Assembly (NCBI GenBank): GCA_944389105.1
Contig: CALXLD010000030.1
Span: forward strand, 1 to 64,000
DNA from: an uncultured Spirochaetaceae bacterium
GTDB taxonomy: Bacteria > Spirochaetota > Spirochaetia > Sphaerochaetales > Sphaerochaetaceae
DNA: 64,000 nucleotides
Reading direction: 5' to 3'
The position numbers and the translations under genes are program-made. The notes beneath the pieces were generated by a model. That model was given only the letters and a program-made list of their open reading frames with translations, was not told where the DNA came from and did not search any database. Shown piece after piece: positions 1-64,000 of the stretch (its first letter is position 1; every line of letters starts with the position of its first letter).

Positions 1-2
1 CC

Positions 3-194
3 ACGTCCCTCCGCAAAAGGATTCCTAATGAGAAGCGTCAGGAATGCTTGAAGCTCTTTGAGCAGGGATACGGATACAAGAAGACCGCTCAGCTTGCAGG
101 GCTGAACACATATACAGTCCGCGAGTACAAGCGGAAGTTCGCAGCAGGGGATATCTCCTGGGCGGACAGGGGTGGAAAGGTTCTTTCCATCTGA
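3..194 (+). CDS. C-terminal fragment of a transposase-like helix-turn-helix protein (cut by window edge)
   Basis: The frame ending in TGA at 192-194 is open back to the window edge and has no start inside, so only the last 63 residues are present. They are basic. A segment reading KRQECLKLFEQGYGYKKTAQ, then LAGLNTYTVREYKRKFAAGD, has the shape of the helix-turn-helix found in IS3-type OrfA and related transposases: a helix, a turn around LAGLN, and a recognition helix with TVREYKRKF. A UUCG hairpin follows the stop directly. The protein could instead be a plain HTH regulator. I am fairly sure it is coding and moderately sure it is transposase-derived. Confidence 0.6.
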   Translation, partial: TSLRKRIPNEKRQECLKLFEQGYGYKKTAQLAGLNTYTVREYKRKFAAGDISWADRGGKVLSI

Positions 195-207
195 ATGATA
201 AAGATAT

Positions 208-238
208 GCTGGGTCAGCTTCGGCTGATCCGGCTTTAA
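208..238 (+). terminator. Hairpin with UUCG tetraloop after the HTH fragment
   Basis: GCTGGGTCAGC and GCTGATCCGGC form an 11-bp stem (with two G-T pairs) around a TTCG loop. TTTAATA follows. It lies 14 bases after the stop codon of the edge fragment, as an intrinsic terminator would, although the T run is short. Confidence 0.6.
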
Positions 239-612
239 TAGGTATATTGCTCCTTCTGGACGCAGGAGGATTGATATAGATTCACCATTAAGGTGAGGGG
301 AGTGGAAGTCTCCCAAAGACATTTTTATTTGAAGAAGGTTCATCGTAGACCTATCTTCCAAAAGTTTTTCTGTTGGCTCACTGATTACGGTGAGCCTTCT
401 TCTTGCTAAAAACTCAAAGGAATAAAATATCGAATCTGTCATATTGTTGTTGCATTAAGTCGGCAATCATATTAGGTTAGCTTCAGATATGTGCCCAGCT
501 CTACACGAGTAAGAAGAGTTGTATGTTTCAATTTCCAACATCGAGTGGAAAATATCTGCAGACTTGATCATGATAAATCGCAGGTGGAGCTTCGAGACAT
601 TATAGTTCAAAG
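239..612. other. Gene-free stretch with one weak hairpin
   Basis: No convincing gene is seen on either strand. GGCTCAC (375-381) and GTGAGCC (390-396) form a 7-bp hairpin followed on the plus strand by TTCTTCTTG, which could be a weak terminator. A reverse-strand frame covering 89-442 is open but runs antisense through the HTH fragment and shows no recognisable motif. Confidence 0.4.
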
Positions 613-635
613 AAGGGGAGGCCCTAAACCTCCCC
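613..635 (-). terminator. Terminator of the GLUG lipoprotein gene
   Basis: On the reverse strand, downstream of the lipoprotein stop, GGGGAGG and CCTCCCC form a 7-bp stem around a 7-base loop, followed by TTCTTTG. Its GC-rich stem resembles that of the terminator at 2541-2566. Confidence 0.6.
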
Positions 636-665
636 AGATAAGAGTTGCTTAGTTTTGCGGATTAA

Positions 666-2249
666 TCATTTCTCTGTAACCTGTCCATTTATGATTGCAA
701 GGGAACAGGGGCCTTCATATACCTTATTGTACTCATCATGTATCCACTCGGATTCAAGAGCGAAAGAAGCACCTTCGTCGATTTCCAGGAAGAAATCCTG
801 TGCGCCCGCAAAAGTAGGTGTGACAGTAATATTACCGCTTGTAAGATGAAGTCGTGTATTCTGGCCTTCAAATCGTCCAAGCTCAGCGATATCTGTAAGA
901 TCTCCGACTATTTCGTTATCGACAGCAAGCGTGGCCGTTGATGCCGCATTTACACGACCAGCAATCCTTCCTTTTCTTTCACCGGTAATTGTTGCATTTC
1001 CTCCTGACGGGTTTTCGATTGTCTGTCCTCCCGTGAATATACCAGCAATGCCTCCTGCATTATATCCTGTTACCGTTCCGGAGTTTTCGGCATTCACGAT
1101 TGTTGTTCCGACGGCACTCGCTGTAATACCGCCTGCCTCTGATTCTTTATGGTTTAAATCTGCTGTGATATAACCAGCGTTAACAGGTGACTGCAGAATG
1201 AGCGTCATTGTTTGATTAGATCCCTGGGTACGGCCTATGATTCCTCCAGCCTGATATCCACCGTATATCGCACCTATATTGGTTGCACCGCTTATTGTAC
1301 CGGTCTGTTTCTCTGCCGCTACAATGATTCCAATAATGCCACCTGCGGTATCGTCTGCACCTGTGCCTCTTGCTGTTATTGAGCCGCTATTTGAGACTTC
1401 TGACATATTGAGAACAGCTGTGGCTGCTGAATAGCCAACAATGCCTCCAATGCCTGCTGCACCGCTTTCAGATGTAATATCTCCGGAATTAGATACATTC
1501 TCCATTGTTACTGTGCTGAATGCCGTAGAATTCAGAGCGCTTATTGCTCCGATAATTCCTCCTGTTTTCACAGGTGAGATGATATCAGCGTCGTTGCTGA
1601 CGTTTTTTATTGATATCCTATCTCCTGTATCAGCGGCATACGCACGTCCAATGAGACCTCCTGTACCATCAGCTGCCGTGATACTTCCAGATGTTATATG
1701 CACATTATCAAGTGTCAGAGAACCTGTTACATAGCCAGCTACGATTCCAGCTGAATCCGATTCAGCAGAATCGATTACAGCATTCTCGAATGTAAGATTT
1801 CGTACTGTGAGGTTATTTGCGTTGCCAATGAAGCCTGCCGAAACTTTTCTTTCCTCTTTAATCTTTAGTCCTGTGATAGTGTGCCCGCCACCATCAATTA
1901 CACCTGAGAACACATGAGTCACTGTATCCCTGTTTCCGCTTGCCGCGGGGTTCCAGGAGATGGAACTTAGGTCGAAGTCGCGCTCAATCGTGATAGTAAC
2001 GTTGTTAAGAAGCCCCTGGTCAGCTGCTTTCTGGAGGGCAAGAAGATCGCCAGCATCTGCTACAGTTAGTGTCGTGGCACCTGCCCGATACCAGTCGGGG
2101 TCAGCTGTGTCTGTCGGAAGAACGGACACGGGTTCTGTGCTTCCTGCTGGCCTGTCCGTTCCCGGAATCGGGAGTGGAACAAGAACGTATTGTGTACAGG
2201 ATGTGGTAAGTATGATTATTGCCATACCTAGTATAAGAATCTTCCTCAT
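666..2249 (-). CDS. CTQY-type surface lipoprotein with GLUG-like repeats
   Basis: This encodes a 527-residue predicted lipoprotein of unknown role, probably exposed at the cell surface. Residues 1-17 form a basic then hydrophobic signal peptide ending LTTSC, so Cys18 would be lipidated; this relaxed lipobox suits spirochaetes. The mature end reads CTQYVLVPLPIPG, shared in its first residues with two other lipoproteins in this window. After a linker, residues 117-130 (GVIDGGGHTITGLKI) open a region of about nine GLUG-like repeats, with cores such as GGLIG, GGIIG and GGIVG near residues 168, 198, 230, 268, 303, 335, 373, 399 and 427. GLUG repeats occur in bacterial surface and adhesin-like proteins and probably fold as a beta-helix. 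The start is fixed by AGAGG six bases before ATG. A G9 tract lies in the likely promoter spacer, so expression may be phase-variable. Lipoprotein assignment is firm; adhesin function is inference. Confidence 0.85.
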   Translation of the reverse strand: MRKILILGMAIIILTTSCTQYVLVPLPIPGTDRPAGSTEPVSVLPTDTADPDWYRAGATTLTVADAGDLLALQKAADQGLLNNVTITIERDFDLSSISWNPAASGNRDTVTHVFSGVIDGGGHTITGLKIKEERKVSAGFIGNANNLTVRNLTFENAVIDSAESDSAGIVAGYVTGSLTLDNVHITSGSITAADGTGGLIGRAYAADTGDRISIKNVSNDADIISPVKTGGIIGAISALNSTAFSTVTMENVSNSGDITSESGAAGIGGIVGYSAATAVLNMSEVSNSGSITARGTGADDTAGGIIGIIVAAEKQTGTISGATNIGAIYGGYQAGGIIGRTQGSNQTMTLILQSPVNAGYITADLNHKESEAGGITASAVGTTIVNAENSGTVTGYNAGGIAGIFTGGQTIENPSGGNATITGERKGRIAGRVNAASTATLAVDNEIVGDLTDIAELGRFEGQNTRLHLTSGNITVTPTFAGAQDFFLEIDEGASFALESEWIHDEYNKVYEGPCSLAIINGQVTEK

Positions 2250-2266
2250 ATTAACCTCTTATGATA

Positions 2267-2295
2267 ACTCTACCCCCCCCCGTTGTGCTGGTCAA
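2267..2295 (-). promoter_or_regulatory. Candidate promoter with a G9 tract in its spacer
   Basis: On the reverse strand TTGACC (2295-2290) and TAGAGT (2272-2267) are 17 bp apart. The spacer is eight mixed bases followed by nine G. Transcription would begin around 2260, leaving a very short leader that starts at the AGAGG ribosome-binding site. Gain or loss of a G would move the spacing off 17 bp. The -35 match is good and the -10 match is moderate. Confidence 0.5.
2273..2281 (-). repeat. G9 homopolymer tract upstream of the GLUG lipoprotein
   Basis: Nine consecutive C on the plus strand, read as G9 on the coding strand, end 23 bases before the lipoprotein ATG. Runs of this length are prone to slipped-strand changes. 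G tracts upstream of or within surface-protein genes are a known phase-variation device, including in treponemes. Confidence 0.9.
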
Positions 2296-2540
2296 CTTTT
2301 TTTGTGCTTCTGCTCGATTCTGATGCAAGTTATCGAACAATTTTGCTTAAACATGTTAGATAATTTTTGATTGTATATGCTCTAATATCTTGTAGTTTTC
2401 AGATGTGCAAGAATGATAACAGCTGTTTTTCAGGTGCTTGTTTATATTGAGCATCTAGGAATGGAGGAGTGGCTTGATATGTCGATGGAAGAGAGACTGA
2501 CCTGAGAAAAGATAGAAGATGGGAACATTCAGCCCCTCAT
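2296..2540. other. AT-rich intergenic stretch without a gene
   Basis: This lies between the promoter of the GLUG lipoprotein and the terminator of the next lipoprotein. I see no start-plus-ribosome-site combination and no motif-bearing frame. Confidence 0.5.
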
Positions 2541-2566
2541 AAGAAGAGCTCCCCAGTGGGGAGCCC
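2541..2566 (-). terminator. Terminator of the beta-helix lipoprotein gene
   Basis: Just past the stop on the reverse strand, GCTCCCC and GGGGAGC form a 7-bp stem with a three-base loop, followed by TCTTCTTATG. Confidence 0.6.
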
Positions 2567-2571
2567 TTCGT

Positions 2572-4190
2572 CTATGGGGCGATATTTTCGGTATTGTTAT
2601 CGAGCAAAGTAGTTGTACCGTTGACAGTGACAGAGCAATCCGAACCCCAATAGCCGCCGAGATTATTGTCTTGAATCCATGTGAGGTGATCGGGGTTATC
2701 TGTTGTGAGTGTTGTTGGATACGTACCATCGCTTGCGAGAAAGAGTCGTTTTGCCTGATTCTGGCTTGCATCGGTACGGGACATGTCAAGCGTAACATTT
2801 TTGAGTGAGACATTTGCTGGATAGTTGTAATTCATTGCTGATGTATCACCGATGACAAGCGTTGCATATGCTACGTATGTGCCTTGACTCCATTTACTGC
2901 CATCAAATCTTAAATCAGTTTCAAATGTTCCCTTTGATGTGATAATTGAGTCGGATATCTCGGCTGTTCCACCGCGTACAAGGACTGTGACATGAGTGCC
3001 AGTAAGAGTACTGTTCCTGATGGTTAAGTCCATGTCAATATTTGCACAGATTGCTGTTCCCCCGTTTGCATTGAGCATTGAATCCTCAACGATTACTGTA
3101 ACAGCAGATGGTGGATTCATAGCATTTGTAGCTATTGAGTATGCACCAGCTGAATTGACTACAGAGCCATTTTTCACTATTACTGTTACACCTTCAGCTG
3201 TTGGGAAGATTGCGCTTCCGCTGGCGTTCAATGTCACGTTATCGATAGTGAAAGTAGAATTGGCCCCAATCATAAAGTTTGCATTGTTGCTTGCTCCAGT
3301 TGGATTCGTGATATTTATTGTACCGTTTTCAAAGCTGACGGAAGAAGCAGCTGCAATAACAATGCTAGATGATTTCTCTATTGAGAGAGTGTATTCATTT
3401 AGATAGATTGTATTTGATGCGCCATCTTCAATCAGAAAATCAGAGAGGTTAAGATCAGCTGTCAGTCTTGCTTTTCCATATTCTTCAAGTACTGTCTGAA
3501 GAGTATTTGCATCTGTTCCTTCTCCGACATCATAAGGTAATGAGGCTACAGCGTTGTCATTGTTATCTGCTATGGTATCTGCTATATCAGTGGCTTCTGC
3601 GTTGTCCGCATCTATTTTAACTGAGATAGCCGAGCTGACGATTACAACAGCCGAGGCTGGAATGCTGCTTCCGATATAAATACCGGTTATGGCTATATTA
3701 TCTGTTGCAGTTATCGAGAGACCTATTGCCTTGATAGATCCGCTTTCAACGTTGATGATGTTTGCCATCTCGCCCGCTGCCGAGGTTGATACGGATATAG
3801 TCAATCCTGAGAAATCTACAGCGGCATTTGAAATGAGACGGAAAAGTGAGAGAGTGCCAGCTCTTTCGTCGGTGTTGAACGTTTCAATTCCTGTTGTTAA
3901 ATTTCCCTCAGTAGACGAAATGAGTGAGATGTTTCCCTTGAGCGCAATGTTCTTACTGATGCTGATGCTCGCATCAGCCGTTGTAAGAACGACGTTCCTT
4001 GCCTCTATTGTATCACCATCTGAAGCTGTTTTGATGGCTTCTAGAAGAGAAGCGGAATCAGTTGCAATAAGCTGGTTGTCTACACCCCCCCCAGATGGTG
4101 GGAAAGGGTACGGTACTATCCTGTATTGGGTACAGGAGGCGGCCATGATTATTATGGCTGCAAAGTAAAGATATTCTTGAGTTTTTTCAT
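2572..4190 (-). CDS. CTQY-type beta-helix lipoprotein, apparently frame-OFF at an A6 tract
   Basis: This is a second lipoprotein whose mature end begins CTQYRIVPYPFPP. The body contains short beta-strand repeats such as DGDTIEARNVVLTTADASIS and ISSTEGNLTT, typical of a right-handed parallel beta-helix as in pectate-lyase-like surface proteins. The reading frame holding the lipobox (MAASC) is open from 4236 to the stop, but its upstream residues make no signal peptide. The natural start is ATG at 4190, five bases after AAGGGG. From there A6 (4187-4182) leads out of frame to a stop after 12 codons. One more A would give MKKTQEYLYFAAIIIMAASC, a textbook lipoprotein signal. A G8 tract lies in the coding region just after the anchor. 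I read this as a contingency gene caught OFF; a sequencing error or simple mutation is the alternative. Function is unknown. Confidence 0.75.
4085..4092 (-). repeat. G8 tract inside the lipoprotein coding region
   Basis: Eight G on the coding strand encode the Gly-Gly-Gly after PFPPS, just behind the lipid anchor. The downstream frame is open at eight G. A one-base change would cut the protein to a short lipopeptide. Confidence 0.85.
4182..4187 (-). repeat. A6 tract directly after the natural start codon
   Basis: ATG at 4190-4188 is followed by six A. The lipobox frame needs one more base here: seven A join the start to the signal peptide. Poly-A runs at the second and third codons are common slippage sites. 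Confidence 0.7.
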
Positions 4191-4236
4191 AAAACCCCTT
4201 CTTAACTATATCATATGGAGCAGTTGTTGGAAACAA

Positions 4237-4695
4237 AGATTTAGTCTTTGTGTTTCATAAAGATATGAATATGGAAACATTTCTCATTGTTTTCATTGTT
4301 GTTTTTCTCTTCTCCTGCACAGACAAGGCAGAATACTCAGAGGCACGGAATACCACGCTGTGCTTTTTCTGAGATGTATATCAGAGAGCAGTCGGATAGC
4401 AACATTGATACTTGAAATAGTCGTGGAGATCATGAGAGCTATGGTTGCTGTTAGATTAACTATCGAAAATCCTGGCAGCACTTTATATACATAGGGGGCT
4501 ATACCATTGAATGAGTAATATCTTCTGTGGCTATTTTGAATCATCGGGTCGAGTCTGTCGAAGCTTATATAAACTCATTCAGTTCCCCTGATACATCTAA
4601 GTACAATAGTCTTGTTGAGATTAGGCAAGGTATGGACGAGGCTGTTGAAGCCGAGCAAATTCAGCCCCTGTGGTAAAGCTGATGTATTATCATTC
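4237..4695. other. Intergenic stretch, possible gene remnant on the reverse strand
   Basis: There is no intact gene. The reverse-strand frame 4293-4544 has a hydrophobic run (FSIVNLTATIALMISTTISS) but lacks a ribosome-binding site and a family match. It may be the decayed end of a membrane protein. Nothing else is supported. Confidence 0.3.
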
Positions 4696-4724
4696 TTATC
4701 TTTCTATCTGTGTTGGGATATAAT
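4696..4724 (+). promoter_or_regulatory. Candidate promoter of the 516-residue lipoprotein
   Basis: TATAAT (4719-4724) has a weak TTATCT 17 bp upstream. It would start transcription close to 4731, at the ribosome-binding site GGAGGG, giving a leader as short as that of the GLUG lipoprotein. The -10 is perfect and the -35 poor. Confidence 0.45.
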
Positions 4725-4740
4725 GCACTTGGAGGGAAAT

Positions 4741-6294
4741 ATGAGGAAGCTTTTTATTATCTGCATTGCGGTGTTGCTTCTTGCATCGTGTTATAACCGC
4801 ATCATCTTTGTCCCGCCATTAGGGGTTTTCAACGAGGACGAAACACCTTCGACCATATGTGTACCAGTCTTTATCAGTGAGATACAAAGCTCACAATCAG
4901 GCAGCATCTCAACAAGCGGTATCATAGACATGACACCTCCGGGATCTCCCTTTGACGATTACTCGGAGGCTACATCCGTCATGGTAACAATGCCTGTTAT
5001 GGTTGCGCTTGATTCCGTTGATAACCGTGATGGCAATGCACTGTCGAGGATTGAGGGTGAAACCAATGCCTTTGGTTTTCCTTTGCGTTTTGATAGCGAG
5101 CATTCTCGAATCAATAACGATGGTGCTTATATCCGCTATGATGTCATGTCTGAGCATGAGGGCTGGGAGAATGATGTAGTAGGGCGTATTGATTATTACT
5201 ACAATGCAAAGCATCAGACGTTTTCATATCGGCAGCTCATTGCATTAACTATTGACCCATCTGACTTTGCCGAAAAAATAGGATACGATGTTCCAGAAGC
5301 TGTCTATCAGACGCTTGTGCTTCTCATCCAGTATGATGATGTTGCTATCGATGGAGTTGAGCTCAATGGTATGGTGTCATTCAGTACCGCGGAGTTCGAC
5401 CAAAACGGACAGATTGTGCCGAAGGTCACTATTAATCAGATCAATTTCGGAAATGTCAGCTTTTATTCAGATAATGCGGTAAAAGAAATCCGATATGATG
5501 AGAATGTTTTCTTCATGTCCAAATATTCTCCGATAATACGTTCTGCAGATGGTAAGTATGCCTCCATTAATCTGCCTTATACGTCTGAGATTTACAATGA
5601 TGAAGCAAATTATCCTGCAGAGATGGACTCTCTTATTAAGTCTGTTGCAGGCGATAATCGCAGAATTGATGATGTCATAGAGTCTAGAAATGTTGATCTT
5701 GATTTTGCTGTAGATGTGCTTGAAGCGTTGTATCAGAAACCGTATAAGCACGATACGTACAATTCCTACGGAAACTTTACAAGTGACAATATTGATAAAG
5801 TGAGAGGCATTACATTAATGCCAGCTGGCAGTTTTGCTCAGCAACCAGATACATATAACTTCAGTGCAGTCGGTCCTCAGCCTGCAATCTACGATTTTGA
5901 GAATGGAAAGATTGCAACCTATCAGAATATGACTAATGGTACTGTTGGATTGTACATATTCGAAGATAGTGCTTATAACGCAACAAATTTCGGAAGTTTC
6001 TTCGGGAACCTATCATTTAGCAATCCTGACAATCGGCAGAATTCAATACGGACGCTTGTTAAGAATCTCTTGGAGCTTTGCGGTGTCTCAGATGATACCT
6101 ATGCTGAGAACTACTATCTCATGGTTAAGCAGTCTGCTCGGCGTATGGAGAATGCTCAACTCGTATGGTATACAGGGCTGCCGATAACATCATCTGATAA
6201 CCCCAGCGATTATGAGGCTGCATTGATTGAGAAGTATAAAGAGCTAGTGCCTACTAGCGTACAGTATGAGGAGCAATGGGTAGAAATAGTGTGA
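4741..6294 (+). CDS. Lipoprotein of unknown function (516 residues)
   Basis: The protein begins MRKLFIICIAVLLLASCYNR. Residues 1-16 form a signal peptide and Cys17 sits in a good lipobox (LASC). The frame extends further upstream, but GGAGGG six bases before ATG at 4741 and the signal peptide fix this start. The mature end YNRIIFVPPLGVF resembles the FVP/LVP pattern after CTQY in the neighbouring lipoproteins but lacks CTQY itself and has no G tract. The rest is acidic, rich in Asn, Asp and Tyr, with no domain I recognise. It points opposite to the three CTQY genes. A cell-envelope location is likely; no function can be given. Confidence 0.8.
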   Translation: MRKLFIICIAVLLLASCYNRIIFVPPLGVFNEDETPSTICVPVFISEIQSSQSGSISTSGIIDMTPPGSPFDDYSEATSVMVTMPVMVALDSVDNRDGNALSRIEGETNAFGFPLRFDSEHSRINNDGAYIRYDVMSEHEGWENDVVGRIDYYYNAKHQTFSYRQLIALTIDPSDFAEKIGYDVPEAVYQTLVLLIQYDDVAIDGVELNGMVSFSTAEFDQNGQIVPKVTINQINFGNVSFYSDNAVKEIRYDENVFFMSKYSPIIRSADGKYASINLPYTSEIYNDEANYPAEMDSLIKSVAGDNRRIDDVIESRNVDLDFAVDVLEALYQKPYKHDTYNSYGNFTSDNIDKVRGITLMPAGSFAQQPDTYNFSAVGPQPAIYDFENGKIATYQNMTNGTVGLYIFEDSAYNATNFGSFFGNLSFSNPDNRQNSIRTLVKNLLELCGVSDDTYAENYYLMVKQSARRMENAQLVWYTGLPITSSDNPSDYEAALIEKYKELVPTSVQYEEQWVEIV

Positions 6295-6573
6295 GCGGAT
6301 TTATCATACTTTCTGATAATTATAGATAAGACCTTACATAATGGGGGGATATAAAATAAGCTAATTCTACTATCGAAGGTACGACTGTAAGGAAGTACCG
6401 AAGTACAGCGTGACAAGCGTAATGGGAGTATCTGTAGGGGAAGCATAGAGGCTGCTGCTATTTGACAGATTCGCAAATCAGAAATGTGTGGTTGAAAATT
6501 TTTAACTTTGAAAAAATTGCATAGTAGATGATTTTTATGGACTTAAAAATCATTTAAGCCATAATATGTAGGT

Positions 6574-7920
6574 ATGTATAGAACGATTGAGAAGACTCTA
6601 GAAGAATGGAAGTCTTCTGTGAAGCGTAAGCCTCTCCTTCTGATAGGTGCAAGGCAGACAGGTAAAACGTATATCATGAAGGCTTTTGGTTCCCGATTTT
6701 TCGATTCGATGATTTTCATTGATTTTGAAAAAAGGCCACAGGTGAAGGCTGTCTTTGAAAGAAATCTTGAACCTTCTGTCATAATACCGCAGCTTGAGGC
6801 TATAACAGAAACACAGTTTGTTCCTGGCCGTACACTAGTGGTTCTTGACGAGATACAGGCATGTCCTCGAGCAATAACTGCGTTGAAATATTTCTGTGAT
6901 AGTAACCTTGATATCCATATGATTGGAGCAGGAAGTTTTCTTGGTGTTGCTATAAAACGTAATGATTTCTCATTTCCAGTCGGTAAGGTCAAGACAGTAA
7001 GGCTATACCCGCTTTCTTTTGAGGAATTTCTTATTGCATTGAACAAGACGTTTCTTCTTGAAGCTTGCAGAAAAGCTTTTTTTTCTGTGTCTCCTGTTCC
7101 TCCTGCCTTACATGAGGAGCTTATCTCTCTGTACAGAACATATCTCGTTGTAGGAGGGATGCCTGAAGCCGTATCTGCATATTTAAGGGATGGAAGCTAT
7201 CTTTCTGCGCAGAATGTGCAGGCAGATATACTTTCTGATTATAAAGCTGACATTGCAAAGTATGCAGATGATTCTGATAAGATCCTAGCTCAGAGAGCTT
7301 TCGATACGATGCCGATGCAGCTTGCGAAGGAAAACAGGAAATTTCAGTATAATCTTATACGAAAGGGTGCAACATCTGCTGTTTTCGGTAAACCCATTGA
7401 ATGGCTCTGTGCTGCAGGACTCGTATTGAGATGCGTGAAAGTGCCTTCACCTGCGATTCCTCTTAAAGCTTATGAGGATATTTCGTCATTCAAATTATAT
7501 CTGTTAGATCCAGGGCTTTTAGTGGAGATGGCGGGTTTACCGAAAGAAGTCATACTGAACCAGCTGGGAGAACGTTTCATGGGTGGACTGACAGAGAATT
7601 ATGTTGCTTCAATGCTTATGACGAATGATATTCCTCTTTATTACTGGGAGTCTTCAGGACAGGCTGAAATAGATTTCCTAATGCAGGCCGGAACTGCAGT
7701 AGTTCCCATTGAGGTAAAGGCAAGTGATCATGTTAGGTCCCGTAGCCTTTCTGTTTATCGCAGTAGCTTTAGTCCTAATCTGTGCATACGTTTATCTACA
7801 AAGAACTTTGGATATGAGAATGGACTCTTCTCTGTTCCTCTTTATGCTGCATGGTTACTGAGTGAGGAAAACGTCATACGCATTATTACTTATACCAGTA
7901 ATTTGGAGACGACATTATGA
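6574..7920 (+). CDS. AAA-type ATPase with DUF4143 C-terminal domain
   Basis: This belongs to the AAA_14/DUF4143 family, common in gut bacteria and archaea but of poorly known role. Walker A is GARQTGKT at residues 25-32 and Walker B is LVVLDE at 88-93. SFLGVA and the PVGKVKTVRLYPLSFEEFL segment around residues 130-155 are typical of the family. The C-terminal part has the restriction-endonuclease-like pattern YYWES...AEIDFLM...PIEVKAS, which suggests a PD-(D/E)XK-type fold. The length of 448 is usual. No good ribosome-binding site is obvious before ATG. It stands alone between a lipoprotein gene and a decayed toxin-antitoxin pair. A mobile or defence-linked role is possible but not shown by the sequence. 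Confidence 0.85.
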   Translation: MYRTIEKTLEEWKSSVKRKPLLLIGARQTGKTYIMKAFGSRFFDSMIFIDFEKRPQVKAVFERNLEPSVIIPQLEAITETQFVPGRTLVVLDEIQACPRAITALKYFCDSNLDIHMIGAGSFLGVAIKRNDFSFPVGKVKTVRLYPLSFEEFLIALNKTFLLEACRKAFFSVSPVPPALHEELISLYRTYLVVGGMPEAVSAYLRDGSYLSAQNVQADILSDYKADIAKYADDSDKILAQRAFDTMPMQLAKENRKFQYNLIRKGATSAVFGKPIEWLCAAGLVLRCVKVPSPAIPLKAYEDISSFKLYLLDPGLLVEMAGLPKEVILNQLGERFMGGLTENYVASMLMTNDIPLYYWESSGQAEIDFLMQAGTAVVPIEVKASDHVRSRSLSVYRSSFSPNLCIRLSTKNFGYENGLFSVPLYAAWLLSEENVIRIITYTSNLETTL

Positions 7921-7931
7921 TAGTCGGTCAA

Positions 7932-8207
7932 AATTTTCCGGTTTTAACAAGCCGGATAGTTTGCTGATGGTGCCATCAGATATCTTGAGTGAGAAGAATC
8001 TCCATCTTCAGGTTTTCAGCAATGTGAGACGGAATGGAAAGCAGGTAAATAACTAAAGAATGATAATGTTCTTTGGATATTGAACTGATGGCCTTTATAT
8101 TTTACAGGAAGCGACGTACCAGAGGCTAGTAGTTCAACAATATGTTTAAATTTTCTGCATTATATCCGCGTTTTATTGCTTGCTTATAGGTATTGGATCT
8201 TTAGCAT
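7932..8207 (-). pseudogene. Decayed YafQ/RelE-type toxin gene
   Basis: Read on the reverse strand, the stretch starts ATG-CTA-AAG-ATC-CAA-TAC (MLKIQY) after GGAG, then stops. In a second frame it reads YKQAIKRGYNAENLN, and in a third IVELLASGTSLPVKYKGHQF. These pieces line up in order with intact YafQ toxins (MLxIxY...DYKxxIKRGY...LxxVIxLLxxGxPLPxKYxDHxL). Several frameshifts, stops and a deletion after MLKIQY rule out function. The 3' end is too damaged to place exactly; IRLVKTG near 7950 may be the final strand. It follows the antitoxin remnant as in dinJ-yafQ operons. Confidence 0.65.
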
Positions 8208-8219
8208 TAAGAGACTCCA

Positions 8220-8460
8220 TCAGTGAATTAACATCGTCGAATTATGGCTGAGATTTGTAGAATTCTCAGCTTCGATGAGACAGTTCCTGATAATCTGTTC
8301 AAAAGAAGGTGCCTTGATTTCAAATGATATGCTTCTTGTATTAAGACAAGCTTTGATGAAAAGGTTGATCGACCAGAAAAAGACAGTCCCATCGAGTCAA
8401 AAAGTTCCTGTGCCTGTTTTTTGTCATTCTCGTAAAGTTTGGAAGAAACAGTATTCAGTA
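8220..8460 (-). pseudogene. Decayed RelB/DinJ-type antitoxin gene
   Basis: After GGAGGA (8474-8469) the reverse strand reads NTVSSKLYENDKKQAQELFD, then SMGLSF, and in the next frame INLFIKACLNTRSISFEIKA, then PSFEQIIRNCLIEAENS to a TGA at 8222-8220. This is the DinJ/RelB layout: an N-terminal ribbon-helix-helix, the phrase LFxxMGLSxSxxINLFxKxxL, and a toxin-wrapping tail starting around PFEIK. A frameshift at the T5 run in CTGTCTTTTTCTGG breaks it, and the expected ATG is missing (ATACTGAAT). The toxin remnant begins 13 bases downstream. Confidence 0.7.
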
Positions 8461-8553
8461 TTCTGTATTCCTCCGTATATAAAAAGTAATACTATAATTC
8501 ATAATATAGCAATATTTTATGAGATAGACTTATGCCTTTATGTATATGTGCAA

Positions 8554-9504
8554 TCATATATCTGTATTATCGTCTTTATGAAGAGGCTCCATTCCCATCT
8601 GATCAGTGTTCTCAAGAACGTATTCAATAATTTTATTTACTTTCTCTAGGGATGATGGCGTCTCTGTTATCTTACGTATGCAGATGGCTAGCAGATCAAT
8701 GCCCTTGCTTTCCAGATGAATAGAGGCACATTTATACGCAGCCCTTATGGAACGTATTGCCTCATCTTCGCTGAATGAAGATGGTACTGCTATCATATCG
8801 GCACGTAGCAGCTGGACATCGAATAGCTTGTTTTCATAGAGAGATCTTCTTTCTCCTCTCAGAAAGCGAAAGCCATGTGCATTCACAAATGATAAAAGGA
8901 CTTCTGTTGCTTCGTGGTAGCAGTGGTTCGCTATATTTTCATCATCTTCGCCATCATATTCGACTTTGGGAGAGATTCTCATCATTAGGGCTTCATCATC
9001 AGTGTTTTCCGTTTTCTTTGCCAGTTCAGAGGCAACTGTATAAAAACAATAATCGGACAGGTTAGGATGCACTGGAAAACTCGTGAAATCGTTCTTTGCA
9101 ATTATAGTCTCTGCTTTTGGAGTTACTTCTTGTAGAAGAGCAAAGAGTCCAGCATCTGCAGCGCTGATGAGATCAAGCGCATCTATGTCTCTTTCAGTAA
9201 TCGATGTTCTAACGTGTTTCAGCTCCGGTGGTACATCTTCTGCGAATTGTTTTAGTATCTGTTTTATATGTATTTTCTCCGCTGGGTGTATGCCGTTTTC
9301 AATGAATGCTTTGATATAGGCTGTTGCTGTGTATTTATTGCCAGCCTTCTGTACAACGTATCTGCCTGGAGCAAATGATGCATCAGTAATATCCTGTGAA
9401 AGTACTTTCAGAGTCTCGATGGACCTTGCGAAAAGCGGATCGACTGAATCAAGCGTTGGTTTATCAATATTAAGTTCGTATGTGGAAACAGCTGTAATTA
9501 GCAC
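8554..9504 (-). CDS. Conserved-looking protein of unknown function (316 residues)
   Basis: The start is GTG, five bases after a strong AGGAGGG. The product is acidic and soluble, without signal peptide or membrane segment. I recognise no domain. The first 60 residues (MLITAVSTYELNIDKP and onwards) look like beta-strands. The middle is helical and contains His-Cys-Tyr-His (NHCYHEATEVLL). The last third has alternating charged helices. No terminator is clear after the stop. TTGACG in the upstream motif TTGACGCCTGC (9551-9541) could serve as a -35. It is divergent from nothing and stands alone among lipoprotein genes. Confidence 0.7.
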   Translation of the reverse strand: MLITAVSTYELNIDKPTLDSVDPLFARSIETLKVLSQDITDASFAPGRYVVQKAGNKYTATAYIKAFIENGIHPAEKIHIKQILKQFAEDVPPELKHVRTSITERDIDALDLISAADAGLFALLQEVTPKAETIIAKNDFTSFPVHPNLSDYCFYTVASELAKKTENTDDEALMMRISPKVEYDGEDDENIANHCYHEATEVLLSFVNAHGFRFLRGERRSLYENKLFDVQLLRADMIAVPSSFSEDEAIRSIRAAYKCASIHLESKGIDLLAICIRKITETPSSLEKVNKIIEYVLENTDQMGMEPLHKDDNTDI

Positions 9505-9586
9505 AAGAACCCTCCTGTTGTTATGCTGATGCAGAGTAGGGCAGGCGTCAAGCGTTGGGTATCGAAAGAAAGGAACCTGGCGAGGA

Positions 9587-9685
9587 ATGAGAAAAATACA
9601 TGGGATATTTCAATTAAAAGATGATGAAGCAAAAACATCTCTTAATAATGCTATTTCAAAAGGAACAGAAATCAAGGTTTTATAA
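9587..9685 (+). CDS. Possible 32-residue peptide or gene remnant
   Basis: ATG to TAA encodes MRKIHGIFQLKDDEAKTSLN and a short tail ending EIKVL. It is AT-rich, lysine-rich and has protein-like composition, but GAGGA abuts the ATG too closely to be a good ribosome site. It may be a truncated gene. It lies between the start of the 316-residue gene and the terminator of the split lipoprotein. Confidence 0.2.
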   Translation: MRKIHGIFQLKDDEAKTSLNNAISKGTEIKVL

Positions 9686-9697
9686 AAAATAGATAGA

Positions 9698-9731
9698 GAA
9701 AAAAGAAGCCAGAGGTTTGCTTCCTCTGGCT
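9698..9731 (-). terminator. Terminator of the split GLUG lipoprotein
   Basis: AGCCAGAGG and CCTCTGGCT form a perfect 9-bp stem around a 7-base loop, followed on the reverse strand by TCTTTTTTC. This is a strong intrinsic terminator. Confidence 0.85.
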
Positions 9732-9748
9732 GTAGCTTAAAAGTACTG

Positions 9749-11119
9749 CTATTCGATATCCATCTGTCCTACGATGAAACCGTCTGCGTCGTAACATGTC
9801 AGTGTCCAGGTGAGATCTGCTACAAGTGCTGAACCTCCTACGACACCTCCTATGGTACTGCTGTCATTGTAGTAGTAGTCGACGTTTCCAACTGTAATGA
9901 GCTGGTTGCCATAAGCATCTGTTCTGACTGTGTTCAGAGCTATACTATCAATAGACTGATTCATACTGTCGATTATCTGTAGTTTTCTTATGGCGCTTGT
10001 TACAGTGGAACCAGAAGTACATGCAATGTCCTCCTGTGAGACGTATATACGAATGGTTCCTTCAGGATTGGTAGTTGTGGAATATGTTGAGCCCTGAATC
10101 ATAAAAGATGAATATGATGTGTTGTTATTTGAAATGCTGAATGCTTCATCCTCATTTGTTTTTACCGTAACATTGGTTGGATTAGCAAGCAGGATGATAT
10201 GTTCAGCATCGTTTCCTGTATTTGTTGAATCTGTAGACATATCGAACCATTTATAATCAGCAGGATTTGCTTTACCGTTTGCTACAGGAAAATAATATCC
10301 GACTCCATAGGATCCCTGTATAGTGCCATAGTTTGCACAGTTGGTAACCTTGATTATAGGCTTTGTTACATTGCTCAATCTGGAAATAGTGTTGTGGCTA
10401 CCAATGAATACAGCAGCCCTCTCTCCAGTTATGTCTCCATAGTTCACACAGTTCTCGAATGTCACATAAGAATATGATCCATCATCGAATTGACCCCATG
10501 GGTATCCGCCAACGAACGCACCACCATATGCAGTAGTCTGAGAAGCATAGTTGGTACAATCTTCGAATATAGTGTACCCTTGGAATACCTGGCTTACGTA
10601 GCAAGAGGTGTTGTTGTTATTTGGCTCATTGAAATCACCATATGCATCGACGTTTCTGAATGTAACTGTCTGGGTGCTATTCTGCACACCATTGTTATAA
10701 AGTACACTATTATAGTGATGCGTCATGAATGCAAACATCACAAGTCCATCTGGTCTGTATTCAAGGTTGCTTATTGTGCCTTCAAGGAAGTTGTCTATCA
10801 GACCATAGGCTGCATTGTATACCATGTATTTACGCTGTAGATCGCTGAGTTTGTTGTTGATAAGAGCAAATGATAAACCAGAAAGTGAATGGTTGTTGAA
10901 ATCGATGTTACCACGGAATATTCCGATAGCAGGGGAGTCCATATCATCTGTGAATTCAAGGTCATTCATAACACTGAAATAGAAGAAACCTTCCGGATCA
11001 TTTGCCATAGCTGGTACAAGTGTCTTGATGTGTGAGAACTGCTCCTCATTGTAAATCAGATAAGGATCCTGCTCTGTTCCAGTGCCGCCACCGAAGCCGT
11101 TCGTGATTTGCGAACCCAT
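9749..11119 (-). CDS. Downstream part of a frameshifted CTQY lipoprotein (surface domain)
   Basis: The frame opens with GGGTGTEQDPYLIYNEEQFS, the phrase (GTGxxxDPYLIxxxxQ) that begins many GLUG-type surface domains, then has GIFRGNIDFNNHSLSGLSF and repeats such as FENCVNYGDITG and VTNCANYGTIQG. It lacks a signal peptide and has no credible ribosome site. The frame is open upstream of its first ATG to a TGA at 11194-11192 and reads YLNTSTITQLPEDMGSQITN across the overlap, which looks like protein. I conclude it is the second part of the lipoprotein encoded just upstream, separated by a single frameshift between 11194 and 11056. Repaired, the protein would be about 650-700 residues. Separate translation of this part is unlikely. 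Confidence 0.75.
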   Translation of the reverse strand: MGSQITNGFGGGTGTEQDPYLIYNEEQFSHIKTLVPAMANDPEGFFYFSVMNDLEFTDDMDSPAIGIFRGNIDFNNHSLSGLSFALINNKLSDLQRKYMVYNAAYGLIDNFLEGTISNLEYRPDGLVMFAFMTHHYNSVLYNNGVQNSTQTVTFRNVDAYGDFNEPNNNNTSCYVSQVFQGYTIFEDCTNYASQTTAYGGAFVGGYPWGQFDDGSYSYVTFENCVNYGDITGERAAVFIGSHNTISRLSNVTKPIIKVTNCANYGTIQGSYGVGYYFPVANGKANPADYKWFDMSTDSTNTGNDAEHIILLANPTNVTVKTNEDEAFSISNNNTSYSSFMIQGSTYSTTTNPEGTIRIYVSQEDIACTSGSTVTSAIRKLQIIDSMNQSIDSIALNTVRTDAYGNQLITVGNVDYYYNDSSTIGGVVGGSALVADLTWTLTCYDADGFIVGQMDIE

Positions 11120-11754
11120 GTCTTCTGGAAGCTGTGTGATTGTGCTGGTATTAAGGTAATTGAGATGTTTCCGGAAGCGGATATGGTAATTTCACTGGAG
11201 AATGAAAAAGAAGAATCTCCGGTAGAGGTAGAGATTGTTCCAGAAGCAGGGCCTCCAGTATAGCTCATTGAAAATGTTCCAGAGTTCCCGTTGACAGAAT
11301 ATGAAAGCGTATTTGTTACTGAAACATCAGCAGCCGTGATTGCATATGTGTCATTTCCGGTTTTGACCGTATTAAACTCCATTTCAATCGTACCTGAAGT
11401 TATAGAGACTCCAGCCTCATTGTCTACAAATGATGGGTTGAATGTGATAGTAGCAAGAAATGATGAGCCTACTGATCTCTGATTCATAACTGAACGCATT
11501 CTCGTGCCTGATGATACAGCACTCTGCACTGTTCTGGTTATAGTAAGCCCTGAATCTCCGTCTTTTACTTTAGTAAGGAAGCTGTCACTTTGCAGATAGT
11601 TCATCATAGCAATAGCATCTGTTCTATCCTGCTGTGATATCGAGTTATTTCCTCCGAACCCCGGAAATATATCTCCCGGAACGAACACATATTGCGTACA
11701 GGCCGTCATCAGTGTCAGCAGAATAGCCAGTACAGCTGCTGAGATTTTCTTCAT
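11056..11754 (-). CDS. N-terminal part of a frameshifted CTQY lipoprotein
   Basis: ATG at 11754 follows AGGAGG with a five-base gap. The signal peptide MKKISAAVLAILLTLMTAC places the anchor Cys at residue 19, and the mature end reads CTQYVFVPGDIFPGFGG, matching the other two CTQY proteins. The following part is rich in Ser and Thr with beta-strand patterns (GTIEMEFNTV, TLSYSVNGNSGTFSMSYTGG). The last residues after ITISASGNISIT (SFQKTWVRKSRTASVAALEQ) look out of frame: basic and unlike the rest. The sensible continuation is in the next frame. A G9 tract lies 30 bases before the ATG. Function is unknown; a surface role is inferred. Confidence 0.75.
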   Translation of the reverse strand: MKKISAAVLAILLTLMTACTQYVFVPGDIFPGFGGNNSISQQDRTDAIAMMNYLQSDSFLTKVKDGDSGLTITRTVQSAVSSGTRMRSVMNQRSVGSSFLATITFNPSFVDNEAGVSITSGTIEMEFNTVKTGNDTYAITAADVSVTNTLSYSVNGNSGTFSMSYTGGPASGTISTSTGDSSFSFSSEITISASGNISITLIPAQSHSFQKTWVRKSRTASVAALEQSRILI

Positions 11755-11783
11755 ATTTTCCTCCTGCAAAGGGTAAGGATATA

Positions 11784-11792
11784 CCCCCCCCC
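11784..11792 (-). repeat. G9 tract in the leader of the split CTQY lipoprotein
   Basis: Nine G on the coding strand lie about 20 bases upstream of the AGGAGG ribosome site. This is the third G8/G9 tract linked to a CTQY lipoprotein in the window. Confidence 0.9.
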
Positions 11793-11808
11793 GGTTACGT
11801 TCGGTATT

Positions 11809-11837
11809 ATTATAGCAGGCGTCAAAAGCATCGTATA
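11809..11837 (-). promoter_or_regulatory. Candidate promoter of the split CTQY lipoprotein
   Basis: TATAAT (11814-11809) is a perfect -10, with TATACG 17 bp upstream as a poor -35. Transcription would start near 11802, which places the G9 tract in the leader. The 11-base motif TTGACGCCTGC, also present upstream of the 316-residue gene, overlaps the spacer. A promoter with TATATC right after the G tract as -10 is a weaker alternative. Confidence 0.4.
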
Positions 11838-11839
11838 CT

Positions 11840-12167
11840 ACAATATAGGCAGAAATCGTAAAGAAAAATTATAAACGTTAAGTCTGTAATCTTTGTATTT
11901 GTATTAGACTGTATTCGTTTCAAAGGTTACATTAGATTTAGAAATTTTGATAATAACATTAAGATTGTTTTCATTACTTGCTGATTCCAAACGTATAGGC
12001 AACGGCAAGTAGGCATAATCAAAAACTCTTCATCGAATAAAATGGATCGCAAAATGAATGCAGAAGATGGCATGCTGAACTGTAAGTTGTTTTTTATTCA
12101 GGGGGAAACAAGTATGCATTGTTATGAATATTTGTATTATACTTCTTGATGAAAAAATGGAAATGTT
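11840..12167. other. AT-rich stretch without a recognisable gene
   Basis: I see no coding signal on either strand in this AT-rich segment between the lipoprotein promoter and the MITE-like element. Confidence 0.5.
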
Positions 12168-12365
12168 ATAGGAAGTTCAGAAATTCCTATTCAGCTTAGA
12201 TACCATAATATCCTCAATCAGAAAGGGCAGTATTATATCCTTTCAATTTGCAGAACGTACAATAGATAAAACCTGTGGAATATCTTTATAGTGTCCATCC
12301 AATGGATATCAACTTCAATCAAGGCCACCGGGTAGACCGGTGGTCATGATTTAGGAACTTCCTAT
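12168..12365. mobile_element. MITE-like element of about 200 bp with inverted ends
   Basis: The ends are inverted copies: ATAGGAAGTTC at 12168-12178 and its complement at 12355-12365. Extending inwards, 15 of 17 positions match. No transposase is encoded. Near the right end CCACCGG (12325-12331) and CCGGTGG (12337-12343) form a stem, 9 bp counting an outer G-T and G-C, around a GTAGA loop. That hairpin resembles the subterminal hairpins of IS200/IS605-type ends. Clear target duplications are not visible. It lies just after the stop of the beta-propeller-like lipoprotein and may double as its transcript end, but no T run follows. Confidence 0.4.
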
Positions 12366-12385
12366 TAAAATTTTTTGGAAAAAGA

Positions 12386-13930
12386 TTAAAGAGTATTAAT
12401 GTTTACTATGGAATGAACATCCGCTTTGTCTAGGGATAGAAGAGTTGGTGTGTCTTCTCTTTCTGGATTCCATCTGAATGTTCCGACCTCAGTTCTTCCT
12501 AAGGATTGCCAATATACGACAGTTCCATCTTCTGATACGCTGAAATCAGAACTTGTTGCAGTTTTTCCATCCATATTAATACGGGTTATTCCTCCTTCTG
12601 AATAGTCATACCAGCAAATCTGCGAACCATTTGCATTATCTCCAGCCCCCGCAATCCAATATATCCGGTCTACGGCTACTTGGAATGTTGTTGCAGTTTT
12701 ATCTGCAGTTGTAAGTGCTGCATTTTTTACCGTAATAGTATCGTTGCCGATTCTGACCCAGATGATTCCAGCAGGAAGCCATGCGGCAGAAGTGTCGTAT
12801 TGAATTAGAATAACATCAGTGTATCCATTTTCAGTAGAGGAGTATGCACGTCTAAGACCATATATTTCTTGATTTGTTGAAAGTTGATATCTTTGTATCT
12901 TACCTGGAGTGATGACCCCTGATTCTACGTTAAGTTCCATAATATCCAACATGTTCTGCACAGATCCGTTCTCTGGATAATAAAGCTCTGTATCAAAGTA
13001 ATAAATCTTATTTCCATTAAGAGCTTGATTATTGTTATAATTAAGATACAGCGTGCGTGTTTCGGAACCATTGTTTGTCTGGAATGTGTAATCTCCAGGT
13101 ATGAAGGCTGTTGGAGGAATATCCTCAGTAAGATCCAGAACATATTCAATCTCAGAAACTGTACTATGAATTAAAGCCATATTATCTGTAATTGAAATAA
13201 TATTACCTGAAGAAAATGGAGCTATTGTAAGCTGCTCAATATTCCCATTTGAAACGTTATCCTTTTTAACTCTGTACAAGTTCTGATAATCATATTCATT
13301 GTAAGCGGAACCTAGCATATAGATATAGTTTTCAGAATCCATAAGTGAATCCGGAGATGGAGCACCATTAACAAGTCGTAACGAATTTTCTGTATAGGCA
13401 TCTTCTGGTTTATTTACAAGTGATACTGTTCCTTTGGAAATATCAATAAAAGCATAATTTTCTCCATAGCTGTTTTCAATATCCATCATGACAGTATCTG
13501 CAATCATGATAGGTGAGCCATCAGGATAGTCTTCTCCACTATCTTTATATTGAACAACAGGTTCTCTTCTTATTGTTTCCAGATTTTGGATGTAAACATA
13601 ATATATATTCTCATCTATTTGTGTAATAGTTGCATCTTGAAATACGACTTTTGTACCATTTGGAGTCTCAAATACGAGCGGTTCAAACATAGCATCTTCA
13701 GAAGTATTATATGAAAGGTATGACACACCATCGCCGGATCTTCCAGAAGCAAGAGAGGATGTAGCATATCCTGTGCTATAAGAGTATGGGGATATTGTTC
13801 TTATTCCATCTGCTATGATTTTAAGTTCCGTAACCGAATCTGTTCCTTCACCATGATGTCCACTATTTGGAGCTTGGCAGGATATGAGAAGCATAACTAC
13901 CAATACAAAGTATACAAAAATCTTTTTCAT
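12386..13930 (-). CDS. Lipoprotein, possibly beta-propeller-like
   Basis: MKKIFVYFVLVVMLLISCQA is a clear lipoprotein signal with the anchor at Cys18. The mature end (QAPNSGHHGEG) does not share the CTQY sequence. The 514-residue product is rich in aromatic residues and in strand pairs such as DNMALIHSTVSEIEYVLDL, KIYYFDTELYYPENG, RIYWIAGAGDNANGSQICWY and GGITRINMDGKTATSSDFSV. The phrase ITRINMDGK and the recurring 40-60-residue spacing suggest a beta-propeller of the DUF5050/LVIVD kind, which is inference. No G tract or strong promoter is visible upstream. It probably sits in the outer membrane or periplasm. Confidence 0.8.
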   Translation of the reverse strand: MKKIFVYFVLVVMLLISCQAPNSGHHGEGTDSVTELKIIADGIRTISPYSYSTGYATSSLASGRSGDGVSYLSYNTSEDAMFEPLVFETPNGTKVVFQDATITQIDENIYYVYIQNLETIRREPVVQYKDSGEDYPDGSPIMIADTVMMDIENSYGENYAFIDISKGTVSLVNKPEDAYTENSLRLVNGAPSPDSLMDSENYIYMLGSAYNEYDYQNLYRVKKDNVSNGNIEQLTIAPFSSGNIISITDNMALIHSTVSEIEYVLDLTEDIPPTAFIPGDYTFQTNNGSETRTLYLNYNNNQALNGNKIYYFDTELYYPENGSVQNMLDIMELNVESGVITPGKIQRYQLSTNQEIYGLRRAYSSTENGYTDVILIQYDTSAAWLPAGIIWVRIGNDTITVKNAALTTADKTATTFQVAVDRIYWIAGAGDNANGSQICWYDYSEGGITRINMDGKTATSSDFSVSEDGTVVYWQSLGRTEVGTFRWNPEREDTPTLLSLDKADVHSIVNINTL

Positions 13931-14111
13931 ATATTTATCATAGCTTCCTAGATAGTATTTCGCAATGAATAAAGACCCTATAATTAGAGATTGCTTTTAT
14001 AGTTAAAACAAACTTACGGATGCTTGTGTTAACTTTTTTGTAAGATATCAATAGTTTTTAATTTCTATTATTAAATTCAGTAAAATTATTTGATTTCTAT
14101 TCACCCTTTAC

Positions 14112-14141
14112 GTGTACATACATTTATTTTTGTATGTACAC
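14112..14141. promoter_or_regulatory. Perfect 10-bp inverted repeat, possible operator or terminator
   Basis: GTGTACATAC and GTATGTACAC flank an ATTTATTTTT centre. It lies 17 bases beyond the sugar-kinase stop and 180 bases before the start of the lipoprotein gene. No T run follows the stem on either strand. An operator for a dimeric regulator or a weak terminator of the kinase gene are both possible. Confidence 0.5.
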
Positions 14142-14157
14142 TATGACGTTCTTTGGT

Positions 14158-15228
14158 TTAATATTCCTTCCACTGCCTGTCCATTGACTGCATTAATGCT
14201 ATCTGGGTCCTTGCTCTTACAAGGTTGTGGTCAGGGTAGGCTATCTTATAGTATGTGTCTCCCTGAAGGTAATCAGTGAGGAATCTTACGGCCATTATCT
14301 GTGTTATTGTCCTTCCGGATTCCTTTATACCTTCTTTTTCCTTCTCGGTAAGGAAGCTGCCAGCGCTTTCCATGTATCCTTCGTACAGTGCTTTGTAGAA
14401 CGGAATTGAGAATTCCATCTTTTCCGTTTCCTTTTCGTCTTCATCAGCTGTGCTGCATGCTGTCCTGATCATGTCGCCTGTGTCAAAGAGGATTGTCCCA
14501 GGCATTATCGTGTCAAGGTCAATCACGCAAAGAGCTTCTCCAGTTTCCTTTGAGAAGAGTACATTGTTTATCTTCGTGTCATTGTGGGTGACACGCATTG
14601 GAAGTGTCCCGTTTTCAAACGAATCCCAGATTCTTTTTCCCCTTTCTTCATTGTCAAAAAGGAATTCAAGCTCCTTCTGTACAAGACTCATGCGGTTTTC
14701 ATGATTTATCTTCATTGCGTTCCTGAGCTGGGAGAATCGCATGCCCATATCATGAAAATGAGGAATCACTGTGAAGAGGGTAGTGCTGTCAAAATCCGAA
14801 AGCTGTGACTGGAAATTCCCGATTCCTTTTCCAAGACTATAGGAAATATCCGCATTGGGAACCCTGTCATATGTATCAACACCATCGACAAAGAGATATG
14901 TCCTCCAGTACATCCCGTTTCCATCAATTGTGAAAGGCTTTCCATCCTTTGCCTTGATTACACGGAGCACGCGTCTTTCAGCTTCTGGAAGGTTCTCTGT
15001 TTTCTTCCTGATATGCTCTGTCACAGAGACAATATTGCTCATGACTTCATCTGGATGGGGGAAGACGGTACTGTTTATCCTCTGGTGGGTATATTTCTTC
15101 TTTTTTCCATTCTCCTCGAATGCTGAGATGAATGTCGAATTGATGTGCCCCTGATTATTGGCTTTTATACTTACAAGATTTCCCTGGATCGAGAAAGCCC
15201 CGATGATCTGCTCAGCTGTAATTTCCAT
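14158..15228 (-). CDS. NahK-like N-acetylhexosamine 1-kinase family phosphotransferase
   Basis: This is an aminoglycoside-phosphotransferase-fold kinase of 356 residues. The pattern GHINSTFIS...YTHQRINSTVFPHPDEVM in the N-lobe, catalytic loop VTHNDTKINNVL and metal-binding CVIDLDTIMPGTILFDTGDM match the N-acetylhexosamine 1-kinase (NahK) group, which phosphorylates GlcNAc or GalNAc at C1 using ATP. Such enzymes salvage host glycan sugars in gut bacteria. AGAGGA lies about ten bases before ATG, and a good promoter precedes it. It appears monocistronic. The family is firm; exact substrate is inferred. Other members of this fold act on choline or homoserine. Confidence 0.8.
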   Translation of the reverse strand: MEITAEQIIGAFSIQGNLVSIKANNQGHINSTFISAFEENGKKKKYTHQRINSTVFPHPDEVMSNIVSVTEHIRKKTENLPEAERRVLRVIKAKDGKPFTIDGNGMYWRTYLFVDGVDTYDRVPNADISYSLGKGIGNFQSQLSDFDSTTLFTVIPHFHDMGMRFSQLRNAMKINHENRMSLVQKELEFLFDNEERGKRIWDSFENGTLPMRVTHNDTKINNVLFSKETGEALCVIDLDTIMPGTILFDTGDMIRTACSTADEDEKETEKMEFSIPFYKALYEGYMESAGSFLTEKEKEGIKESGRTITQIMAVRFLTDYLQGDTYYKIAYPDHNLVRARTQIALMQSMDRQWKEY

Positions 15229-15248
15229 AGCAATTATTCCTCTGGCGG

Positions 15249-15277
15249 ATTATATCATCAAAATCAGGCTATTACAA
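15249..15277 (-). promoter_or_regulatory. Promoter of the NahK-like kinase
   Basis: On the reverse strand TTGTAA (15277-15272) and TATAAT (15254-15249) are separated by 17 bp. Transcription would start near 15242, just upstream of the ribosome site AGAGGA. Confidence 0.7.
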
Positions 15278-15496
15278 AAATGATTTCTCCATTTGTCACA
15301 AGGTGCTCTTTTATCGAATATTATGCACTTTTCATTGCATCTGGCTTCACTGCAAATGTTTTTGATGTATTTTTTCTGATTGAAGCATTGAATCAGAATC
15401 TCTGGTTTCCACCCTAGGCTTCCAATCTATGCGTTCATCAGATAGTCCCTGCTGAACGCATTCTTTGTAGATATGAACACAAATCACACAAGAACT

Positions 15497-16111
15497 TCAT
15501 ATTTCACCGGAAGCTACCAGTATTCTTTTCAGCGGAAGCCCGACAACGGTAGTCCAGTCTCCTTCAATACGATCAACAAGTGTGTATCCCGTCTTCTGGA
15601 GCCTGTAGCCCCCGGCAGCGCCTTCCCATTCCCCTGTTGAAATATAGGCATCAATTTCATCTGATGTAAGGCTCCGGAAGAAAACAGAAGCTTCATCGAT
15701 AATGAGGACTTTCCCTTTCCCTGGAAGATACAGGCCAGCTGCAGAGATTACAATCTGCTCATGTCCAGAGAGTTCTGAAAGGATTTCCCTTGCCCTTTCC
15801 TTGTTCTCAGGTTTTCCAAGAAGATGATTGTTTATAAATACAAGAGTATCTGCAGCAATAGCTGTCTTTTCCTTGCTGAAAACAGGGGAAGAGATGTATG
15901 CATCGATTTTTCTTGAAGCTATATTCATTACAGCTTCTTCAGGCGTAGCTCCCTGTTTTGTCTCATCTGCTTCGGGAATAAAGACTTCCACCTTCGTCCC
16001 ACCTGCTTCAAGAAGAGCTTTTCTGTTTGGAGAGGAGGAGGCGAGGATGACTGATGGGAATTTCCTGCTGAATCTGATCTGAAGTTCATCTGGCTCAGTT
16101 ATTCTCTGCAT
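15497..16111 (-). CDS. maf: Maf-family nucleotide pyrophosphatase
   Basis: Maf proteins hydrolyse non-canonical or excess nucleoside triphosphates and influence septation. The family signature VILASSSPNRKALLEAGG comes near the N-terminus, followed by PEADETK, the AADTLVF metal/catalytic motif, the GKPENKERAREIL segment, and EGAAGGYRLQ...EGDWTTVVGLPL. ATG at 16111 is preceded by GAGGAGG with a seven-base gap; an earlier ATG in the same frame lies inside the ABC-F gene and lacks such a site. It overlaps the end of the ABC-F gene by 13 bases, so the two are very probably co-transcribed. Here Ser-Pro-Asn replaces the commoner Ser-Pro-Arg. Confidence 0.9.
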   Translation of the reverse strand: MQRITEPDELQIRFSRKFPSVILASSSPNRKALLEAGGTKVEVFIPEADETKQGATPEEAVMNIASRKIDAYISSPVFSKEKTAIAADTLVFINNHLLGKPENKERAREILSELSGHEQIVISAAGLYLPGKGKVLIIDEASVFFRSLTSDEIDAYISTGEWEGAAGGYRLQKTGYTLVDRIEGDWTTVVGLPLKRILVASGEI

Positions 16112-18030
16112 GCTTCTGCCTCCTCTGAAGCCTTCATCCATTCATTCTCTTTTTCCTCTATTCTTTTTTCTATGGCTTCTTTCTCTGCCATAAGCTTTGT
16201 GATTTTAGCGGCATCGGAATAGTTTTCTGGAAGAGCTATCCTATCTTCGATCTCTTTCAGATTCCCTGTGAGCGTGTCAATTTCAGATAGAAGCTTTTCC
16301 GCAGTCCTCTCAAGGTTCTTGAGCCTGTTCCTTTTCTGATTGGCTTCTTCTCTTGAGATTTCCTTTTTTGCAGGAGAAGCCTTAGCATCCTTTTTCTTGT
16401 TATGGCTTTCCTCTGCAAGCAGCTTCTCCTTTTCCGCAATCTTGTATTCAAAATAACTGTAATCCCCATCGAAGAATTCAGGACCGTCCTCAGATAGATA
16501 AAGGATCTTCGTTGCAAGATTCTTTATGAAATGCCTGTCATGGCTGACGAAGATCACTGTGCCGCCATATGCCTTGATCGCTCTTTCGAGCATATCCTTT
16601 GCATTTATATCAAGATGGTTTGTCGGCTCATCAAGGAGAAGAAGGTTTGATGGATGCAGGAGGATCTTCAGGAGCGCAAGCCTTGATTTCTCTCCGCCTG
16701 ATAATACCGATACTTTCTTGAATACATCATCATCTGAGAAAAGAAATGCACCAAGAAGATTCCTTATGTTCGGAATGTCTTTTGTATCGGCAAGACTTTC
16801 TGCTTCTTCAAGTACTGTATTATCTGGATTAAGGGTATTCTCGGTATCCTGTGCAAAATAGGCTTTCTTTACACCAGCCCCGTCTTTTATCTCTCCTTTG
16901 TACGCGCTGTCGACTGAAGCGAGCATTCTCAGAAGCGTAGATTTTCCGGCTCCGTTTCTGCCTGTTATCGCAAGGCGCTCTCCCTTTCTGACAAGGAAAG
17001 AGAAATCAGAATATATGCTGTTATCACCATAGGATTTATAGAGATGATTCACAGCAAGGACATCATTTCCAGAATGCGGGGCAGGAGGAAACGAGAATGA
17101 GAGTTTCTTCAGGTGCGCAGGTATTTCTATAATATCCATCTTATCCAGCGCTTTTATCCTGGACTGTACCTGCCGGCTTTTCGTTGCCTTGTACCTGAAG
17201 CGCTCTATGAAAGCTTCGGTTTTCTCTATTTCCTCCTGCTGCTTTCTATAGGCTTTTTCTATTTCCTTGATTTCCTCGTCCCTTCTGACAACATAGGCTG
17301 AGTAATTTCCCGCGTATTTTGTCAGTTTTCCGTTGAAGAGCTCATAGACCTCTGTGACCATATCATCAAGGAATCCCTGGTCATGGGAAACGACCATCAG
17401 ACCGCCATCAAATGCTTTCAGATATTCCTCAAGCCAGATCATCGCCTCGATATCAAGATAGTTTGTAGGCTCGTCCAGGAATAGGAAATCAGGGTCCTCA
17501 AGAAGAATTCTCGCAAGCGCGATTCTCATCTGATAGCCGCCGGAGAATTCCCTTGCCGCTCTTTCCAGATCCTTTTTGGCAAATCCGAGGCCGAAAAGGA
17601 TGGATTCGATTCTTGGCTTTCTTTCGTAGTACCCTGAATCAGAGAGGATCTCATGACACTCGGAGAGGCGGGCTGCAGCAGCCATTGCTTCCTTCTCGCC
17701 CTCCATAACCCTTCCTTCCAGCGTTTCGATTTCCCTCAGAATCGGATCGAAACGCTTATATCCTTCCTCTGCAGCTTCATAGACGCTTTTTTCTGGAAGG
17801 ACTATGTCCGACTGCGGCAGATATGAGATCCGTGCTCCACGAGTCATTGATATCGAAGAACTGTCAGGGGAGACTGATCCTGAGATTACTTTCAGAAGAG
17901 TGGATTTCCCGGAACCATTTGCCCCTGCCAGTGCAGCTCTTGTCCTCTCATCCATCGTAAAGCTGATATTTTTAAGTATTTCCCTCTCTCCGAAGGCTAG
18001 ATTTACATCCTGTATCTGAAGTGTTCTCAT
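16099..18030 (-). CDS. ABC-F family ATPase (Uup/YheS-like)
   Basis: This is a soluble ATPase with two ABC domains and no membrane segment, so it is an ABC-F protein acting on ribosomes rather than a transporter. Domain 1 has Walker A GANGSGKST, signature FSGGYQMR and Walker B FLFLDEPTNYLD. The linker helix region (residues about 235-300) is charged. Domain 2 has GRNGAGKST, LSGGEKSR and LLLLDEPTNHLD. A C-terminal charged coiled coil after residue 540 (KKKDAKASPAKKEISREEAN onwards) is typical of Uup and YheS. The start overlaps the open frame of aroDE upstream on the other strand, but the real aroDE start leaves about 80 bases between them, room for divergent promoters. Confidence 0.9.
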   Translation of the reverse strand: MRTLQIQDVNLAFGEREILKNISFTMDERTRAALAGANGSGKSTLLKVISGSVSPDSSSISMTRGARISYLPQSDIVLPEKSVYEAAEEGYKRFDPILREIETLEGRVMEGEKEAMAAAARLSECHEILSDSGYYERKPRIESILFGLGFAKKDLERAAREFSGGYQMRIALARILLEDPDFLFLDEPTNYLDIEAMIWLEEYLKAFDGGLMVVSHDQGFLDDMVTEVYELFNGKLTKYAGNYSAYVVRRDEEIKEIEKAYRKQQEEIEKTEAFIERFRYKATKSRQVQSRIKALDKMDIIEIPAHLKKLSFSFPPAPHSGNDVLAVNHLYKSYGDNSIYSDFSFLVRKGERLAITGRNGAGKSTLLRMLASVDSAYKGEIKDGAGVKKAYFAQDTENTLNPDNTVLEEAESLADTKDIPNIRNLLGAFLFSDDDVFKKVSVLSGGEKSRLALLKILLHPSNLLLLDEPTNHLDINAKDMLERAIKAYGGTVIFVSHDRHFIKNLATKILYLSEDGPEFFDGDYSYFEYKIAEKEKLLAEESHNKKKDAKASPAKKEISREEANQKRNRLKNLERTAEKLLSEIDTLTGNLKEIEDRIALPENYSDAAKITKLMAEKEAIEKRIEEKENEWMKASEEAEACRE

Positions 18031-18113
18031 GTCATCATACCTTGCTAAAGTGTCCCCGATGTGGCTATTATCGGAACATAGCAGGAATCCCCCTGTTCTT
18101 CAAGGAGACGAAA

Positions 18114-19556
18114 TTGATCTGTCTAACTCTATCTAGCAGTACTTTGGAATCTTGTCTGGATGAAATCAGAGAGAATCGCAAATATATTGATCTTGCAGAA
18201 CTGAGACTTGACCTCCTGAATCCGGACGAACAGAAAAAGGCAGCATCATTTCCATCTATGACAGATGTCCCTCTGATACTCACATTGCGCCGCAAGGAGG
18301 ATGGTGGCAGATGCGAACTTTCCGAGAAGGAGAGACGGCAGCTTCTTCTTTCCGCTCTGGATGGCGATTATGCCTATGTTGATATCGAAGAGGACGTGAA
18401 GAAGAATGATGTTGAGATGAAAGCCCGGGAAAAGGGTGTAAGGATCATAAGATCCTTCCATGATTTTTCGGGTATTCCTGATGATATTTATTCGCGTATT
18501 TACCGTCTTTCCGAGCGTGGTGATATAGCAAAGGCAGCAGTAACTCCTCATACGATCCAGGATCTCCTTACTCTTTTCAGGATTTCAGAGGAGCTTAAGG
18601 ATGTCCAGAAGATAATAATCGGAATGGGTGACTGGGGAATCCCTATAAGGATTCTTTATAAAAAAGCCGGCTCGATGCTCACTTTTGCATGTTCAGGTGC
18701 TGCTGTTGCTCCCGGTCAGGTCAGTGCAAAGGACCTCAAGGTTCTTTACAGGGCAGATAAGGTCAATGAGAGAACCGGTATCTATGGTATTATAGGAAAC
18801 CCTGTACTCCATACATCTTCTCCTCTGATACACAACCTTGGTTTCCATTCGATCAACTATAACGCAATCTATCTTCCGTTCCTTGTTGATAACGTGAGAA
18901 TCTTCTTTGCCCTTGCAGAGTATCTGAAGATGAGAGGTTTCTCGGTAACGATTCCATTCAAGGATGCTGTCCTGATGTACCTTGGGAATATCACGAGGGA
19001 AGTAAAGCAGATCGGAGCCTGCAATACAGTTGTCAGGATGCCTGGAATGTGGAAGGGCATGAATACCGATTATTATGGCTTCCTGCAGCCGATTCTGAAG
19101 GATATAGATTCTGGCCGCGTGAAGAGTGCGCTGGTAATAGGCGCAGGCGGGGCTTCACAGGCAATTGTATGGGCTCTCAGAAACAGAGGGGTCAAAGTCA
19201 CGATTCTGAACAGGACGCTGGGAAGAGCTGAGAAGCTTGCAAAAATCAATCTCTGTGAGTACGACACGCTGGATAATGCCCATAAGTACGAAGGAAAGGT
19301 GGATCTTGTTGTCCAGACAACAAGCGTTGGGCTTTATCCTGATTTTGATATCAGCCCAGTTGATTTCAGGTTCACTGGCAAGGAGATTGCCTACGATATC
19401 ATCTATAAACCTAAGATGACAAAATTCCTTCGGGAAGCGGAAAAAGCTGGATGTACGCTCCATTTCGGAGAGGAGATGCTTCTGGAGCAGGGGAAGCTTC
19501 AGTTTGAGCTTTTCACTGGCTATCATTATCCGAAGGATGCAGCTCCAGGTCTTTGA
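18114..19556 (+). CDS. aroDE: Fused 3-dehydroquinate dehydratase / shikimate dehydrogenase
   Basis: One polypeptide carries shikimate-pathway steps 3 and 4. The N-terminal half is a type I dehydroquinate dehydratase: ICLTLSSS at the start, ELRLDLL, RSFHDF with the catalytic His, and AKAAVTP with the Schiff-base Lys. The C-terminal half is shikimate dehydrogenase: GIIGNPVLHTSSPLIHN for substrate binding, SVTIPFKDAV with the catalytic Lys, NTDYYGF with the Asp, and the nucleotide loop VIGAGGASQA. TTG at 18114 is chosen because AAGGAG lies six bases upstream and the protein then starts (M)ICLTL, the usual AroD start. The 3' end overlaps the convergent helicase-associated gene by 44 bases. The fusion is known in chlamydiae and plants and less common elsewhere. 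Confidence 0.92.
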   Translation: MICLTLSSSTLESCLDEIRENRKYIDLAELRLDLLNPDEQKKAASFPSMTDVPLILTLRRKEDGGRCELSEKERRQLLLSALDGDYAYVDIEEDVKKNDVEMKAREKGVRIIRSFHDFSGIPDDIYSRIYRLSERGDIAKAAVTPHTIQDLLTLFRISEELKDVQKIIIGMGDWGIPIRILYKKAGSMLTFACSGAAVAPGQVSAKDLKVLYRADKVNERTGIYGIIGNPVLHTSSPLIHNLGFHSINYNAIYLPFLVDNVRIFFALAEYLKMRGFSVTIPFKDAVLMYLGNITREVKQIGACNTVVRMPGMWKGMNTDYYGFLQPILKDIDSGRVKSALVIGAGGASQAIVWALRNRGVKVTILNRTLGRAEKLAKINLCEYDTLDNAHKYEGKVDLVVQTTSVGLYPDFDISPVDFRFTGKEIAYDIIYKPKMTKFLREAEKAGCTLHFGEEMLLEQGKLQFELFTGYHYPKDAAPGL

Positions 19557-21177
19557 TTCCTTTCGGAAGGATAGCAGTTCTCCATATTCTGGCAATTTCG
19601 ATCAGATGGCCATTTACTGATATCCTTTCTTCGTCGGTTCTCTCTGCTTTTCCTACAAGCACGGAGCCGTCGACGAATTCCGCATAGAGTTTCTTTCCTT
19701 CTGTTATCGCAGAATGTATCAGCCTCAGCTTCTCCTGATAATAAAGACCGTTTACCATGTCTATTGATGGCGTTGGCTGGGCTTCTGCAACGATGAAGCC
19801 AGAGAGAATCAGTATCTTCCTCAGCGGATCGGCTGTACTGTCAGAAAGCATCTTTGCCTGTTCTTCTGAAAACGCAATCTCTCTTTCCTCTCTTATTTCA
19901 GGAGGATTGAATGAACGTGGCGGAAGTTTATTTTCATCTGCCATCGTTTTCTCGAAATGAGGTCCGGATGTCGGCCCGAGCATGTCAAAACCGGCATTTT
20001 CCAGAGCCCTTCGCCAAAGAGGTTCTGTCTCTGTGTTCATCAGGAAGAGATTGTCCCCGATTTTTCCTATGATGTGGATCCTGAGTGTCGGCAGGGCATC
20101 GATTATCCGTGCATTCCTCTCATCTGCCGTAAGCAGAAGCACTCTGTCAGCATGCAGGGAAGAGAAGGAGGAGAACCATCCTGAGATTCTTGGGTAAAGA
20201 GTATCCGGAAGAGGGAAGGAAGAGAGCTCTGAGAGCGATGCCCTGACATCATCAGGGGTCATATCCAATGAGAATGCTGCTTTCAATGAACTCTTGGTCA
20301 GTTTCCACTCGGTGATGCTGTCGGTAATTATAGGGGAGGCATAGAGATAGATTTCCCCGGGACTTGTTCCTGTATATGTTATTGAGAAGTCCGAAGAGAC
20401 AGCAAGGGTATCCCTTTTCCCGGGGAACTCCCTTCCGCTTATGATGCCATCATTCTCATCCAGGATGCTGAAAAGAAAGAGATCTTCTTCCGGTACAGCT
20501 GTTCCAGACAAAGAAGCAATGAGGTCAAGATATTTCTCAATCCTGTCTTCGCTGATGCCTGAGAGCAATAAAGCAAGGTGTATATAAAGCGCTGTACGCT
20601 CCCTTTCTTCCCTGTTATGCTCGCATCCCTCTTTTATTATGAGAGCCAGTCTTTCCTCTTCTGTCAGCCTCATGAAGCTTTCGGCTTCTGGACGTCTGAG
20701 CCGTATTTCTCCTTCGCTGTCATCGGCAATTCCCAGCTTGAGGAGTCTGTCCATTGCTTTTACTGCAGCACCGGCAATTCTTTCTTTTTCTATTCCTGGA
20801 AAAAGAGCTGTGAAGAAATCCGAGGTAATCATCTTCTGCCATCTTCCGCTCTGAAGGGTAGATGATGCTACTGCAGAGAGCAGAAACGGTATGAAAGCTT
20901 CAGGGTATGGACGCCTCTTTGCTTTTGTTCCCAGAAGCGGAAAGAGCGATACAGCCTTCATTCCTTTTTCTCCGACATGGAGCTTGCCATCATCGCCAGA
21001 AAAGGCAAGTCCCCTGTCAGTAAGCGCTGCGGTATTATCAGATGGATAGATTCCGTCATACGAAAGAAGAATCTCTGTAAGGAGCATTCCTTCTTCCTCT
21101 GTCACTGCCCCGAGGACCTCTTCTGTCCTGTCTTCCAATGTGCTGCCGAAATCAAAGGGGAGGGCTTTCTCAGACAT
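19513..21177 (-). CDS. XPB-helicase-associated protein (Helicase_C_3-like)
   Basis: This protein of about 554 residues follows the XPB helicase and overlaps it by 8 bases, with AAGGTGG before the ATG at 21177. The middle part (FSITYTGTSPGEIYLYASPI onwards, then WKLTKSSLKAAFSLDMTPDD and PLPDTLYPRISGWFSS) matches the domain called XPB/Ssl2-like conserved domain or Helicase_C_3, found in proteins paired with bacterial XPB, as in Treponema and actinobacteria. The N-terminal third is helical. No nuclease motif is seen. It probably works with the helicase in DNA repair or recombination. The C-terminus, with LYYQEKLRLIHSAITEGKKL, resembles a WYL-like segment. Confidence 0.8.
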   Translation of the reverse strand: MSEKALPFDFGSTLEDRTEEVLGAVTEEEGMLLTEILLSYDGIYPSDNTAALTDRGLAFSGDDGKLHVGEKGMKAVSLFPLLGTKAKRRPYPEAFIPFLLSAVASSTLQSGRWQKMITSDFFTALFPGIEKERIAGAAVKAMDRLLKLGIADDSEGEIRLRRPEAESFMRLTEEERLALIIKEGCEHNREERERTALYIHLALLLSGISEDRIEKYLDLIASLSGTAVPEEDLFLFSILDENDGIISGREFPGKRDTLAVSSDFSITYTGTSPGEIYLYASPIITDSITEWKLTKSSLKAAFSLDMTPDDVRASLSELSSFPLPDTLYPRISGWFSSFSSLHADRVLLLTADERNARIIDALPTLRIHIIGKIGDNLFLMNTETEPLWRRALENAGFDMLGPTSGPHFEKTMADENKLPPRSFNPPEIREEREIAFSEEQAKMLSDSTADPLRKILILSGFIVAEAQPTPSIDMVNGLYYQEKLRLIHSAITEGKKLYAEFVDGSVLVGKAERTDEERISVNGHLIEIARIWRTAILPKGIKDLELHPSDNDSQ

Positions 21178-22819
21178 AGCTTTCCACCTTTTCGATTGTG
21201 TAACTGTAACCTTGCTCGGAAAGGAATTTCTGCCTGTTCTGTGCAAAATCCTCTTCCTCTGTGTATTCGGTTACAAGCGTATAGAAGTGGCTGTCATGGC
21301 TTTTTGGCCTGAGTATTCTTCCAAGCCGCTGTGCCTCTTCCTGTCTTGATCCGAATGTCCCTGAAATCTGGATGGCAACGGAAGCATCTGGCAGGTCTAT
21401 GGCTGCGTTGGCGACTTTCGAGACTATGAGGACCTTTACTTTTCCCTCTCGGAAAAGAGTGTAGAGCTCATCGCGTTTCTTCGTTGCTGTTGCTCCTGTA
21501 ATAATAGGGTAGCCGAACTCGTTCTGGAACATCTCAAGCTGATCAAGATACTGCCCGATTATAAGGATTGACTCGCCTTCGTGCTTTCTTATGATTTTCT
21601 TCGCAGCATCGATCTTAAGCGGATTTTCTGCGGCTATCCTGTACTTTTCACGCTTTTTTGCTATTGCGTATTCGATTTCTTTTTCCTCGGGAAGGGGAAG
21701 GCGGACTTCATGGCAATAGGCTTTTGCTATATATCCTTTAGCTTCAAGCTCGGACCATGGGGTATCGTAGCGTTTTGGCCCGACTAACGAGAACACCTCA
21801 TCCTCTCTCCCGTCTTCCCTGACAAGGGTTGCAGTGAGTCCAAGACGATGTATTGCCTGAAGCTCTGCGGTAATCCTGAATACGGGAGCTGGCAGCATAT
21901 GGACTTCATCGTAGATTATGAATCCCCATCCTCCATCCCTGAAGAGGGAGAAGCGCTTGTATTCTGAATCAGTGTCAGGTCTCCATGTCACAATCTGGTA
22001 TGTACAGACAGTGACCGGCTTCATGTCCTTTTTCTCTCCTGAATACTCACCGATCTCGTTTTCAGTGAGTTCTGTCTTATCAAGAAGTTCTCTTATCCAC
22101 TGGTGAACTGCGGTGACATTCGGGCATAGAATCAGTGTTCTCATTCCAAGCCGTGCCATTGCAAGGATGCCTGCAATCGTCTTTCCGGATCCGCAGGGGA
22201 GTACTATTGTTCCATATCCAGTGCCGTTTCCTCCATCGCCAAGGAGGGAATTGACTGCTTCTATCTGATATGGGCGGGGAGTAAATGTGTTTCTGAGCTT
22301 TATTGTCTGCGGAACTCCTTTTTTCAGAGGAATCCTGTCATCAACAGGGAATCCCAGCTTGATCATCCGGGCTTTCAGAACACCTCTCATCATTCTCTTG
22401 ACCCTGAATGTCTTTTCATCCTCTGCCTCGATCATTCCGCGTAGCGAATCCTCTGCCTTGAGCTGCAGCGCAAATACAGGGCGTCTTACAGTAAGGAGCA
22501 GGTATTCATCATCGAGCTCCGTGAGTATGAAATCCCCATAGCGTTCAGCCTGATCCTTGATATAGAAGATGATCCTTGAATCAAGATCGAAGCGTGACCA
22601 TCTTTCAAGCCTTCTGAGAATCTCATCGGCGGTAAGTCCTGAGGAGATAGCATTCCACAGCGACAATTGCGATATCTGATAAGTATGTACATGCTCCGGG
22701 CTTTTCACGAGATCCGCAAAAGCTATTATCTCTCCTCTGCACTTGTCTGCTGCAGGGGAGTGGACGTCAAGAAGCATTGTCCTGTCGCTTTGAACTGTAA
22801 GTGGTCTATCTTCTTCCAT
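21170..22819 (-). CDS. Bacterial XPB/Ssl2-type DNA helicase
   Basis: This superfamily 2 helicase is related to eukaryotic XPB. After an N-terminal damage-recognition-like domain, motif I is VLPCGSGKTIAGILAMARLG, motif II is IYDEVHML, motif III is GLTATLVREDGRE (including the RED motif diagnostic of XPB), and motif VI is EAQRLGRILRPKS. It unwinds 3'-5' and is thought to act in DNA repair. ATG at 22819 follows GAGAGGG and overlaps the aroC end by 14 bases; the frame extends upstream, but that part lies within aroC. The bacterial XPB group is patchily spread and is a regular feature of Treponema. Its partner follows with an 8-base overlap. Confidence 0.92.
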   Translation of the reverse strand: MEEDRPLTVQSDRTMLLDVHSPAADKCRGEIIAFADLVKSPEHVHTYQISQLSLWNAISSGLTADEILRRLERWSRFDLDSRIIFYIKDQAERYGDFILTELDDEYLLLTVRRPVFALQLKAEDSLRGMIEAEDEKTFRVKRMMRGVLKARMIKLGFPVDDRIPLKKGVPQTIKLRNTFTPRPYQIEAVNSLLGDGGNGTGYGTIVLPCGSGKTIAGILAMARLGMRTLILCPNVTAVHQWIRELLDKTELTENEIGEYSGEKKDMKPVTVCTYQIVTWRPDTDSEYKRFSLFRDGGWGFIIYDEVHMLPAPVFRITAELQAIHRLGLTATLVREDGREDEVFSLVGPKRYDTPWSELEAKGYIAKAYCHEVRLPLPEEKEIEYAIAKKREKYRIAAENPLKIDAAKKIIRKHEGESILIIGQYLDQLEMFQNEFGYPIITGATATKKRDELYTLFREGKVKVLIVSKVANAAIDLPDASVAIQISGTFGSRQEEAQRLGRILRPKSHDSHFYTLVTEYTEEEDFAQNRQKFLSEQGYSYTIEKVESYV

Positions 22820-23873
22820 ATGCCCTCTCAATAAGAAGATGGTCTGCAATGACAAGTGCTGCCATTGCCTCTATAACTGGTACCGCTCTTGGGATTATTG
22901 CAGGATCATGTCTGCCATGGACCGAAATCGTGGTGTTCTCAAGTTCATCTGTGACCGTAAGCTGTTCTTTTGCTATCGAGGCTGTCGGTTTTATTGCAGC
23001 GCGGAACACTATATCATCTCCATTGGAAATTCCTCCGAGTATTCCTCCTGCATTATGCGATAGGAAAACGATGTTCCCGTTCTCCGTCCTCATCGCATCG
23101 TTGTTTTCCGAACCTCTTTTCCTTGCAGCTTCAAAACCTGAACCGAACTCTATTCCCTTTACGGCTCCGATGGACATTACTGCATGTGAAAGAGTCGCAT
23201 CCAGTTTGTCGAAAACCGGGTCTCCAAGCCCTGGGATCATATTGGAAATCCTGCATTCGATGATGCCTCCGACGCTGTCGGTATCCATTTTCGCGTCCTT
23301 TACGGCTTTTTCCATCAACTGAAGGTTAGGATTTTCCGGAGCATAGAGAGGCCCTTTGAATGGTGGATCCCATTTATAATCTACGGCTTTTATTCCTCCA
23401 GCTTCGATAACTCCTGCATCAACCCTTATTCCTTCCTTTCTCAGGATGAGCTTCGCAAGTGCTCCTCCGAAAACCCTGCATGCGGTTTCCCTTCCAGAGG
23501 ATCTTCCTCCTCCGCGGTAATCCCTGATTCCGTATTTGGCATCATAGGTGTAATCTGCATGCCCCGGTCTGTATTTGTGCGCTATTTCCCCATAGTCGGC
23601 TGAACGCTGTGTTTTATTCTCGATTATGAAGCCGATAGGAGTTCCGGTGGAAATGCCCTCGAAGACACCAGAAAGAATCCTCGGAATATCATCTTCATTC
23701 CTCTGTGTTCCGAGCTCAGTACTGCCCGGCCTTCTTCTCGCCATTTCGCTTCTTATGAATTCCTCGTCGATTTCGATGCCTGATGGGTATCCATCGATTA
23801 TTCCGCCAAGCGCAGTGCCGTGTGACTCGCCGAATGTTGTAAGCGTAAGAAGTTTTCCTATTGAACTAGACAT
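22806..23873 (-). CDS. aroC: Chorismate synthase
   Basis: The enzyme converts 5-enolpyruvylshikimate 3-phosphate to chorismate using reduced FMN. Signatures: FGESHGTALGGIIDGYPSGI at the N-terminus, RRRPGSTELGTQRNEDD, DYRGGGRSSGRETACRVFGG, and GILGGISNGDDIVFRAAIKP near the C-terminus. The length of 355 is normal. ATG at 23873 overlaps the aroK stop by 8 bases (ATGTCTAG), with GGGAGAA upstream; the frame is open further upstream but only inside aroK. It is the second gene of the aroK-aroC-XPB-partner run. Confidence 0.95.
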   Translation of the reverse strand: MSSSIGKLLTLTTFGESHGTALGGIIDGYPSGIEIDEEFIRSEMARRRPGSTELGTQRNEDDIPRILSGVFEGISTGTPIGFIIENKTQRSADYGEIAHKYRPGHADYTYDAKYGIRDYRGGGRSSGRETACRVFGGALAKLILRKEGIRVDAGVIEAGGIKAVDYKWDPPFKGPLYAPENPNLQLMEKAVKDAKMDTDSVGGIIECRISNMIPGLGDPVFDKLDATLSHAVMSIGAVKGIEFGSGFEAARKRGSENNDAMRTENGNIVFLSHNAGGILGGISNGDDIVFRAAIKPTASIAKEQLTVTDELENTTISVHGRHDPAIIPRAVPVIEAMAALVIADHLLIERAYGRR

Positions 23874-24393
23874 AGCCATTCTCCCTGAGCTTGCCCACAA
23901 GTTCTCTGGCAGTCTCTTCCTTGTCCCTGTATGGCCCCAGATCGACAATCAGGTCAGCCGCCTCAGTATAAATGCGGTCCCTTTCAGTATAGATATCATG
24001 GAAAGATGATTCGAGATTATCCGGATCCAGGAATGCGGGAATCCCATGTTTAAGTATGACAGGGAGCATCTCGCTTTCCTCTCTCCTGAGGTAGATGATC
24101 TTTCCTTCTTTCTTCATGAACTGCAGCAGCGGGGTATTGTCCGAAACACCCCCGCCAAGGGAGAGTATGAATGATGGATTTCCGCCAGTGAATTCAATAA
24201 CCGCTTCCTTTTCCTTTTCCATGAAAGCCTGCTTCCCATGTTTTCTATAGAATTCCCTGATGCTTTCTTCATCAATTTTCTTCAGAACAAGATCATCGGA
24301 ATCAGAAAAGGGCAGTGACAGCAATGAAGATACAAGTCTGGCTTGTGTAGTCTTCCCTGAATGTTTTATGCCGGTGAAATAGAGCTTTGCCAT
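23866..24393 (-). CDS. aroK: Shikimate kinase
   Basis: The product phosphorylates shikimate at the 3-hydroxyl. Walker A is GIKHSGKTT (unusual Lys-His in place of the common Gly-Ser/Ala), followed by FSDSDDLV matching the shikimate-binding Asp region, and FILSLGGGVSDN, the Gly-rich loop. At 175 residues it is a standard size. I prefer ATG at 24393 (MAKLYFTG); ATG at 24411, six codons earlier, is possible because neither has a strong ribosome site. It heads the reverse-strand run with aroC and the two helicase genes. Confidence 0.88.
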   Translation of the reverse strand: MAKLYFTGIKHSGKTTQARLVSSLLSLPFSDSDDLVLKKIDEESIREFYRKHGKQAFMEKEKEAVIEFTGGNPSFILSLGGGVSDNTPLLQFMKKEGKIIYLRREESEMLPVILKHGIPAFLDPDNLESSFHDIYTERDRIYTEAADLIVDLGPYRDKEETARELVGKLRENGYV

Positions 24394-24438
24394 ATCGGTA
24401 AAGTGTATCATCCGAGAGCTTAGGCATTCAATACTTGA

Positions 24439-24888
24439 TCAGTCCTCATCAGGCATCCTGTACTCCGGTACAGAAGGTACCTCGGTATGGTTTTCCAGAT
24501 ACTTCTTATTCTGCTTCCTGACCTTTCTCTTTTTCCTCATTTCGACTTTCATGAGGTACTCGGCTTCAGCCCTGTTCTTCCTCGAATCGCTTTCAAATCG
24601 GTTTTCCGGTATATTCTTTTTCAGTGCATAGTGGAAGACCACTATCATCATGTACCAGAGGAATGCGAGGATGAAGGGGGAGAAGTTCCGGAATGTGTAC
24701 TCGAATTCAGTTATTCCCTGTTCTCCAAGGCGCAGCAGCGTGTCCAGATTCTGGAAAAAAAGCAGCAAGGATATTATAGCGGGAAAGAACCAGTATAGCC
24801 CCTGTCTTGAGAATATGAATCTCATCGAGGCAAGGAGCGCCATGAATGAAAGCAGTAAAGCTGTTAATGGTATTATATATACAAACAC
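24439..24888 (-). CDS. Small membrane protein of unknown function
   Basis: 149 residues with three probable membrane helices (about residues 3-25, 33-48 and 71-90), then a highly basic tail (KVEMRKKRKVRKQNKKYLEN) that should lie in the cytoplasm, ending in an acidic stretch (YRMPDED). The first helix also looks like an uncleaved signal anchor. No family is recognised. It is divergent from dgt and precedes aroK by about 45 bases on the same strand, so it could be the first gene of that transcript. Confidence 0.7.
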   Translation of the reverse strand: MFVYIIPLTALLLSFMALLASMRFIFSRQGLYWFFPAIISLLLFFQNLDTLLRLGEQGITEFEYTFRNFSPFILAFLWYMMIVVFHYALKKNIPENRFESDSRKNRAEAEYLMKVEMRKKRKVRKQNKKYLENHTEVPSVPEYRMPDED

Positions 24889-24925
24889 TCTTTCTTACGC
24901 CTTTTTAGTATGTTAGCATGTTTTC

Positions 24926-26083
24926 ATGATTCTAAACAGATATACAGATAATGAAGCGTTCAGAGCTCGCAGAAAAGAGAGAAAGGAAGACGTGAGGGGA
25001 CCTTATTACAGGGATACAACCGCAATAATCCATTCATCTCCATTCCGGCGTCTGAAGCATAAGACACAGGTGTTCTTCGCACCATCGAATGATCATATCT
25101 GTACACGTATGGAACATGTACTGCATGTTGCATCGATTGCATCTGCTATCTGCCGCCCGCTTGGACTTGATACGGAAATGGCCTGGGCAATCGGAATGGG
25201 ACATGATCTTGGGCATACCCCATTCGGACATGTAGGTGAGAGGATTATCTCAAAGATGTCAGAGGAACGTGGCTTAGGCAGATTTGAGCATGAAGTCAAT
25301 TCCCTCAGGGTCGTGGATTTCCTTTCAAATAACGGAGATGGCCTTAACCTTACATATGCAGTCCGCGATGGCATTGTCTGCCATAATGGAGAGAGCCTCA
25401 GGATGCGGCTTATGCCTACCGGGGAAATAAAGGATCTTGATGCGATAACAGAAAGGGAAGGGCTTATTCCCTCGACATACGAAGGGGCTGTTGTGAGGTT
25501 CTCTGATTCTATTGCATATCTTGGCCGTGACTGGGAGGATGCCTATAGGCTCGGTATACTTAAGGGCAGGGAGCTTCCGGAGATTGTAAAAGAGAGGCTT
25601 GGGACAACCAATGGCCGCATAATAAATACCCTCGTCGATGATATTGTCAATGGGGCAAGCGATGAGGATGGAATTGGGTTTTCTCCGGAGATCTTTGAAG
25701 CTGTGCAGGCTTTCTCAGATTTCAATTACCGCTATATTTACCGCTCTGATATCCTGAATGGCTACACAAGGTATTTTACGAGGTTGCTGCATCTTATTGC
25801 AGATTATCTTGAGGATCTGTATGAATCCTATCATCTTGATGAGAATGGTTACATGTCTGAGCATAATATGCTTGCTGCCGGATTCTACAACCACGCGGAA
25901 AGCATGTATCCGAAATACATGGAGAGGGAAGGATCTGATAGAAGGATGATCATAGATTACATAGCCGGAATGACTGACAACTTCTGTCTTGACTGTGCAA
26001 ATGAAATCCTGAAGCCTGATCACCTGAATGAGGAGATAGAGCATTCTGTCACAGGGCGATGGTTTGATGCTGCAAGATCATGA
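24926..26083 (+). CDS. dgt: dGTP triphosphohydrolase-like HD enzyme
   Basis: An HD-domain phosphohydrolase that removes triphosphate from dGTP or other dNTPs. The N-terminal phrase YYRDTTAIIHSSPFRRLKHKTQVF is the family hallmark, and the metal site is formed by His64 (RMEHVLHV), HD at 93-94 (GMGHDLGHTPFGH) and a later Asp (VRFSDSIAYLGRD). The length of 385 matches the shorter type of dGTPase-like proteins. Its stop overlaps the convergent nrdR by six bases. NrdR controls ribonucleotide reductase, so the pair suggests a small dNTP-balance locus. Confidence 0.9.
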   Translation: MILNRYTDNEAFRARRKERKEDVRGPYYRDTTAIIHSSPFRRLKHKTQVFFAPSNDHICTRMEHVLHVASIASAICRPLGLDTEMAWAIGMGHDLGHTPFGHVGERIISKMSEERGLGRFEHEVNSLRVVDFLSNNGDGLNLTYAVRDGIVCHNGESLRMRLMPTGEIKDLDAITEREGLIPSTYEGAVVRFSDSIAYLGRDWEDAYRLGILKGRELPEIVKERLGTTNGRIINTLVDDIVNGASDEDGIGFSPEIFEAVQAFSDFNYRYIYRSDILNGYTRYFTRLLHLIADYLEDLYESYHLDENGYMSEHNMLAAGFYNHAESMYPKYMEREGSDRRMIIDYIAGMTDNFCLDCANEILKPDHLNEEIEHSVTGRWFDAARS

Positions 26084-26536
26084 TTTTGCAAGCTTCTCTA
26101 TTTCCTCGATAAACTGATCTAGATCATCAAATGCTCTGTATACTGAGGCAAAACGGACATATGCCACTCTTGAAACAGGATAAAGCTGCCTGAGTGTCTC
26201 CTCTCCGACCTGCTGGCTTGTCACGGTGTTGGAAGTTCCTGCCATTTCATAGATGTTATCTTCAATATTATGAAGTATTTCATCAATTTCTTCCTGCTTT
26301 ATAGAGAGCTTCTCAGTACACTGCCTGATGCCTCTTTCGACTTTCGAGATGTCGAAAGGCTGATGCCGGCCATCTTTCTTTACGACTATTATCGGTTTTT
26401 CCTCTATGCGTTCATAGCTTGTGAACCTGTGTCCGCATTCAAGGCATTTCCTTCTCCGCCTTATTGAGGTCCCTTCTCTGTTTGACCTTGATTCAAGTAC
26501 TTTATCATTATCCTTTCCGCATCTTGGGCATCGCAT
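26078..26536 (-). CDS. nrdR: Transcriptional repressor NrdR
   Basis: NrdR senses nucleotides and represses ribonucleotide reductase genes. The zinc ribbon MRCPRCGKDN...RRRRKCLECGHRFTSYER and the ATP-cone (PIIVVKKDGRHQPFDISKVERGI...VGEETLRQLYPVSRVAYVRFASVYRAF) are both complete. The start at ATG 26536 is given by the invariant MRCPxC; the frame runs 12 codons further upstream without a good site. No ribonucleotide reductase gene or NrdR box is seen in the window. Confidence 0.95.
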   Translation of the reverse strand: MRCPRCGKDNDKVLESRSNREGTSIRRRRKCLECGHRFTSYERIEEKPIIVVKKDGRHQPFDISKVERGIRQCTEKLSIKQEEIDEILHNIEDNIYEMAGTSNTVTSQQVGEETLRQLYPVSRVAYVRFASVYRAFDDLDQFIEEIEKLAKS

Positions 26537-26632
26537 ATTGTTGATGATACCACAGTGATGATGGAAATGCATATTGACTTGTTCTGTTATTTTGTTAACA
26601 TTCTTGTTACCTAAATAACAAGTGGAGTTTTT

Positions 26633-27298
26633 ATGTCACTATCAATTGCTGGATGTGTGAAGGAAATCATAAACCGCAGTCCGTTCATCTCTGAGATGAT
26701 GAGCCTTGATCTCATATCGTATTCTAACCTTGCAGCATTCATAAGAAGCGATGTGGAGGCAATGTTCGGAAAAAGCGTCAGCGAGTCGGCTATAATAATG
26801 GCCGCCAGACGCTATAGGAAAGAACTTGAAGCCTCCGCTGTCGTCAAGGATGGGGATGGGGGCATCGGCTATGAGATATCGATGAAGACGAACATATACG
26901 ATGTGAACCTGAAGCGGAGCGATGAAAGCGCTGCAAGGCTTATGAAGCTATATGGTCTGGTGAAACCTTCCCAGGGTGATTTCCTCAATGTATCAATCGG
27001 TTCGCATGAGATATCATTATCGGTATCTGATAAATACAGAACTGAAGTTGATGAGCTTGTGAATGAGGAAGATGTGATTCACCGCTTCTCCGACCTTGTT
27101 GCGCTTACGATCGTATTCAAGGGAGATTTCCTTCAGACGCCTGGAATCCTTTATCTTGCTGCAAGAAAGCTTGCCTGGGAGAGCGTGAATATTATCGAAG
27201 TGCTTTCGACTATGAATGTTCTTACCTTTGTCGTCAGGAAGGAAGAAAGCTCCAGGGCATATGAGGCGCTCAATGCATTCCTGTCAGGCGCGCTGTAG
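26633..27298 (+). CDS. ACT-domain-like protein of unknown function
   Basis: The 221-residue protein starts after GTGGAG. The N-terminal 75 residues look like a winged-helix-type region (LISYSNLAAFIRSDVEAMFG and ESAIIMAARRYRKELEAS). The C-terminal part FSDLVALTIVFKGDFLQTPG, then ARKLAWESVNIIEVLSTMNV and LTFVVRKEESSRAYEAL, has the beta-alpha-beta-beta-alpha-beta layout of an ACT domain like that closing aspartate kinases. A small-molecule-responsive regulator is possible. It overlaps the next gene, a small NTPase, by 26 bases, so the two are co-transcribed. Confidence 0.75.
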   Translation: MSLSIAGCVKEIINRSPFISEMMSLDLISYSNLAAFIRSDVEAMFGKSVSESAIIMAARRYRKELEASAVVKDGDGGIGYEISMKTNIYDVNLKRSDESAARLMKLYGLVKPSQGDFLNVSIGSHEISLSVSDKYRTEVDELVNEEDVIHRFSDLVALTIVFKGDFLQTPGILYLAARKLAWESVNIIEVLSTMNVLTFVVRKEESSRAYEALNAFLSGAL

Positions 27299-27728
27299 GA
27301 TAATAACAGGTGAGCGGGATGCTGGAAAAACCACTCGTCTTCTTGAAATGGTTGCAGCTTGCTCCTGCCCTCAGGGCTTTGCCTGTGTAAAGTGCCAGGA
27401 TGGATACCTGCTAAGGAATCTTTCAAGCGGGGAAGAAAGGCTTTTCATGTCTTCTTCTCCGGTATTCACTGGAAGGATCGGCAGGTGGTTTTATGATGAG
27501 AATCTGTTCAGAAAAGCGAACAGCATCCTTGAGAAAATCGACAAGGGTACTGTTTTCATAGATGAAATAGGGCGCCTGGAACTGAGCGGAGGGGGATTTG
27601 CTCCATCACTTGAGGTGCTGCTTCACAAGGATGCGGAGCTTACCATCACTGTACGGCGCAGTTTCCTGCAGCAGGTGATGGAAGCCTTTGGCATATCGGA
27701 GGCGGAGATTATCGAGGTGGGAGCATAG
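27273..27728 (+). CDS. Small P-loop NTPase (THEP1-like)
   Basis: Walker A is ITGERDAGKTT near the N-terminus and Walker B is VFIDEIGRLEL, the arrangement of the NTPase_1/THEP1 family of nucleoside triphosphatases; the downstream FAPSLEVLLHKDAELTITVR fits too. The start is ambiguous. ATG at 27273 is preceded by GAGG at a good distance and overlaps the ACT-domain gene by 26 bases; ATG at 27261 is the alternative. At about 151 residues it is somewhat shorter than typical THEP1. Its true substrate is unknown. Its end overlaps the convergent phosphatase gene by 20 bases. Confidence 0.75.
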   Translation: MHSCQARCRIITGERDAGKTTRLLEMVAACSCPQGFACVKCQDGYLLRNLSSGEERLFMSSSPVFTGRIGRWFYDENLFRKANSILEKIDKGTVFIDEIGRLELSGGGFAPSLEVLLHKDAELTITVRRSFLQQVMEAFGISEAEIIEVGA

Positions 27729-28506
27729 CTCTCAGCTCTTTTCTTCCGATGGCTGTTCCTCCATAGAGTATTGATCTCAGTTTTTTCTTGCCAAATACGA
27801 AATCATCATCGTAGATGAATGTATTTCCCTTATCATCTTCAAGATCCATGCCAAGGCTTTTCAGTACTGCATGCGATGAGGCAATATCCCAGACAAAGCA
27901 TTTCTGTACTACTGTTCCCTCAATTGATGAGAATAGAGCAGGTGCAAGTATATGTATGATAGTAGAGCCGAAGACCCTGACCTTCCCTGTGAAAGCGGAG
28001 AAATCCAGCTCTTTTGCTCCTTTTGAACCCATCGTTATTTCATTAACGTGGTCTTTGATCGTATCTACCATGATCGGAAGCCCATTGATCAAAGGCATCT
28101 TTCCAGGATCTAGCCTTATATTCATTTTCTCCGTTCCGATTCCGAAGCGAGGTGCGGAGATATATGCGCCAACGGGTTCCTTCCTGCTGTTGAGGATGCC
28201 CAGAGAGACAGCAAATGATGGAAGCCCCTGCGAGTAGACATCGGTTCCATCTATCGGATCCAGAACGAATATCCATTCTGCATCTTTCTCGGTTCCTGTC
28301 TCTTCCTCTTCGCTTATTATCGCTGCATCAGGGAAGAGGGTATGTATTTTTCCGGTAATCATATGGCTGATAGCTGTGTCAGCTTCAGTGAGCACAGAGC
28401 CATCAGACTTGAATGACCTATGTACCTTCTTCTGCATGTTCCGGGCATAGTCTGCGGCTTTTTCCACTTCATATGAGAGAATATCTAGTCTGGAAGAATC
28501 AAGCAT
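27709..28506 (-). CDS. Inositol monophosphatase / CysQ-family phosphatase
   Basis: A Mg-dependent phosphatase of 265 residues. Metal-binding signatures are IISEEEE around residue 65, VLDPIDGTDVYSQGLPSFAV (residues 81-100) and KCFVWDIASSHAVL near the C-terminus. The family includes inositol monophosphatase, 3'-phosphoadenosine 5'-phosphate phosphatase (CysQ) and fructose bisphosphatase. TDVYSQG in place of TxNFxxG is a little unusual, so the substrate stays open. It is divergent from mfd. Confidence 0.88.
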   Translation of the reverse strand: MLDSSRLDILSYEVEKAADYARNMQKKVHRSFKSDGSVLTEADTAISHMITGKIHTLFPDAAIISEEEETGTEKDAEWIFVLDPIDGTDVYSQGLPSFAVSLGILNSRKEPVGAYISAPRFGIGTEKMNIRLDPGKMPLINGLPIMVDTIKDHVNEITMGSKGAKELDFSAFTGKVRVFGSTIIHILAPALFSSIEGTVVQKCFVWDIASSHAVLKSLGMDLEDDKGNTFIYDDDFVFGKKKLRSILYGGTAIGRKELRAMLPPR

Positions 28507-28553
28507 AGGGTGATTTTATCCTTTCGTTCTCTTTCTCTTCAAGAGCTACCCGA

Positions 28554-31500
28554 TTGTCTTGTCTTCCTTATTCCGCTATATTCGGTCAAGTGGAACGGAA
28601 GATTCAGGATTTCGTTGCTGCCTATATTGGAAAGAGCCCTGCATTATCCCTGGCTTCAAAGAAAGGAAGCGGGATAATAAAAGCTGATGGTCTTGATTTT
28701 TACCCCCTTTCGAGAGCTTTAAGGCTCATTGCGGCAAAGCGGGGTGGCCGTCTATTTGCAATATGCTCTACAGAGGATGCTGCAAAAACGCTTTATTCGG
28801 ATCTTGCAGATGATGATTTTCCGTCAGTTCTCCTTCCTGCAAGCGGCAAACAGCTTTATTCGGATTTTACCTTGACTGCCTCGGAGTATGAGCAGAAGAA
28901 GGCGCTGGACAGAATATATGAGATGAAGGAGGGAATAATCATAGCTTCTCTCCGTGCATTCGTATCCCCTGTGATGTCTCCGGATAGTCTTGAAAGATAC
29001 TCCATCAGGCTAAGGAAAGGGGATTCTTTCAGGCCGTCTGAGCTTTCAGAGCAGCTTATTGCCGCAGGCTATTATCGTTCTCCGAGCTGTTATGAGGCAG
29101 GTTCCTTCTCAATAAGAGGAGAGGTCATGGATATCTTTCCTTTCTCCTTTGATGATCCGGTCAGACTTTATGCTGAGTGGGATGAGATAGGACGGATAGC
29201 TTCTTTCGATCCTCTGACACAGAAGAGCTCGGGAGAACTGAAAAGCGTTAATATCCCGCTGATCTCCGGTGATTCAAGCCCGCTTTTCTCGACGATGGAG
29301 AGCTACATAGGCAATGATGATTATTTCTTCATTTCCGGTGTTGAGCGCGTAGAGACGTCATGGAAAGCCATTCAGAACGAAGCAAGGGCAAGGTTCTCAG
29401 AGGCTTATAAGAAAAACGAGAATGCACCTGTTCCTGACAGACTTCTTTTTCCCTGGGGTGTTTTTTCCTCAGGGCTGAGATCAGGATTCCTTTCGTATGA
29501 TATATCCCGTCCAGAATATTATCATTTCGGAGTAACTGCATCCCGTTCATATTTTGGCAATGTCACATATTTCAAGGATGATATCGCTGCCCTTATCAGA
29601 AATGGCTGGAAAATCGTCGTTGTTGCTCCCTCTGCCGTGCAGAAAGAGAGGCTGGAGAATGTACTAAGGGACTTTGATGTGGAGATTGAGATTTCAGATC
29701 TCTCAGCAGGGTTCCAGATTGAGGCGCTCTCCCTTCTTGTTGTCCTGGATAGTGAGATTTTCGGCAGAAGAAAACAGCGATCGAGATCTGTTGTGGAGAC
29801 AATTTCCTCCCCATTGGATTCCTTTGTGGAACTGAAGGAAGGGGACTATGTCGTTCATGTGAATTATGGTATCGGCCGTTTTGTGAAGATCGACAGGGTG
29901 AAGACAAGCAGGACTGAGCGTGACTACATAAAGATTGCATACGCTTCCGATGAGTTCCTGTATGTCCCGATTGAGCAGGCGGATCTTGTCCAGAAATATA
30001 TTGGAAATGACGGGCGTCCTCCTAAGCTCGATACACTGGGCTCCCAGAGCTGGTCCAGAAAGAAGGAAAAAGCGATAAAGAGCGCACAGGAGCTTGCGCA
30101 GGAACTTGTCCATCTCTATGCCGAAAGGCAGACTGTTCATGGTTTCCAGTTCTCTCATGATAATGACTGGCAGGTTCAGTTTGAGGCTTCCTTTCCGTTT
30201 ACGGAGACTCCTGATCAGCTTAGATGCATTGAGGATATCAAGAAGGATATGGAATCCACCAAGGTAATGGACCGCCTTATCTGCGGTGATGTTGGCTATG
30301 GGAAGACTGAAATCGCTTTCCGTGCAGCTTTCAAGGCTGTTATGAGCGGGAAGCAGGTAGCGTTTCTTGCACCTACAGTAATTCTTGCAGAGCAGCATTA
30401 CAATAATTTCAGGACTCGTCTTGGGTCCTTCCCTGTGAATGCTGGGATACTTTCGCGTTTTGTGCAGGGAAAAGACCAGAAGAAGGTCCTCCAGGGTGTA
30501 GAGGAAGGCAAGGTGGATGTGCTTTTCGGCACGCATAAAATACTGCAGAAGACTGTACGGTTCTCAAATCTCGGGCTTCTGATAATTGATGAGGAGCAGA
30601 GATTCGGCGTCAAGGACAAGGAGCGGATCAAGCAGATGAAGACGAATATCGATTCGCTGACGCTTTCTGCTACCCCCATTCCGCGTACGCTTTATATGTC
30701 ACTTCTCAAGGTGCGTGACATGTCATTGCTTACAACTGCGCCACGTGAAAGGCAGCCTGTGGAGACTGTCATCGAGCAGTTTTCAGTTAAGATGGTCAGA
30801 GAAGCGATAAAGAATGAGCTCGAACGCGGCGGTCAGGTATTCTATCTCCACAACCGCATAGAGGATCTTGAATCCATAGCCCAGATGATACGCTCTGAAG
30901 TTCCATATGCAATTGTTGAATATGCACATGGCCAGATGGAAGCAGGGGAGATGGAGGATATCATGCACCGTTTCGTCTATGAAGGGATACAGGTGCTTGT
31001 TTCCACGACCATCATCGAGAATGGCATCGATATCCCCAATGTCAATACGATAATCATCGATCAGGCTGATAAATTCGGTCTTTCACAGCTGTATCAGCTC
31101 AGAGGCAGGGTTGGACGTTCTGACAGAAAAGCCTATTGCTATCTTCTCTATCAGGACCGGTCAATGCTTAATGACGATGCGATAAGAAGACTGCGTGTCC
31201 TTTCTGAGAACACAGCCCTTGGTTCTGGCTTCAAGGTTGCGATGAAGGATATGGAAATAAGAGGAGCTGGCAATATCCTGGGACGGGAACAGTCAGGACA
31301 CCTGGAGGCTGTTGGTCTTGATATGTATATGCGTCTTCTTGAGGAAGAAGTCGACAGGCTTACCGATACTGTAAAGGACAGCGACAATGATGTTCTTCTT
31401 GAGCTTGATTATACCGGCTTCATTCCTGATTCATATATCTCCGATCCTCCTTCAAAATTCGAGGCATACAAGAAGATTGCCTCTATCCAGACGGATGGTC

Positions 31501-31826
31501 AGGCAGACGGGCTGAGAGCAGAGCTTGAGAACCGCTATGGCCAGCTCCCCGAAGAGGTTGAGAATCTTTTCTGCATTGCGGAAATCAAGATCATCTGCCG
31601 GCGTCTTTCCATCATACATCTTTCGGAGAAGCGGGGTATTGTGGATATTGAATTCGGAAAACTCTCTGCGATAAACCCTGACAGGGTAATAAACCTTCTG
31701 CGTCTTTCTGATGGAAAGGTACAGATGGATAGCAGGAATATGACACATATGAGAATGCAGACAGGAGCTGTCTCGCTTAAAGATAAGGCACTTTTCATAC
31801 TTGAGCAGCTAAGGAGGCTCATCTGA
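28554..31826 (+). CDS. mfd: Transcription-repair coupling factor Mfd
   Basis: Mfd removes RNA polymerase stalled at DNA lesions and recruits UvrA. In order: UvrB-like N-terminal domains (AAKRGGRLFAICSTEDAAK; SFSIRGEVMDIFPFSFDDPV), the RNA-polymerase-interacting domain (DYVVHVNYGIGRFVKIDRVK, residues about 430-480), helicase motor with Walker A GDVGYGKTE near residue 580, IIDEEQRFG near 680, TLSATPIPRTLYMSL, and GRVGRSDRKAYCYLLY, then the C-terminal TRCF domain. The length of 1090 is normal for the family. The start is TTG with no strong ribosome site, so the exact N-terminus is uncertain. trmB follows with a one-base TGATG overlap. Confidence 0.95.
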   Translation: MSCLPYSAIFGQVERKIQDFVAAYIGKSPALSLASKKGSGIIKADGLDFYPLSRALRLIAAKRGGRLFAICSTEDAAKTLYSDLADDDFPSVLLPASGKQLYSDFTLTASEYEQKKALDRIYEMKEGIIIASLRAFVSPVMSPDSLERYSIRLRKGDSFRPSELSEQLIAAGYYRSPSCYEAGSFSIRGEVMDIFPFSFDDPVRLYAEWDEIGRIASFDPLTQKSSGELKSVNIPLISGDSSPLFSTMESYIGNDDYFFISGVERVETSWKAIQNEARARFSEAYKKNENAPVPDRLLFPWGVFSSGLRSGFLSYDISRPEYYHFGVTASRSYFGNVTYFKDDIAALIRNGWKIVVVAPSAVQKERLENVLRDFDVEIEISDLSAGFQIEALSLLVVLDSEIFGRRKQRSRSVVETISSPLDSFVELKEGDYVVHVNYGIGRFVKIDRVKTSRTERDYIKIAYASDEFLYVPIEQADLVQKYIGNDGRPPKLDTLGSQSWSRKKEKAIKSAQELAQELVHLYAERQTVHGFQFSHDNDWQVQFEASFPFTETPDQLRCIEDIKKDMESTKVMDRLICGDVGYGKTEIAFRAAFKAVMSGKQVAFLAPTVILAEQHYNNFRTRLGSFPVNAGILSRFVQGKDQKKVLQGVEEGKVDVLFGTHKILQKTVRFSNLGLLIIDEEQRFGVKDKERIKQMKTNIDSLTLSATPIPRTLYMSLLKVRDMSLLTTAPRERQPVETVIEQFSVKMVREAIKNELERGGQVFYLHNRIEDLESIAQMIRSEVPYAIVEYAHGQMEAGEMEDIMHRFVYEGIQVLVSTTIIENGIDIPNVNTIIIDQADKFGLSQLYQLRGRVGRSDRKAYCYLLYQDRSMLNDDAIRRLRVLSENTALGSGFKVAMKDMEIRGAGNILGREQSGHLEAVGLDMYMRLLEEEVDRLTDTVKDSDNDVLLELDYTGFIPDSYISDPPSKFEAYKKIASIQTDGQADGLRAELENRYGQLPEEVENLFCIAEIKIICRRLSIIHLSEKRGIVDIEFGKLSAINPDRVINLLRLSDGKVQMDSRNMTHMRMQTGAVSLKDKALFILEQLRRLI

Positions 31827-32557
31827 TGGACGATAAGGAACTGCTTGAAAAAATCAACAGGATAGAGATAAGGGAAGGCAGGGAGAGAGGAATAAAAAGC
31901 TATGTGCTTCGCAATAATGTAATCTCTCCTAAAGATGCCAGTGTAATCACATCATATATGAGGGATCATGGTTTCTTCTTTGAAGATAAGATGCTCTCCT
32001 ACGAAAAGCTTTTCGGCAATTCCAATCCTGTTGTCATCGAAATCGGATTCGGAATGGGGGATACTACTGCGGAAGTGGCAATCAGAAGACCTGAGTTCAA
32101 CTATATTGGCATAGAGGTTTTCCTTCACGGGTTTGTAAATCTTCTGAATGAGCTTGGACAGAGGAATATAGAGAATGTCCGATTGATCCGCTTTAATGCG
32201 GTGGACGTTCTTAATCACATGATTCCGGATGGTTCAGCTGAAGGCTTCCATATCTTCTTTCCCGATCCGTGGCAGAAGAAGCGTCATCATAAGCGCAGGC
32301 TCATGAACCCTGAGTTCATACATCTTCTTTCGACAAAGCTCAAGGTCGGCGGATATATTTACATGGTGACGGACTGGGAGGAATATGCAGAAGAAGTTCT
32401 GGAGCTTTCTGCAGGAGAGAAGCTGCTTATGAATCCGTTCGGAGGCTTTGCTCCCCCTGTTACATGGCGCCCTGTTACGAAGTTTGAGCAGAAGGGTATG
32501 GAATCAGAACATCCGATAAACGAAATCTGGCTTGAGAGAATTGCGGATTCTGAATAA
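31826..32557 (+). CDS. trmB: tRNA (guanine-N7-)-methyltransferase
   Basis: TrmB methylates G46 in tRNA with S-adenosylmethionine. The SAM-binding loop is VVIEIGFGMGDTT, followed by NYIGIEVFLHGFVNLLNELG; the catalytic/tRNA-binding signature FHIFFPDPWQKKRHHKRRLM is exact; the tail has MVTDWEEYAE and TKFEQKGMESEHPINEIWLE. About 45 extra N-terminal residues (KINRIEIREGRERGIKSYVL) precede the usual domain. The gene begins inside the mfd stop codon and is translationally coupled to it. Confidence 0.95.
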   Translation: MDDKELLEKINRIEIREGRERGIKSYVLRNNVISPKDASVITSYMRDHGFFFEDKMLSYEKLFGNSNPVVIEIGFGMGDTTAEVAIRRPEFNYIGIEVFLHGFVNLLNELGQRNIENVRLIRFNAVDVLNHMIPDGSAEGFHIFFPDPWQKKRHHKRRLMNPEFIHLLSTKLKVGGYIYMVTDWEEYAEEVLELSAGEKLLMNPFGGFAPPVTWRPVTKFEQKGMESEHPINEIWLERIADSE

Positions 32558-32837
32558 CAGAATTTTCGTTTTCTAGACGAAATTTCAACCTTTTGTTGCC
32601 TCTTGCTCAAAATGCAGATAATGTTACAGTTTCTGTATGTTTTTTGCTTGTGTTGCTTTCTTTGCTGGTGTAGAGTTCTTTTAGCATAGCTGTTGGGGTT
32701 GAGGAGCTGTCTTATGTTCAATTAGCCATGAGGCCAGTAGGTTTCTACTGGTGTAATGGCTTTTTTGGATTATTCCTGTTTGAATATTCTTTTTGATAAA
32801 TGATTCATCGGTGATGATGTATTGCATGGCATACAGT
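32558..32837. other. Intergenic stretch between trmB and the EF-G-like gene
   Basis: No gene is supported. A weak partial inverted repeat just after the trmB stop (AATTTTCG and CGAAATTT, 32571-32587) could be a poor terminator. The rest is T-rich and featureless. Confidence 0.4.
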
Positions 32838-32865
32838 AAAAAGGGGAGTGCATTGCGCACTCCCC
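32838..32865 (-). terminator. Terminator of the EF-G-like gene
   Basis: GGGGAGTGC and GCACTCCCC form a perfect 9-bp stem with a 5-base loop, followed on the reverse strand by TTTTTACTG. It lies nine bases after the stop. Confidence 0.85.
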
Positions 32866-32873
32866 AGAAAACC

Positions 32874-34955
32874 TTATTCTTCGTTTTCCTTTGCTTTCTT
32901 TGATTCTGCAATCACATCATCTGCAAGCTTTCCATGAAGTTCTTCATAGTGGTCGAACTCCAGTTCAAAAGAACCTGTGCCGGATGTCATTGACTTAAGC
33001 TCTATAGCATAGTTGCGGAGCTCTGCCATAGGAACTTCTGCCTTTACTGAGACAACATGGCCTTTTTCCTCCTGTCCAAGAACGCGTCCGCGTTTGGATG
33101 AAAGATCGGAAAGGATTGCTCCAAGATATTCATCTTCGACGAATACCTCAAGTTTCATGAACGGCTCAAGAAGAACACATCCTGCTTTTCCAAGCGCTAC
33201 CTGCATTGCACCTTTTGCAGCAAGCTTGAATGCCATTTCAGAAGAATCAACAGGGTGCTCTTTTCCATCAACAAGCGTTACTCCGATATCTACAAGAGGG
33301 TAGCCTGCAAGGAATCCTTCTTCCATAGCTTCATGGATGCCTTTCTCGATTCCTGGAATGTATCCTTTTGATACTGCGCCGCCTTTGACGGCATTCTCGA
33401 ACTGATAGTAGACTCCGCGCTCCGTCGGCTTTATATCGATAACGACACGGCCGAACTGTCCATGACCGCCAGTCTGCTTCTTGTGCGTATATTCTGCAAG
33501 TCCGGAATCCTTTGTGATCGTCTCCCTGTAAGCAATTTTTGGAATGCGTGTATTGATGTTGATCTTCTGCTTGTCGCGGACCTTGTCGAGGATCATTCCG
33601 ATATGAAGCTCTCCCATTCCTCCGATGATCGATTCCTTTGTCTCGTTGTTATAGGACATCTGGAATGTGAGATCCTCTTCAGCAATGCGGTGCAGTGCAT
33701 CATTCATCTTATCTTCGCTCTTCTTATCTTCTGCTGAGATTGCAAGCTGATAGACAGGCTGCGGCATCTTGAGAGGTCTGAATCTCCTCTTATATTCCGG
33801 TCCAGCAACGAATGTTGCATTTGTGTATGCAGCTTCGCATTTTGTGATGATGCCGATGTCTCCGGCTTCAAGTGCATCCGTCTCGATAAGCTTCTTTCCT
33901 ATAGCCCTGTAGATCTTTCCTGGTTTAGTTTTCTTACCGACCTCGTTGTTGTAGATATCGGTATCAGGAGTAAGCTTTCCTGTTACGATCTTTACAAAGC
34001 TCATCTTACCTGAGAACTGATCGATGGTTGTCTTGAAGCAGTAAGCTGAGAATGGCTTATCCGGATCGATTTCAAGAGTCGTTTCCTCTCCATCGTGTCC
34101 GATGATGTACTCCTCGATTCCGAGAGGCCATGGGAAATTGTTCTTGATGAAATTAAGGAGGGATGTTATTCCGGCACCCTTGTCAGTAGCTCCGCAGAAT
34201 ACAGGTATAACCCTGTTTGTCCTCATGCCGACAGCAAGACCATGCCTGATGTCATCAGGTTCGAGGGTACCATCAGCAAAGTACTTCTCGATAAGCTCAT
34301 CTGTACCTTCTGCGGCATTCTCTATAAGCCTGTTTCTGAAGTCTTCGACGACAGCTGTGTATTTTTCCGGAATAGGTATCGGCGTTTCCTTTCCGCCTTC
34401 ATGACATTCATATGCCTGATTCTCAATCAGGTTGATGACTCCGTGGAATTCCTCAGCTTCGCCCAGCGCGATGACGACAGGGACAAAATGCGCACCGAAT
34501 TCCTCGACAAGTGAATCTATAGTATGCCTGAAGCTTGCTCTTTCCTTATCCATTTTGTTGATAAAGATAGCTCTAGGCTTATTTCTCTCGTCCAGTCTTC
34601 TCCAGAGCTTGATAGTTTCAATCTGCGCACCTTCTCTGCCATCTACAAGCATGAGGGCAGCTTCTGTAGCTCTGAAAGAGGAGATTGCTTCTCCGATGAA
34701 GTCGCCAGTACCCGGTGTATCGAGTACATTGATCTGTTTTCCATCCCACTGAAATGATGAGAGGGTGGAATGAACTGACATCTTTCTCTGGATTTCCTCA
34801 TCAGTATAATCACTGACTGTCTTTCCGCTTTCGACTGTTTCAGCTCGGGAAAGAACGCCTGCATAGTAAAGCATCTGCTCTATGAGGTTCGTCTTTCCCG
34901 TACCATTATGGCCGATGATTGCCACATTCCTGATATCCTTGGTATTGACGCTCAT
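32874..34955 (-). CDS. EF-G-like translational GTPase lacking the catalytic histidine
   Basis: A 693-residue EF-G paralogue with all five EF-G domains recognisable: G1 GHNGTGKT (15-22), G4 NKMD (133-136), domain IV ending in SEMAFKLAAKGAM, and the C-terminal FDHYEELHG. Two switch elements differ from canonical EF-G. Switch I RGITI is replaced by RKMSVHSTL, and the G3 motif reads DTPGTGD, so the catalytic His of DTPGHVD is absent. Mycobacterial FusA2 shows comparable changes and is reported to lack ribosome-dependent GTPase activity; a similar non-canonical role is inferred here. A ribosome site AGGAGG precedes ATG. It lies upstream-adjacent in map order to canonical fusA, separated by 338 bases, with its own terminator. 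Confidence 0.88.
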   Translation of the reverse strand: MSVNTKDIRNVAIIGHNGTGKTNLIEQMLYYAGVLSRAETVESGKTVSDYTDEEIQRKMSVHSTLSSFQWDGKQINVLDTPGTGDFIGEAISSFRATEAALMLVDGREGAQIETIKLWRRLDERNKPRAIFINKMDKERASFRHTIDSLVEEFGAHFVPVVIALGEAEEFHGVINLIENQAYECHEGGKETPIPIPEKYTAVVEDFRNRLIENAAEGTDELIEKYFADGTLEPDDIRHGLAVGMRTNRVIPVFCGATDKGAGITSLLNFIKNNFPWPLGIEEYIIGHDGEETTLEIDPDKPFSAYCFKTTIDQFSGKMSFVKIVTGKLTPDTDIYNNEVGKKTKPGKIYRAIGKKLIETDALEAGDIGIITKCEAAYTNATFVAGPEYKRRFRPLKMPQPVYQLAISAEDKKSEDKMNDALHRIAEEDLTFQMSYNNETKESIIGGMGELHIGMILDKVRDKQKININTRIPKIAYRETITKDSGLAEYTHKKQTGGHGQFGRVVIDIKPTERGVYYQFENAVKGGAVSKGYIPGIEKGIHEAMEEGFLAGYPLVDIGVTLVDGKEHPVDSSEMAFKLAAKGAMQVALGKAGCVLLEPFMKLEVFVEDEYLGAILSDLSSKRGRVLGQEEKGHVVSVKAEVPMAELRNYAIELKSMTSGTGSFELEFDHYEELHGKLADDVIAESKKAKENEE

Positions 34956-35258
34956 CTGAATCCTCCTTTTGAATTAAAATAAGCTTATTAGAGAAATGGT
35001 AAGAGACTGAGGTCCAGAAGTAAAGGAAAATCGAAAAAAGTGATGTATTGAATAGCCTTTGGTATCTACCCGGCTTTTCATTTTTGTTCTGTATCATAGT
35101 TCATGTCAAACAGCCACTTTTGTTATTAATTATGATACAAGACAGATCGTAAATAATATTTTAAAAGCAAGTTTTAATACTAAAATTATACAATAAAAAT
35201 TAAATAACTGAATTAAAGCTGATGATATTCTATCTGTTATTTTATTGCTTAAATATTG
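34956..35258. other. AT-rich region between the two EF-G genes, with an inverted repeat
   Basis: TGTATCATA (35090-35098) and TATGATACA (35131-35139) are perfect 9-bp inverted copies 32 bases apart, in the upstream region of the EF-G-like gene. They could pair in DNA or RNA or be an operator. No gene is seen. Confidence 0.4.
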
Positions 35259-35282
35259 AACCAGGGAGTAATTTCCCTGGTT
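35259..35282 (-). terminator. Terminator-like hairpin after fusA
   Basis: AACCAGGGA and TCCCTGGTT form a 9-bp stem with a six-base loop 12 bases after the fusA stop. The following CAATATTTAAG is only weakly T-rich. Confidence 0.55.
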
Positions 35283-35293
35283 CTGCTGTGCTG

Positions 35294-37321
35294 TTATACT
35301 TTTTCTGAATAGTGGGAGAATTCCATGCTGAAGGAACCTCTTCCCTGTGTGGAAGATCTGAGGACTGTTGTATAGCCGAACATCTTCTCAAGCGGTGCTT
35401 CTGCGATTACTGCATCGGAGCCGGGTCTTGATTCCATCGAAAGGACGATTCCACCTCTCTGAGTTATGGATGAAATAACATCTCCGATATATTCAGTAGG
35501 TGCGGATACCTGGACCTTCATCACCGGTTCCATCAGGACAGGGCCAGCCTCAGAGGCAATTCTATCAAAAGCCATGGCAGCGCAGGATGTGAATGCAAAT
35601 GGAGTGGAAGTGTTCTCATCATATTTGATTGATGTGATATCAGCTTCGATATCAGTGCATTCATAGCCGAACCTGATTCCGCCGGAGAATGCGCCGCTGA
35701 CGCCATTCTTTATAGCTTCGATTATCTCTTCGGGGATGTCTCTTGTATTTGCTGTGATGTTAAGCACATTGCCGCTCTTCGGAGGCAGAGGCTTCACTGT
35801 CATAGACAATGCAGCAGTATTCTCCTTGTTTGCGATTGTCCTTGAGAATTCCTCCGTTCCGGAAGCTTCTGTCCTGATGCATTCGCGATAGGATACCTGT
35901 GGATTTCCAACCCTGCAGTTGACTTTCATATCATCCTTTATCCTGGTTACAAGCACATCGAGATGAAGCTCTCCCATTCCGGATATGATGAGCTGTCCGG
36001 TTTCTGCATCTTCCTTATATGTAAATGTCGGATCCTCCATGGCAAGTGTCTGGAGAGCCTTGTTGAGTTTTTCCTGTTCCGCTGCTGAGCTTGGCTCAAT
36101 CGCAACGGAAATCACGGGGTTCGGGAACGACATCTTCTCCAGAAGATATGGATGATTCTCGGCACCTATAGTGTCTCCTGTCTGAGCAATGCGGAATCCT
36201 ATGATCACTCCGATATCGCCGGCTTTGAGTTCTGATAGCTCTTCCGGCCGGTCGGCATGCATTCTGATGAGTCTGTTGATTCTCTCTTTCTTGCCCTTTG
36301 TGATGTTATAAACGGAAACACCTTTTTTGAGGACTCCGGAATAGACGCGGACAAAACACATCGGTCCAGCCTGAGGATCAACCTGGATCTTGAAGATCAG
36401 CGCCTCGAGAGGACCTGTCGTGCTATGCGGAAGATTCTCTGTCTTTCCGTTTTTTGCGTTGATTATCTCTACTGGCTCGGCCTCAGCAGGGGATGGAAGG
36501 AGGTCGACGATGCCGTCAAGGACAGTCTGCACACCGATATTCTTCAGGGAAGATCCTACGAAAACAGGAAGAAGCTCTCTTCTGAGCGTGCATTCCCTGA
36601 GCGTGGAGATGATCATGTCACGGGGAATATCTTCTCCTTCAAAGTAGAGCTCGGTAATATCGTCGGAGAAAGATGCGACGCTGTCTATAAGCTTCTCTCT
36701 CCATTCCGTAGCTTTCTCCTTCTCTGAATCAGGGATAGCAGAGCGGGTTATCGTTTTTCCATCATCATCTGCAGAGAACTGAAGGTATTCCATGGAAGTA
36801 AGGTCTATTATCCCGGAGAACGCATTCTCGCTTCCTACAGGGATGCAGACTGGCACAGGGTTTGCTCCCAGCTTCTTCTTCATATCCTCAAGGACACGGA
36901 AGAAATCAGCTCCAAGCCTGTCCATTTTGTTTATGAATGCAATGCGGGGGATCCTGTATCTATCAGCCTGTCTCCAGACAGTCTCCGTCTGCGGTTCTAC
37001 GCCTCCGACTGCGCAGAATACTCCAACAGCTCCATCAAGTACTCTCAGCGATCTCTCGACTTCTGCAGTAAAATCTACATGGCCCGGAGTATCGATGATG
37101 TTTATCTGATGCTCTCTCCAGTAGCAGGTTGTCGCAGCTGAGGTGATAGTGATGCCTCTGTCCTGTTCCTGTTTCATCCAGTCCATAGTGGCTTCGCCAT
37201 TATCGACCTCGCCGATCCGGTGATTCTCACCTGTATAATAAAGAAATCTTTCAGTTGTTGTTGTCTTGCCGGCATCGATATGAGCCATGATGCCTATGTT
37301 TCGTATGCTCTTCTCGTCCAT
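35294..37321 (-). CDS. fusA: Elongation factor G
   Basis: This GTPase drives ribosomal translocation or recycling. The G motifs are canonical: AHIDAGKT (13-20), RGITIT (55-60), DTPGHVD (77-83) with the catalytic His, and NKMD (131-134). [20 protein letters not shown] and the C-terminal [20 protein letters not shown] and [20 protein letters not shown] are typical domain G and IV/V elements. At 675 residues it is slightly shorter than usual. Some spirochaetes divide translocation and recycling between two EF-Gs, and I cannot tell which this is by eye. It lies away from the str ribosomal operon. Confidence 0.92.
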
Positions 37322-37389
37322 AGCTTGGATAATCTATCACAAAACAACGTATCTTTGAAACACATAAGATTTATGTATATATTTCTTTC

Positions 37390-38082
37390 ATGAATGAAAT
37401 TGATATTGCTTCATTTCTATCCTCGCTGGATCCGGTAAGCTATGCGGATATTATAGATGCGCTTACAAGAGGAGAAGGAAATACCGAATACTTCTCTCCG
37501 GGTTCCGGCATAGTCTACCATCATAAGGATGGGGTATACTATATAGCATGCACAGGTCCTGATAAGGCTTCATTCATCAGGCATATTCCATCACGGTGTC
37601 TTGCATCCGTGCATGGAGAATGGGAATCGGGGTATATGATGGATAGTCTGGGGTATGAGAGGGTTGAGCCCACATATCTTTTTTCCTATGACGGTGAGCC
37701 ATTTGGGAAATCGGAAAACGTACATCCACTGGACCTTTCATATCTTGATTTCGTCATTTCTCGCTACAATACTTCCAGCGAGGAGGACATACGGGCTGCA
37801 ATGGAAACAGGGCATCTCTACGGAGCCTTTTCCGGTGATAGCCTGATGGGCTTCGCGGGTTTTCATATGGAGGGATCGATGGGAATGCTCCTTGTTCTCC
37901 CCGAATACAGGCGCAGAGGTGTCGGGGAGATTCTCGAGAAACACCTGATAACAACTGCCCTGGAAGAGGGAAGAAAGCCATTCTGCAATGTATTTGTATC
38001 GAACAGCGCAAGCATCGCGATGCAGGAAAAGCTAGGGCTTGAAAAGGGAGGTATCCTTTCCTGGTGGACATGGAAGGATTAA
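37390..38082 (+). CDS. GNAT-family N-acetyltransferase
   Basis: The C-terminal half contains the acetyl-CoA-binding signature GMLLVLPEYRRRGVGEILEK followed by NVFVSNSASIAMQEKLGLEK, the usual GNAT beta-bulge and asparagine strand. The N-terminal 110 residues form a separate, less recognisable domain, as in the larger GNAT proteins with a duplicated or degenerate first half. Its substrate is unknown. It is divergent from fusA, and its stop overlaps the convergent ClC gene by four bases. Confidence 0.82.
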   Translation: MNEIDIASFLSSLDPVSYADIIDALTRGEGNTEYFSPGSGIVYHHKDGVYYIACTGPDKASFIRHIPSRCLASVHGEWESGYMMDSLGYERVEPTYLFSYDGEPFGKSENVHPLDLSYLDFVISRYNTSSEEDIRAAMETGHLYGAFSGDSLMGFAGFHMEGSMGMLLVLPEYRRRGVGEILEKHLITTALEEGRKPFCNVFVSNSASIAMQEKLGLEKGGILSWWTWKD

Positions 38083-39356
38083 TCTCTGGATGTTCTTTTT
38101 TTCATGGCGATTCTCTGATGGTGATATATCCCTTTGTCGCCAGATGCCAGGTAGGAGAGTGCTACAGTCATGAAGAGCAGCCCAGGCTCGCTGTATCCGA
38201 ATAGCTCTATAGCGAGCGCAAAGCAGACCAGCGGGAGATTCGTTCCTCCCGTAAGCATCCCGACAGCACCAAGAACTGCAAACGGTGCTGTCTCAAGTCC
38301 TAATACAGCAGCAAATGAATAGCCGAATGTCCCTCCTGTTACCAGAAGCGGAACAACCTCTCCGCCGACAAATCCTGCTGCGATTGACAGGAAGACCATC
38401 AGTGCTTTGAGAATAAATGTATATAGGGGGATTCCTCTGCCGTCTATTGCCCTATAAAGAAGGTCCAGGGAAAGCCCATTGTAGTCAAAAGAGCCAGAGA
38501 GAAGGAATATGATGATTGAGAAAAGGGTGACCATTGTTCCCGGGATTATCGCGCTGAGGATCTTGCTTCCGAACCTGTCTTCAACGCCTTTCCGGAAACG
38601 TGCAAGAAGATAGAGGAAGACTCTTGCCAGAAGTCCGATGATAAGTGCAAAGACAGCTACTGTTATAAGGTTCTCCACAGTTGCAGGAAGCTCTTTGAAT
38701 GAAGGGATCTCCATTTTATGTATCCCAAGCTTCAGTGCAACATATACTGCCGAATACGCTGATACCAGTACAGGAAAAAGCGCATCAAGGCGAAGTATGT
38801 CAGGGGTGGCGAACATCAGGCCGAAAAGAACGCCTGCGATAGGTGCGCCGAAAAGTGAGCCGAATGCGGCTGCGGATCCTGTCATCAGATAGTAATCTTC
38901 CCTTCCGTAGTGTCCTTTCCAGGCATATTTCCTTTCGATTTTCGTAAAGAGCTCTCCGATGGCAAGCCCTATCTGCACACCGACTCCTTCCTTGCCGACA
39001 GAAGCTCCAGTTATGTGCGATATAGCGGCCGCAATATATGCAACAGGCCCCATCCATGGGGAAATATGGCCGGGTCTGAGCTTTCCTTCATTGGCATCAT
39101 CCTCCATTTCATGGATAGTATCGATGGCTTCCACTGTTGTTTTCCTGAAGGAGTCTCCCAGTTTCTGATAGATTGCAAGCGTGAGGTAAGCCCCTAGCGG
39201 GATAAGAAGAATAAGCAATGGAAAGCGGTGATTTACCACACCGGCGATGTTTACAGTATTTGCAAATAATGTAATGCAGGCCCCGGTGACGATTCCGACA
39301 GCGAGGCTTCTGAATGTATTGAATAGTATTCTTAATGCCTTTTCACGCTTTTTCAT
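38079..39356 (-). CDS. ClC-family chloride channel or H+/Cl- exchanger
   Basis: A 425-residue polytopic membrane protein. The ClC selectivity and gating elements appear as SHITGASVGKEGVGVQIGLA (the gating Glu is present in GKEG) and AAAFGSLFGAPIAGVLFGLM, with the later GGEVVPLLVTGGTFGYSFAA corresponding to the GxFxP region and GAVGMLTGGTNLPLVCFALA near the end. No CBS domains follow. It may carry chloride or, as in some ClC subgroups, fluoride; GVQIG suggests the general bacterial group. The ATG overlaps the aldehyde dehydrogenase stop by four bases, so they form one transcript. Confidence 0.85.
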   Translation of the reverse strand: MKKREKALRILFNTFRSLAVGIVTGACITLFANTVNIAGVVNHRFPLLILLIPLGAYLTLAIYQKLGDSFRKTTVEAIDTIHEMEDDANEGKLRPGHISPWMGPVAYIAAAISHITGASVGKEGVGVQIGLAIGELFTKIERKYAWKGHYGREDYYLMTGSAAAFGSLFGAPIAGVLFGLMFATPDILRLDALFPVLVSAYSAVYVALKLGIHKMEIPSFKELPATVENLITVAVFALIIGLLARVFLYLLARFRKGVEDRFGSKILSAIIPGTMVTLFSIIIFLLSGSFDYNGLSLDLLYRAIDGRGIPLYTFILKALMVFLSIAAGFVGGEVVPLLVTGGTFGYSFAAVLGLETAPFAVLGAVGMLTGGTNLPLVCFALAIELFGYSEPGLLFMTVALSYLASGDKGIYHHQRIAMKKRTSRD

Positions 39357-40717
39357 TTCATAAGCATTTTAAGGAGTTTGAGCTTTCCCTTGAAGGGGGC
39401 ATACCGTACCGGAAGATCAATCCATGCAGCTTTATCCATTACTGACTTGTCATGGGTGAAAGCCTGGAAGCTTCTCTTTCCGTGGTAGCTTCCCATTCCG
39501 GAATTCCCAACACCGCCGAAAGGCAGTTCAGGAGCTGTGAGATGAACAACCGTATCATTGACGCATCCGCCTCCGAATGACAGAGAGGAGAGAGCTTTTT
39601 CTATAGTTTTCCTGTCTTTGCTGAAAATATAGAAAGCAAGAGGCTTTTCCCTGTCCCTTATGAAATCTATGGCCTCCTCTAGTGTTTCATATTCAATTAT
39701 CGGGAGAACCGGCCCGAAGATCTCCTCCTGCATTGCCGGGTCGCTTTCCTTTGCAGGGTAGAGTATTGTCGGAGAGATCTTCATTGAGCTCTCATCCATA
39801 TTCCCTCCAAAAGCTATGGTGCTTCCAGCAATCAGCTCGCTGATTCTTCTGAAATGCTTCTCGTTTATTATCTTCGGCAGGTCGCTGGAAGTGAGCGGAT
39901 CTGAAGAGAACATGTTCCCGATAGCGTTCTCCATTTCCTTTATCAGTGATTCTGCATAGCCTTTTCTTATCAGGACATAATCGGGGGCAACGCATGTCTG
40001 TCCGGCATTGAGGAATTTGCCCCATGAGAGTCTTTTTGCGGTCAGTGCCATGTTCTCTGTTCCGTCTATTATCACAGGACTCTTTCCGCCTAGCTCCAGG
40101 ATGCATGGAGTGAGATACTTGTTTGCAGCCTGATGGACTATTCTTCCGACATTCGGGGATCCCGTGAAGAAAATGAAATCCCACCTGAGCGCAAGAAGCT
40201 CTGAATTTGTCTGATGACCGCCTTCAAACAGCGCTATATACTCATCGCTGAAGGTCTCTTCAATGAGTTTCTTCATTATTCTGGATGTGTTCCCGCTATA
40301 TCTTGAAGGTTTTACGACAACTGTATTTCCACCGGCTATTGCTCCTGCAAGAGGTACCATCGTAAGCATCAGAGGATAGTTCCACGGACTCATGATCAGG
40401 GTATTGCCCATTGGCTCATGGATAATATAGGAACTTGCCCTGAACTGGGTTATAGGAGTATGGACCTTCGTTGGCTTCATCAGCTTCTTCAGATGCTTTT
40501 CAAGGTAGTTTATCTCTTCGTATGTGATTCCCAGCTCCGTTGCATAACCTTCAAAGCTGCTTTTCCCTAGGTCCTCGGAAAGTGCTTTCAGAATATTCTC
40601 TTCATTTCGTTTCAAAGCTTCCTTCAGTGCTCTGAGCATTGAAATCCTGTACTTGTATGGAAGCGTCTTTCCGCTTCTGAAATATGCTTTCTGTCTCTCC
40701 AGTGTCTCTATAAACAT
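39353..40717 (-). CDS. Aldehyde dehydrogenase (class 3-like)
   Basis: An NAD(P)-dependent aldehyde dehydrogenase. The N-terminus (IETLERQKAYFRSGKTLPYK) and the short C-terminus ending MLMK resemble the class 3/fatty-aldehyde group. Catalytic elements are ILELGGKSPVIIDGTENM with the general base Glu and LNAGQTCVAPDYVL with the nucleophile Cys. NYPLMLTMVPLAGAIAGGNT and EIFGPVLPIIEY are also present. The start at ATG 40717 gives 454 residues; a GTG 12 codons upstream has no better site. It is co-transcribed with the ClC gene, which is functionally unexplained. Confidence 0.9.
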   Translation of the reverse strand: MFIETLERQKAYFRSGKTLPYKYRISMLRALKEALKRNEENILKALSEDLGKSSFEGYATELGITYEEINYLEKHLKKLMKPTKVHTPITQFRASSYIIHEPMGNTLIMSPWNYPLMLTMVPLAGAIAGGNTVVVKPSRYSGNTSRIMKKLIEETFSDEYIALFEGGHQTNSELLALRWDFIFFTGSPNVGRIVHQAANKYLTPCILELGGKSPVIIDGTENMALTAKRLSWGKFLNAGQTCVAPDYVLIRKGYAESLIKEMENAIGNMFSSDPLTSSDLPKIINEKHFRRISELIAGSTIAFGGNMDESSMKISPTILYPAKESDPAMQEEIFGPVLPIIEYETLEEAIDFIRDREKPLAFYIFSKDRKTIEKALSSLSFGGGCVNDTVVHLTAPELPFGGVGNSGMGSYHGKRSFQAFTHDKSVMDKAAWIDLPVRYAPFKGKLKLLKMLMK

Positions 40718-40813
40718 GCTCACAGCCGCGATAGTATCACAAAAGGATGCCACTGTGAATTACAGAAATAAGAAAAGTGTCAGAAACAATTAACCAACAC
40801 AAAACATACACTG

Positions 40814-40828
40814 TGTCGGAATCCGACA
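40814..40828. promoter_or_regulatory. Palindrome upstream of the RND operon, candidate operator
   Basis: TGTCGGAATCCGACA is a perfect 6-bp inverted repeat with a 3-base centre, 68 bases before the adaptor-protein ATG. AACAGGTATTCTGTT (from about 40832) is a second, shorter palindrome. Operators of efflux repressors commonly look like this, but no regulator gene is adjacent. Confidence 0.45.
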
Positions 40829-40895
40829 ATAAACAGGTATTCTGTTGTTAATTTCATAATCAGTAGGGCAGAAAATCATAATCAGGAAAGGGTAT

Positions 40896-41954
40896 ATGGA
40901 TAAGAATAAACGAAACTCTGTCATCAGATATCTGGTTCTTTTTATTGTTTTTGTTATTGTTGCGGGTTTACTGTATTACTTCTTCACTTCTGCAAGCGAA
41001 GTAGAGTATACAGCCCCTGTCTCTCCTGTAGTCACTATAAAGCCTGAGAGAAGAATCATTGATGAAGGCATAAGCGTAACTGGTTACATTGAGCCAGAAG
41101 CGATGATACCGGTTGTTCCTTTCGTAAGTGGCACTGTTGAGCAGTACAATATAGAGGCCGGAGACACGATAGGAAAAGGTGATGTCATTGCCGTAATCGA
41201 TAAAAGGCCGTATGAACTGCAGCTTAAGCAGGCCGAGGCTCAGGTCAAAGGGCTTGAGGCGGCTTTTGGCAGAGTGAGTGCCCTGAGGGAAAGCGGAGGT
41301 GCCACTGCCCAGGACTATGATACTTTATCAGCACAGCTGGATGCCGCGAGAGCGCAGCTTGAGCTTGCAGAGCTCCAGCTTTCATATGCAGATGTCACGG
41401 CACCTGTCAGCGGAACGGTCATACAGTCCTTATCCTCTGAAGGGTCAATAGGTTCTTCCGAAAATCCTATGGCGATTATAGCGGATCTGGATAACCTTGT
41501 TGTCAATATGAAGCTTGGGGAGAAATACTTCCATACCATTTCTGAAAACAGGGAAGGGCTTTCCGTTACGGTTTCATCCCCGGATGGCTACACCTCCCCA
41601 GCTGAAATCATATCAGTAGCTCCTTTTGTTGATCCGACGTCCAAGACATTCCTTGTCAAAGTAAAGCTCGAAGAACCCGAGGGGTTTGTCCCTGGTATGT
41701 TCATCAGAGCGGAGGTCGTCTGGAAGTCAGATGAATATCTTACGCTTCCGCTTACTGTCAGAAAGCTTGATGGATCTGTATATGCCCTCTCTGAAGACAG
41801 CAATACGGCAGAATACATTGATATAGAAAGCCTTGCAGAGGATACTTCATACTTTGCTATCCCGGATTCTTATGAAGGAAGGGATTTCATAATCAGAGGA
41901 CAGAATGGCCTTCTTCCTGGTGAGAAGGTCCGTGTCACAGGGGTGGAGCGATGA
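40896..41954 (+). CDS. RND efflux membrane-fusion (adaptor) protein
   Basis: This periplasmic adaptor links an RND pump to an outer-membrane channel. An N-terminal membrane anchor (YLVLFIVFVIVAGLLYYFFT) is followed by a barrel-sandwich segment (GTVEQYNIEAGDTIGKGDVI), a short coiled-coil hairpin (LKQAEAQVKGLEAAF...LDAARAQLELAELQLSYADV), the second half of the lipoyl fold (TAPVSGTVIQSLSSEGSIGS) and a beta-barrel (FVPGMFIRAEV). The length of 352 is usual. AGGAAAGG precedes ATG. The pump gene starts four bases before its stop. The operon continues with a lipoprotein and a TolC-like channel. Confidence 0.92.
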   Translation: MDKNKRNSVIRYLVLFIVFVIVAGLLYYFFTSASEVEYTAPVSPVVTIKPERRIIDEGISVTGYIEPEAMIPVVPFVSGTVEQYNIEAGDTIGKGDVIAVIDKRPYELQLKQAEAQVKGLEAAFGRVSALRESGGATAQDYDTLSAQLDAARAQLELAELQLSYADVTAPVSGTVIQSLSSEGSIGSSENPMAIIADLDNLVVNMKLGEKYFHTISENREGLSVTVSSPDGYTSPAEIISVAPFVDPTSKTFLVKVKLEEPEGFVPGMFIRAEVVWKSDEYLTLPLTVRKLDGSVYALSEDSNTAEYIDIESLAEDTSYFAIPDSYEGRDFIIRGQNGLLPGEKVRVTGVER

Positions 41955-44900
41955 AGATAGCAACTCTCTCGGTCAAGCATTCTGCGATACTTTCAATGAT
42001 CCTCATTGCTCTGGCCGTCTTCGGAATGTTCTCTATTACGACTACGAATCTTGAGTTCATCCCTGATATCAATATGCCTCAGATATTCGTTGTCGCAATA
42101 TATCCAGGGGCCTCGGCTGAAGATGTTGAGAAGGATGTAGTGGATATACTTGAAGATGATTTCGTTACGCTGCCTGACTTCAAGAGCATGGACAGCCAGT
42201 CAATGAACAGTGCTGCCATGATCACGATCACATTCCAGGATGGCGTAAACCCTGAAGATCAGCTGAATGAGGTCAGGAACAGGATCTCGCAGCTGATGGA
42301 TGAGCTTCCCGATGGCATGCAGGAACCTGCGGCGCTTGTCGGTGGTGCGACAATGCTTCCGATTGTGTCATTTTCCGTGGAATCCTCCGGTGATACCGCA
42401 ACCCTTTCTGAATACATCAATGATACGCTGCGGCCACAGCTCACTAGAATACCGGGAGTTTCAACAATAAGCATCAGCGGTTCCGTGGAACCTGAGGTTT
42501 CCATAAAGCTCAGGATGGATGATCTTAATGCAAGAGGCATATCGCCTCTGACTGTATATCAGATACTTTCATTCTCCAATCTCTCGATGCCTCTCGACAC
42601 AGCTATAGCTGAAGGCCGCAGGATAGATCTCAGATATGATGGGCGCTATGAGAGTATGGAAGAGATAAAAGCCCTTCCTGTCGGTGCCACGGATTCTGGC
42701 GAGATAATAAGGCTTTCTGATGTTGCCGATGTCTCTCTTGTCTATCAGGGGGAGGACTACTACGTTACTTCGGATGGCAAGGATATAATCGTTGTCGAGG
42801 TTTCAAAGAGGGCTGACGGAAATACCATACAGATAACAAATGAGGTGAAGAGAATCCTTGAAGAGTCAGAAAAGGAGACAGGAGGAGCTATTTCCTATCA
42901 TATGATAAAAGATGATAGCCGTCTTGTTGTTTCTTCTCTCAAGAACGTAATTGAATCAGGTATCCTTGGAATTCTCATTGCTGTTCTCATCATCTTCCTG
43001 TTCCTCAACGATGCAAAGGCAACGCTGGCTATCGGTCTGTCGATCCCGCTTTCATGCTTCTTTACGTTCATCGTAATGAAGATGGCTGGAATAACGGTAA
43101 ACATTCTTTCTATATCCGGAATAGTCGTATCTCTTGGTTCTATAGTGGATGCCTCGATTGTTGTCCTGGACCAGATCTACAGGTTCTATCAGGATACCGA
43201 TGAGAATGGTAATGGAAAGTATACTGTCGTCGAGTCCATATACAGGGGAACCGGAATCGTCGATAAATCGGTAATTGGCTCAAACCTTACGACCGTTGTC
43301 GTATTCATTCCTGTTGTTCTTCTTTCAGGTCTTGTCGGCGATATCCTTCATGACATCTCCCTGACATTCATGTTTGCTATAGGCTCATCGCTTTTTGTTG
43401 CGATGATCTATATGCCTTATCTTCTTAAGCATTTCCTGAAGGATGATGGTGTCAGGCTGAAGAAGAAGGATAGTTTTGCTGTAAGAGGACTCTGGAGAGT
43501 TGAGAATGGCTATGGCAGGGCTTTGGGGTTCTGCATGAAGCACACTCCATTCATTATTGTGATGGCCATTCTCATCTTTGCTCTGACTGTCTACTCGCTT
43601 ACTAGCATAAATATCTCATTCATACCATCAACTGATAACAGTGATTTCTATATCTCAATGGATTTCCCTACCGGTTATACCCTTGAGGATACAAAGCAGT
43701 CAATGGATGAGGCGGAGAGGATTCTCCGCGAGAAGGTTCCTGAGACAGAGAATGTTGTCGTTTATTCAGGAAAATCAGTTGATTCCCTTACTGTTTCCAC
43801 AGCCCAGAACCAGGGAGGTATGCATGTAGTGCTTGTTCCTGTTGCAGAGAGGGACAGGGATATCCACGATATAATCCTGCAGATGCAGTATGAGCTTTCA
43901 GCAGCTATCCCAGATGCTGAGGTTTCAGTTAAGAATGGTGGTTTTGATTACCTTGTAGGCTATATGTCTGGAGGTGGTGGATATGGTCTTACGCTCATCG
44001 GAGAGGATGAGAACATCCTCTATGATTATGCTTCGGAACTAAGGGATTTCCTTCTTACGGATCCAGAAGTAGTATCTGCTTCCGTTTCCAGTGAGTTCGA
44101 TTCGACTGCTGCTGTGATGAATGCCAGCTATGAGTACCTGTCATCTCTCGGAATCTCGAGCTATGAAGCGGCGATGACGACAGCGATTCTCTTCAATGGA
44201 ATGGATACCGGAATCTATGCAGATCCTTCTACTGGTTCAAGGTATACAATTCATATTTCATCAGATGCTGCAGATCAGAGTGTGTCACAGCGTATGCTTG
44301 ATTCCCTTGTGCTCTATACTCAGGCGGGTTCTGCAGTTTCCATGGATGCGCTTTCTGATCTGGTTATGGAAACTGAGCTTTCCTCAATAAGCCATACCGA
44401 CAGAGCTGTTGCAATGACAGTAAGCGCACAGCTGACAGGTGAGTCGACGACTGCTATTTCCAGAAGAGTCAATGAGTACATTGCAACCCATCCTCTTCCG
44501 GATGGAGTTACGACAGACGTTGGAGGAATCGATGAGCTCATCGGTGATTCGATGGGGCCGCTGCTTCAGGCGCTTCTTATATCGCTCTTCCTTGTTTACA
44601 TGGTCATAGTCCTCATATATGAGAGATTCGACCAGCCTATCCTCATAATGCTGACAGTACCGTTCTGTGTGATAGGTGTCGTACTGTCGCTGGCTGTATT
44701 CGGCTCATCGATGAGCATGGTATCCCTTCTTGGTGTCGTAACCCTTGGAGGTATGCTCGTAAATAATGGAATCATCCTTGTTGATTACATAAATCAGCTT
44801 GAGGATGAATCGCGCGGCAAGGAAGCTGAACGGCTGTCCATCACGGTGAGGGAAGGTGAGAGCCTTCTAGGAAAGCTTTCCTATTCATCTGAGATGGAGA

Positions 44901-45178
44901 TGCTCTTTGAGAATATAAGGAAGGGAACTGCTACAAGGCTCCGTCCTATTCTCATGAGTTCCCTTACGACCATTCTCGGAGTCATCCCGATGGCTTTTGC
45001 AAAAGGTGAAGGTTCTGAGATATATGCACCGCTTGGACAGGTTATCATGGGCGGTCTTACGACAAGTACATTCATAACGCTATTCCTTATGCCTACGTTC
45101 TACTACATCCTGGAGCGGCACAAGATAAGGAAAGCATACGGCTGGAAGAAAGGAATGAAGGAGGAATCAGCAGTATGA
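41951..45178 (+). CDS. RND efflux pump (HAE1/AcrB-like)
   Basis: A proton-driven inner-membrane pump of 1075 residues with the duplicated RND layout. One membrane helix near the N-terminus is followed by a large periplasmic loop beginning at PDINMPQIFVVAIYPGASAE, then six helices including GSIVDASIVVLDQIYRFY, which carries the conserved Asp of the proton relay. A second helix near residue 540 is followed by a second periplasmic loop and six helices ending LMPTFYYILERHK. FNDAKATLAIGLSIPLS-type and LTVPFCVIGVVLSLAVFGSS segments are typical. Substrates could be drugs, bile compounds or lipids. Four-base overlaps couple it to both neighbours. Confidence 0.93.
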   Translation: MKIATLSVKHSAILSMILIALAVFGMFSITTTNLEFIPDINMPQIFVVAIYPGASAEDVEKDVVDILEDDFVTLPDFKSMDSQSMNSAAMITITFQDGVNPEDQLNEVRNRISQLMDELPDGMQEPAALVGGATMLPIVSFSVESSGDTATLSEYINDTLRPQLTRIPGVSTISISGSVEPEVSIKLRMDDLNARGISPLTVYQILSFSNLSMPLDTAIAEGRRIDLRYDGRYESMEEIKALPVGATDSGEIIRLSDVADVSLVYQGEDYYVTSDGKDIIVVEVSKRADGNTIQITNEVKRILEESEKETGGAISYHMIKDDSRLVVSSLKNVIESGILGILIAVLIIFLFLNDAKATLAIGLSIPLSCFFTFIVMKMAGITVNILSISGIVVSLGSIVDASIVVLDQIYRFYQDTDENGNGKYTVVESIYRGTGIVDKSVIGSNLTTVVVFIPVVLLSGLVGDILHDISLTFMFAIGSSLFVAMIYMPYLLKHFLKDDGVRLKKKDSFAVRGLWRVENGYGRALGFCMKHTPFIIVMAILIFALTVYSLTSINISFIPSTDNSDFYISMDFPTGYTLEDTKQSMDEAERILREKVPETENVVVYSGKSVDSLTVSTAQNQGGMHVVLVPVAERDRDIHDIILQMQYELSAAIPDAEVSVKNGGFDYLVGYMSGGGGYGLTLIGEDENILYDYASELRDFLLTDPEVVSASVSSEFDSTAAVMNASYEYLSSLGISSYEAAMTTAILFNGMDTGIYADPSTGSRYTIHISSDAADQSVSQRMLDSLVLYTQAGSAVSMDALSDLVMETELSSISHTDRAVAMTVSAQLTGESTTAISRRVNEYIATHPLPDGVTTDVGGIDELIGDSMGPLLQALLISLFLVYMVIVLIYERFDQPILIMLTVPFCVIGVVLSLAVFGSSMSMVSLLGVVTLGGMLVNNGIILVDYINQLEDESRGKEAERLSITVREGESLLGKLSYSSEMEMLFENIRKGTATRLRPILMSSLTTILGVIPMAFAKGEGSEIYAPLGQVIMGGLTTSTFITLFLMPTFYYILERHKIRKAYGWKKGMKEESAV

Positions 45179-45711
45179 AGAGAATAAAGGGTTTTAGATT
45201 ATTTCTGCTTGCATTGGCTGTCATAGGGCTTCTTGCAGGATGCAATTTCGTTTTCAGCTCAAGTGTTTCGGTAAGGGTGACAGGAGATTCATCCGATTCC
45301 TCTTTTGGCTCCGATGTCTATGTTTTTGCATTTACGGATAAGAGTGCCCGTGACAATGCTTATCAGGAGATTGTGGATGCAGGAAAAGGCGAAGGTGATT
45401 TCGGTGATTATCTCTACACTCTGTTCCCCGATGGCTGCTATCAGGTACAGGTTGCAGAGTACATCTCCTCAAGCGGAAATCCGCTCCTCCCATCAGGAAG
45501 CGGGACAGTAGCTACATTCACTATAAGATGGAATACATCATCTCCTGAATTCGGAGAGGATTATGACAGAGCAGAGGCTTATTTCATTGCAGCAACCTCG
45601 GATAGCACAGGGGATTATGCTGGCAAGACGGATTACATGCTTGTCTCAGGTGGAAACAACAGTACTGTTCTCCGTATTCAGAATGTTAATGAAATAACAT
45701 TGGATGAGTGA
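45175..45711 (+). CDS. Lipoprotein encoded within the RND operon
   Basis: 178 residues. MKRIKGFRLFLLALAVIGLL then AGC gives a lipoprotein signal with a strict LAGC lipobox. The mature part starts NFVFSSSVSVRVTGDSS and has strands consistent with a small immunoglobulin-like or beta-sandwich fold (YTLFPDGCYQVQVAEYISS; TFTIRWNTSS). No family is recognised. It overlaps the pump and the channel gene by four bases each, so it is made together with the efflux complex and may stabilise or modulate it. That role is inference from position only. Confidence 0.8.
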   Translation: MKRIKGFRLFLLALAVIGLLAGCNFVFSSSVSVRVTGDSSDSSFGSDVYVFAFTDKSARDNAYQEIVDAGKGEGDFGDYLYTLFPDGCYQVQVAEYISSSGNPLLPSGSGTVATFTIRWNTSSPEFGEDYDRAEAYFIAATSDSTGDYAGKTDYMLVSGGNNSTVLRIQNVNEITLDE

Positions 45712-47123
45712 TTATGAGAAAAGCGCTTTCTTTGATTATTCTGATTCTTCTTCTCTTGCCGCTCTATAGTGAAGTGGAGGAGAAATATACGCTTGATTCC
45801 CTGATTCTTGCAATGGAAAGCGGGAACTCAGAACTTCTTAAAGCGGATCAGGAGATTATAAAAGCACGTCTTGATACAGCGGATGCGAAAGGGGGCTATA
45901 CTCCTACGATAGATCTTCTTGTATCAGGAACTTATATGGCTAATCCTGTCATGGGACCGATAAAGGTAAGCCCCGGTGATATCAAAGGACTTCCTGATAT
46001 AGTCTCTTCTGTCTGGACCGATCCGCTCGATGTCTCATTTGATATGGGAAACAACCGTGTTCAGGGACAGCTTACGATTACACAGCCTGTATTCACATGG
46101 GGCAAGCTCTCAAATGCCGTGAAGCTCTACCAGACGGTTGAAGGACTGAGAGGAATGGAAAAAAGCGACAAGGAGAACCAGCTCATTGCCGAACTCCGCT
46201 CACGCCTTGATGCGCTTTATTACATGGATAGGATCTACCCGTTGCTGTCTGAGATAGAGGAGAAAGCTGATAAGCTTCTTTCAATTGCCGAGAGTGCTGC
46301 AGATAATGGCATGCTTCTTCAGGAGGATGTTCTTGATGCGAGAATCCAGAAACAGCAGGTTGTGATATCAAGACGTGAGATAGATAGCCAGTATTCATCA
46401 GTTCTTGAGGGGCTGAGGACCCTTACGGGTATTCCTGATCTCACAATGGATGATATAGATTACGCTCCTGATGAGACAATTGCTGATAAGGTTCTTTCCG
46501 TTGGGGAAGAAGGGCTGAAGGCCCTTGCGACGGATCCTTCAAGGCTTACGCTCCAGATGCTCGATGGAATGGAAGATGTCATGGTGTATACCAACGAGAT
46601 TGCGAAAGGAAGCATCTATGGCAAGCCTGACATTGCTTTGCAGGTTGCAGCAACGTACGGAGGCAAGATAGATTCCAACTGGCTTGATAGCGATACCTGG
46701 GGAGTGAATATCACGCTTGCGCTCTCAACGACGCTTTGGGACGGCGGAAAGAAAATGAATGATATCAAGCGTTCTGCCAGTGATATAGCTTCAGCTGCTA
46801 TCGATAAAAACAGTGCTGTGAGGACAATTGAGGAGAATGTATCCTCGTCATTTGAGTCTGCAATGCTTTCAATAGAGAAAATCAGGTTTTCTGAAATGAA
46901 GAGGGATTCCGATAGTCTCAAGGCTGAAAACAGGAGGAATGCGCTTTCTCTTGGCTCATCTTCGGAAAGCGATGTGCTAGAGGCTGAACTTCAGGTTATT
47001 CAGGATGAGATTGAAATCATAACAGAGCGGATCTCCATGTCCCAATCTGTATATACCCTGATGTATCTTGCTGCGCTTGATCCAGCACACCTTCCTGTAA
47101 TATCGGATGGAATGAATCAATAA
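45708..47123 (+). CDS. TolC-family outer-membrane efflux channel
   Basis: A signal peptide (ALSLIILILLLLPLYS) is followed by two repeats of the TolC helical-hairpin fold: the first starts YTLDSLILAMESGNSELLKA, the second is seen in SSSFESAMLSIEKIRFSEMK and LGSSSESDVLEAELQVIQDE. The phrase VQGQLTITQPVFTWGKLSNA is typical of the beta-barrel entry strand. At 471 residues it is the usual size. It completes a tripartite pump with the adaptor and RND protein, and a terminator follows. Confidence 0.9.
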   Translation: MIMRKALSLIILILLLLPLYSEVEEKYTLDSLILAMESGNSELLKADQEIIKARLDTADAKGGYTPTIDLLVSGTYMANPVMGPIKVSPGDIKGLPDIVSSVWTDPLDVSFDMGNNRVQGQLTITQPVFTWGKLSNAVKLYQTVEGLRGMEKSDKENQLIAELRSRLDALYYMDRIYPLLSEIEEKADKLLSIAESAADNGMLLQEDVLDARIQKQQVVISRREIDSQYSSVLEGLRTLTGIPDLTMDDIDYAPDETIADKVLSVGEEGLKALATDPSRLTLQMLDGMEDVMVYTNEIAKGSIYGKPDIALQVAATYGGKIDSNWLDSDTWGVNITLALSTTLWDGGKKMNDIKRSASDIASAAIDKNSAVRTIEENVSSSFESAMLSIEKIRFSEMKRDSDSLKAENRRNALSLGSSSESDVLEAELQVIQDEIEIITERISMSQSVYTLMYLAALDPAHLPVISDGMNQ

Positions 47124-47130
47124 TATAGCA

Positions 47131-47170
47131 AATTAGCCAGAAACAGATTTGTTTCTGACTAATTTTCATA
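47131..47170 (+). terminator. Terminator of the RND efflux operon
   Basis: AATTAGCCAGAAACA and TGTTTCTGACTAATT form a 15-bp stem with one mismatch and a four-base loop, followed by TTTCATATTTC. Confidence 0.75.
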
Positions 47171-47253
47171 TTTCGCATATATAAATATTATATAATATTA
47201 CCTATATAATAGATTTTGCATGATGTCATGATGAGCTTCATCATTGCTTTCCC

Positions 47254-47282
47254 TTGAAGTTTGCGGAGGATAACTGTATATT
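47254..47282 (+). promoter_or_regulatory. Promoter of the copper operon
   Basis: TTGAAG (47254-47259) and TATATT (47277-47282) are 17 bp apart. The expected transcription start, around 47289, lies at the left edge of the CsoR-type operator, so a bound repressor would block initiation. Confidence 0.7.
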
Positions 47283-47290
47283 TATGATAG

Positions 47291-47310
47291 CACCCCACGG
47301 GGGTGGGGTG
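47291..47310. promoter_or_regulatory. CsoR-type operator
   Basis: CACCCCACGGGGGTGGGGTG has 8-bp inverted arms around a GGGG centre. This is the G-tract pseudo-palindrome bound by copper-sensing CsoR repressors. It lies between the -10 and the ribosome site AGGAG of copA, and a csoR gene closes the same operon, which suggests autoregulation. Confidence 0.8.
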
Positions 47311-47322
47311 TAGGAGTATGAT

Positions 47323-49908
47323 ATGAAGGAATGCTTTGATGTAACCGGAATGAGCTGTGCTGCATGCCAGGTCCGTGTCGAGAAGAGCGTCAGAAAACTA
47401 GATGGAGTTAAGGAGGTCAATGTAAACCTTCTTAAGAACAGCATGGAAGTGGTTTATGATGAGAACATGCTTTCAGAGGATGGGATAGTCGAGGCAGTTG
47501 TCAATGCCGGTTATGGTGCTATTCCGAGAAATGAGGAGAAAACCAGGACATCAGGAAAGACGGAGCATCGGGACATAGCAGGGGAAGAGTACGCAAAAAT
47601 GAAGAAAAGGCTTTTCTGGTCTCTTTTGTTCACAGTTCCTCTTTTCTATATCTCAATGGGACATATGATGGGCTGGCCGCTTCCGGCTTTTCTTCTTGGC
47701 GTACAGAACTCAATGGTGTTTGCCCTGACACTGTTTCTTCTTGTTGTTCCTGTTGCCATCATAAACAGAAAATTCTTCGTGGGAGGGTTCAGAAGCCTTT
47801 TCAATCTTGCGCCCAATATGGATTCCCTTATCGCAATGGGGTCTGGAGCGGCCATAGTCTATGGTATTTACGCGATGTATAAGATTGCTGCAGCGCTGGG
47901 CGTGGGAGATATGGAGACCGCTCATTCGTTTGCAATGGATCTCTACTTTGAATCAGCCGGCATGATACTGACACTGATAACCCTTGGAAAGACTCTGGAG
48001 GCAAGAGCAAAGGGAAGAACATCTGAAGCCATAACAAAGCTCATGGATTTAGCACCAAAGACAGCTATAGTCCTTCGTGATGGTAAGGAAGCTGAGATTC
48101 CTGCAGAACAGCTTCGGAAAGGTGATATCGCAATTGTCAGGGCCGGTGCATCAGTGCCTGCGGACGGCATTGTGATAGAGGGTTCCGGGGCTGTTGACGA
48201 AGCAGCGATAACAGGAGAATCCATTCCGGTCGATAAAGCTGAAGGAGATAGCATTACTGGTGCTACGGTTCTCAGTTCCGGGTATATCAGGATGAGGGTA
48301 GAGAATGTCGGAGAAGATACGGCACTTCAGAAAATCATAAAGCTTGTGGATGAGGCAACATCTTCAAAAGCACCTATTGCAAAGCTTGCGGATAAGGTGA
48401 GCGGGGTGTTTGTCCCCATCGTCATTGCAATTGCGGTTGTTTCTGCAATTGCCTGGCTTATTGCAGGAGAAAGCTTTGAATTCGCTCTTTCGATTGCGAT
48501 TTCAGTTCTCGTGATTTCCTGTCCATGTGCACTTGGGCTTGCAACGCCTACTGCGATAATGGTTGGGACCGGACGTGGAGCGTCCTCCGGTATATTGATA
48601 AAGAGCGCGGAAGCCCTGGAGACGCTTCATTCGATAAAAACCGTTGTCCTGGACAAGACCGGAACAATCACGGAAGGAAAGCCTTCTGTCACTAATATAA
48701 TCACAATTGGCAAAGAAGATCCGGTTTCGCTTCTTTCAAAGGCTGCAGCTGTTGAAAAGCTGTCTGGTCATCCGCTTGGGGAGGCAATTGTCAGAGAAGC
48801 AGAGAAAAGAGGCATAAAGATTGAAAATGCCTCCAGCTTCTTCTCTTCAGATGGCCGAGGCGTAAAAGCAGTAGTCAATGGTGCCATGATAGAAGGAGGA
48901 AACAGGAAAATCCTCCACATCTTCCCTGAAGTGATAAAAGCAGAGGAAGAGCGGCTTGCTGATGAAGGAAAGACTCCTCTTTTCTTCACAGAGAATGGAA
49001 TGCTGATAGGTATCATCGCTGTTGCTGACACGATAAAGCCGACATCAAGGGAAGCTGTTGATAATCTCAGAGGTATGGGAATAAGGACTGTAATGCTTAC
49101 CGGGGATAACAAGCGTACTGCCATGGCTATCCAGAAGGAAGCTGGAACTGATGAGTTCATTGCAGAGGTGCTCCCTTCTGACAAGGATAGCGTGATAAGA
49201 AAACTTCAGGAAGATGGCAGTATTGTCGCAATGGTTGGGGATGGAATAAACGATGCTCCAGCTCTTGCAAGAGCAGATGTCGGCATTGCTATTGGTGCAG
49301 GTACCGATGTTGCTATAGAGAGTGCTGATATTGTTCTTATGAAAAGCAATCCTGAGGATGTTCCGAAAGCTATTGAGCTAGGAAAGGCGACAATGCGGAA
49401 TATAAAGGAGAATCTTTTCTGGGCACTTTTCTACAATGCAATCTGTATCCCGATTGCTGCAGGGGTTCTGTATCCTGCTTTCGGAATGAAGCTAAGTCCC
49501 ATGGTCGGAGCATTTGCGATGAGTTTTTCTTCGGTATTTGTTGTTACGAATGCTCTCCGGCTGAGATTCTTCAAGCCTAAATCCGGAGGAGAATCCGGTC
49601 GTCAGGAGACAGTGGCTGCCGGAAATGAATGTACAATCGGAAGCATTGAGCTTTCTGGATATAATGATGGTTCTGCATCAGAAGGAGTAAAGGTTATGGT
49701 AAAGAAGGTGAATGTTGAAGGAATGATGTGCCAGCACTGCGTGAAGCATGTTCATGATGCTCTTGTAAAAGTAAGCGGAGTAAAGAGTGCGGATGTATCT
49801 CTTGAGAACAAATGTGCTGAAGTCGAGTATGAAGGCAGTGTCTCCGACGATGCCCTCAAGGCTGCTGTACAGGAAGCAGGGTATGAGGTGACCGGAATTG
49901 AAGGCTGA
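47323..49908 (+). CDS. copA: Copper-exporting P1B-type ATPase with HMA domains at both ends
   Basis: Exports Cu(I) using ATP. The N-terminal HMA domain has GMSCAAC (Cys12, Cys15). The membrane CPC motif is SCPCALGLATPTAIMV near residue 400, the phosphorylation site DKTGTITEG near 444, HPLGEAIV the nucleotide-binding His-Pro, and GDGINDAPALARADVGIAIG the hinge. After the last helices a linker of about 45 residues leads to a second HMA domain with GMMCQHC near residue 800, beginning VMVKKVNVEGMMCQHC like a free CopZ chaperone. Copper ATPases usually carry HMA domains only at the N-terminus, so this looks like a fused CopZ. Control by the upstream CsoR operator is likely. csoR follows with an 11-base overlap. 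Confidence 0.95.
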   Translation: MKECFDVTGMSCAACQVRVEKSVRKLDGVKEVNVNLLKNSMEVVYDENMLSEDGIVEAVVNAGYGAIPRNEEKTRTSGKTEHRDIAGEEYAKMKKRLFWSLLFTVPLFYISMGHMMGWPLPAFLLGVQNSMVFALTLFLLVVPVAIINRKFFVGGFRSLFNLAPNMDSLIAMGSGAAIVYGIYAMYKIAAALGVGDMETAHSFAMDLYFESAGMILTLITLGKTLEARAKGRTSEAITKLMDLAPKTAIVLRDGKEAEIPAEQLRKGDIAIVRAGASVPADGIVIEGSGAVDEAAITGESIPVDKAEGDSITGATVLSSGYIRMRVENVGEDTALQKIIKLVDEATSSKAPIAKLADKVSGVFVPIVIAIAVVSAIAWLIAGESFEFALSIAISVLVISCPCALGLATPTAIMVGTGRGASSGILIKSAEALETLHSIKTVVLDKTGTITEGKPSVTNIITIGKEDPVSLLSKAAAVEKLSGHPLGEAIVREAEKRGIKIENASSFFSSDGRGVKAVVNGAMIEGGNRKILHIFPEVIKAEEERLADEGKTPLFFTENGMLIGIIAVADTIKPTSREAVDNLRGMGIRTVMLTGDNKRTAMAIQKEAGTDEFIAEVLPSDKDSVIRKLQEDGSIVAMVGDGINDAPALARADVGIAIGAGTDVAIESADIVLMKSNPEDVPKAIELGKATMRNIKENLFWALFYNAICIPIAAGVLYPAFGMKLSPMVGAFAMSFSSVFVVTNALRLRFFKPKSGGESGRQETVAAGNECTIGSIELSGYNDGSASEGVKVMVKKVNVEGMMCQHCVKHVHDALVKVSGVKSADVSLENKCAEVEYEGSVSDDALKAAVQEAGYEVTGIEG

Positions 49909-50167
49909 CAGAGATAGCGTTACCAGAAAGGTAAAGATCGCAAAAGGACAGCTTGACGGCATTCTCAAGATGATTGACGAGGACAGGTATTGCGTTGATA
50001 TAGCGACGCAGCTTATGGCCACAACATCAATTCTCAAGAAAGCTACCCAGGAAGTCCTTCAGGCCCATATCAGGAGCTGTGTCAGCGATTCGCTGAAAAC
50101 TGATGAGCCGAACCCGAAGATCGAAGAAGCACTTTCTGTCCTTGAGAAGATGGTGAATCTAAGCTGA
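49898..50167 (+). CDS. csoR: Copper-sensing repressor CsoR
   Basis: An 89-residue all-helical DUF156 repressor. The Cu(I) ligand set is intact: Cys32 (RYCVDIATQ), His57 and Cys61 (LQAHIRSCV), with the same 25 and 4-residue spacings as in mycobacterial CsoR, which separates it from nickel and formaldehyde sensors of the family. The first helix has VKIAKGQLDGILKMIDEDRY. The start is TTG, preceded by GAGGTG, and overlaps the copA end by 11 bases. It probably binds the operator at the head of its own operon and lets go when copper rises. Confidence 0.92.
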   Translation: MKADRDSVTRKVKIAKGQLDGILKMIDEDRYCVDIATQLMATTSILKKATQEVLQAHIRSCVSDSLKTDEPNPKIEEALSVLEKMVNLS

Positions 50168-50193
50168 GGCATCGGAGATTCCCTGAATCACGT

Positions 50194-50236
50194 CAGGCTA
50201 TCTTTTCTCCTTTAAACAAGGAAGAAGGATAGCCTG
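50194..50236. terminator. Long hairpin after csoR
   Basis: CAGGCTATCTTTTCTCCTT pairs with AAGGAAGAAGGATAGCCTG over 19 positions (two G-T pairs, one mismatch) around a TAAAC loop. No T run follows on the plus strand. It is unusually long and stable for a terminator and could be a processing signal or small RNA end. Confidence 0.55.
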
Positions 50237-50318
50237 ATTCCATTGGCTAGCAGCATGGATGGGCTTTTATCGTGTTCCATATTGATTATGGACTGAATTT
50301 TGTTTTAGATGCTCTGTT

Positions 50319-50771
50319 ATGGAAATAAAAAGAATCAGAGGAGAGGATAGAAAAGCATATTTAGATCTTCTTCTGCTCGGTGATGAACAGCTTGATATGG
50401 TCCTTCGATATATTGATAGAGGCGACATGTTTGTTCTTTATGATGATGGTATTGCTGTATCCGAAGCAATTGTCTGCGAAGCTGGACAAAGAGTTTTCGA
50501 GATAAAGAATATAGCGACATATTCAGAGCAACAGGGAAGGGGATATGGTTCAGCCCTTCTTGGATACATTGCCGGGTATTATAAGGAGAATGCGGATATT
50601 CTGTATGTGGGGACCGGAGAGAATCGGAGAACTCTGGATTTCTACAGGCATGCTGGATTCGTCTTTTCCCATAAGGTTAGGAATTTCTTTACGGAAAACT
50701 ATGATCATCCGATATTCGAGGATGGTCATCAGCTTGTTGATATGATTTACCTGAAGAAAGCTCTTAGATAA
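50319..50771 (+). CDS. GNAT-family N-acetyltransferase (150 residues)
   Basis: The acetyl-CoA motif EIKNIATYSEQQGRGYGSAL is complete (Q/RxxGxG/A as QQGRGYG), followed by GTGENRRTLDFYRHAGFVFS, the typical asparagine strand and Tyr of GNAT enzymes. The short C-terminal HQLVDMIYLKKAL ends the fold. The substrate is unknown; small standalone members acetylate protein N-termini, drugs or amino acids. It is separated from csoR by the long hairpin and from the LuxR-type regulator by 40 bases, so it may be co-transcribed with the latter. Confidence 0.88.
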   Translation: MEIKRIRGEDRKAYLDLLLLGDEQLDMVLRYIDRGDMFVLYDDGIAVSEAIVCEAGQRVFEIKNIATYSEQQGRGYGSALLGYIAGYYKENADILYVGTGENRRTLDFYRHAGFVFSHKVRNFFTENYDHPIFEDGHQLVDMIYLKKALR

Positions 50772-50811
50772 TAATTTTTGCCAATCTGTCCATTAGCTGG
50801 GTATAGTAGGT

Positions 50812-51348
50812 ATGAGAGAAATAATACTCCGTACGGATATCCCTTCATTAAGGGAATACAGCCCTGGCTATAAGGTGAGAGAGCTTTCCGGCCATGTGAT
50901 TGAGGGAAAGCCATCTGCAATCGTGATGTTCCAGCCATCAATAGGCGAGATAATAGAGGAAATCAGGGCAATAGAAAAAAGCGGCTTTGATATCGTTCTT
51001 GCAATAATTGCGGAGGAGTATAGGAGAGTCTTTCTTGAAGCTGTTTTTCCGGATGCCAATGTGCTTGATGGGAATAATATAACAATCCCGATGCTATTCA
51101 ATCATAAAAACAGAAGGAAAATCCGCTTCACTGATGAGGAGAAGCGGATTCTTCATGAGCTTGCCTATGGTCTTTCAGGCAAAGAGCTTTCGCTCAGGTT
51201 AGGTATGTCTGAGCGCTCAGTCCGGAGAATGAAGGAGAAGCTGATGAGAAAAACAGGACTCCTTTCTTCAGGACAGCTGATGCTCTATGCCCTTCTTGAA
51301 GCTGAGCTTAATACTCGCAGCTCTTTACATATCTTGGATAAGGTATGA
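50812..51348 (+). CDS. LuxR/NarL-type DNA-binding protein with an atypical N-terminal domain
   Basis: The C-terminal part carries a LuxR-type helix-turn-helix: FTDEEKRILHELAYGLSGKE, then LSLRLGMSERSVRRMKEKLM. The N-terminal 100 residues have alternating strands and helices like a receiver domain (SAIVMFQPSIGEIIEEIRAI; GFDIVLAIIAEEYRRVFLEA), but a phosphorylatable acidic pocket is not evident, so it may be a degenerate or phosphorylation-independent response regulator. No sensor kinase is nearby. Its last 41 bases overlap the convergent asnS. Confidence 0.8.
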   Translation: MREIILRTDIPSLREYSPGYKVRELSGHVIEGKPSAIVMFQPSIGEIIEEIRAIEKSGFDIVLAIIAEEYRRVFLEAVFPDANVLDGNNITIPMLFNHKNRRKIRFTDEEKRILHELAYGLSGKELSLRLGMSERSVRRMKEKLMRKTGLLSSGQLMLYALLEAELNTRSSLHILDKV

Positions 51349-52693
51349 CATCACGGATGTTTGCAACACCTGTGACATACTGCACAGCACGTTCAAATCC
51401 CAGGCCGAATCCAGCATGCGGTACAGTTCCATACTTCCTGAGGTCGAGATACCACCAGTAATCCTCGGGCTTCAGACCAAGTTCTGTCATACGGCTGACG
51501 AGAACATCATATCTGTACTCTCTTTCAGATCCTCCGATGATTTCACCAAGGCGCGGAGCAAGGACATCCATAGCCCTTACAGTCTTGCCGTCATCATTCA
51601 TCTTCATGTAGAAAGCCTTGATGTCCTTAGGGTAGTCAGTAACGATGACAGGGCATTTCGCGACCTGCTCGGTCAGGAAGCGTTCATGTTCGCTCTGAAT
51701 CTCAACACCCCATTTCACAGGGAATTCAAATCTGTCATTTTCCGGTTCGAGTACCTTGATTGCCTCTGTATATGTCATGTGGGCAAAAGGACTTTCTATG
51801 ACATGGCGGAGCGTATCGACAACGCCATTGAGGACGAATGATGAGAAGAATTCCATATCCTCCGGATTCTTTTCAAGAACTGCTGAGAATACATATTTGA
51901 GGAATTTCTCAGCCCATTCCATATCACCTTCAAGCGTACAGAATGCCATTTCCGGCTCTATCATCCAGAATTCGGCGAGGTGACGGGCAGTGTTTGAGTT
52001 CTCTGCGCGGAATGTCGGTCCGAATGTATATATGTTCTTCATTGCTGTGGCATATGTTTCGCCTTCAAGCTGTCCGGAGACTGTAAGGTTTGCCATCCTG
52101 CCGAAGAAATCCTTCGAATAATCGACTTTCCCGTCCTCTGTTTTTGGAACATTCTCAAGGTCAAGGGTCGTAACCTGGAACTGAGCTCCTGCACCTTCAC
52201 AGTCCGAAGCTGAGATAAGCGGAGTGTTTACATATATGAAGCCATTTTCCTGGAAAAAGGAATGTACGGCATATGCCATAGTATTCCTTACTCTGGTGAC
52301 AGCTCCGAAGAGATTCGTCCTTGGTCTGAGATATGCTTTCTCCCTCAGGAATTCAACAGTATGCCTTTTTTTCTGAAGAGGGTAGTCAGCAGGACACTCT
52401 CCGACTATCTGGAGTTTCTCTGTAGCCATTTCAGTCTTCTGATTTCCACCTTGTGATGGGACAATCTTTCCTTCAGCTATGACACTTGCACCTGTACTGA
52501 TCTTGTCCAGAATCTCGCTGCCGATCACGTTTTTATCAATAACGCACTGCAGTCCTTTCAGGCATGAACCATCATTGAGCTCAAGAAAACATACGTTCTT
52601 GCTATCCCTCTTGGTTCTTACCCATCCTTCAGCTTTGACAGTTTTCTCCGATGGTTCCATCTGGAGTATCGACTTTATTCTATCCTGCATCAT
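51308..52693 (-). CDS. asnS: Asparaginyl-tRNA synthetase
   Basis: A class II aminoacyl-tRNA synthetase of 461 residues. The N-terminal OB-fold anticodon domain starts around VKAEGWVRTKRDSKNVCFLE. Motif 2 is PTFRAENSNTARHLAEFWMI, followed by EPEMAF typical of AsnRS, and motif 3 is GFGLGFERAVQYVTGVANIR. It begins Met-Met; the second ATG is an equal candidate. With asnA also in the window, the organism can make asparagine directly and charge it directly. Confidence 0.95.
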   Translation of the reverse strand: MMQDRIKSILQMEPSEKTVKAEGWVRTKRDSKNVCFLELNDGSCLKGLQCVIDKNVIGSEILDKISTGASVIAEGKIVPSQGGNQKTEMATEKLQIVGECPADYPLQKKRHTVEFLREKAYLRPRTNLFGAVTRVRNTMAYAVHSFFQENGFIYVNTPLISASDCEGAGAQFQVTTLDLENVPKTEDGKVDYSKDFFGRMANLTVSGQLEGETYATAMKNIYTFGPTFRAENSNTARHLAEFWMIEPEMAFCTLEGDMEWAEKFLKYVFSAVLEKNPEDMEFFSSFVLNGVVDTLRHVIESPFAHMTYTEAIKVLEPENDRFEFPVKWGVEIQSEHERFLTEQVAKCPVIVTDYPKDIKAFYMKMNDDGKTVRAMDVLAPRLGEIIGGSEREYRYDVLVSRMTELGLKPEDYWWYLDLRKYGTVPHAGFGLGFERAVQYVTGVANIRDVIPYPRYVKSCEY

Positions 52694-52875
52694 ATTCTCC
52701 TAGGTTATTGGGATTATGCTCACTCAGGCGATGAATTGCAATAAACAGGGAGAAATCTGAGTAGTAATAGATAGCTATTACATGGAAAATGATGAAAAAA
52801 TACCAGTTTTATATAGTTGTCCGTCCCATGGTTAAGACTTTATTATTTTCATGGATCTGAAAAGAAGGAGGGATA

Positions 52876-53661
52876 ATGCATTACCTTGTGATTACCACAG
52901 GAAGCTGCGGTAATTGTTATATTTTCTCAACAGGCCAGGATACTATAATCATTGATGATGGTGTTACATATAAGAAGATAACCGAGAAGATGGCTGAGCA
53001 TGAAATTGATATCAGCACAGTAAGGGCTTTGTTTCTGACGCATCTTCACCCTGATCACTCAAAAGGCGTCGGCGTCCTTCAGCGTAAGCTTGGTATCCCT
53101 GTTTTCATTTCATCCATCTCCAGGGAAAAGAATGAAAGCATAATGATAAGGCAGAAAATCGAGATAGATGATGTCTTAACATATGATTTCGGTGAAAGCA
53201 TCGAAGTTCCGGGGTTCTCTGTAATACCTTTCAGTACAAGTCATGATTCAGATGGGTCGGCAGGGTATGCTTTCAGATCAGAAGGGGTGGATTATTTTCT
53301 CATGACCGATACCGGTCTGATTCCTGAAGCGGCATGGGCTTTTGCTGAAAAGGCCAGAGTCAAGTTCATAGAATCAAACTATGATGAGGAGATGCTATCC
53401 TCTGGACCTTATCCGGAATTCCTAAAAAGGAGGATAAGCGGAGAATACGGTCATCTTTCAAACTATGATGCGATTGATTTCGCAAAGAAGACTTCCCGTC
53501 ATGGGGATAGTCTTTATTTCGTTCATCTGAGCGCGAATAACAATTCTCCTCAGATTGTCAGGGAGATGGCTAGGAAGGAGATACCTTCGGGGATATTCTG
53601 CAAGGTATGCGAAAGGGGGGAACTATTTGAAGGATTCCAGGATGGAGAAGAAGTTTGCTGA
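52876..53661 (+). CDS. Metallo-beta-lactamase-fold hydrolase (YycJ/WalJ-like)
   Basis: The zinc motif LTHLHPDHSKGV gives the HxHxDH signature. TTGSCGNCYIFSTGQDTIII at the N-terminus and FLMTDTGLIP, IESNYDEEML and RISGEYGHLSNYDA later match the YycJ/WalJ group, thought to act as DNA exonucleases or in cell-wall-linked processes. At 261 residues it is the normal size. AAGGAGG precedes ATG. The acyl-CoA synthetase gene starts 20 bases before its stop. Confidence 0.88.
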   Translation: MHYLVITTGSCGNCYIFSTGQDTIIIDDGVTYKKITEKMAEHEIDISTVRALFLTHLHPDHSKGVGVLQRKLGIPVFISSISREKNESIMIRQKIEIDDVLTYDFGESIEVPGFSVIPFSTSHDSDGSAGYAFRSEGVDYFLMTDTGLIPEAAWAFAEKARVKFIESNYDEEMLSSGPYPEFLKRRISGEYGHLSNYDAIDFAKKTSRHGDSLYFVHLSANNNSPQIVREMARKEIPSGIFCKVCERGELFEGFQDGEEVC

Positions 53662-55402
53662 AAAATCATGCAGGAAGATAAAAAGGCCGGATGGGCTGCG
53701 GATGAAGACTGTCAGGGGCTATACATTCCCTGATTTCGTTGAAGCGGTTTCCTCAAGATATGCAAAGAGGACATGCTATCGTGTGTTCCGTACAGGTGAG
53801 GAGAATGATATAAGCTACAGCCAGCTGAACTGGTATGCGGAGGCAGCTGCATCATATCTGCTCGGCCTCGGCGTGAAGAAGGGAGATCGTGTGGCAATCA
53901 TAGGGGAGAGCTGCCCCGAGTGGATGATCAGCTATCTTTCGATTGTCATGATCGGTGCAATTGCAGTGCCTGTTCTTCCTGATTTTCCTTCAAAGGATAT
54001 GCTTGCGATACTGAAGGACAGCGGAGCAAAAGGTGTTGTTGTCAACACGAAGCATTATCAGAAGATAGAAGGAATGGAAGATCTTTTCCTTATCAGGCTT
54101 GATGATCTTGTCCATGTCCCGTCTGTTTCGGAGGTTCCATTTGCTTCGGCTCCGGGGTTTTCCCTGAAGGCCCAGAAGATAAGGAAAAAGGAACTTGAAG
54201 CTGTAAAGCCTGAGGAAAATGATACTGCATCCATAATCTATACCTCCGGGACTACCGGAACATCGAAGGGCGTTGAACTGTCCCATATCAACATTCTCAG
54301 GACAGCTGATCTTGCTACCGATGTCTATGTCAGGCTCAATCCAGGAGAGAAGGTCCTGTCAATCCTTCCGATGGCACATGTCTATGAGTTCACGATCGGA
54401 CAGGTGCTGCCGATGATGAAGGGACTGGAGATAAACTTCCTTGGCCGCCAGCCTGCTGTATCGATACTTCTGCCAGCTCTTGCGGAGATAAGGCCGCATG
54501 TAATGCTTTCCGTTCCCCTCCTGATAGAGAAGGTTTACAAATCAGCTGTTCTTCCTGTACTGAAGGGCGAGGGCAGAATAGCCAGGCTTGCAGAGAATCC
54601 TCTGACAAGAAGCTTTGTCATGAGGACTATCGGAAGAAAGCTCAGAAAGACCTTTGGCCACAGGCTGAAGTTCTTTGGAATAGGTGGAGCTCCTCTTGAC
54701 AGCGAAGTGGAAGCTTTTCTTCATAGAGCCCATTTCCCTTATGCAATCGGATATGGCCTGACTGAGACCTCTCCGCTTGTTGCTGGATGCGGCTCGAAGC
54801 ATTCTATGCAGAAGCCAGGTTTCATAGGTCCTGTTGTGAGCGATGATAGCGTCAGGCTTATCAATAAGAATGAAGAGGGTGTTGGAGAGATAGCTGTCAA
54901 AGGTATCAATGTCATGAAAGGCTATTATAACCGCCCGGATCTGACTCGTGAGGTATTTACGGAAGATGGCTATTTCCTTACAGGCGATCTTGGATATCTT
55001 GACCGCAGGGGAAGGCTGTCTATACGCGGAAGGGTGAAGACAATGATTCTTGGCCCGGGCGGAGAGAATATTTATCCGGAGATGATCGAATCCCTGATAA
55101 ACAACCAGGATTTTGTCGAGGAATCTCTGGTTGTCCCGGATAATGGAGGACTTCTTGCGCTGATTAAGCTTGATATCAACATGATGGCTGAGAAAATGAA
55201 GATATCTATAAAGGAGGCGGAGAAGGAAGCCGAAAAGTATCTTGCCTCAATCAGGAAGAATGTGAACTCCGAGCTCTCTGCCTTCTCTAAAATATCTAGT
55301 ACGGAGCTTCAGGAAGAACCCTTTGAAAGGACTCCGACGCAGAAGATAAAGAGATTCCTTTATTCCCGTAGAAAAGAGGACAAGGACGGAGAAAAAGAGT
55401 AA
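53642..55402 (+). CDS. Long-chain acyl-CoA synthetase (AMP-binding enzyme)
   Basis: This activates a fatty acid to acyl-AMP and then acyl-CoA. Adenylation motifs: SIIYTSGTTGTSKGVELSH (A3), YAIGYGLTETSPLVAG (A5), YFLTGDLGYLDRRGRLSIRG (A7/A8) and the C-terminal Lys region RTPTQKIKRFLYSR. The family is that of long-chain fatty acyl-CoA ligases. The start is uncertain: ATG at 53642 has AAGGA at a reasonable distance and overlaps the previous gene; ATG at 53702 would remove a basic 20-residue lead (EKKFAEKSCRKIKRPDGLR). It is in a run with the metallo-hydrolase and DAHP synthase. Confidence 0.88.
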   Translation: MEKKFAEKSCRKIKRPDGLRMKTVRGYTFPDFVEAVSSRYAKRTCYRVFRTGEENDISYSQLNWYAEAAASYLLGLGVKKGDRVAIIGESCPEWMISYLSIVMIGAIAVPVLPDFPSKDMLAILKDSGAKGVVVNTKHYQKIEGMEDLFLIRLDDLVHVPSVSEVPFASAPGFSLKAQKIRKKELEAVKPEENDTASIIYTSGTTGTSKGVELSHINILRTADLATDVYVRLNPGEKVLSILPMAHVYEFTIGQVLPMMKGLEINFLGRQPAVSILLPALAEIRPHVMLSVPLLIEKVYKSAVLPVLKGEGRIARLAENPLTRSFVMRTIGRKLRKTFGHRLKFFGIGGAPLDSEVEAFLHRAHFPYAIGYGLTETSPLVAGCGSKHSMQKPGFIGPVVSDDSVRLINKNEEGVGEIAVKGINVMKGYYNRPDLTREVFTEDGYFLTGDLGYLDRRGRLSIRGRVKTMILGPGGENIYPEMIESLINNQDFVEESLVVPDNGGLLALIKLDINMMAEKMKISIKEAEKEAEKYLASIRKNVNSELSAFSKISSTELQEEPFERTPTQKIKRFLYSRRKEDKDGEKE

Positions 55403-55412
55403 AATCCTGATC

Positions 55413-56492
55413 ATGCAGAAGATTCAGGATATAAGGATAAAATCTATAGAGCTTCTTACCACTCCTGCGGAAATGGAGGGAATCTGCCCAGTTTCCGAGG
55501 AGGAAGCTGAGAGAATAGCCTCATACAGGAATACCGTGAATGCGATTATCCATGGTGAGGATAGGAGGCTTTTAGCCATTGTCGGACCTTGTTCCATACA
55601 TGATCCGAAAGCTGCTCTTGATTACGCTGAAAGACTTAAGAAGCTGGCTGATTCAGTATCAGATGTCTTTTTCGTTGTTATGCGTACTTATTTCGAGAAG
55701 CCAAGGACAGCACTTGGATGGAAAGGTTTTCTTATCGATCCCGATATGGATGAGAGCTGCAATATAGAGAAGGGACTCAAGCTTGCACGCCGTCTTCTTA
55801 TTTCTATTACGGATATAGGTCTTCCTGTAGGATGTGAAGTACTTGATCCGATTGTTCCTCAGTACACTGATGAGCTCATGAGCTGGTCATCAATCGGAGC
55901 CCGTACGACAGAAAGCCAGACCCATCGTTCGCTTGCATCTGGACTTTCCGTTGCCGTAGGTTTCAAGAACAGCACTTCCGGTGATCTTACAGCAGCTGTC
56001 AATGCGGCAAAAGCGGCTTCAAACGGGGCATCTTTTATTGGTGTCAGAAGGGATGGAAAGCTTGCTGTTTTCCGCTCTTCAGGAAACCATGAAGCGCATC
56101 TGATCCTGCGTGGCGGTGATCAGGGTCCAAACTACTATGAGGATGATGTCGAAGAAGCATCCCTTATGATGGAGAAAAGCGGTCTTAAGCCAAGCATCAT
56201 CATTGACTGCTCCCATCAGAACAGCCATAAGGATTACAGAAGGCAGAAGAGAGTTCTGAGAAGTGTCATCGATCAGGTGAGGTGGGGTGAGAAATCAATC
56301 AGGGGATTCATGCTTGAGTCAAACATCAATGAGGGATCACAGAAGATACCAGCGGACCTCTCCTTGCTCCAGTATGGAGTTTCCGTTACAGATGGATGCA
56401 TAGGATGGGAAGAGACTGAGCGGATTATCAAAAATGCCGCAGATCTTGTAAGAGAAGCAAATGAAAATGGCGGAAAGGTGGAGATACTATGA
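55413..56492 (+). CDS. aroF: 3-deoxy-D-arabino-heptulosonate 7-phosphate synthase (type I)
   Basis: The first shikimate-pathway step, condensing phosphoenolpyruvate and erythrose 4-phosphate. Signatures: AIVGPCSIHDPKAALDYAER, RTYFEKPRTALGWKGFLIDP, WSSIGARTTESQTHRSLASG, VGFKNSTSGDLTAAVNAAKA, and IDCSHQNSHKDYRRQ for the metal site. It is a class I-alpha enzyme like AroF/G/H; the isoenzyme letter cannot be assigned, so the symbol is nominal. The 359-residue length is normal. It follows the acyl-CoA synthetase by 10 bases and overlaps the DJ-1 gene by four. Confidence 0.93.
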   Translation: MQKIQDIRIKSIELLTTPAEMEGICPVSEEEAERIASYRNTVNAIIHGEDRRLLAIVGPCSIHDPKAALDYAERLKKLADSVSDVFFVVMRTYFEKPRTALGWKGFLIDPDMDESCNIEKGLKLARRLLISITDIGLPVGCEVLDPIVPQYTDELMSWSSIGARTTESQTHRSLASGLSVAVGFKNSTSGDLTAAVNAAKAASNGASFIGVRRDGKLAVFRSSGNHEAHLILRGGDQGPNYYEDDVEEASLMMEKSGLKPSIIIDCSHQNSHKDYRRQKRVLRSVIDQVRWGEKSIRGFMLESNINEGSQKIPADLSLLQYGVSVTDGCIGWEETERIIKNAADLVREANENGGKVEIL

Positions 56493-57037
56493 GAGTTATT
56501 GTTTTCCTTGCAGAGGGATTCGAGGAGACTGAGGCGCTTTGTCCTGTAGATGTGATGAGAAGGGCAGGTCTTGATGTAGTGACAGCTGGTGTTGGTGGTG
56601 AATATATAAAATCATCCCATGGGGTTGTTGTGAAAGCGGATTCGGATCTTGAGGATATTCCCGATGATGAGGTCTTTTCTGCTGCTTTCTGTCCAGGAGG
56701 AATGCCTGGCAGCGTAAACCTTTCTCAGTCATGGAAGGTGAATAAAATCCTTGTCAGTACAGCACAGACAGGAATAGTAGCTGCAATCTGCGCAGCTCCT
56801 GCTGTTGTTCTTGCACCGCTTGGTCTTCTCAAAGGGAAGAATGCGACATGTTTCCCTGGGTGCGAGACTTATGCACCTGATATGGTTTTCTCATCAGAAG
56901 GTATTGTCGTCGATGGGAATATCGTGACGGGGAAAAGCGCTGGCTGGTCTTTCGATCTGGGCCTGAAGCTTGTGGAAATGCTCAAAGGAAAGGAAAGTTC
57001 TGAGAGTGTCCGTTCTGCAATCTATTACAAAGAGTGA
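56489..57037 (+). CDS. DJ-1/PfpI-family protein
   Basis: MRVIVFLAEGFEETEALCPV is the DJ-1 start, with the Glu of FEE that faces the active Cys. AAFCPGGMPGSVNLSQ and IVAAICAAPAVVLAPLGLLK (nucleophile-elbow Cys in AICAAP) follow, then ATCFPGCETYAPD and GNIVTGKSAGWSFDLGLKLV. These proteins are proposed glyoxalases, deglycases or oxidative-stress proteins. The gene overlaps DAHP synthase by four bases and is the last of its operon. Confidence 0.9.
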   Translation: MRVIVFLAEGFEETEALCPVDVMRRAGLDVVTAGVGGEYIKSSHGVVVKADSDLEDIPDDEVFSAAFCPGGMPGSVNLSQSWKVNKILVSTAQTGIVAAICAAPAVVLAPLGLLKGKNATCFPGCETYAPDMVFSSEGIVVDGNIVTGKSAGWSFDLGLKLVEMLKGKESSESVRSAIYYKE

Positions 57038-57084
57038 GTAAACGCCCGCTATTGCTTAGAAAAGCATAGATATCACTGATTATG

Positions 57085-57131
57085 AAAAGGAAGCGTATGT
57101 ATATTCCTGTATGCAGCGCTTCTTTCTTTTT
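57085..57131 (+). terminator. Possible terminator after the DJ-1 gene
   Basis: AAGGAAGCG pairs with CGCTTCTTT around a loop of about 20 bases, followed by CTTTTTC. An overlapping alternative stem (GCAGC...GCTGC) also exists. The large loop lowers confidence. Confidence 0.35.
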
Positions 57132-57249
57132 CAGAGAAGCTGCATGTATATAATTCGTGCCCGTGTTCTACGTCCTGAAGCTTCCATGGCATGTATGCCG
57201 GCAGATATTCACGAGCGGAAGTCCTGGCAATCTGCCGCTGGTGTATATC

Positions 57250-57642
57250 TTAAATTGCTTTCCTGATCCGAGGCTGATTTATAAGTACGAGATGGGAAAG
57301 AAGTCCTCTTATTCCGTGTGCTTTCTTCATTGCTTCCTTATCAACGGTCTCTTTCCTGAAACAGAATCCGTCATTCTCTATCGCATATAGCGATGAGAAG
57401 AAAGCTTCGTTCAGATTCCTGCCTATCGCAATTGATATTGCTTTGTTGTTCCTGAGCTCGGAGATTATAGGAATGAAGATATTCTCGTCCCATTCTTCTG
57501 CAGCCTTGCTGAACGAAATATTCCTACCTTTATGGCGCATTGCCATTCTGTAGCTCTGTATGCTTCCACAGAGTGCTTTATCCTCTCCCTGGATATAGTC
57601 TCCTGCAATCTTATGTATCAGGATCCTTTCGCTTTCTGTCAT
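57250..57642 (-). CDS. Small protein of unknown function (130 residues)
   Basis: AAGGAG lies six bases before the ATG and the composition is protein-like, so the gene is real. The product is mostly helical: ESERILIHKIAGDYIQGEDK, KGRNISFSKAAEEWDENIFI, then a strand-rich end (SSLYAIENDGFCFRKETVDK). No family, signal or membrane segment is recognised. It lies convergent to the DJ-1 operon and divergent from asnA. Confidence 0.7.
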   Translation of the reverse strand: MTESERILIHKIAGDYIQGEDKALCGSIQSYRMAMRHKGRNISFSKAAEEWDENIFIPIISELRNNKAISIAIGRNLNEAFFSSLYAIENDGFCFRKETVDKEAMKKAHGIRGLLSHLVLINQPRIRKAI

Positions 57643-57863
57643 TCTGACTCCTTAAGAATCCCTCGCTTTTGTCGCCAATATAATGGGAAAAGTGATTCTG
57701 ATTGTCAATATCCGTTAGAAAATATTTTTATATTATAATCATAATTCTTTTTAATTAAACAAAAAGTTAACAATAAAACCATTGTATTTTGTTTCAGGGC
57801 TCTTTAGTTCATACTACTAAACAATGTTTTTGTAAAATGCAATAATCGGTGGAAGGAGGCAAT

Positions 57864-58883
57864 ATGTTTTTCCCTGAAGGATATAAACCGCTTTTATCTC
57901 AGCATGAGACAGAAAAGGCAATAAAGGATGCAAAGGATACATTTGAGAGATCGCTTTCAGGTGCTCTGAGGCTTTCGAGGGTAACATCACCGCTGTTTGT
58001 TCCAGCTGGATCAGGAATAAACGATGATTTGAATGGTGTTGAGAATCCTGTTCGTTTCAGCGTTAAGAATCTTGGGAACGAGAATATGGAGATCATACAG
58101 TCTCTTGCAAAGTGGAAGAGAATGGCTCTTGCTGACTATGGAGTGAAGCCTGGACGCGGAATCTACACTGATATGAATGCGCTTCGTCCTGATGATGATA
58201 TAGATGCTATCCATTCGATTTATGTTGACCAGTGGGACTGGGAAAAGGTAATGGATGAAGGGGAACGCAACCTTGATTACCTCAAGAGCACCGTACGTGA
58301 TATATATGGTGCTATTAAAAGAACGGCATTCCTTCTTGAAGAGGATTATCCTGTTCTCCATGATACTCTTCCTGAATCTATAACATTTGTTCATACAGAA
58401 GAGGCTGCTGCTGAGTTCCCCGATCTTACTCCTCAGGAAAGGGAAAGGGAGCTTGCTCGCAGATATGGAGCGATTTTCCTTATTGGCATAGGTTATGGCA
58501 ATCCTCCTCATTCCGGCCGTGCCCCTGATTATGATGACTGGTCAACAGAGACCATCAATAGCTATCACGGTCTGAATGGAGACATCATCGTGTGGGATAC
58601 TGTACGAAATGATTCTCTTGAGCTTTCAAGTATGGGAATCCGTGTAAACAGGGAATCCCTAGTGAATCAGCTTGCGATAAGAGGCTGTGAAGAGAGAAAG
58701 GATCTGTATTGGCATAAAAGGCTTCTTGCAGGGGAATATCCTCAGACCATCGGAGGTGGTGTTGGACAGTCCAGACTGTGCATGTTCCTTCTGCACAAAG
58801 CACATGTAGGAGAAGTTCAGGCTTCTGTATGGCCTCAGGAGGCAAGACAAGAGGCAGCAGAAAAAGGTTTTTCTCTCCTTTAA
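57864..58883 (+). CDS. asnA: Aspartate-ammonia ligase (asparagine synthetase A)
   Basis: The enzyme makes asparagine from aspartate and ammonia using ATP and has a class II synthetase fold. Signatures: SRVTSPLFVPAGSGINDDLN, EIIQSLAKWKRMALADYG, GIYTDMNALRPDDDIDAIHS, YVDQWDWEKVM and the C-terminal GGGVGQSRLCMFLLHKAHVG. The length of 339 is standard. ATG at 57864 is chosen over the ATG 15 bases earlier because GGAGG sits between the two. The upstream 200 bases are AT-rich and include TTTAGTTCATACTACTAAA, a partial palindrome that could bind a regulator. Confidence 0.95.
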   Translation: MFFPEGYKPLLSQHETEKAIKDAKDTFERSLSGALRLSRVTSPLFVPAGSGINDDLNGVENPVRFSVKNLGNENMEIIQSLAKWKRMALADYGVKPGRGIYTDMNALRPDDDIDAIHSIYVDQWDWEKVMDEGERNLDYLKSTVRDIYGAIKRTAFLLEEDYPVLHDTLPESITFVHTEEAAAEFPDLTPQERERELARRYGAIFLIGIGYGNPPHSGRAPDYDDWSTETINSYHGLNGDIIVWDTVRNDSLELSSMGIRVNRESLVNQLAIRGCEERKDLYWHKRLLAGEYPQTIGGGVGQSRLCMFLLHKAHVGEVQASVWPQEARQEAAEKGFSLL

Positions 58884-58948
58884 TTTTTGTGGTATAGACA
58901 CTTAGGATTTAGCAATGAAAAAGTTTGGAAAAAATATCGCCAACTCTA

Positions 58949-58977
58949 TTGACGAAAACCCCAAAATAACCTAAATT
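58949..58977 (+). promoter_or_regulatory. Promoter of the tRNA-Leu gene
   Basis: TTGACG and TAAATT are separated by exactly 17 bp, and the -10 ends 13 bases before the tRNA. Confidence 0.8.
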
Positions 58978-58990
58978 CTGTGTCTGTCGA

Positions 58991-59072
58991 GCGGTCGTGG
59001 TGGAATTGGTAGACACGCTAGCTTGAGGTGCTAGTGGTGAGAGCTGTGCTGGTTCAAGTCCAGTCGACCGCA
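58991..59072 (+). tRNA. tRNA-Leu (anticodon GAG)
   Basis: The acceptor stem GCGGTCG pairs with CGACCGC and A is the discriminator. The anticodon stem CTAGC/GCTAG encloses TTGAGGT, so the anticodon is GAG, reading CUC and CUU. A type II variable arm (GTGGTGAGAGCTGT) and T-loop TTCAAGT are present. CCA is not encoded. Confidence 0.95.
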
Positions 59073-59077
59073 CTCAG

Positions 59078-59114
59078 AATCCTTTCGGTTAAGAGATTAC
59101 CGAAAGGATTTTTT
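59078..59114 (+). terminator. Terminator of the tRNA-Leu gene
   Basis: AATCCTTTCGGT and ACCGAAAGGATT form a perfect 12-bp stem, followed by TTTT directly after the stem. Confidence 0.9.
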
Positions 59115-59451
59115 ATTCCTAAGGCATGCCTGTTGGATTGTACTGATTCATTTCTATATGTTGTTTTGATTTTAGCAGAGAAGATAATAAGATGAGGTGG
59201 AAAGGTGCTGCTGATAGCCGGTACTGGTCTGAATTAAGCTGGAATACCTTCGTTAAACTCACAAGGGGCTTTTAGGATTTCGAGAATACTGTTCTTTGGG
59301 GGATCTTTGTTCGTTTATTGCTAAAAATTTCTTCATATTCTCAACATGCTTTCTACATATAATCTACATTTGCGTAAAAATGTTTAGCTTGAAAAGAATA
59401 TAGATACGACGGGTAGTTAACCGTTTTAGCACACACAAAAAGGAGGAAAAG
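59115..59451 (+). promoter_or_regulatory. Upstream region of the secreted esterase
   Basis: No gene is seen. TATAAT at 59358-59363 is a good -10, with only a poor ATATTC 17 bp upstream. This would give a leader of about 80 bases with a small ACGG...CCGT hairpin before the strong ribosome site AAGGAGG. Confidence 0.4.
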
Positions 59452-60750
59452 ATGCTTAAGAAAACAACATCTTTCGTTCTCGTCATGGCTCTTGTACTTT
59501 CAGCACTTTGTGCTGGAGTAGAAACTGTACAGGATGCTTCTTCTCCAACTGGATACACAACGACATTCACGTACACAGATCCAGAAGCAACGAATGTCAG
59601 GCTTGTTGGCTCATTTACATTTTATGAGAACAATGATATGCATGTGTTTGCCAGAGGTGCTGCAGTTTCCAGCGTGAACGATAATCCTGATAATTATATC
59701 TATGGACCGGATGCATGGGCAAAAGGCAAGGATATGAGACACATTGCAGACGAAAGCGGTTCGTTTGAGATGGTTAAGGACGGTGATACCTGGACGTGTT
59801 CTCTGCAGCTTCCATGTGCATCTTATCTTTATACATACAGAGTCTCATACGACAATGGTGCGACAGAGGTTATTGTAACCGATCCAGAGAATGTTCCATC
59901 ACAGAATGCATGGTCGATGAATCCGCAGCAGCGATCGCAGTTCTATGTACCATTTGATGCAGAGAAGCAGAATCCATGGGATGACTGGACATTCCTGTTC
60001 CCAATCGAAGATGAAACAAAGAAAGGTGAGATTGTTTACATTGAATATGTAAGAGCTGATGGCTCTATGGGACCTGCACAGGTATATCTGCCTGCTGGAT
60101 ATGATGCTTCAAGACCTGAACCATATAAGACACTTTATATTTCACATGGTGGTGGCGGATTTGAGGGAGACTGGTTCCATCAGGGCAATGCAAATAATAT
60201 TGCAGACAGACTGATTGCGGACGGAAAGGTTGAGCCATTCATTATTGTGGCAGTAGAGAATGCCATATTCTCATCATCCACAGGCGGAACTGGATTCAAA
60301 GCTATTGCAGATGATATGGAAAACTACCTTATTCCATATGTTGAAGAGAACTTCAATGTTGTAAAGGATTCTTCAGGTAGAGCAATGTGCGGATTATCCA
60401 GAGGCTCGCAGATAACATCATATCTTTTCCTCAGAGAAACGCAGCTGTTTGATTACTATGCAATTCTTTCTGGTGGTTCCTGCAACCTATATTCACTTGA
60501 TACAGACCCTGCAGTTCTCCAGAGCGTGAATGTATACCTTGGTGCAGGTTTCTCGGATCAGGCTCTGCTTAGGCCAGGTGTATTTGATATAATGACTCAG
60601 TCCTCGACAATCGGTCTGTCCTGGTTGCTTGATGATCTTGGAGTTGATTATAACGGCAAGGGATCAATAAACATCGTTCCTGGTGCACATGATTGGTTTG
60701 TATGGCCACAGCTAATCAACGACTATTTTGCTAATTTCCTTTGGAAATAA
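59452..60750 (+). CDS. Secreted CE1-type carbohydrate esterase
   Basis: An exported esterase of 432 residues. The signal peptide KKTTSFVLVMALVLSALCAG probably ends near residue 22. An N-terminal immunoglobulin-like (E-set/CBM48-like) domain (TTFTYTDPEATNVRLVGSFT, residues 35-150) is followed by the alpha/beta-hydrolase domain (AQVYLPAGYDASRPEPYKTL, then ISHGGGGFEGDW). The nucleophile is Ser316 in CGLSRGS and the catalytic His is His413 in GAHDW. This layout matches feruloyl/acetyl xylan esterases of family CE1, which trim plant polysaccharides. A strong AAGGAGG precedes ATG, and the gene is flanked by terminators, so it is monocistronic. Substrate is inferred from family only. Confidence 0.87.
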   Translation: MLKKTTSFVLVMALVLSALCAGVETVQDASSPTGYTTTFTYTDPEATNVRLVGSFTFYENNDMHVFARGAAVSSVNDNPDNYIYGPDAWAKGKDMRHIADESGSFEMVKDGDTWTCSLQLPCASYLYTYRVSYDNGATEVIVTDPENVPSQNAWSMNPQQRSQFYVPFDAEKQNPWDDWTFLFPIEDETKKGEIVYIEYVRADGSMGPAQVYLPAGYDASRPEPYKTLYISHGGGGFEGDWFHQGNANNIADRLIADGKVEPFIIVAVENAIFSSSTGGTGFKAIADDMENYLIPYVEENFNVVKDSSGRAMCGLSRGSQITSYLFLRETQLFDYYAILSGGSCNLYSLDTDPAVLQSVNVYLGAGFSDQALLRPGVFDIMTQSSTIGLSWLLDDLGVDYNGKGSINIVPGAHDWFVWPQLINDYFANFLWK

Positions 60751-60766
60751 TAGATTAGAGCTTTGA

Positions 60767-60804
60767 AAAAGGGTGTCTTGCGCATATGCTAGGCACCCTT
60801 TTAT
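60767..60804 (+). terminator. Terminator of the esterase gene
   Basis: AAAAGGGTG and CACCCTTTT form a 9-bp stem, with CTTGCG/ATGCTAG-type pairing partly extending it inwards, ending in TTTTATT. The A-rich left arm could also serve the opposite strand. Confidence 0.75.
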
Positions 60805-60888
60805 TAAATGATGTATTTTGATCTGGACTGAAGCGGGTAGAATTTTGGGAAAGCTGATAAGAAAACTAAATAAGATTTCTTAACTGCT

Positions 60889-61854
60889 TTATAGCTGCTT
60901 TTCAATAAATGAATGTATTCTTTTGAAATATTCTTCTGGATCTCTTAAATATGCTTCTCCATGTCCTGCATCTTCTATTGTGAAAATCTCTTTGTTACCG
61001 TATATCTTTGCCTTGAAATTCTCAGAGAGCATGTATGTGCCGACAAAATTATCATCTCCTCCATGTATGAAAAGCATCGGAACCTTTGATTTTTCAAGCA
61101 TTTTAAGGCTTGAGGCTGTTTTGGGAGAATAACCTGCAAGACAGCGAGACATTACAGAATACATGTAGAGAATCGGAAAAGAGGGTAGATGATAAAGGGC
61201 CTTTAGCTCATCTTTAAAGATGTCCCATGCAGAAGTATAGCCGCAGTCCTCGATAATTGCTTTTACATTGCATGGCAGATCTAATCCTGAGGCCATCATG
61301 ACAGCAGCTCCTCCCATTGATATGCCATGCAGAATAATTTCTGCTTCAGGATCCCTGTTTATTATGGTCTCAATCCATAAGACAATGTCTTCTTTATCGA
61401 GCCATCCCATTCCTATCCATTTTCCTTCGCTCTCTCCATGTGCTCTATTGTCTGGAAGAAGCGTGTTATACCCCCATGTTCCGTACACCGCTGCTATATT
61501 CCTCATCTGTGAACGGTTTCCTTTGTAGCCATGGATAAGCACCGCATACCGGTGACTGTCAGCTTTATGGAGTTCCGCGGTAAGCTTCAGTCCATCATAA
61601 GATCTTATATTTCTGATTTCAGCAGGATGCTTTCTTGTGAATTCCTCTGTATATATTTCAAACTTATCCTTGTTTTCTTTTATGATGGTTTTTCTCTTTT
61701 CATTCAGTTTCTCTTTTTCTGCTTCCGGAAGTATAACTGCACTGAATTCATCCTTACGTTTTATAGCAAACATTACGAAGAATGTACCAATTGACACAGT
61801 AAGCAATACTGTCAGGAGAATGGTTATAAGCAAAATAATCAGCAGTTTTCCCAT
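60889..61854 (-). CDS. Membrane-anchored alpha/beta hydrolase
   Basis: The N-terminus is a strong hydrophobic anchor (LLIILLITILLTVLLTVSIG then TFFVMFA), followed by a charged linker and an alpha/beta hydrolase domain from about residue 80. AVLIHGYKGNRSQMRNIAAV is the oxyanion strand, LLPDNRAHGESEG is typical of the family, the nucleophile is Ser179 in HGISMGGAAVM, the acid is in FIHGGDDNFV, and the His is in EDAGHGEAY. It resembles the YqkD/BAAT-like hydrolases of Firmicutes. The substrate is unknown. The sequence before ATG has no strong ribosome site visible. Confidence 0.85.
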   Translation of the reverse strand: MGKLLIILLITILLTVLLTVSIGTFFVMFAIKRKDEFSAVILPEAEKEKLNEKRKTIIKENKDKFEIYTEEFTRKHPAEIRNIRSYDGLKLTAELHKADSHRYAVLIHGYKGNRSQMRNIAAVYGTWGYNTLLPDNRAHGESEGKWIGMGWLDKEDIVLWIETIINRDPEAEIILHGISMGGAAVMMASGLDLPCNVKAIIEDCGYTSAWDIFKDELKALYHLPSFPILYMYSVMSRCLAGYSPKTASSLKMLEKSKVPMLFIHGGDDNFVGTYMLSENFKAKIYGNKEIFTIEDAGHGEAYLRDPEEYFKRIHSFIEKQL

Positions 61855-61924
61855 ATCAAGATTATTAACGCGATCAGATAAAATAAAAAGATATTATATT
61901 TATTCCAGAAGTCACTTTTTCCAT

Positions 61925-62173
61925 TTGGAACAGAAGAAGGGTAATCGCGCTTTCTGGACATATAGAAGATCAATCGGTATTGATGTGGCTGGAAGTTTTC
62001 TGATAGTCGGCGCTGCTCTTATGAATCTGCTTTATCCGTCTCTGCCTCATATTTATCACAATTTCGACGAGGTACTTAAGAGTGGAGAGAAGATAACATC
62101 ACTTGGAAATCGGATGAACTATTTTGGTCACGGAAGAACTAAGAAGAATAGGGAATGGATTAAAAACAAGTAA
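61925..62173 (+). pseudogene. Possible truncated gene remnant
   Basis: An open frame ends with the protein-like stretch RRSIGIDVAGSFLIVGAALM, then NLLYPSLPHIYHNFDEVLKS and RMNYFGHGRTKKNREWIKNK. The GC content is coding-like, unlike the flanks. There is no ATG with a ribosome site; TTG at 61925 is the nearest possible start. No family is recognised. It may be the surviving C-terminus of a larger gene. Confidence 0.35.
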
Positions 62174-62187
62174 GTTTAAAAAACCAC

Positions 62188-62216
62188 TTGCATCGGATGC
62201 AATAATCTGATAGATT
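62188..62216 (+). promoter_or_regulatory. Promoter of the tRNA-Met gene
   Basis: TTGCAT and TAGATT are separated by 17 bp. Transcription would begin near 62223, giving a 20-base leader. Confidence 0.65.
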
Positions 62217-62242
62217 CTCGTTGTTGCGAAATGCAACTGAAT

Positions 62243-62315
62243 GGCGAGATAGCTCAGTTGGTAGAGCAAGCGGCTCATATCCGCTCGGTCAGGGGTCCGA
62301 GTCCCTTTCTCGCTA
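62243..62315 (+). tRNA. tRNA-Met (anticodon CAT)
   Basis: The acceptor GGCGAGA pairs with TCTCGCT (one G-T), A is the discriminator, and the D-loop has AGCTCAGTTGGTAGAGC. The anticodon stem AGCGG/CCGCT encloses CTCATAT, giving CAT. It looks like elongator tRNA-Met; a tRNA-Ile2 with modified C34 cannot be fully excluded. The T-loop reads TCCGAGT instead of TTCGAGT. CCA is not encoded. Confidence 0.9.
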
Positions 62316-62317
62316 TA

Positions 62318-62347
62318 GTCCCGGAGATTTATCTTCGGGATTTTTTT
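62318..62347 (+). terminator. Terminator of the tRNA-Met gene
   Basis: TCCCGGAGAT and ATCTTCGGGA pair (one G-T) around a two- to four-base loop, followed by seven T. Confidence 0.85.
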
Positions 62348-62843
62348 ATGAATTTACGCATGTTTCGATTTTGTATATGACTATCATGTTAATTATAAGG
62401 TTATTATCGAAAATACTATTGTTACTAGGTTGTTTATTAGATGAAATTGTTTTGTTTCCAGCTGAATATGCATGATAAGCATTATGTAACTACATGAAAT
62501 AATACATTAATTTAATTTTATGATATTGTATTTATATAATATAAATTAAGAATTCTAGTATTTTAATGTGATTTGATATTTGATTGAATGGTTACCTGAA
62601 TAAAAAACAAAAAGTATGATAGATAATCAATGCAAAAGAGTTTGTGATAATTCCTGCAAATCATCTGACGCTGTGGCTTTTCTTGATGTAATAGCTGGTA
62701 CAGGTTTACTGATTGGAAATCTATCCGAATAATACTTGATGTGATTTAATCCTCTTCTCCCGGTTCGCATTGGATACCCTAAAGTTATATCTTTTGGCTT
62801 TTGCGTAGTTCAAATTAATCTCCTTTTCAAATAGACTTCATCT
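62348..62843. other. Very AT-rich region without a supported gene
   Basis: Positions 62390-62640 are strongly AT-rich. A 38-codon frame at 62616-62732 (MIDNQCKRVCDNSCKSSDAV onwards) has no ribosome site. Nothing else is evident. Confidence 0.4.
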
Positions 62844-63611
62844 ATGGATCTTGAAGATTTCATTATTGCAATCGGCGGAAGACATGTTCTTCATCAAGTC
62901 ATGGATTACCATTTAAAGAAGGAAGATCTTGCCCTGTTTCAGTCATTTGAATCTTTTGTGGATGCAGGGAGAGCAAAAGATGATCCTGGTCTTTTCTTTT
63001 TATCTGCCTATATTATTCTTGCCTATAATGCTTTATCCGATGAAGTTCCGCTTTCAGTCCAGATTGCGACTTTCGCAGATATCATGACGTGGGAACGGTG
63101 GTATGAAAAACATACTGGTAAGGTCGGGCTGGACAGGATTAACTGGCTGAGAAAACATATAGAGGGAAGGATTTTCCGTCTAGGAGAGCTCCAGTTCGAA
63201 ATTGGTGATAATATTCCTAGATGGGCTTCTAATATATGCTTACCAGTATATTCGGTTCATATACCGGAAGGGGCCATGCTGAGGAAGGCTGAGGATTCGT
63301 TTCAGCGGGCGCTGGATTTCTTTGGAGCGGAAAAAGCCTCATTCATCACACATTCCTGGCTTCTTTCTCCGGAAATTTCTTCGATGCTTGGAGATAATTC
63401 AGCAATAAGGTATTTCTCGTCGCTTTTTGAAATACTTGGATATGATGATGACAGACAGGCAGAAGAAAGACTTTTCGGAACTGTCCTCGATGATGCTTCA
63501 GCGTACATACCATCATCTTCGCTATCGTCAAAAGCAAAGGAACTCCTTCTTTCCGGAGGCAGAATCCGCTCAGGATACGGATATCTTGAGCGGAAGATAA
63601 TCAGGCAATAG
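62844..63611 (+). CDS. NAT_N/GNAT_C-like acyltransferase-domain protein
   Basis: 255 residues, no signal peptide. The phrase WLRKHIEGRIFRLGELQFEI, followed by the strand VYSVHIPEGAMLRKAEDSFQ and FITHSWLLSPEISSMLGDNS, matches the paired acyltransferase-like N and C domains (DUF5596 and GNAT_C) seen in Firmicutes and spirochaetes. Biochemical activity is not established. It converges on and overlaps the hydrolase-family gene by 11 bases. An immediate ribosome site is weak (TAGACTTCATCT before ATG). Confidence 0.75.
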   Translation: MDLEDFIIAIGGRHVLHQVMDYHLKKEDLALFQSFESFVDAGRAKDDPGLFFLSAYIILAYNALSDEVPLSVQIATFADIMTWERWYEKHTGKVGLDRINWLRKHIEGRIFRLGELQFEIGDNIPRWASNICLPVYSVHIPEGAMLRKAEDSFQRALDFFGAEKASFITHSWLLSPEISSMLGDNSAIRYFSSLFEILGYDDDRQAEERLFGTVLDDASAYIPSSSLSSKAKELLLSGGRIRSGYGYLERKIIRQ

Positions 63612-64000
63612 TGTTTTTAAGTATGCCTAGTCCTTCAATTTCGATTTCAACCACATCCCCTTTGTTCATTCCGGATATTCCTCCAGGAGTCCCTGTTGAG
63701 ATTACATCGCCAGGCAGAAGTGTCATTACAGATGAAAGATAAGAAACAAGGTATGGAATCCTGAAAATAAGATTGGAAGTGTTTGACATCTGCTTTGTCT
63801 TTCCGTTTACCCTGCTTGTAATCATGAGATTTTCCGGATTGACTTCATCGGAGATATATGGACCTAACGGCATGAATGTGTCAAAGCCTTTCGCGATTGT
63901 CCATTGTCCGTTCTTCGGCTGGAGGTCGCGGGCTGTTACATCATTGGCGATGGTATACCCAAGGATATAGTCAGCTGCCTCTTCCTCTTTGACATCCTTT
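63601..64000 (-). CDS. Fumarylacetoacetate-hydrolase-family enzyme, C-terminal part
   Basis: The reverse-strand frame is open to the window edge, so the N-terminus lies outside; the ATG at 63873 is internal. Family phrases: YILGYTIANDVTARDLQPKN, KGFDTFMPLGPYI, VNGKTKQMSNTSNLIF and LLPGDVISTGTPGGISGMNK. This fits the FAH superfamily of 2-keto-enoate hydratases, hydroxymuconate isomerases and oxaloacetate or acylpyruvate hydrolases. The conserved Thr-Gly-Thr-Pro loop is intact. The specific reaction cannot be told from this part. Confidence 0.9.
   Translation of the reverse strand, partial: KDVKEEEAADYILGYTIANDVTARDLQPKNGQWTIAKGFDTFMPLGPYISDEVNPENLMITSRVNGKTKQMSNTSNLIFRIPYLVSYLSSVMTLLPGDVISTGTPGGISGMNKGDVVEIEIEGLGILKNTIA

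Follow-up and report, generated by a model that had tools for sequence, protein, structure and literature searches.

In the window, the 64,000-nt stretch of DNA analyzed here, a tract of nine guanines (G9) lies in the spacer of a predicted promoter, between its −35 and −10 hexamers, ahead of a predicted lipoprotein gene. We consider it likely that this tract is a contingency element, subject to slipped-strand phase variation or graded tuning, and that it belongs to a set acting on the lipoprotein repertoire. As read from the sequence, gain and loss of Gs probably give the bacterium a random means of switching or tuning its surface proteins. The anatomy of the promoter, its recurrence, its association with lipoprotein genes, and the differences in tract length among close relatives and paralogs are direct observations.

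Anatomy of the promoter

The minus strand from 2300 to 2240, read directly, is aaaagTTGACCagcacaacGGGGGGGGGTAGAGTtatcatAAGAGGttaatATG. Between 2295 and 2267 the order is TTGACC-AGCACAAC-GGGGGGGGG-TAGAGT, followed by TATCAT, AAGAGG, TTAAT, and the ATG at 2249 of a 527-codon gene. The features of this promoter and its gene, and the two other long tracts of the window, are as follows:

2290–2295, minus strand: −35 hexamer TTGACC, a 5/6 match to TTGACA
2282–2289, minus strand: non-G portion of the spacer, AGCACAAC, 8 nt
2273–2281, minus strand: G9 tract adjoining the −10 hexamer, the predicted length-variable element; the tracts of relatives vary
2267–2272, minus strand: −10 hexamer TAGAGT, spacer 17; TAGAGT also lies directly 3' of the G9 tract at locus L049
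2255–2260, minus strand: SD-like AAGAGG
666–2249, minus strand: predicted lipoprotein of 527 residues, lipobox TTSC with the cysteine at residue 18, predicted right-handed β-helix
4085–4092, minus strand: G8 tract of the coding type, just past the lipobox and near the 5' end of the coding sequence in the neighboring lipoprotein gene (2572–4236)
11784–11792, minus strand: G9 tract without a clear −35 box; the ATG (11754) that opens the lipoprotein gene 11056–11754 follows 29 nt downstream

The spacer (2289–2273) is 17 nt long and nine of its 17 bases are G (2281–2273), so the minus-strand coordinates bear out the original prediction that TTGACC and TAGAGT are separated by exactly 17 bp with nine Gs. 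A homopolymer of at least 7 nt thus lies between recognizable −35 and −10 boxes, at a spacing near the distance used by the polymerase: 17 bp here, against a genus mode of 19 and 18–19 in the putative locked alleles described below. With a 6-nt discriminator, transcription is predicted to start near 2260, leaving a leader of ~11 nt from the SD-like AAGAGG onward; if the start is so placed, the sequence agrees with the earlier claim of a very short leader beginning at the ribosome site.

The predicted downstream lipoprotein

The 527-residue protein begins with MRKILILGMAIIILTTSC, a lipoprotein signal. Pfam returned no significant family for the lipoproteins, this one included. A confident structure model built with 13 aligned sequences (A1; mean pLDDT 79, pTM 0.80) places a right-handed β-helix behind a low-confidence linker, and the predicted architecture fits a stalked β-helix surface protein. 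The nearest solved structure is 3n6z, Bacteroides ovatus BACOVA_03286 (E 2e-4, TM 0.38/0.57), annotated as a putative IgA1 protease; this structural match is no evidence for protease activity in the 527-residue protein. No close ortholog is present in the protein search, where the best full match has 32% identity, and a protein scan of the named genomes found no relative. Among homologs identified by protein similarity, and not by their tracts, most have a tract at the 5' end. One homolog (L134) has an (AG)12.5 dinucleotide repeat (1183–1207) in its 5' coding region in place of the G tract.

Genome-wide set of tracts

We located all tracts of at least G8 in the 2.13 Mb genome (47 contigs) and read the surroundings of each (n = 25). 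Ten are G-strand tracts between TTGACA or TTGACC and TAnnnT that abut the −10 box, each before a predicted lipoprotein gene (locus, G count, and spacer: window 2273, G9, 17; L033, G8, 18; L035, G10, 20; L036, G9, 19; L040:10219, G8, 17; L042, G9, 19; L044, G10, 19; L045, G9, 19; L049, G9, 19; L050, G12, 23). One is a C10 tract in the spacer of an opposite-strand promoter before a lipoprotein gene (L041/C24). Eight are coding tracts at the 5' ends of genes for exported proteins, close to the signal peptide or the lipobox (window 4085, L031, L038, L039, L040:3001, L040:5804, L046, L048), and three stand a short distance upstream of such genes with no clear −35 box before the tract (window 11784, L032, L043). 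The remaining three (L034, L037, L047) are unassigned. Altogether, 22 of the 25 tracts are associated with the 5' ends of genes predicted to encode exported proteins, for the most part lipoproteins. The original prediction of a slippery G tract in a promoter spacer is supported, here for a sigma-70-type promoter of a predicted lipoprotein gene, and has to be widened from the one locus it described to a genome-wide set.

A clear start could be assigned for six of the coding tracts; four of these are in frame, whereas L038 and L040:5804 are out of frame, with 658 and 772 codons open at another tract length. In the neighboring lipoprotein gene with the coding G8 (4085–4236, minus strand), the best SD/ATG start is not in the lipobox frame, so that the frame also appears broken 5' of the tract. 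The G9 tract at 11784 may occupy a spacer or a leader position. The gene it precedes, 11056–11754 on the minus strand, overlaps a downstream 456-residue open reading frame (9749–11119) in another frame; these could represent a single frameshifted gene or two separate ones. At L043:3113, a G9 tract directly precedes TTGAAA-17-TAGAAT, a promoter-like site of a lipoprotein gene, in a position that resembles an upstream element and not a spacer. The poly-C promoter (L041/L234, C24:72045–72075) reads TTGACA-CTA-C10-GTTGCA-TATACT before a 648-residue lipoprotein, a form that is rare compared with the G-strand one. Three MutS_V matches are present in the genome, so a hypermutability due to missing MutS was ruled out.

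Tract length and spacer length

Two sister species (G041 and G046) differ in spacer length at all five of their orthologous contiguous-tract promoters (20/21, 19/22, 19/20, 20/19, and 17/18), with tract lengths taken from draft assemblies, probably MAGs, that may be off by one. Four of these are differences in G count, and the fifth comes from one extra A bordering the tract. Flank identity ranges from ~69% to 99%; the best pair (248/250 and 107/111) has G10 versus G9. The two promoters whose G stretch is short or interrupted do not differ by a single letter between the two species. In another genome (G040), the paralogs L157 and L159 have flanks identical at 58/60 and 60/60 positions with G8 versus G9, and other copies of the same cassette core carry G8, G9, and G11. 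This near-identical cassette of promoter, leader, and signal peptide is dispersed before different lipoprotein genes (L153–L161), and several contigs end in or near it, as expected of repeated sequence. That gain or loss of G alters the spacing, as originally predicted, is in keeping with this variation among orthologous and paralogous tracts; the graded transcription that was part of the same claim would follow by analogy with the reports on Treponema pallidum and Neisseria.

Which spacing is favored can be approached in two ways. First, the spacer of contiguous-tract promoters with TTGACA in the genus peaks at 19 bp (57/110), followed by 18 bp (20/110). Second, among 20 promoters with the same boxes and no G run of at least 8 (for example GGGGTGGGGG, or GGGGGG alone), the spacer is 18 in 11 and 19 in five, counts that are not all independent because the set includes some orthologous pairs or repeated copies. 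Most of the 20 precede the same kind of lipoprotein. At L193–L197 (G044 and G045), the tracts are broken by a single T or A (GGGGTGGGGG, GGGGGGAGGGGG), mostly with a spacer of 19, and again stand before this lipoprotein kind. Interrupted G tracts are possibly locked alleles. Should the interrupted and short promoters be fixed in an active configuration, the optimum would be 18–19 and the 17 of the window would be slightly short; judging by these spacers, the best spacing in this genome is not necessarily 17 bp.

Tract length compensates between offsets 9 and 10, with n of at least 10 in 11/22 versus 7/62 (Fisher p = 4e-4). Across the genus, tract length stays near nine (clustering at 8–10) whatever the remainder of the spacer, and the overall correlation is not significant (rho −0.12). 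Selection on total spacing is visible just in part. An apparently strong compensation between offset and tract length in other spirochaetes was set aside because the search pattern limited the spacer to 21; a search without this limit supports compensation in genus g24 alone, weakly in g27, and not in g25.

The narrow range of tract lengths irrespective of offset is what one would expect if the G tract were a fixed part of a special promoter class, for instance one whose regulator or alternative sigma factor wants a G-rich spacer beside a TAG.. −10 box, with length being no switch. Two further features agree with a fixed element: lipoprotein genes also retain G-rich spacers in which the G run is short or interrupted, and G is strongly preferred on the coding strand, with hundreds of G-strand sites against eight C-strand ones, a bias that spacing alone does not explain. 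We nevertheless regard a fixed element as improbable. Orthologous and paralogous tracts differ in length despite near-identical flanks, and interrupted tracts and rare C-strand forms also serve as spacers (poly-C spacer promoters gave eight matches versus six in the control, of which two or three look genuine). Similar tracts lie in the coding regions of the same kind of gene, where no promoter factor would act, and other spirochaete genera have far longer ones (G12–G17).

It is less probable still, and indeed quite unlikely, that transcription depends on a different promoter, with the tract touching just a minor start or the leader. An 11-nt leader is short enough to raise this concern, as do the missing −35 box at 11784 and the TTGAAA hexamer that follows the L043 tract. 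Against it, the minus strand from 2200 to 2620 contains no promoter-like site other than that at 2267–2295, and the paralogs keep the order of boxes, SD, and ATG with leaders of ~20–30 nt.

Recurrence and chance

Taken in isolation, the promoter match at 2267–2295 is no better than chance: it agrees with the consensus at 9 of 12 positions, and the 420-bp region yields one such match where shuffled sequences lead one to expect 1.1. The G9 tract itself is unusual against the run-length distribution of the window, which has 24 G/C runs of length 5, two of length 6, none of length 7, one of length 8, and two of length 9. The combination of hexamers and G tract is far beyond chance across the genome and the family. 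We searched for TTGAC-N4-14-G8-TAnnnT, with the reversed pattern as the control, and found nine matches versus none in the genome itself. We take the promoter as real because the same arrangement recurs genome-wide, and not from the local match. Ordinary TTGACA/TATAAT promoters number three in the genome, the same as in the control, and are too rare to give a baseline spacing; looser TTGACA/TAnnnT promoters without a tract do not exceed the control in 609 kb of related sequence. The −10 boxes 3' of the tracts are weak (TAGNNT).

The pattern occurs in 36 of the 48 genomes of the window's genus, with at most 14 sites per genome, and at 274 sites in 48 of the 139 genomes of the family (a total summed from our table), where the reversed pattern has no match. 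In a sample of the phylum, it is present in 80 of 393 genomes, mostly from this family and one other large family (f3), with a single control match. Tracts reach G17 in the latter family, and G12–G17 are seen in other spirochaete genera, including in single-contig assemblies. A homopolymer error or a random G run beside promoter-like hexamers, which the chance-level local match and the error-prone homopolymers of draft assemblies might suggest, is contradicted by this recurrence and can be given hardly any credence.

Among the loci examined, 66 tract promoters have a downstream gene that could be read, and in 53 of them this gene encodes a lipobox-like N-terminus. The named genomes with the pattern are uncultured Spirochaetaceae and Spirochaetales MAGs, Candidatus Ornithospirochaeta stercoripullorum, and a few from other phyla. 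Four promoters of this kind, with a nearly identical cassette, occur in the Ca. Ornithospirochaeta genome. Streptococcus acidominimus (L096, L118) has two copies of TTGACA-N9-G9-TAGAAT upstream of two related genes for predicted surface proteins, and single matches occur in Gemmiger, Christensenellaceae, and other MAGs. The matches in these unrelated bacteria suggest convergence.

A proposed model for random variation of the lipoprotein coat

We infer slippage, promoter activity, length-dependent transcription, surface location, and selection by the host or phage, and the contingency element could work as follows. Slipped-strand mispairing during replication would add or remove Gs, and the changed number would alter how far apart the −35 and −10 boxes stand as well as their helical phase relative to each other. 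Subpopulations would then transcribe the lipoprotein gene strongly, weakly, or hardly. The roughly ten promoters with spacer tracts and the roughly eight 5' coding tracts, the latter switching by frameshift, would be set independently, so that a clonal population of a host-associated spirochaete could display many combinations of surface lipoproteins, with host or phage pressure as the presumed selecting force.

We lean, by a modest degree, towards a broader reading in which this system is a genus-wide random switchboard in uncultured, host-associated, Candidatus Ornithospirochaeta-like bacteria. The lipoprotein coat would be set combinatorially by about ten spacer promoters with poly-G, of which some are carried on a duplicated promoter/leader/signal-peptide cassette, and by about eight poly-G coding switches, and single-base interruptions would lock some promoters at 18–19 bp. 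Other spirochaete families would have the same architecture, which would also have arisen convergently at the surface-protein genes of unrelated gut bacteria.

As a main promoter style of lipoprotein genes in uncultured relatives from chickens, the rumen, and other hosts, the arrangement suggests an old and widespread route to surface variation in host-associated spirochaetes. The paralogous promoter sets from G8 to G12, together with the interrupted, putatively locked ones, offer a natural series for measuring the effect of spacer length on transcription.

Comparison with known systems

Poly-G promoter switching in spirochaetes is already known from the agent of syphilis; our search of open-access papers found nothing on phase variation in Sphaerochaeta or on poly-G switching in gut spirochaetes. 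The closest likeness is T. pallidum tp0126, which encodes an OmpW homolog and has a poly-G tract between the −35 and −10 boxes with the best transcription at a 17-nt spacing (PMC7864442). Both are spirochaete promoters in which the length of a poly-G spacer sets, or is predicted to set, the spacing. The tp0126 gene encodes an outer-membrane protein in another spirochaete family, whereas the gene studied here is predicted to encode a β-helix lipoprotein, is served by one of about ten such promoters, and belongs to a group with a typical spacing of 18–19 and not 17. The T. pallidum tpr genes likewise have poly-G at the promoters of paralogous surface-protein genes: G8 or fewer is permissive at tprE, tprG, and tprJ, and tprL has 7–11 Gs within an isolate and a start four nucleotides downstream of the tract (PMC7864442). 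They differ in that the tprL tract is placed differently relative to the boxes and that the tpr products are porin-like. In Neisseria meningitidis, porA has poly-G in the −35/−10 spacer and graded expression (as cited in PMC7864442), the same placement as here, but at a single locus with an unrelated gene in an unrelated phylum. The coding poly-G contingency loci of Campylobacter, Helicobacter, and Neisseria share their anatomy with the G8 tract at 4085 and the seven other coding tracts of this genome, whereas the tract at 2267–2295 is a promoter tract.
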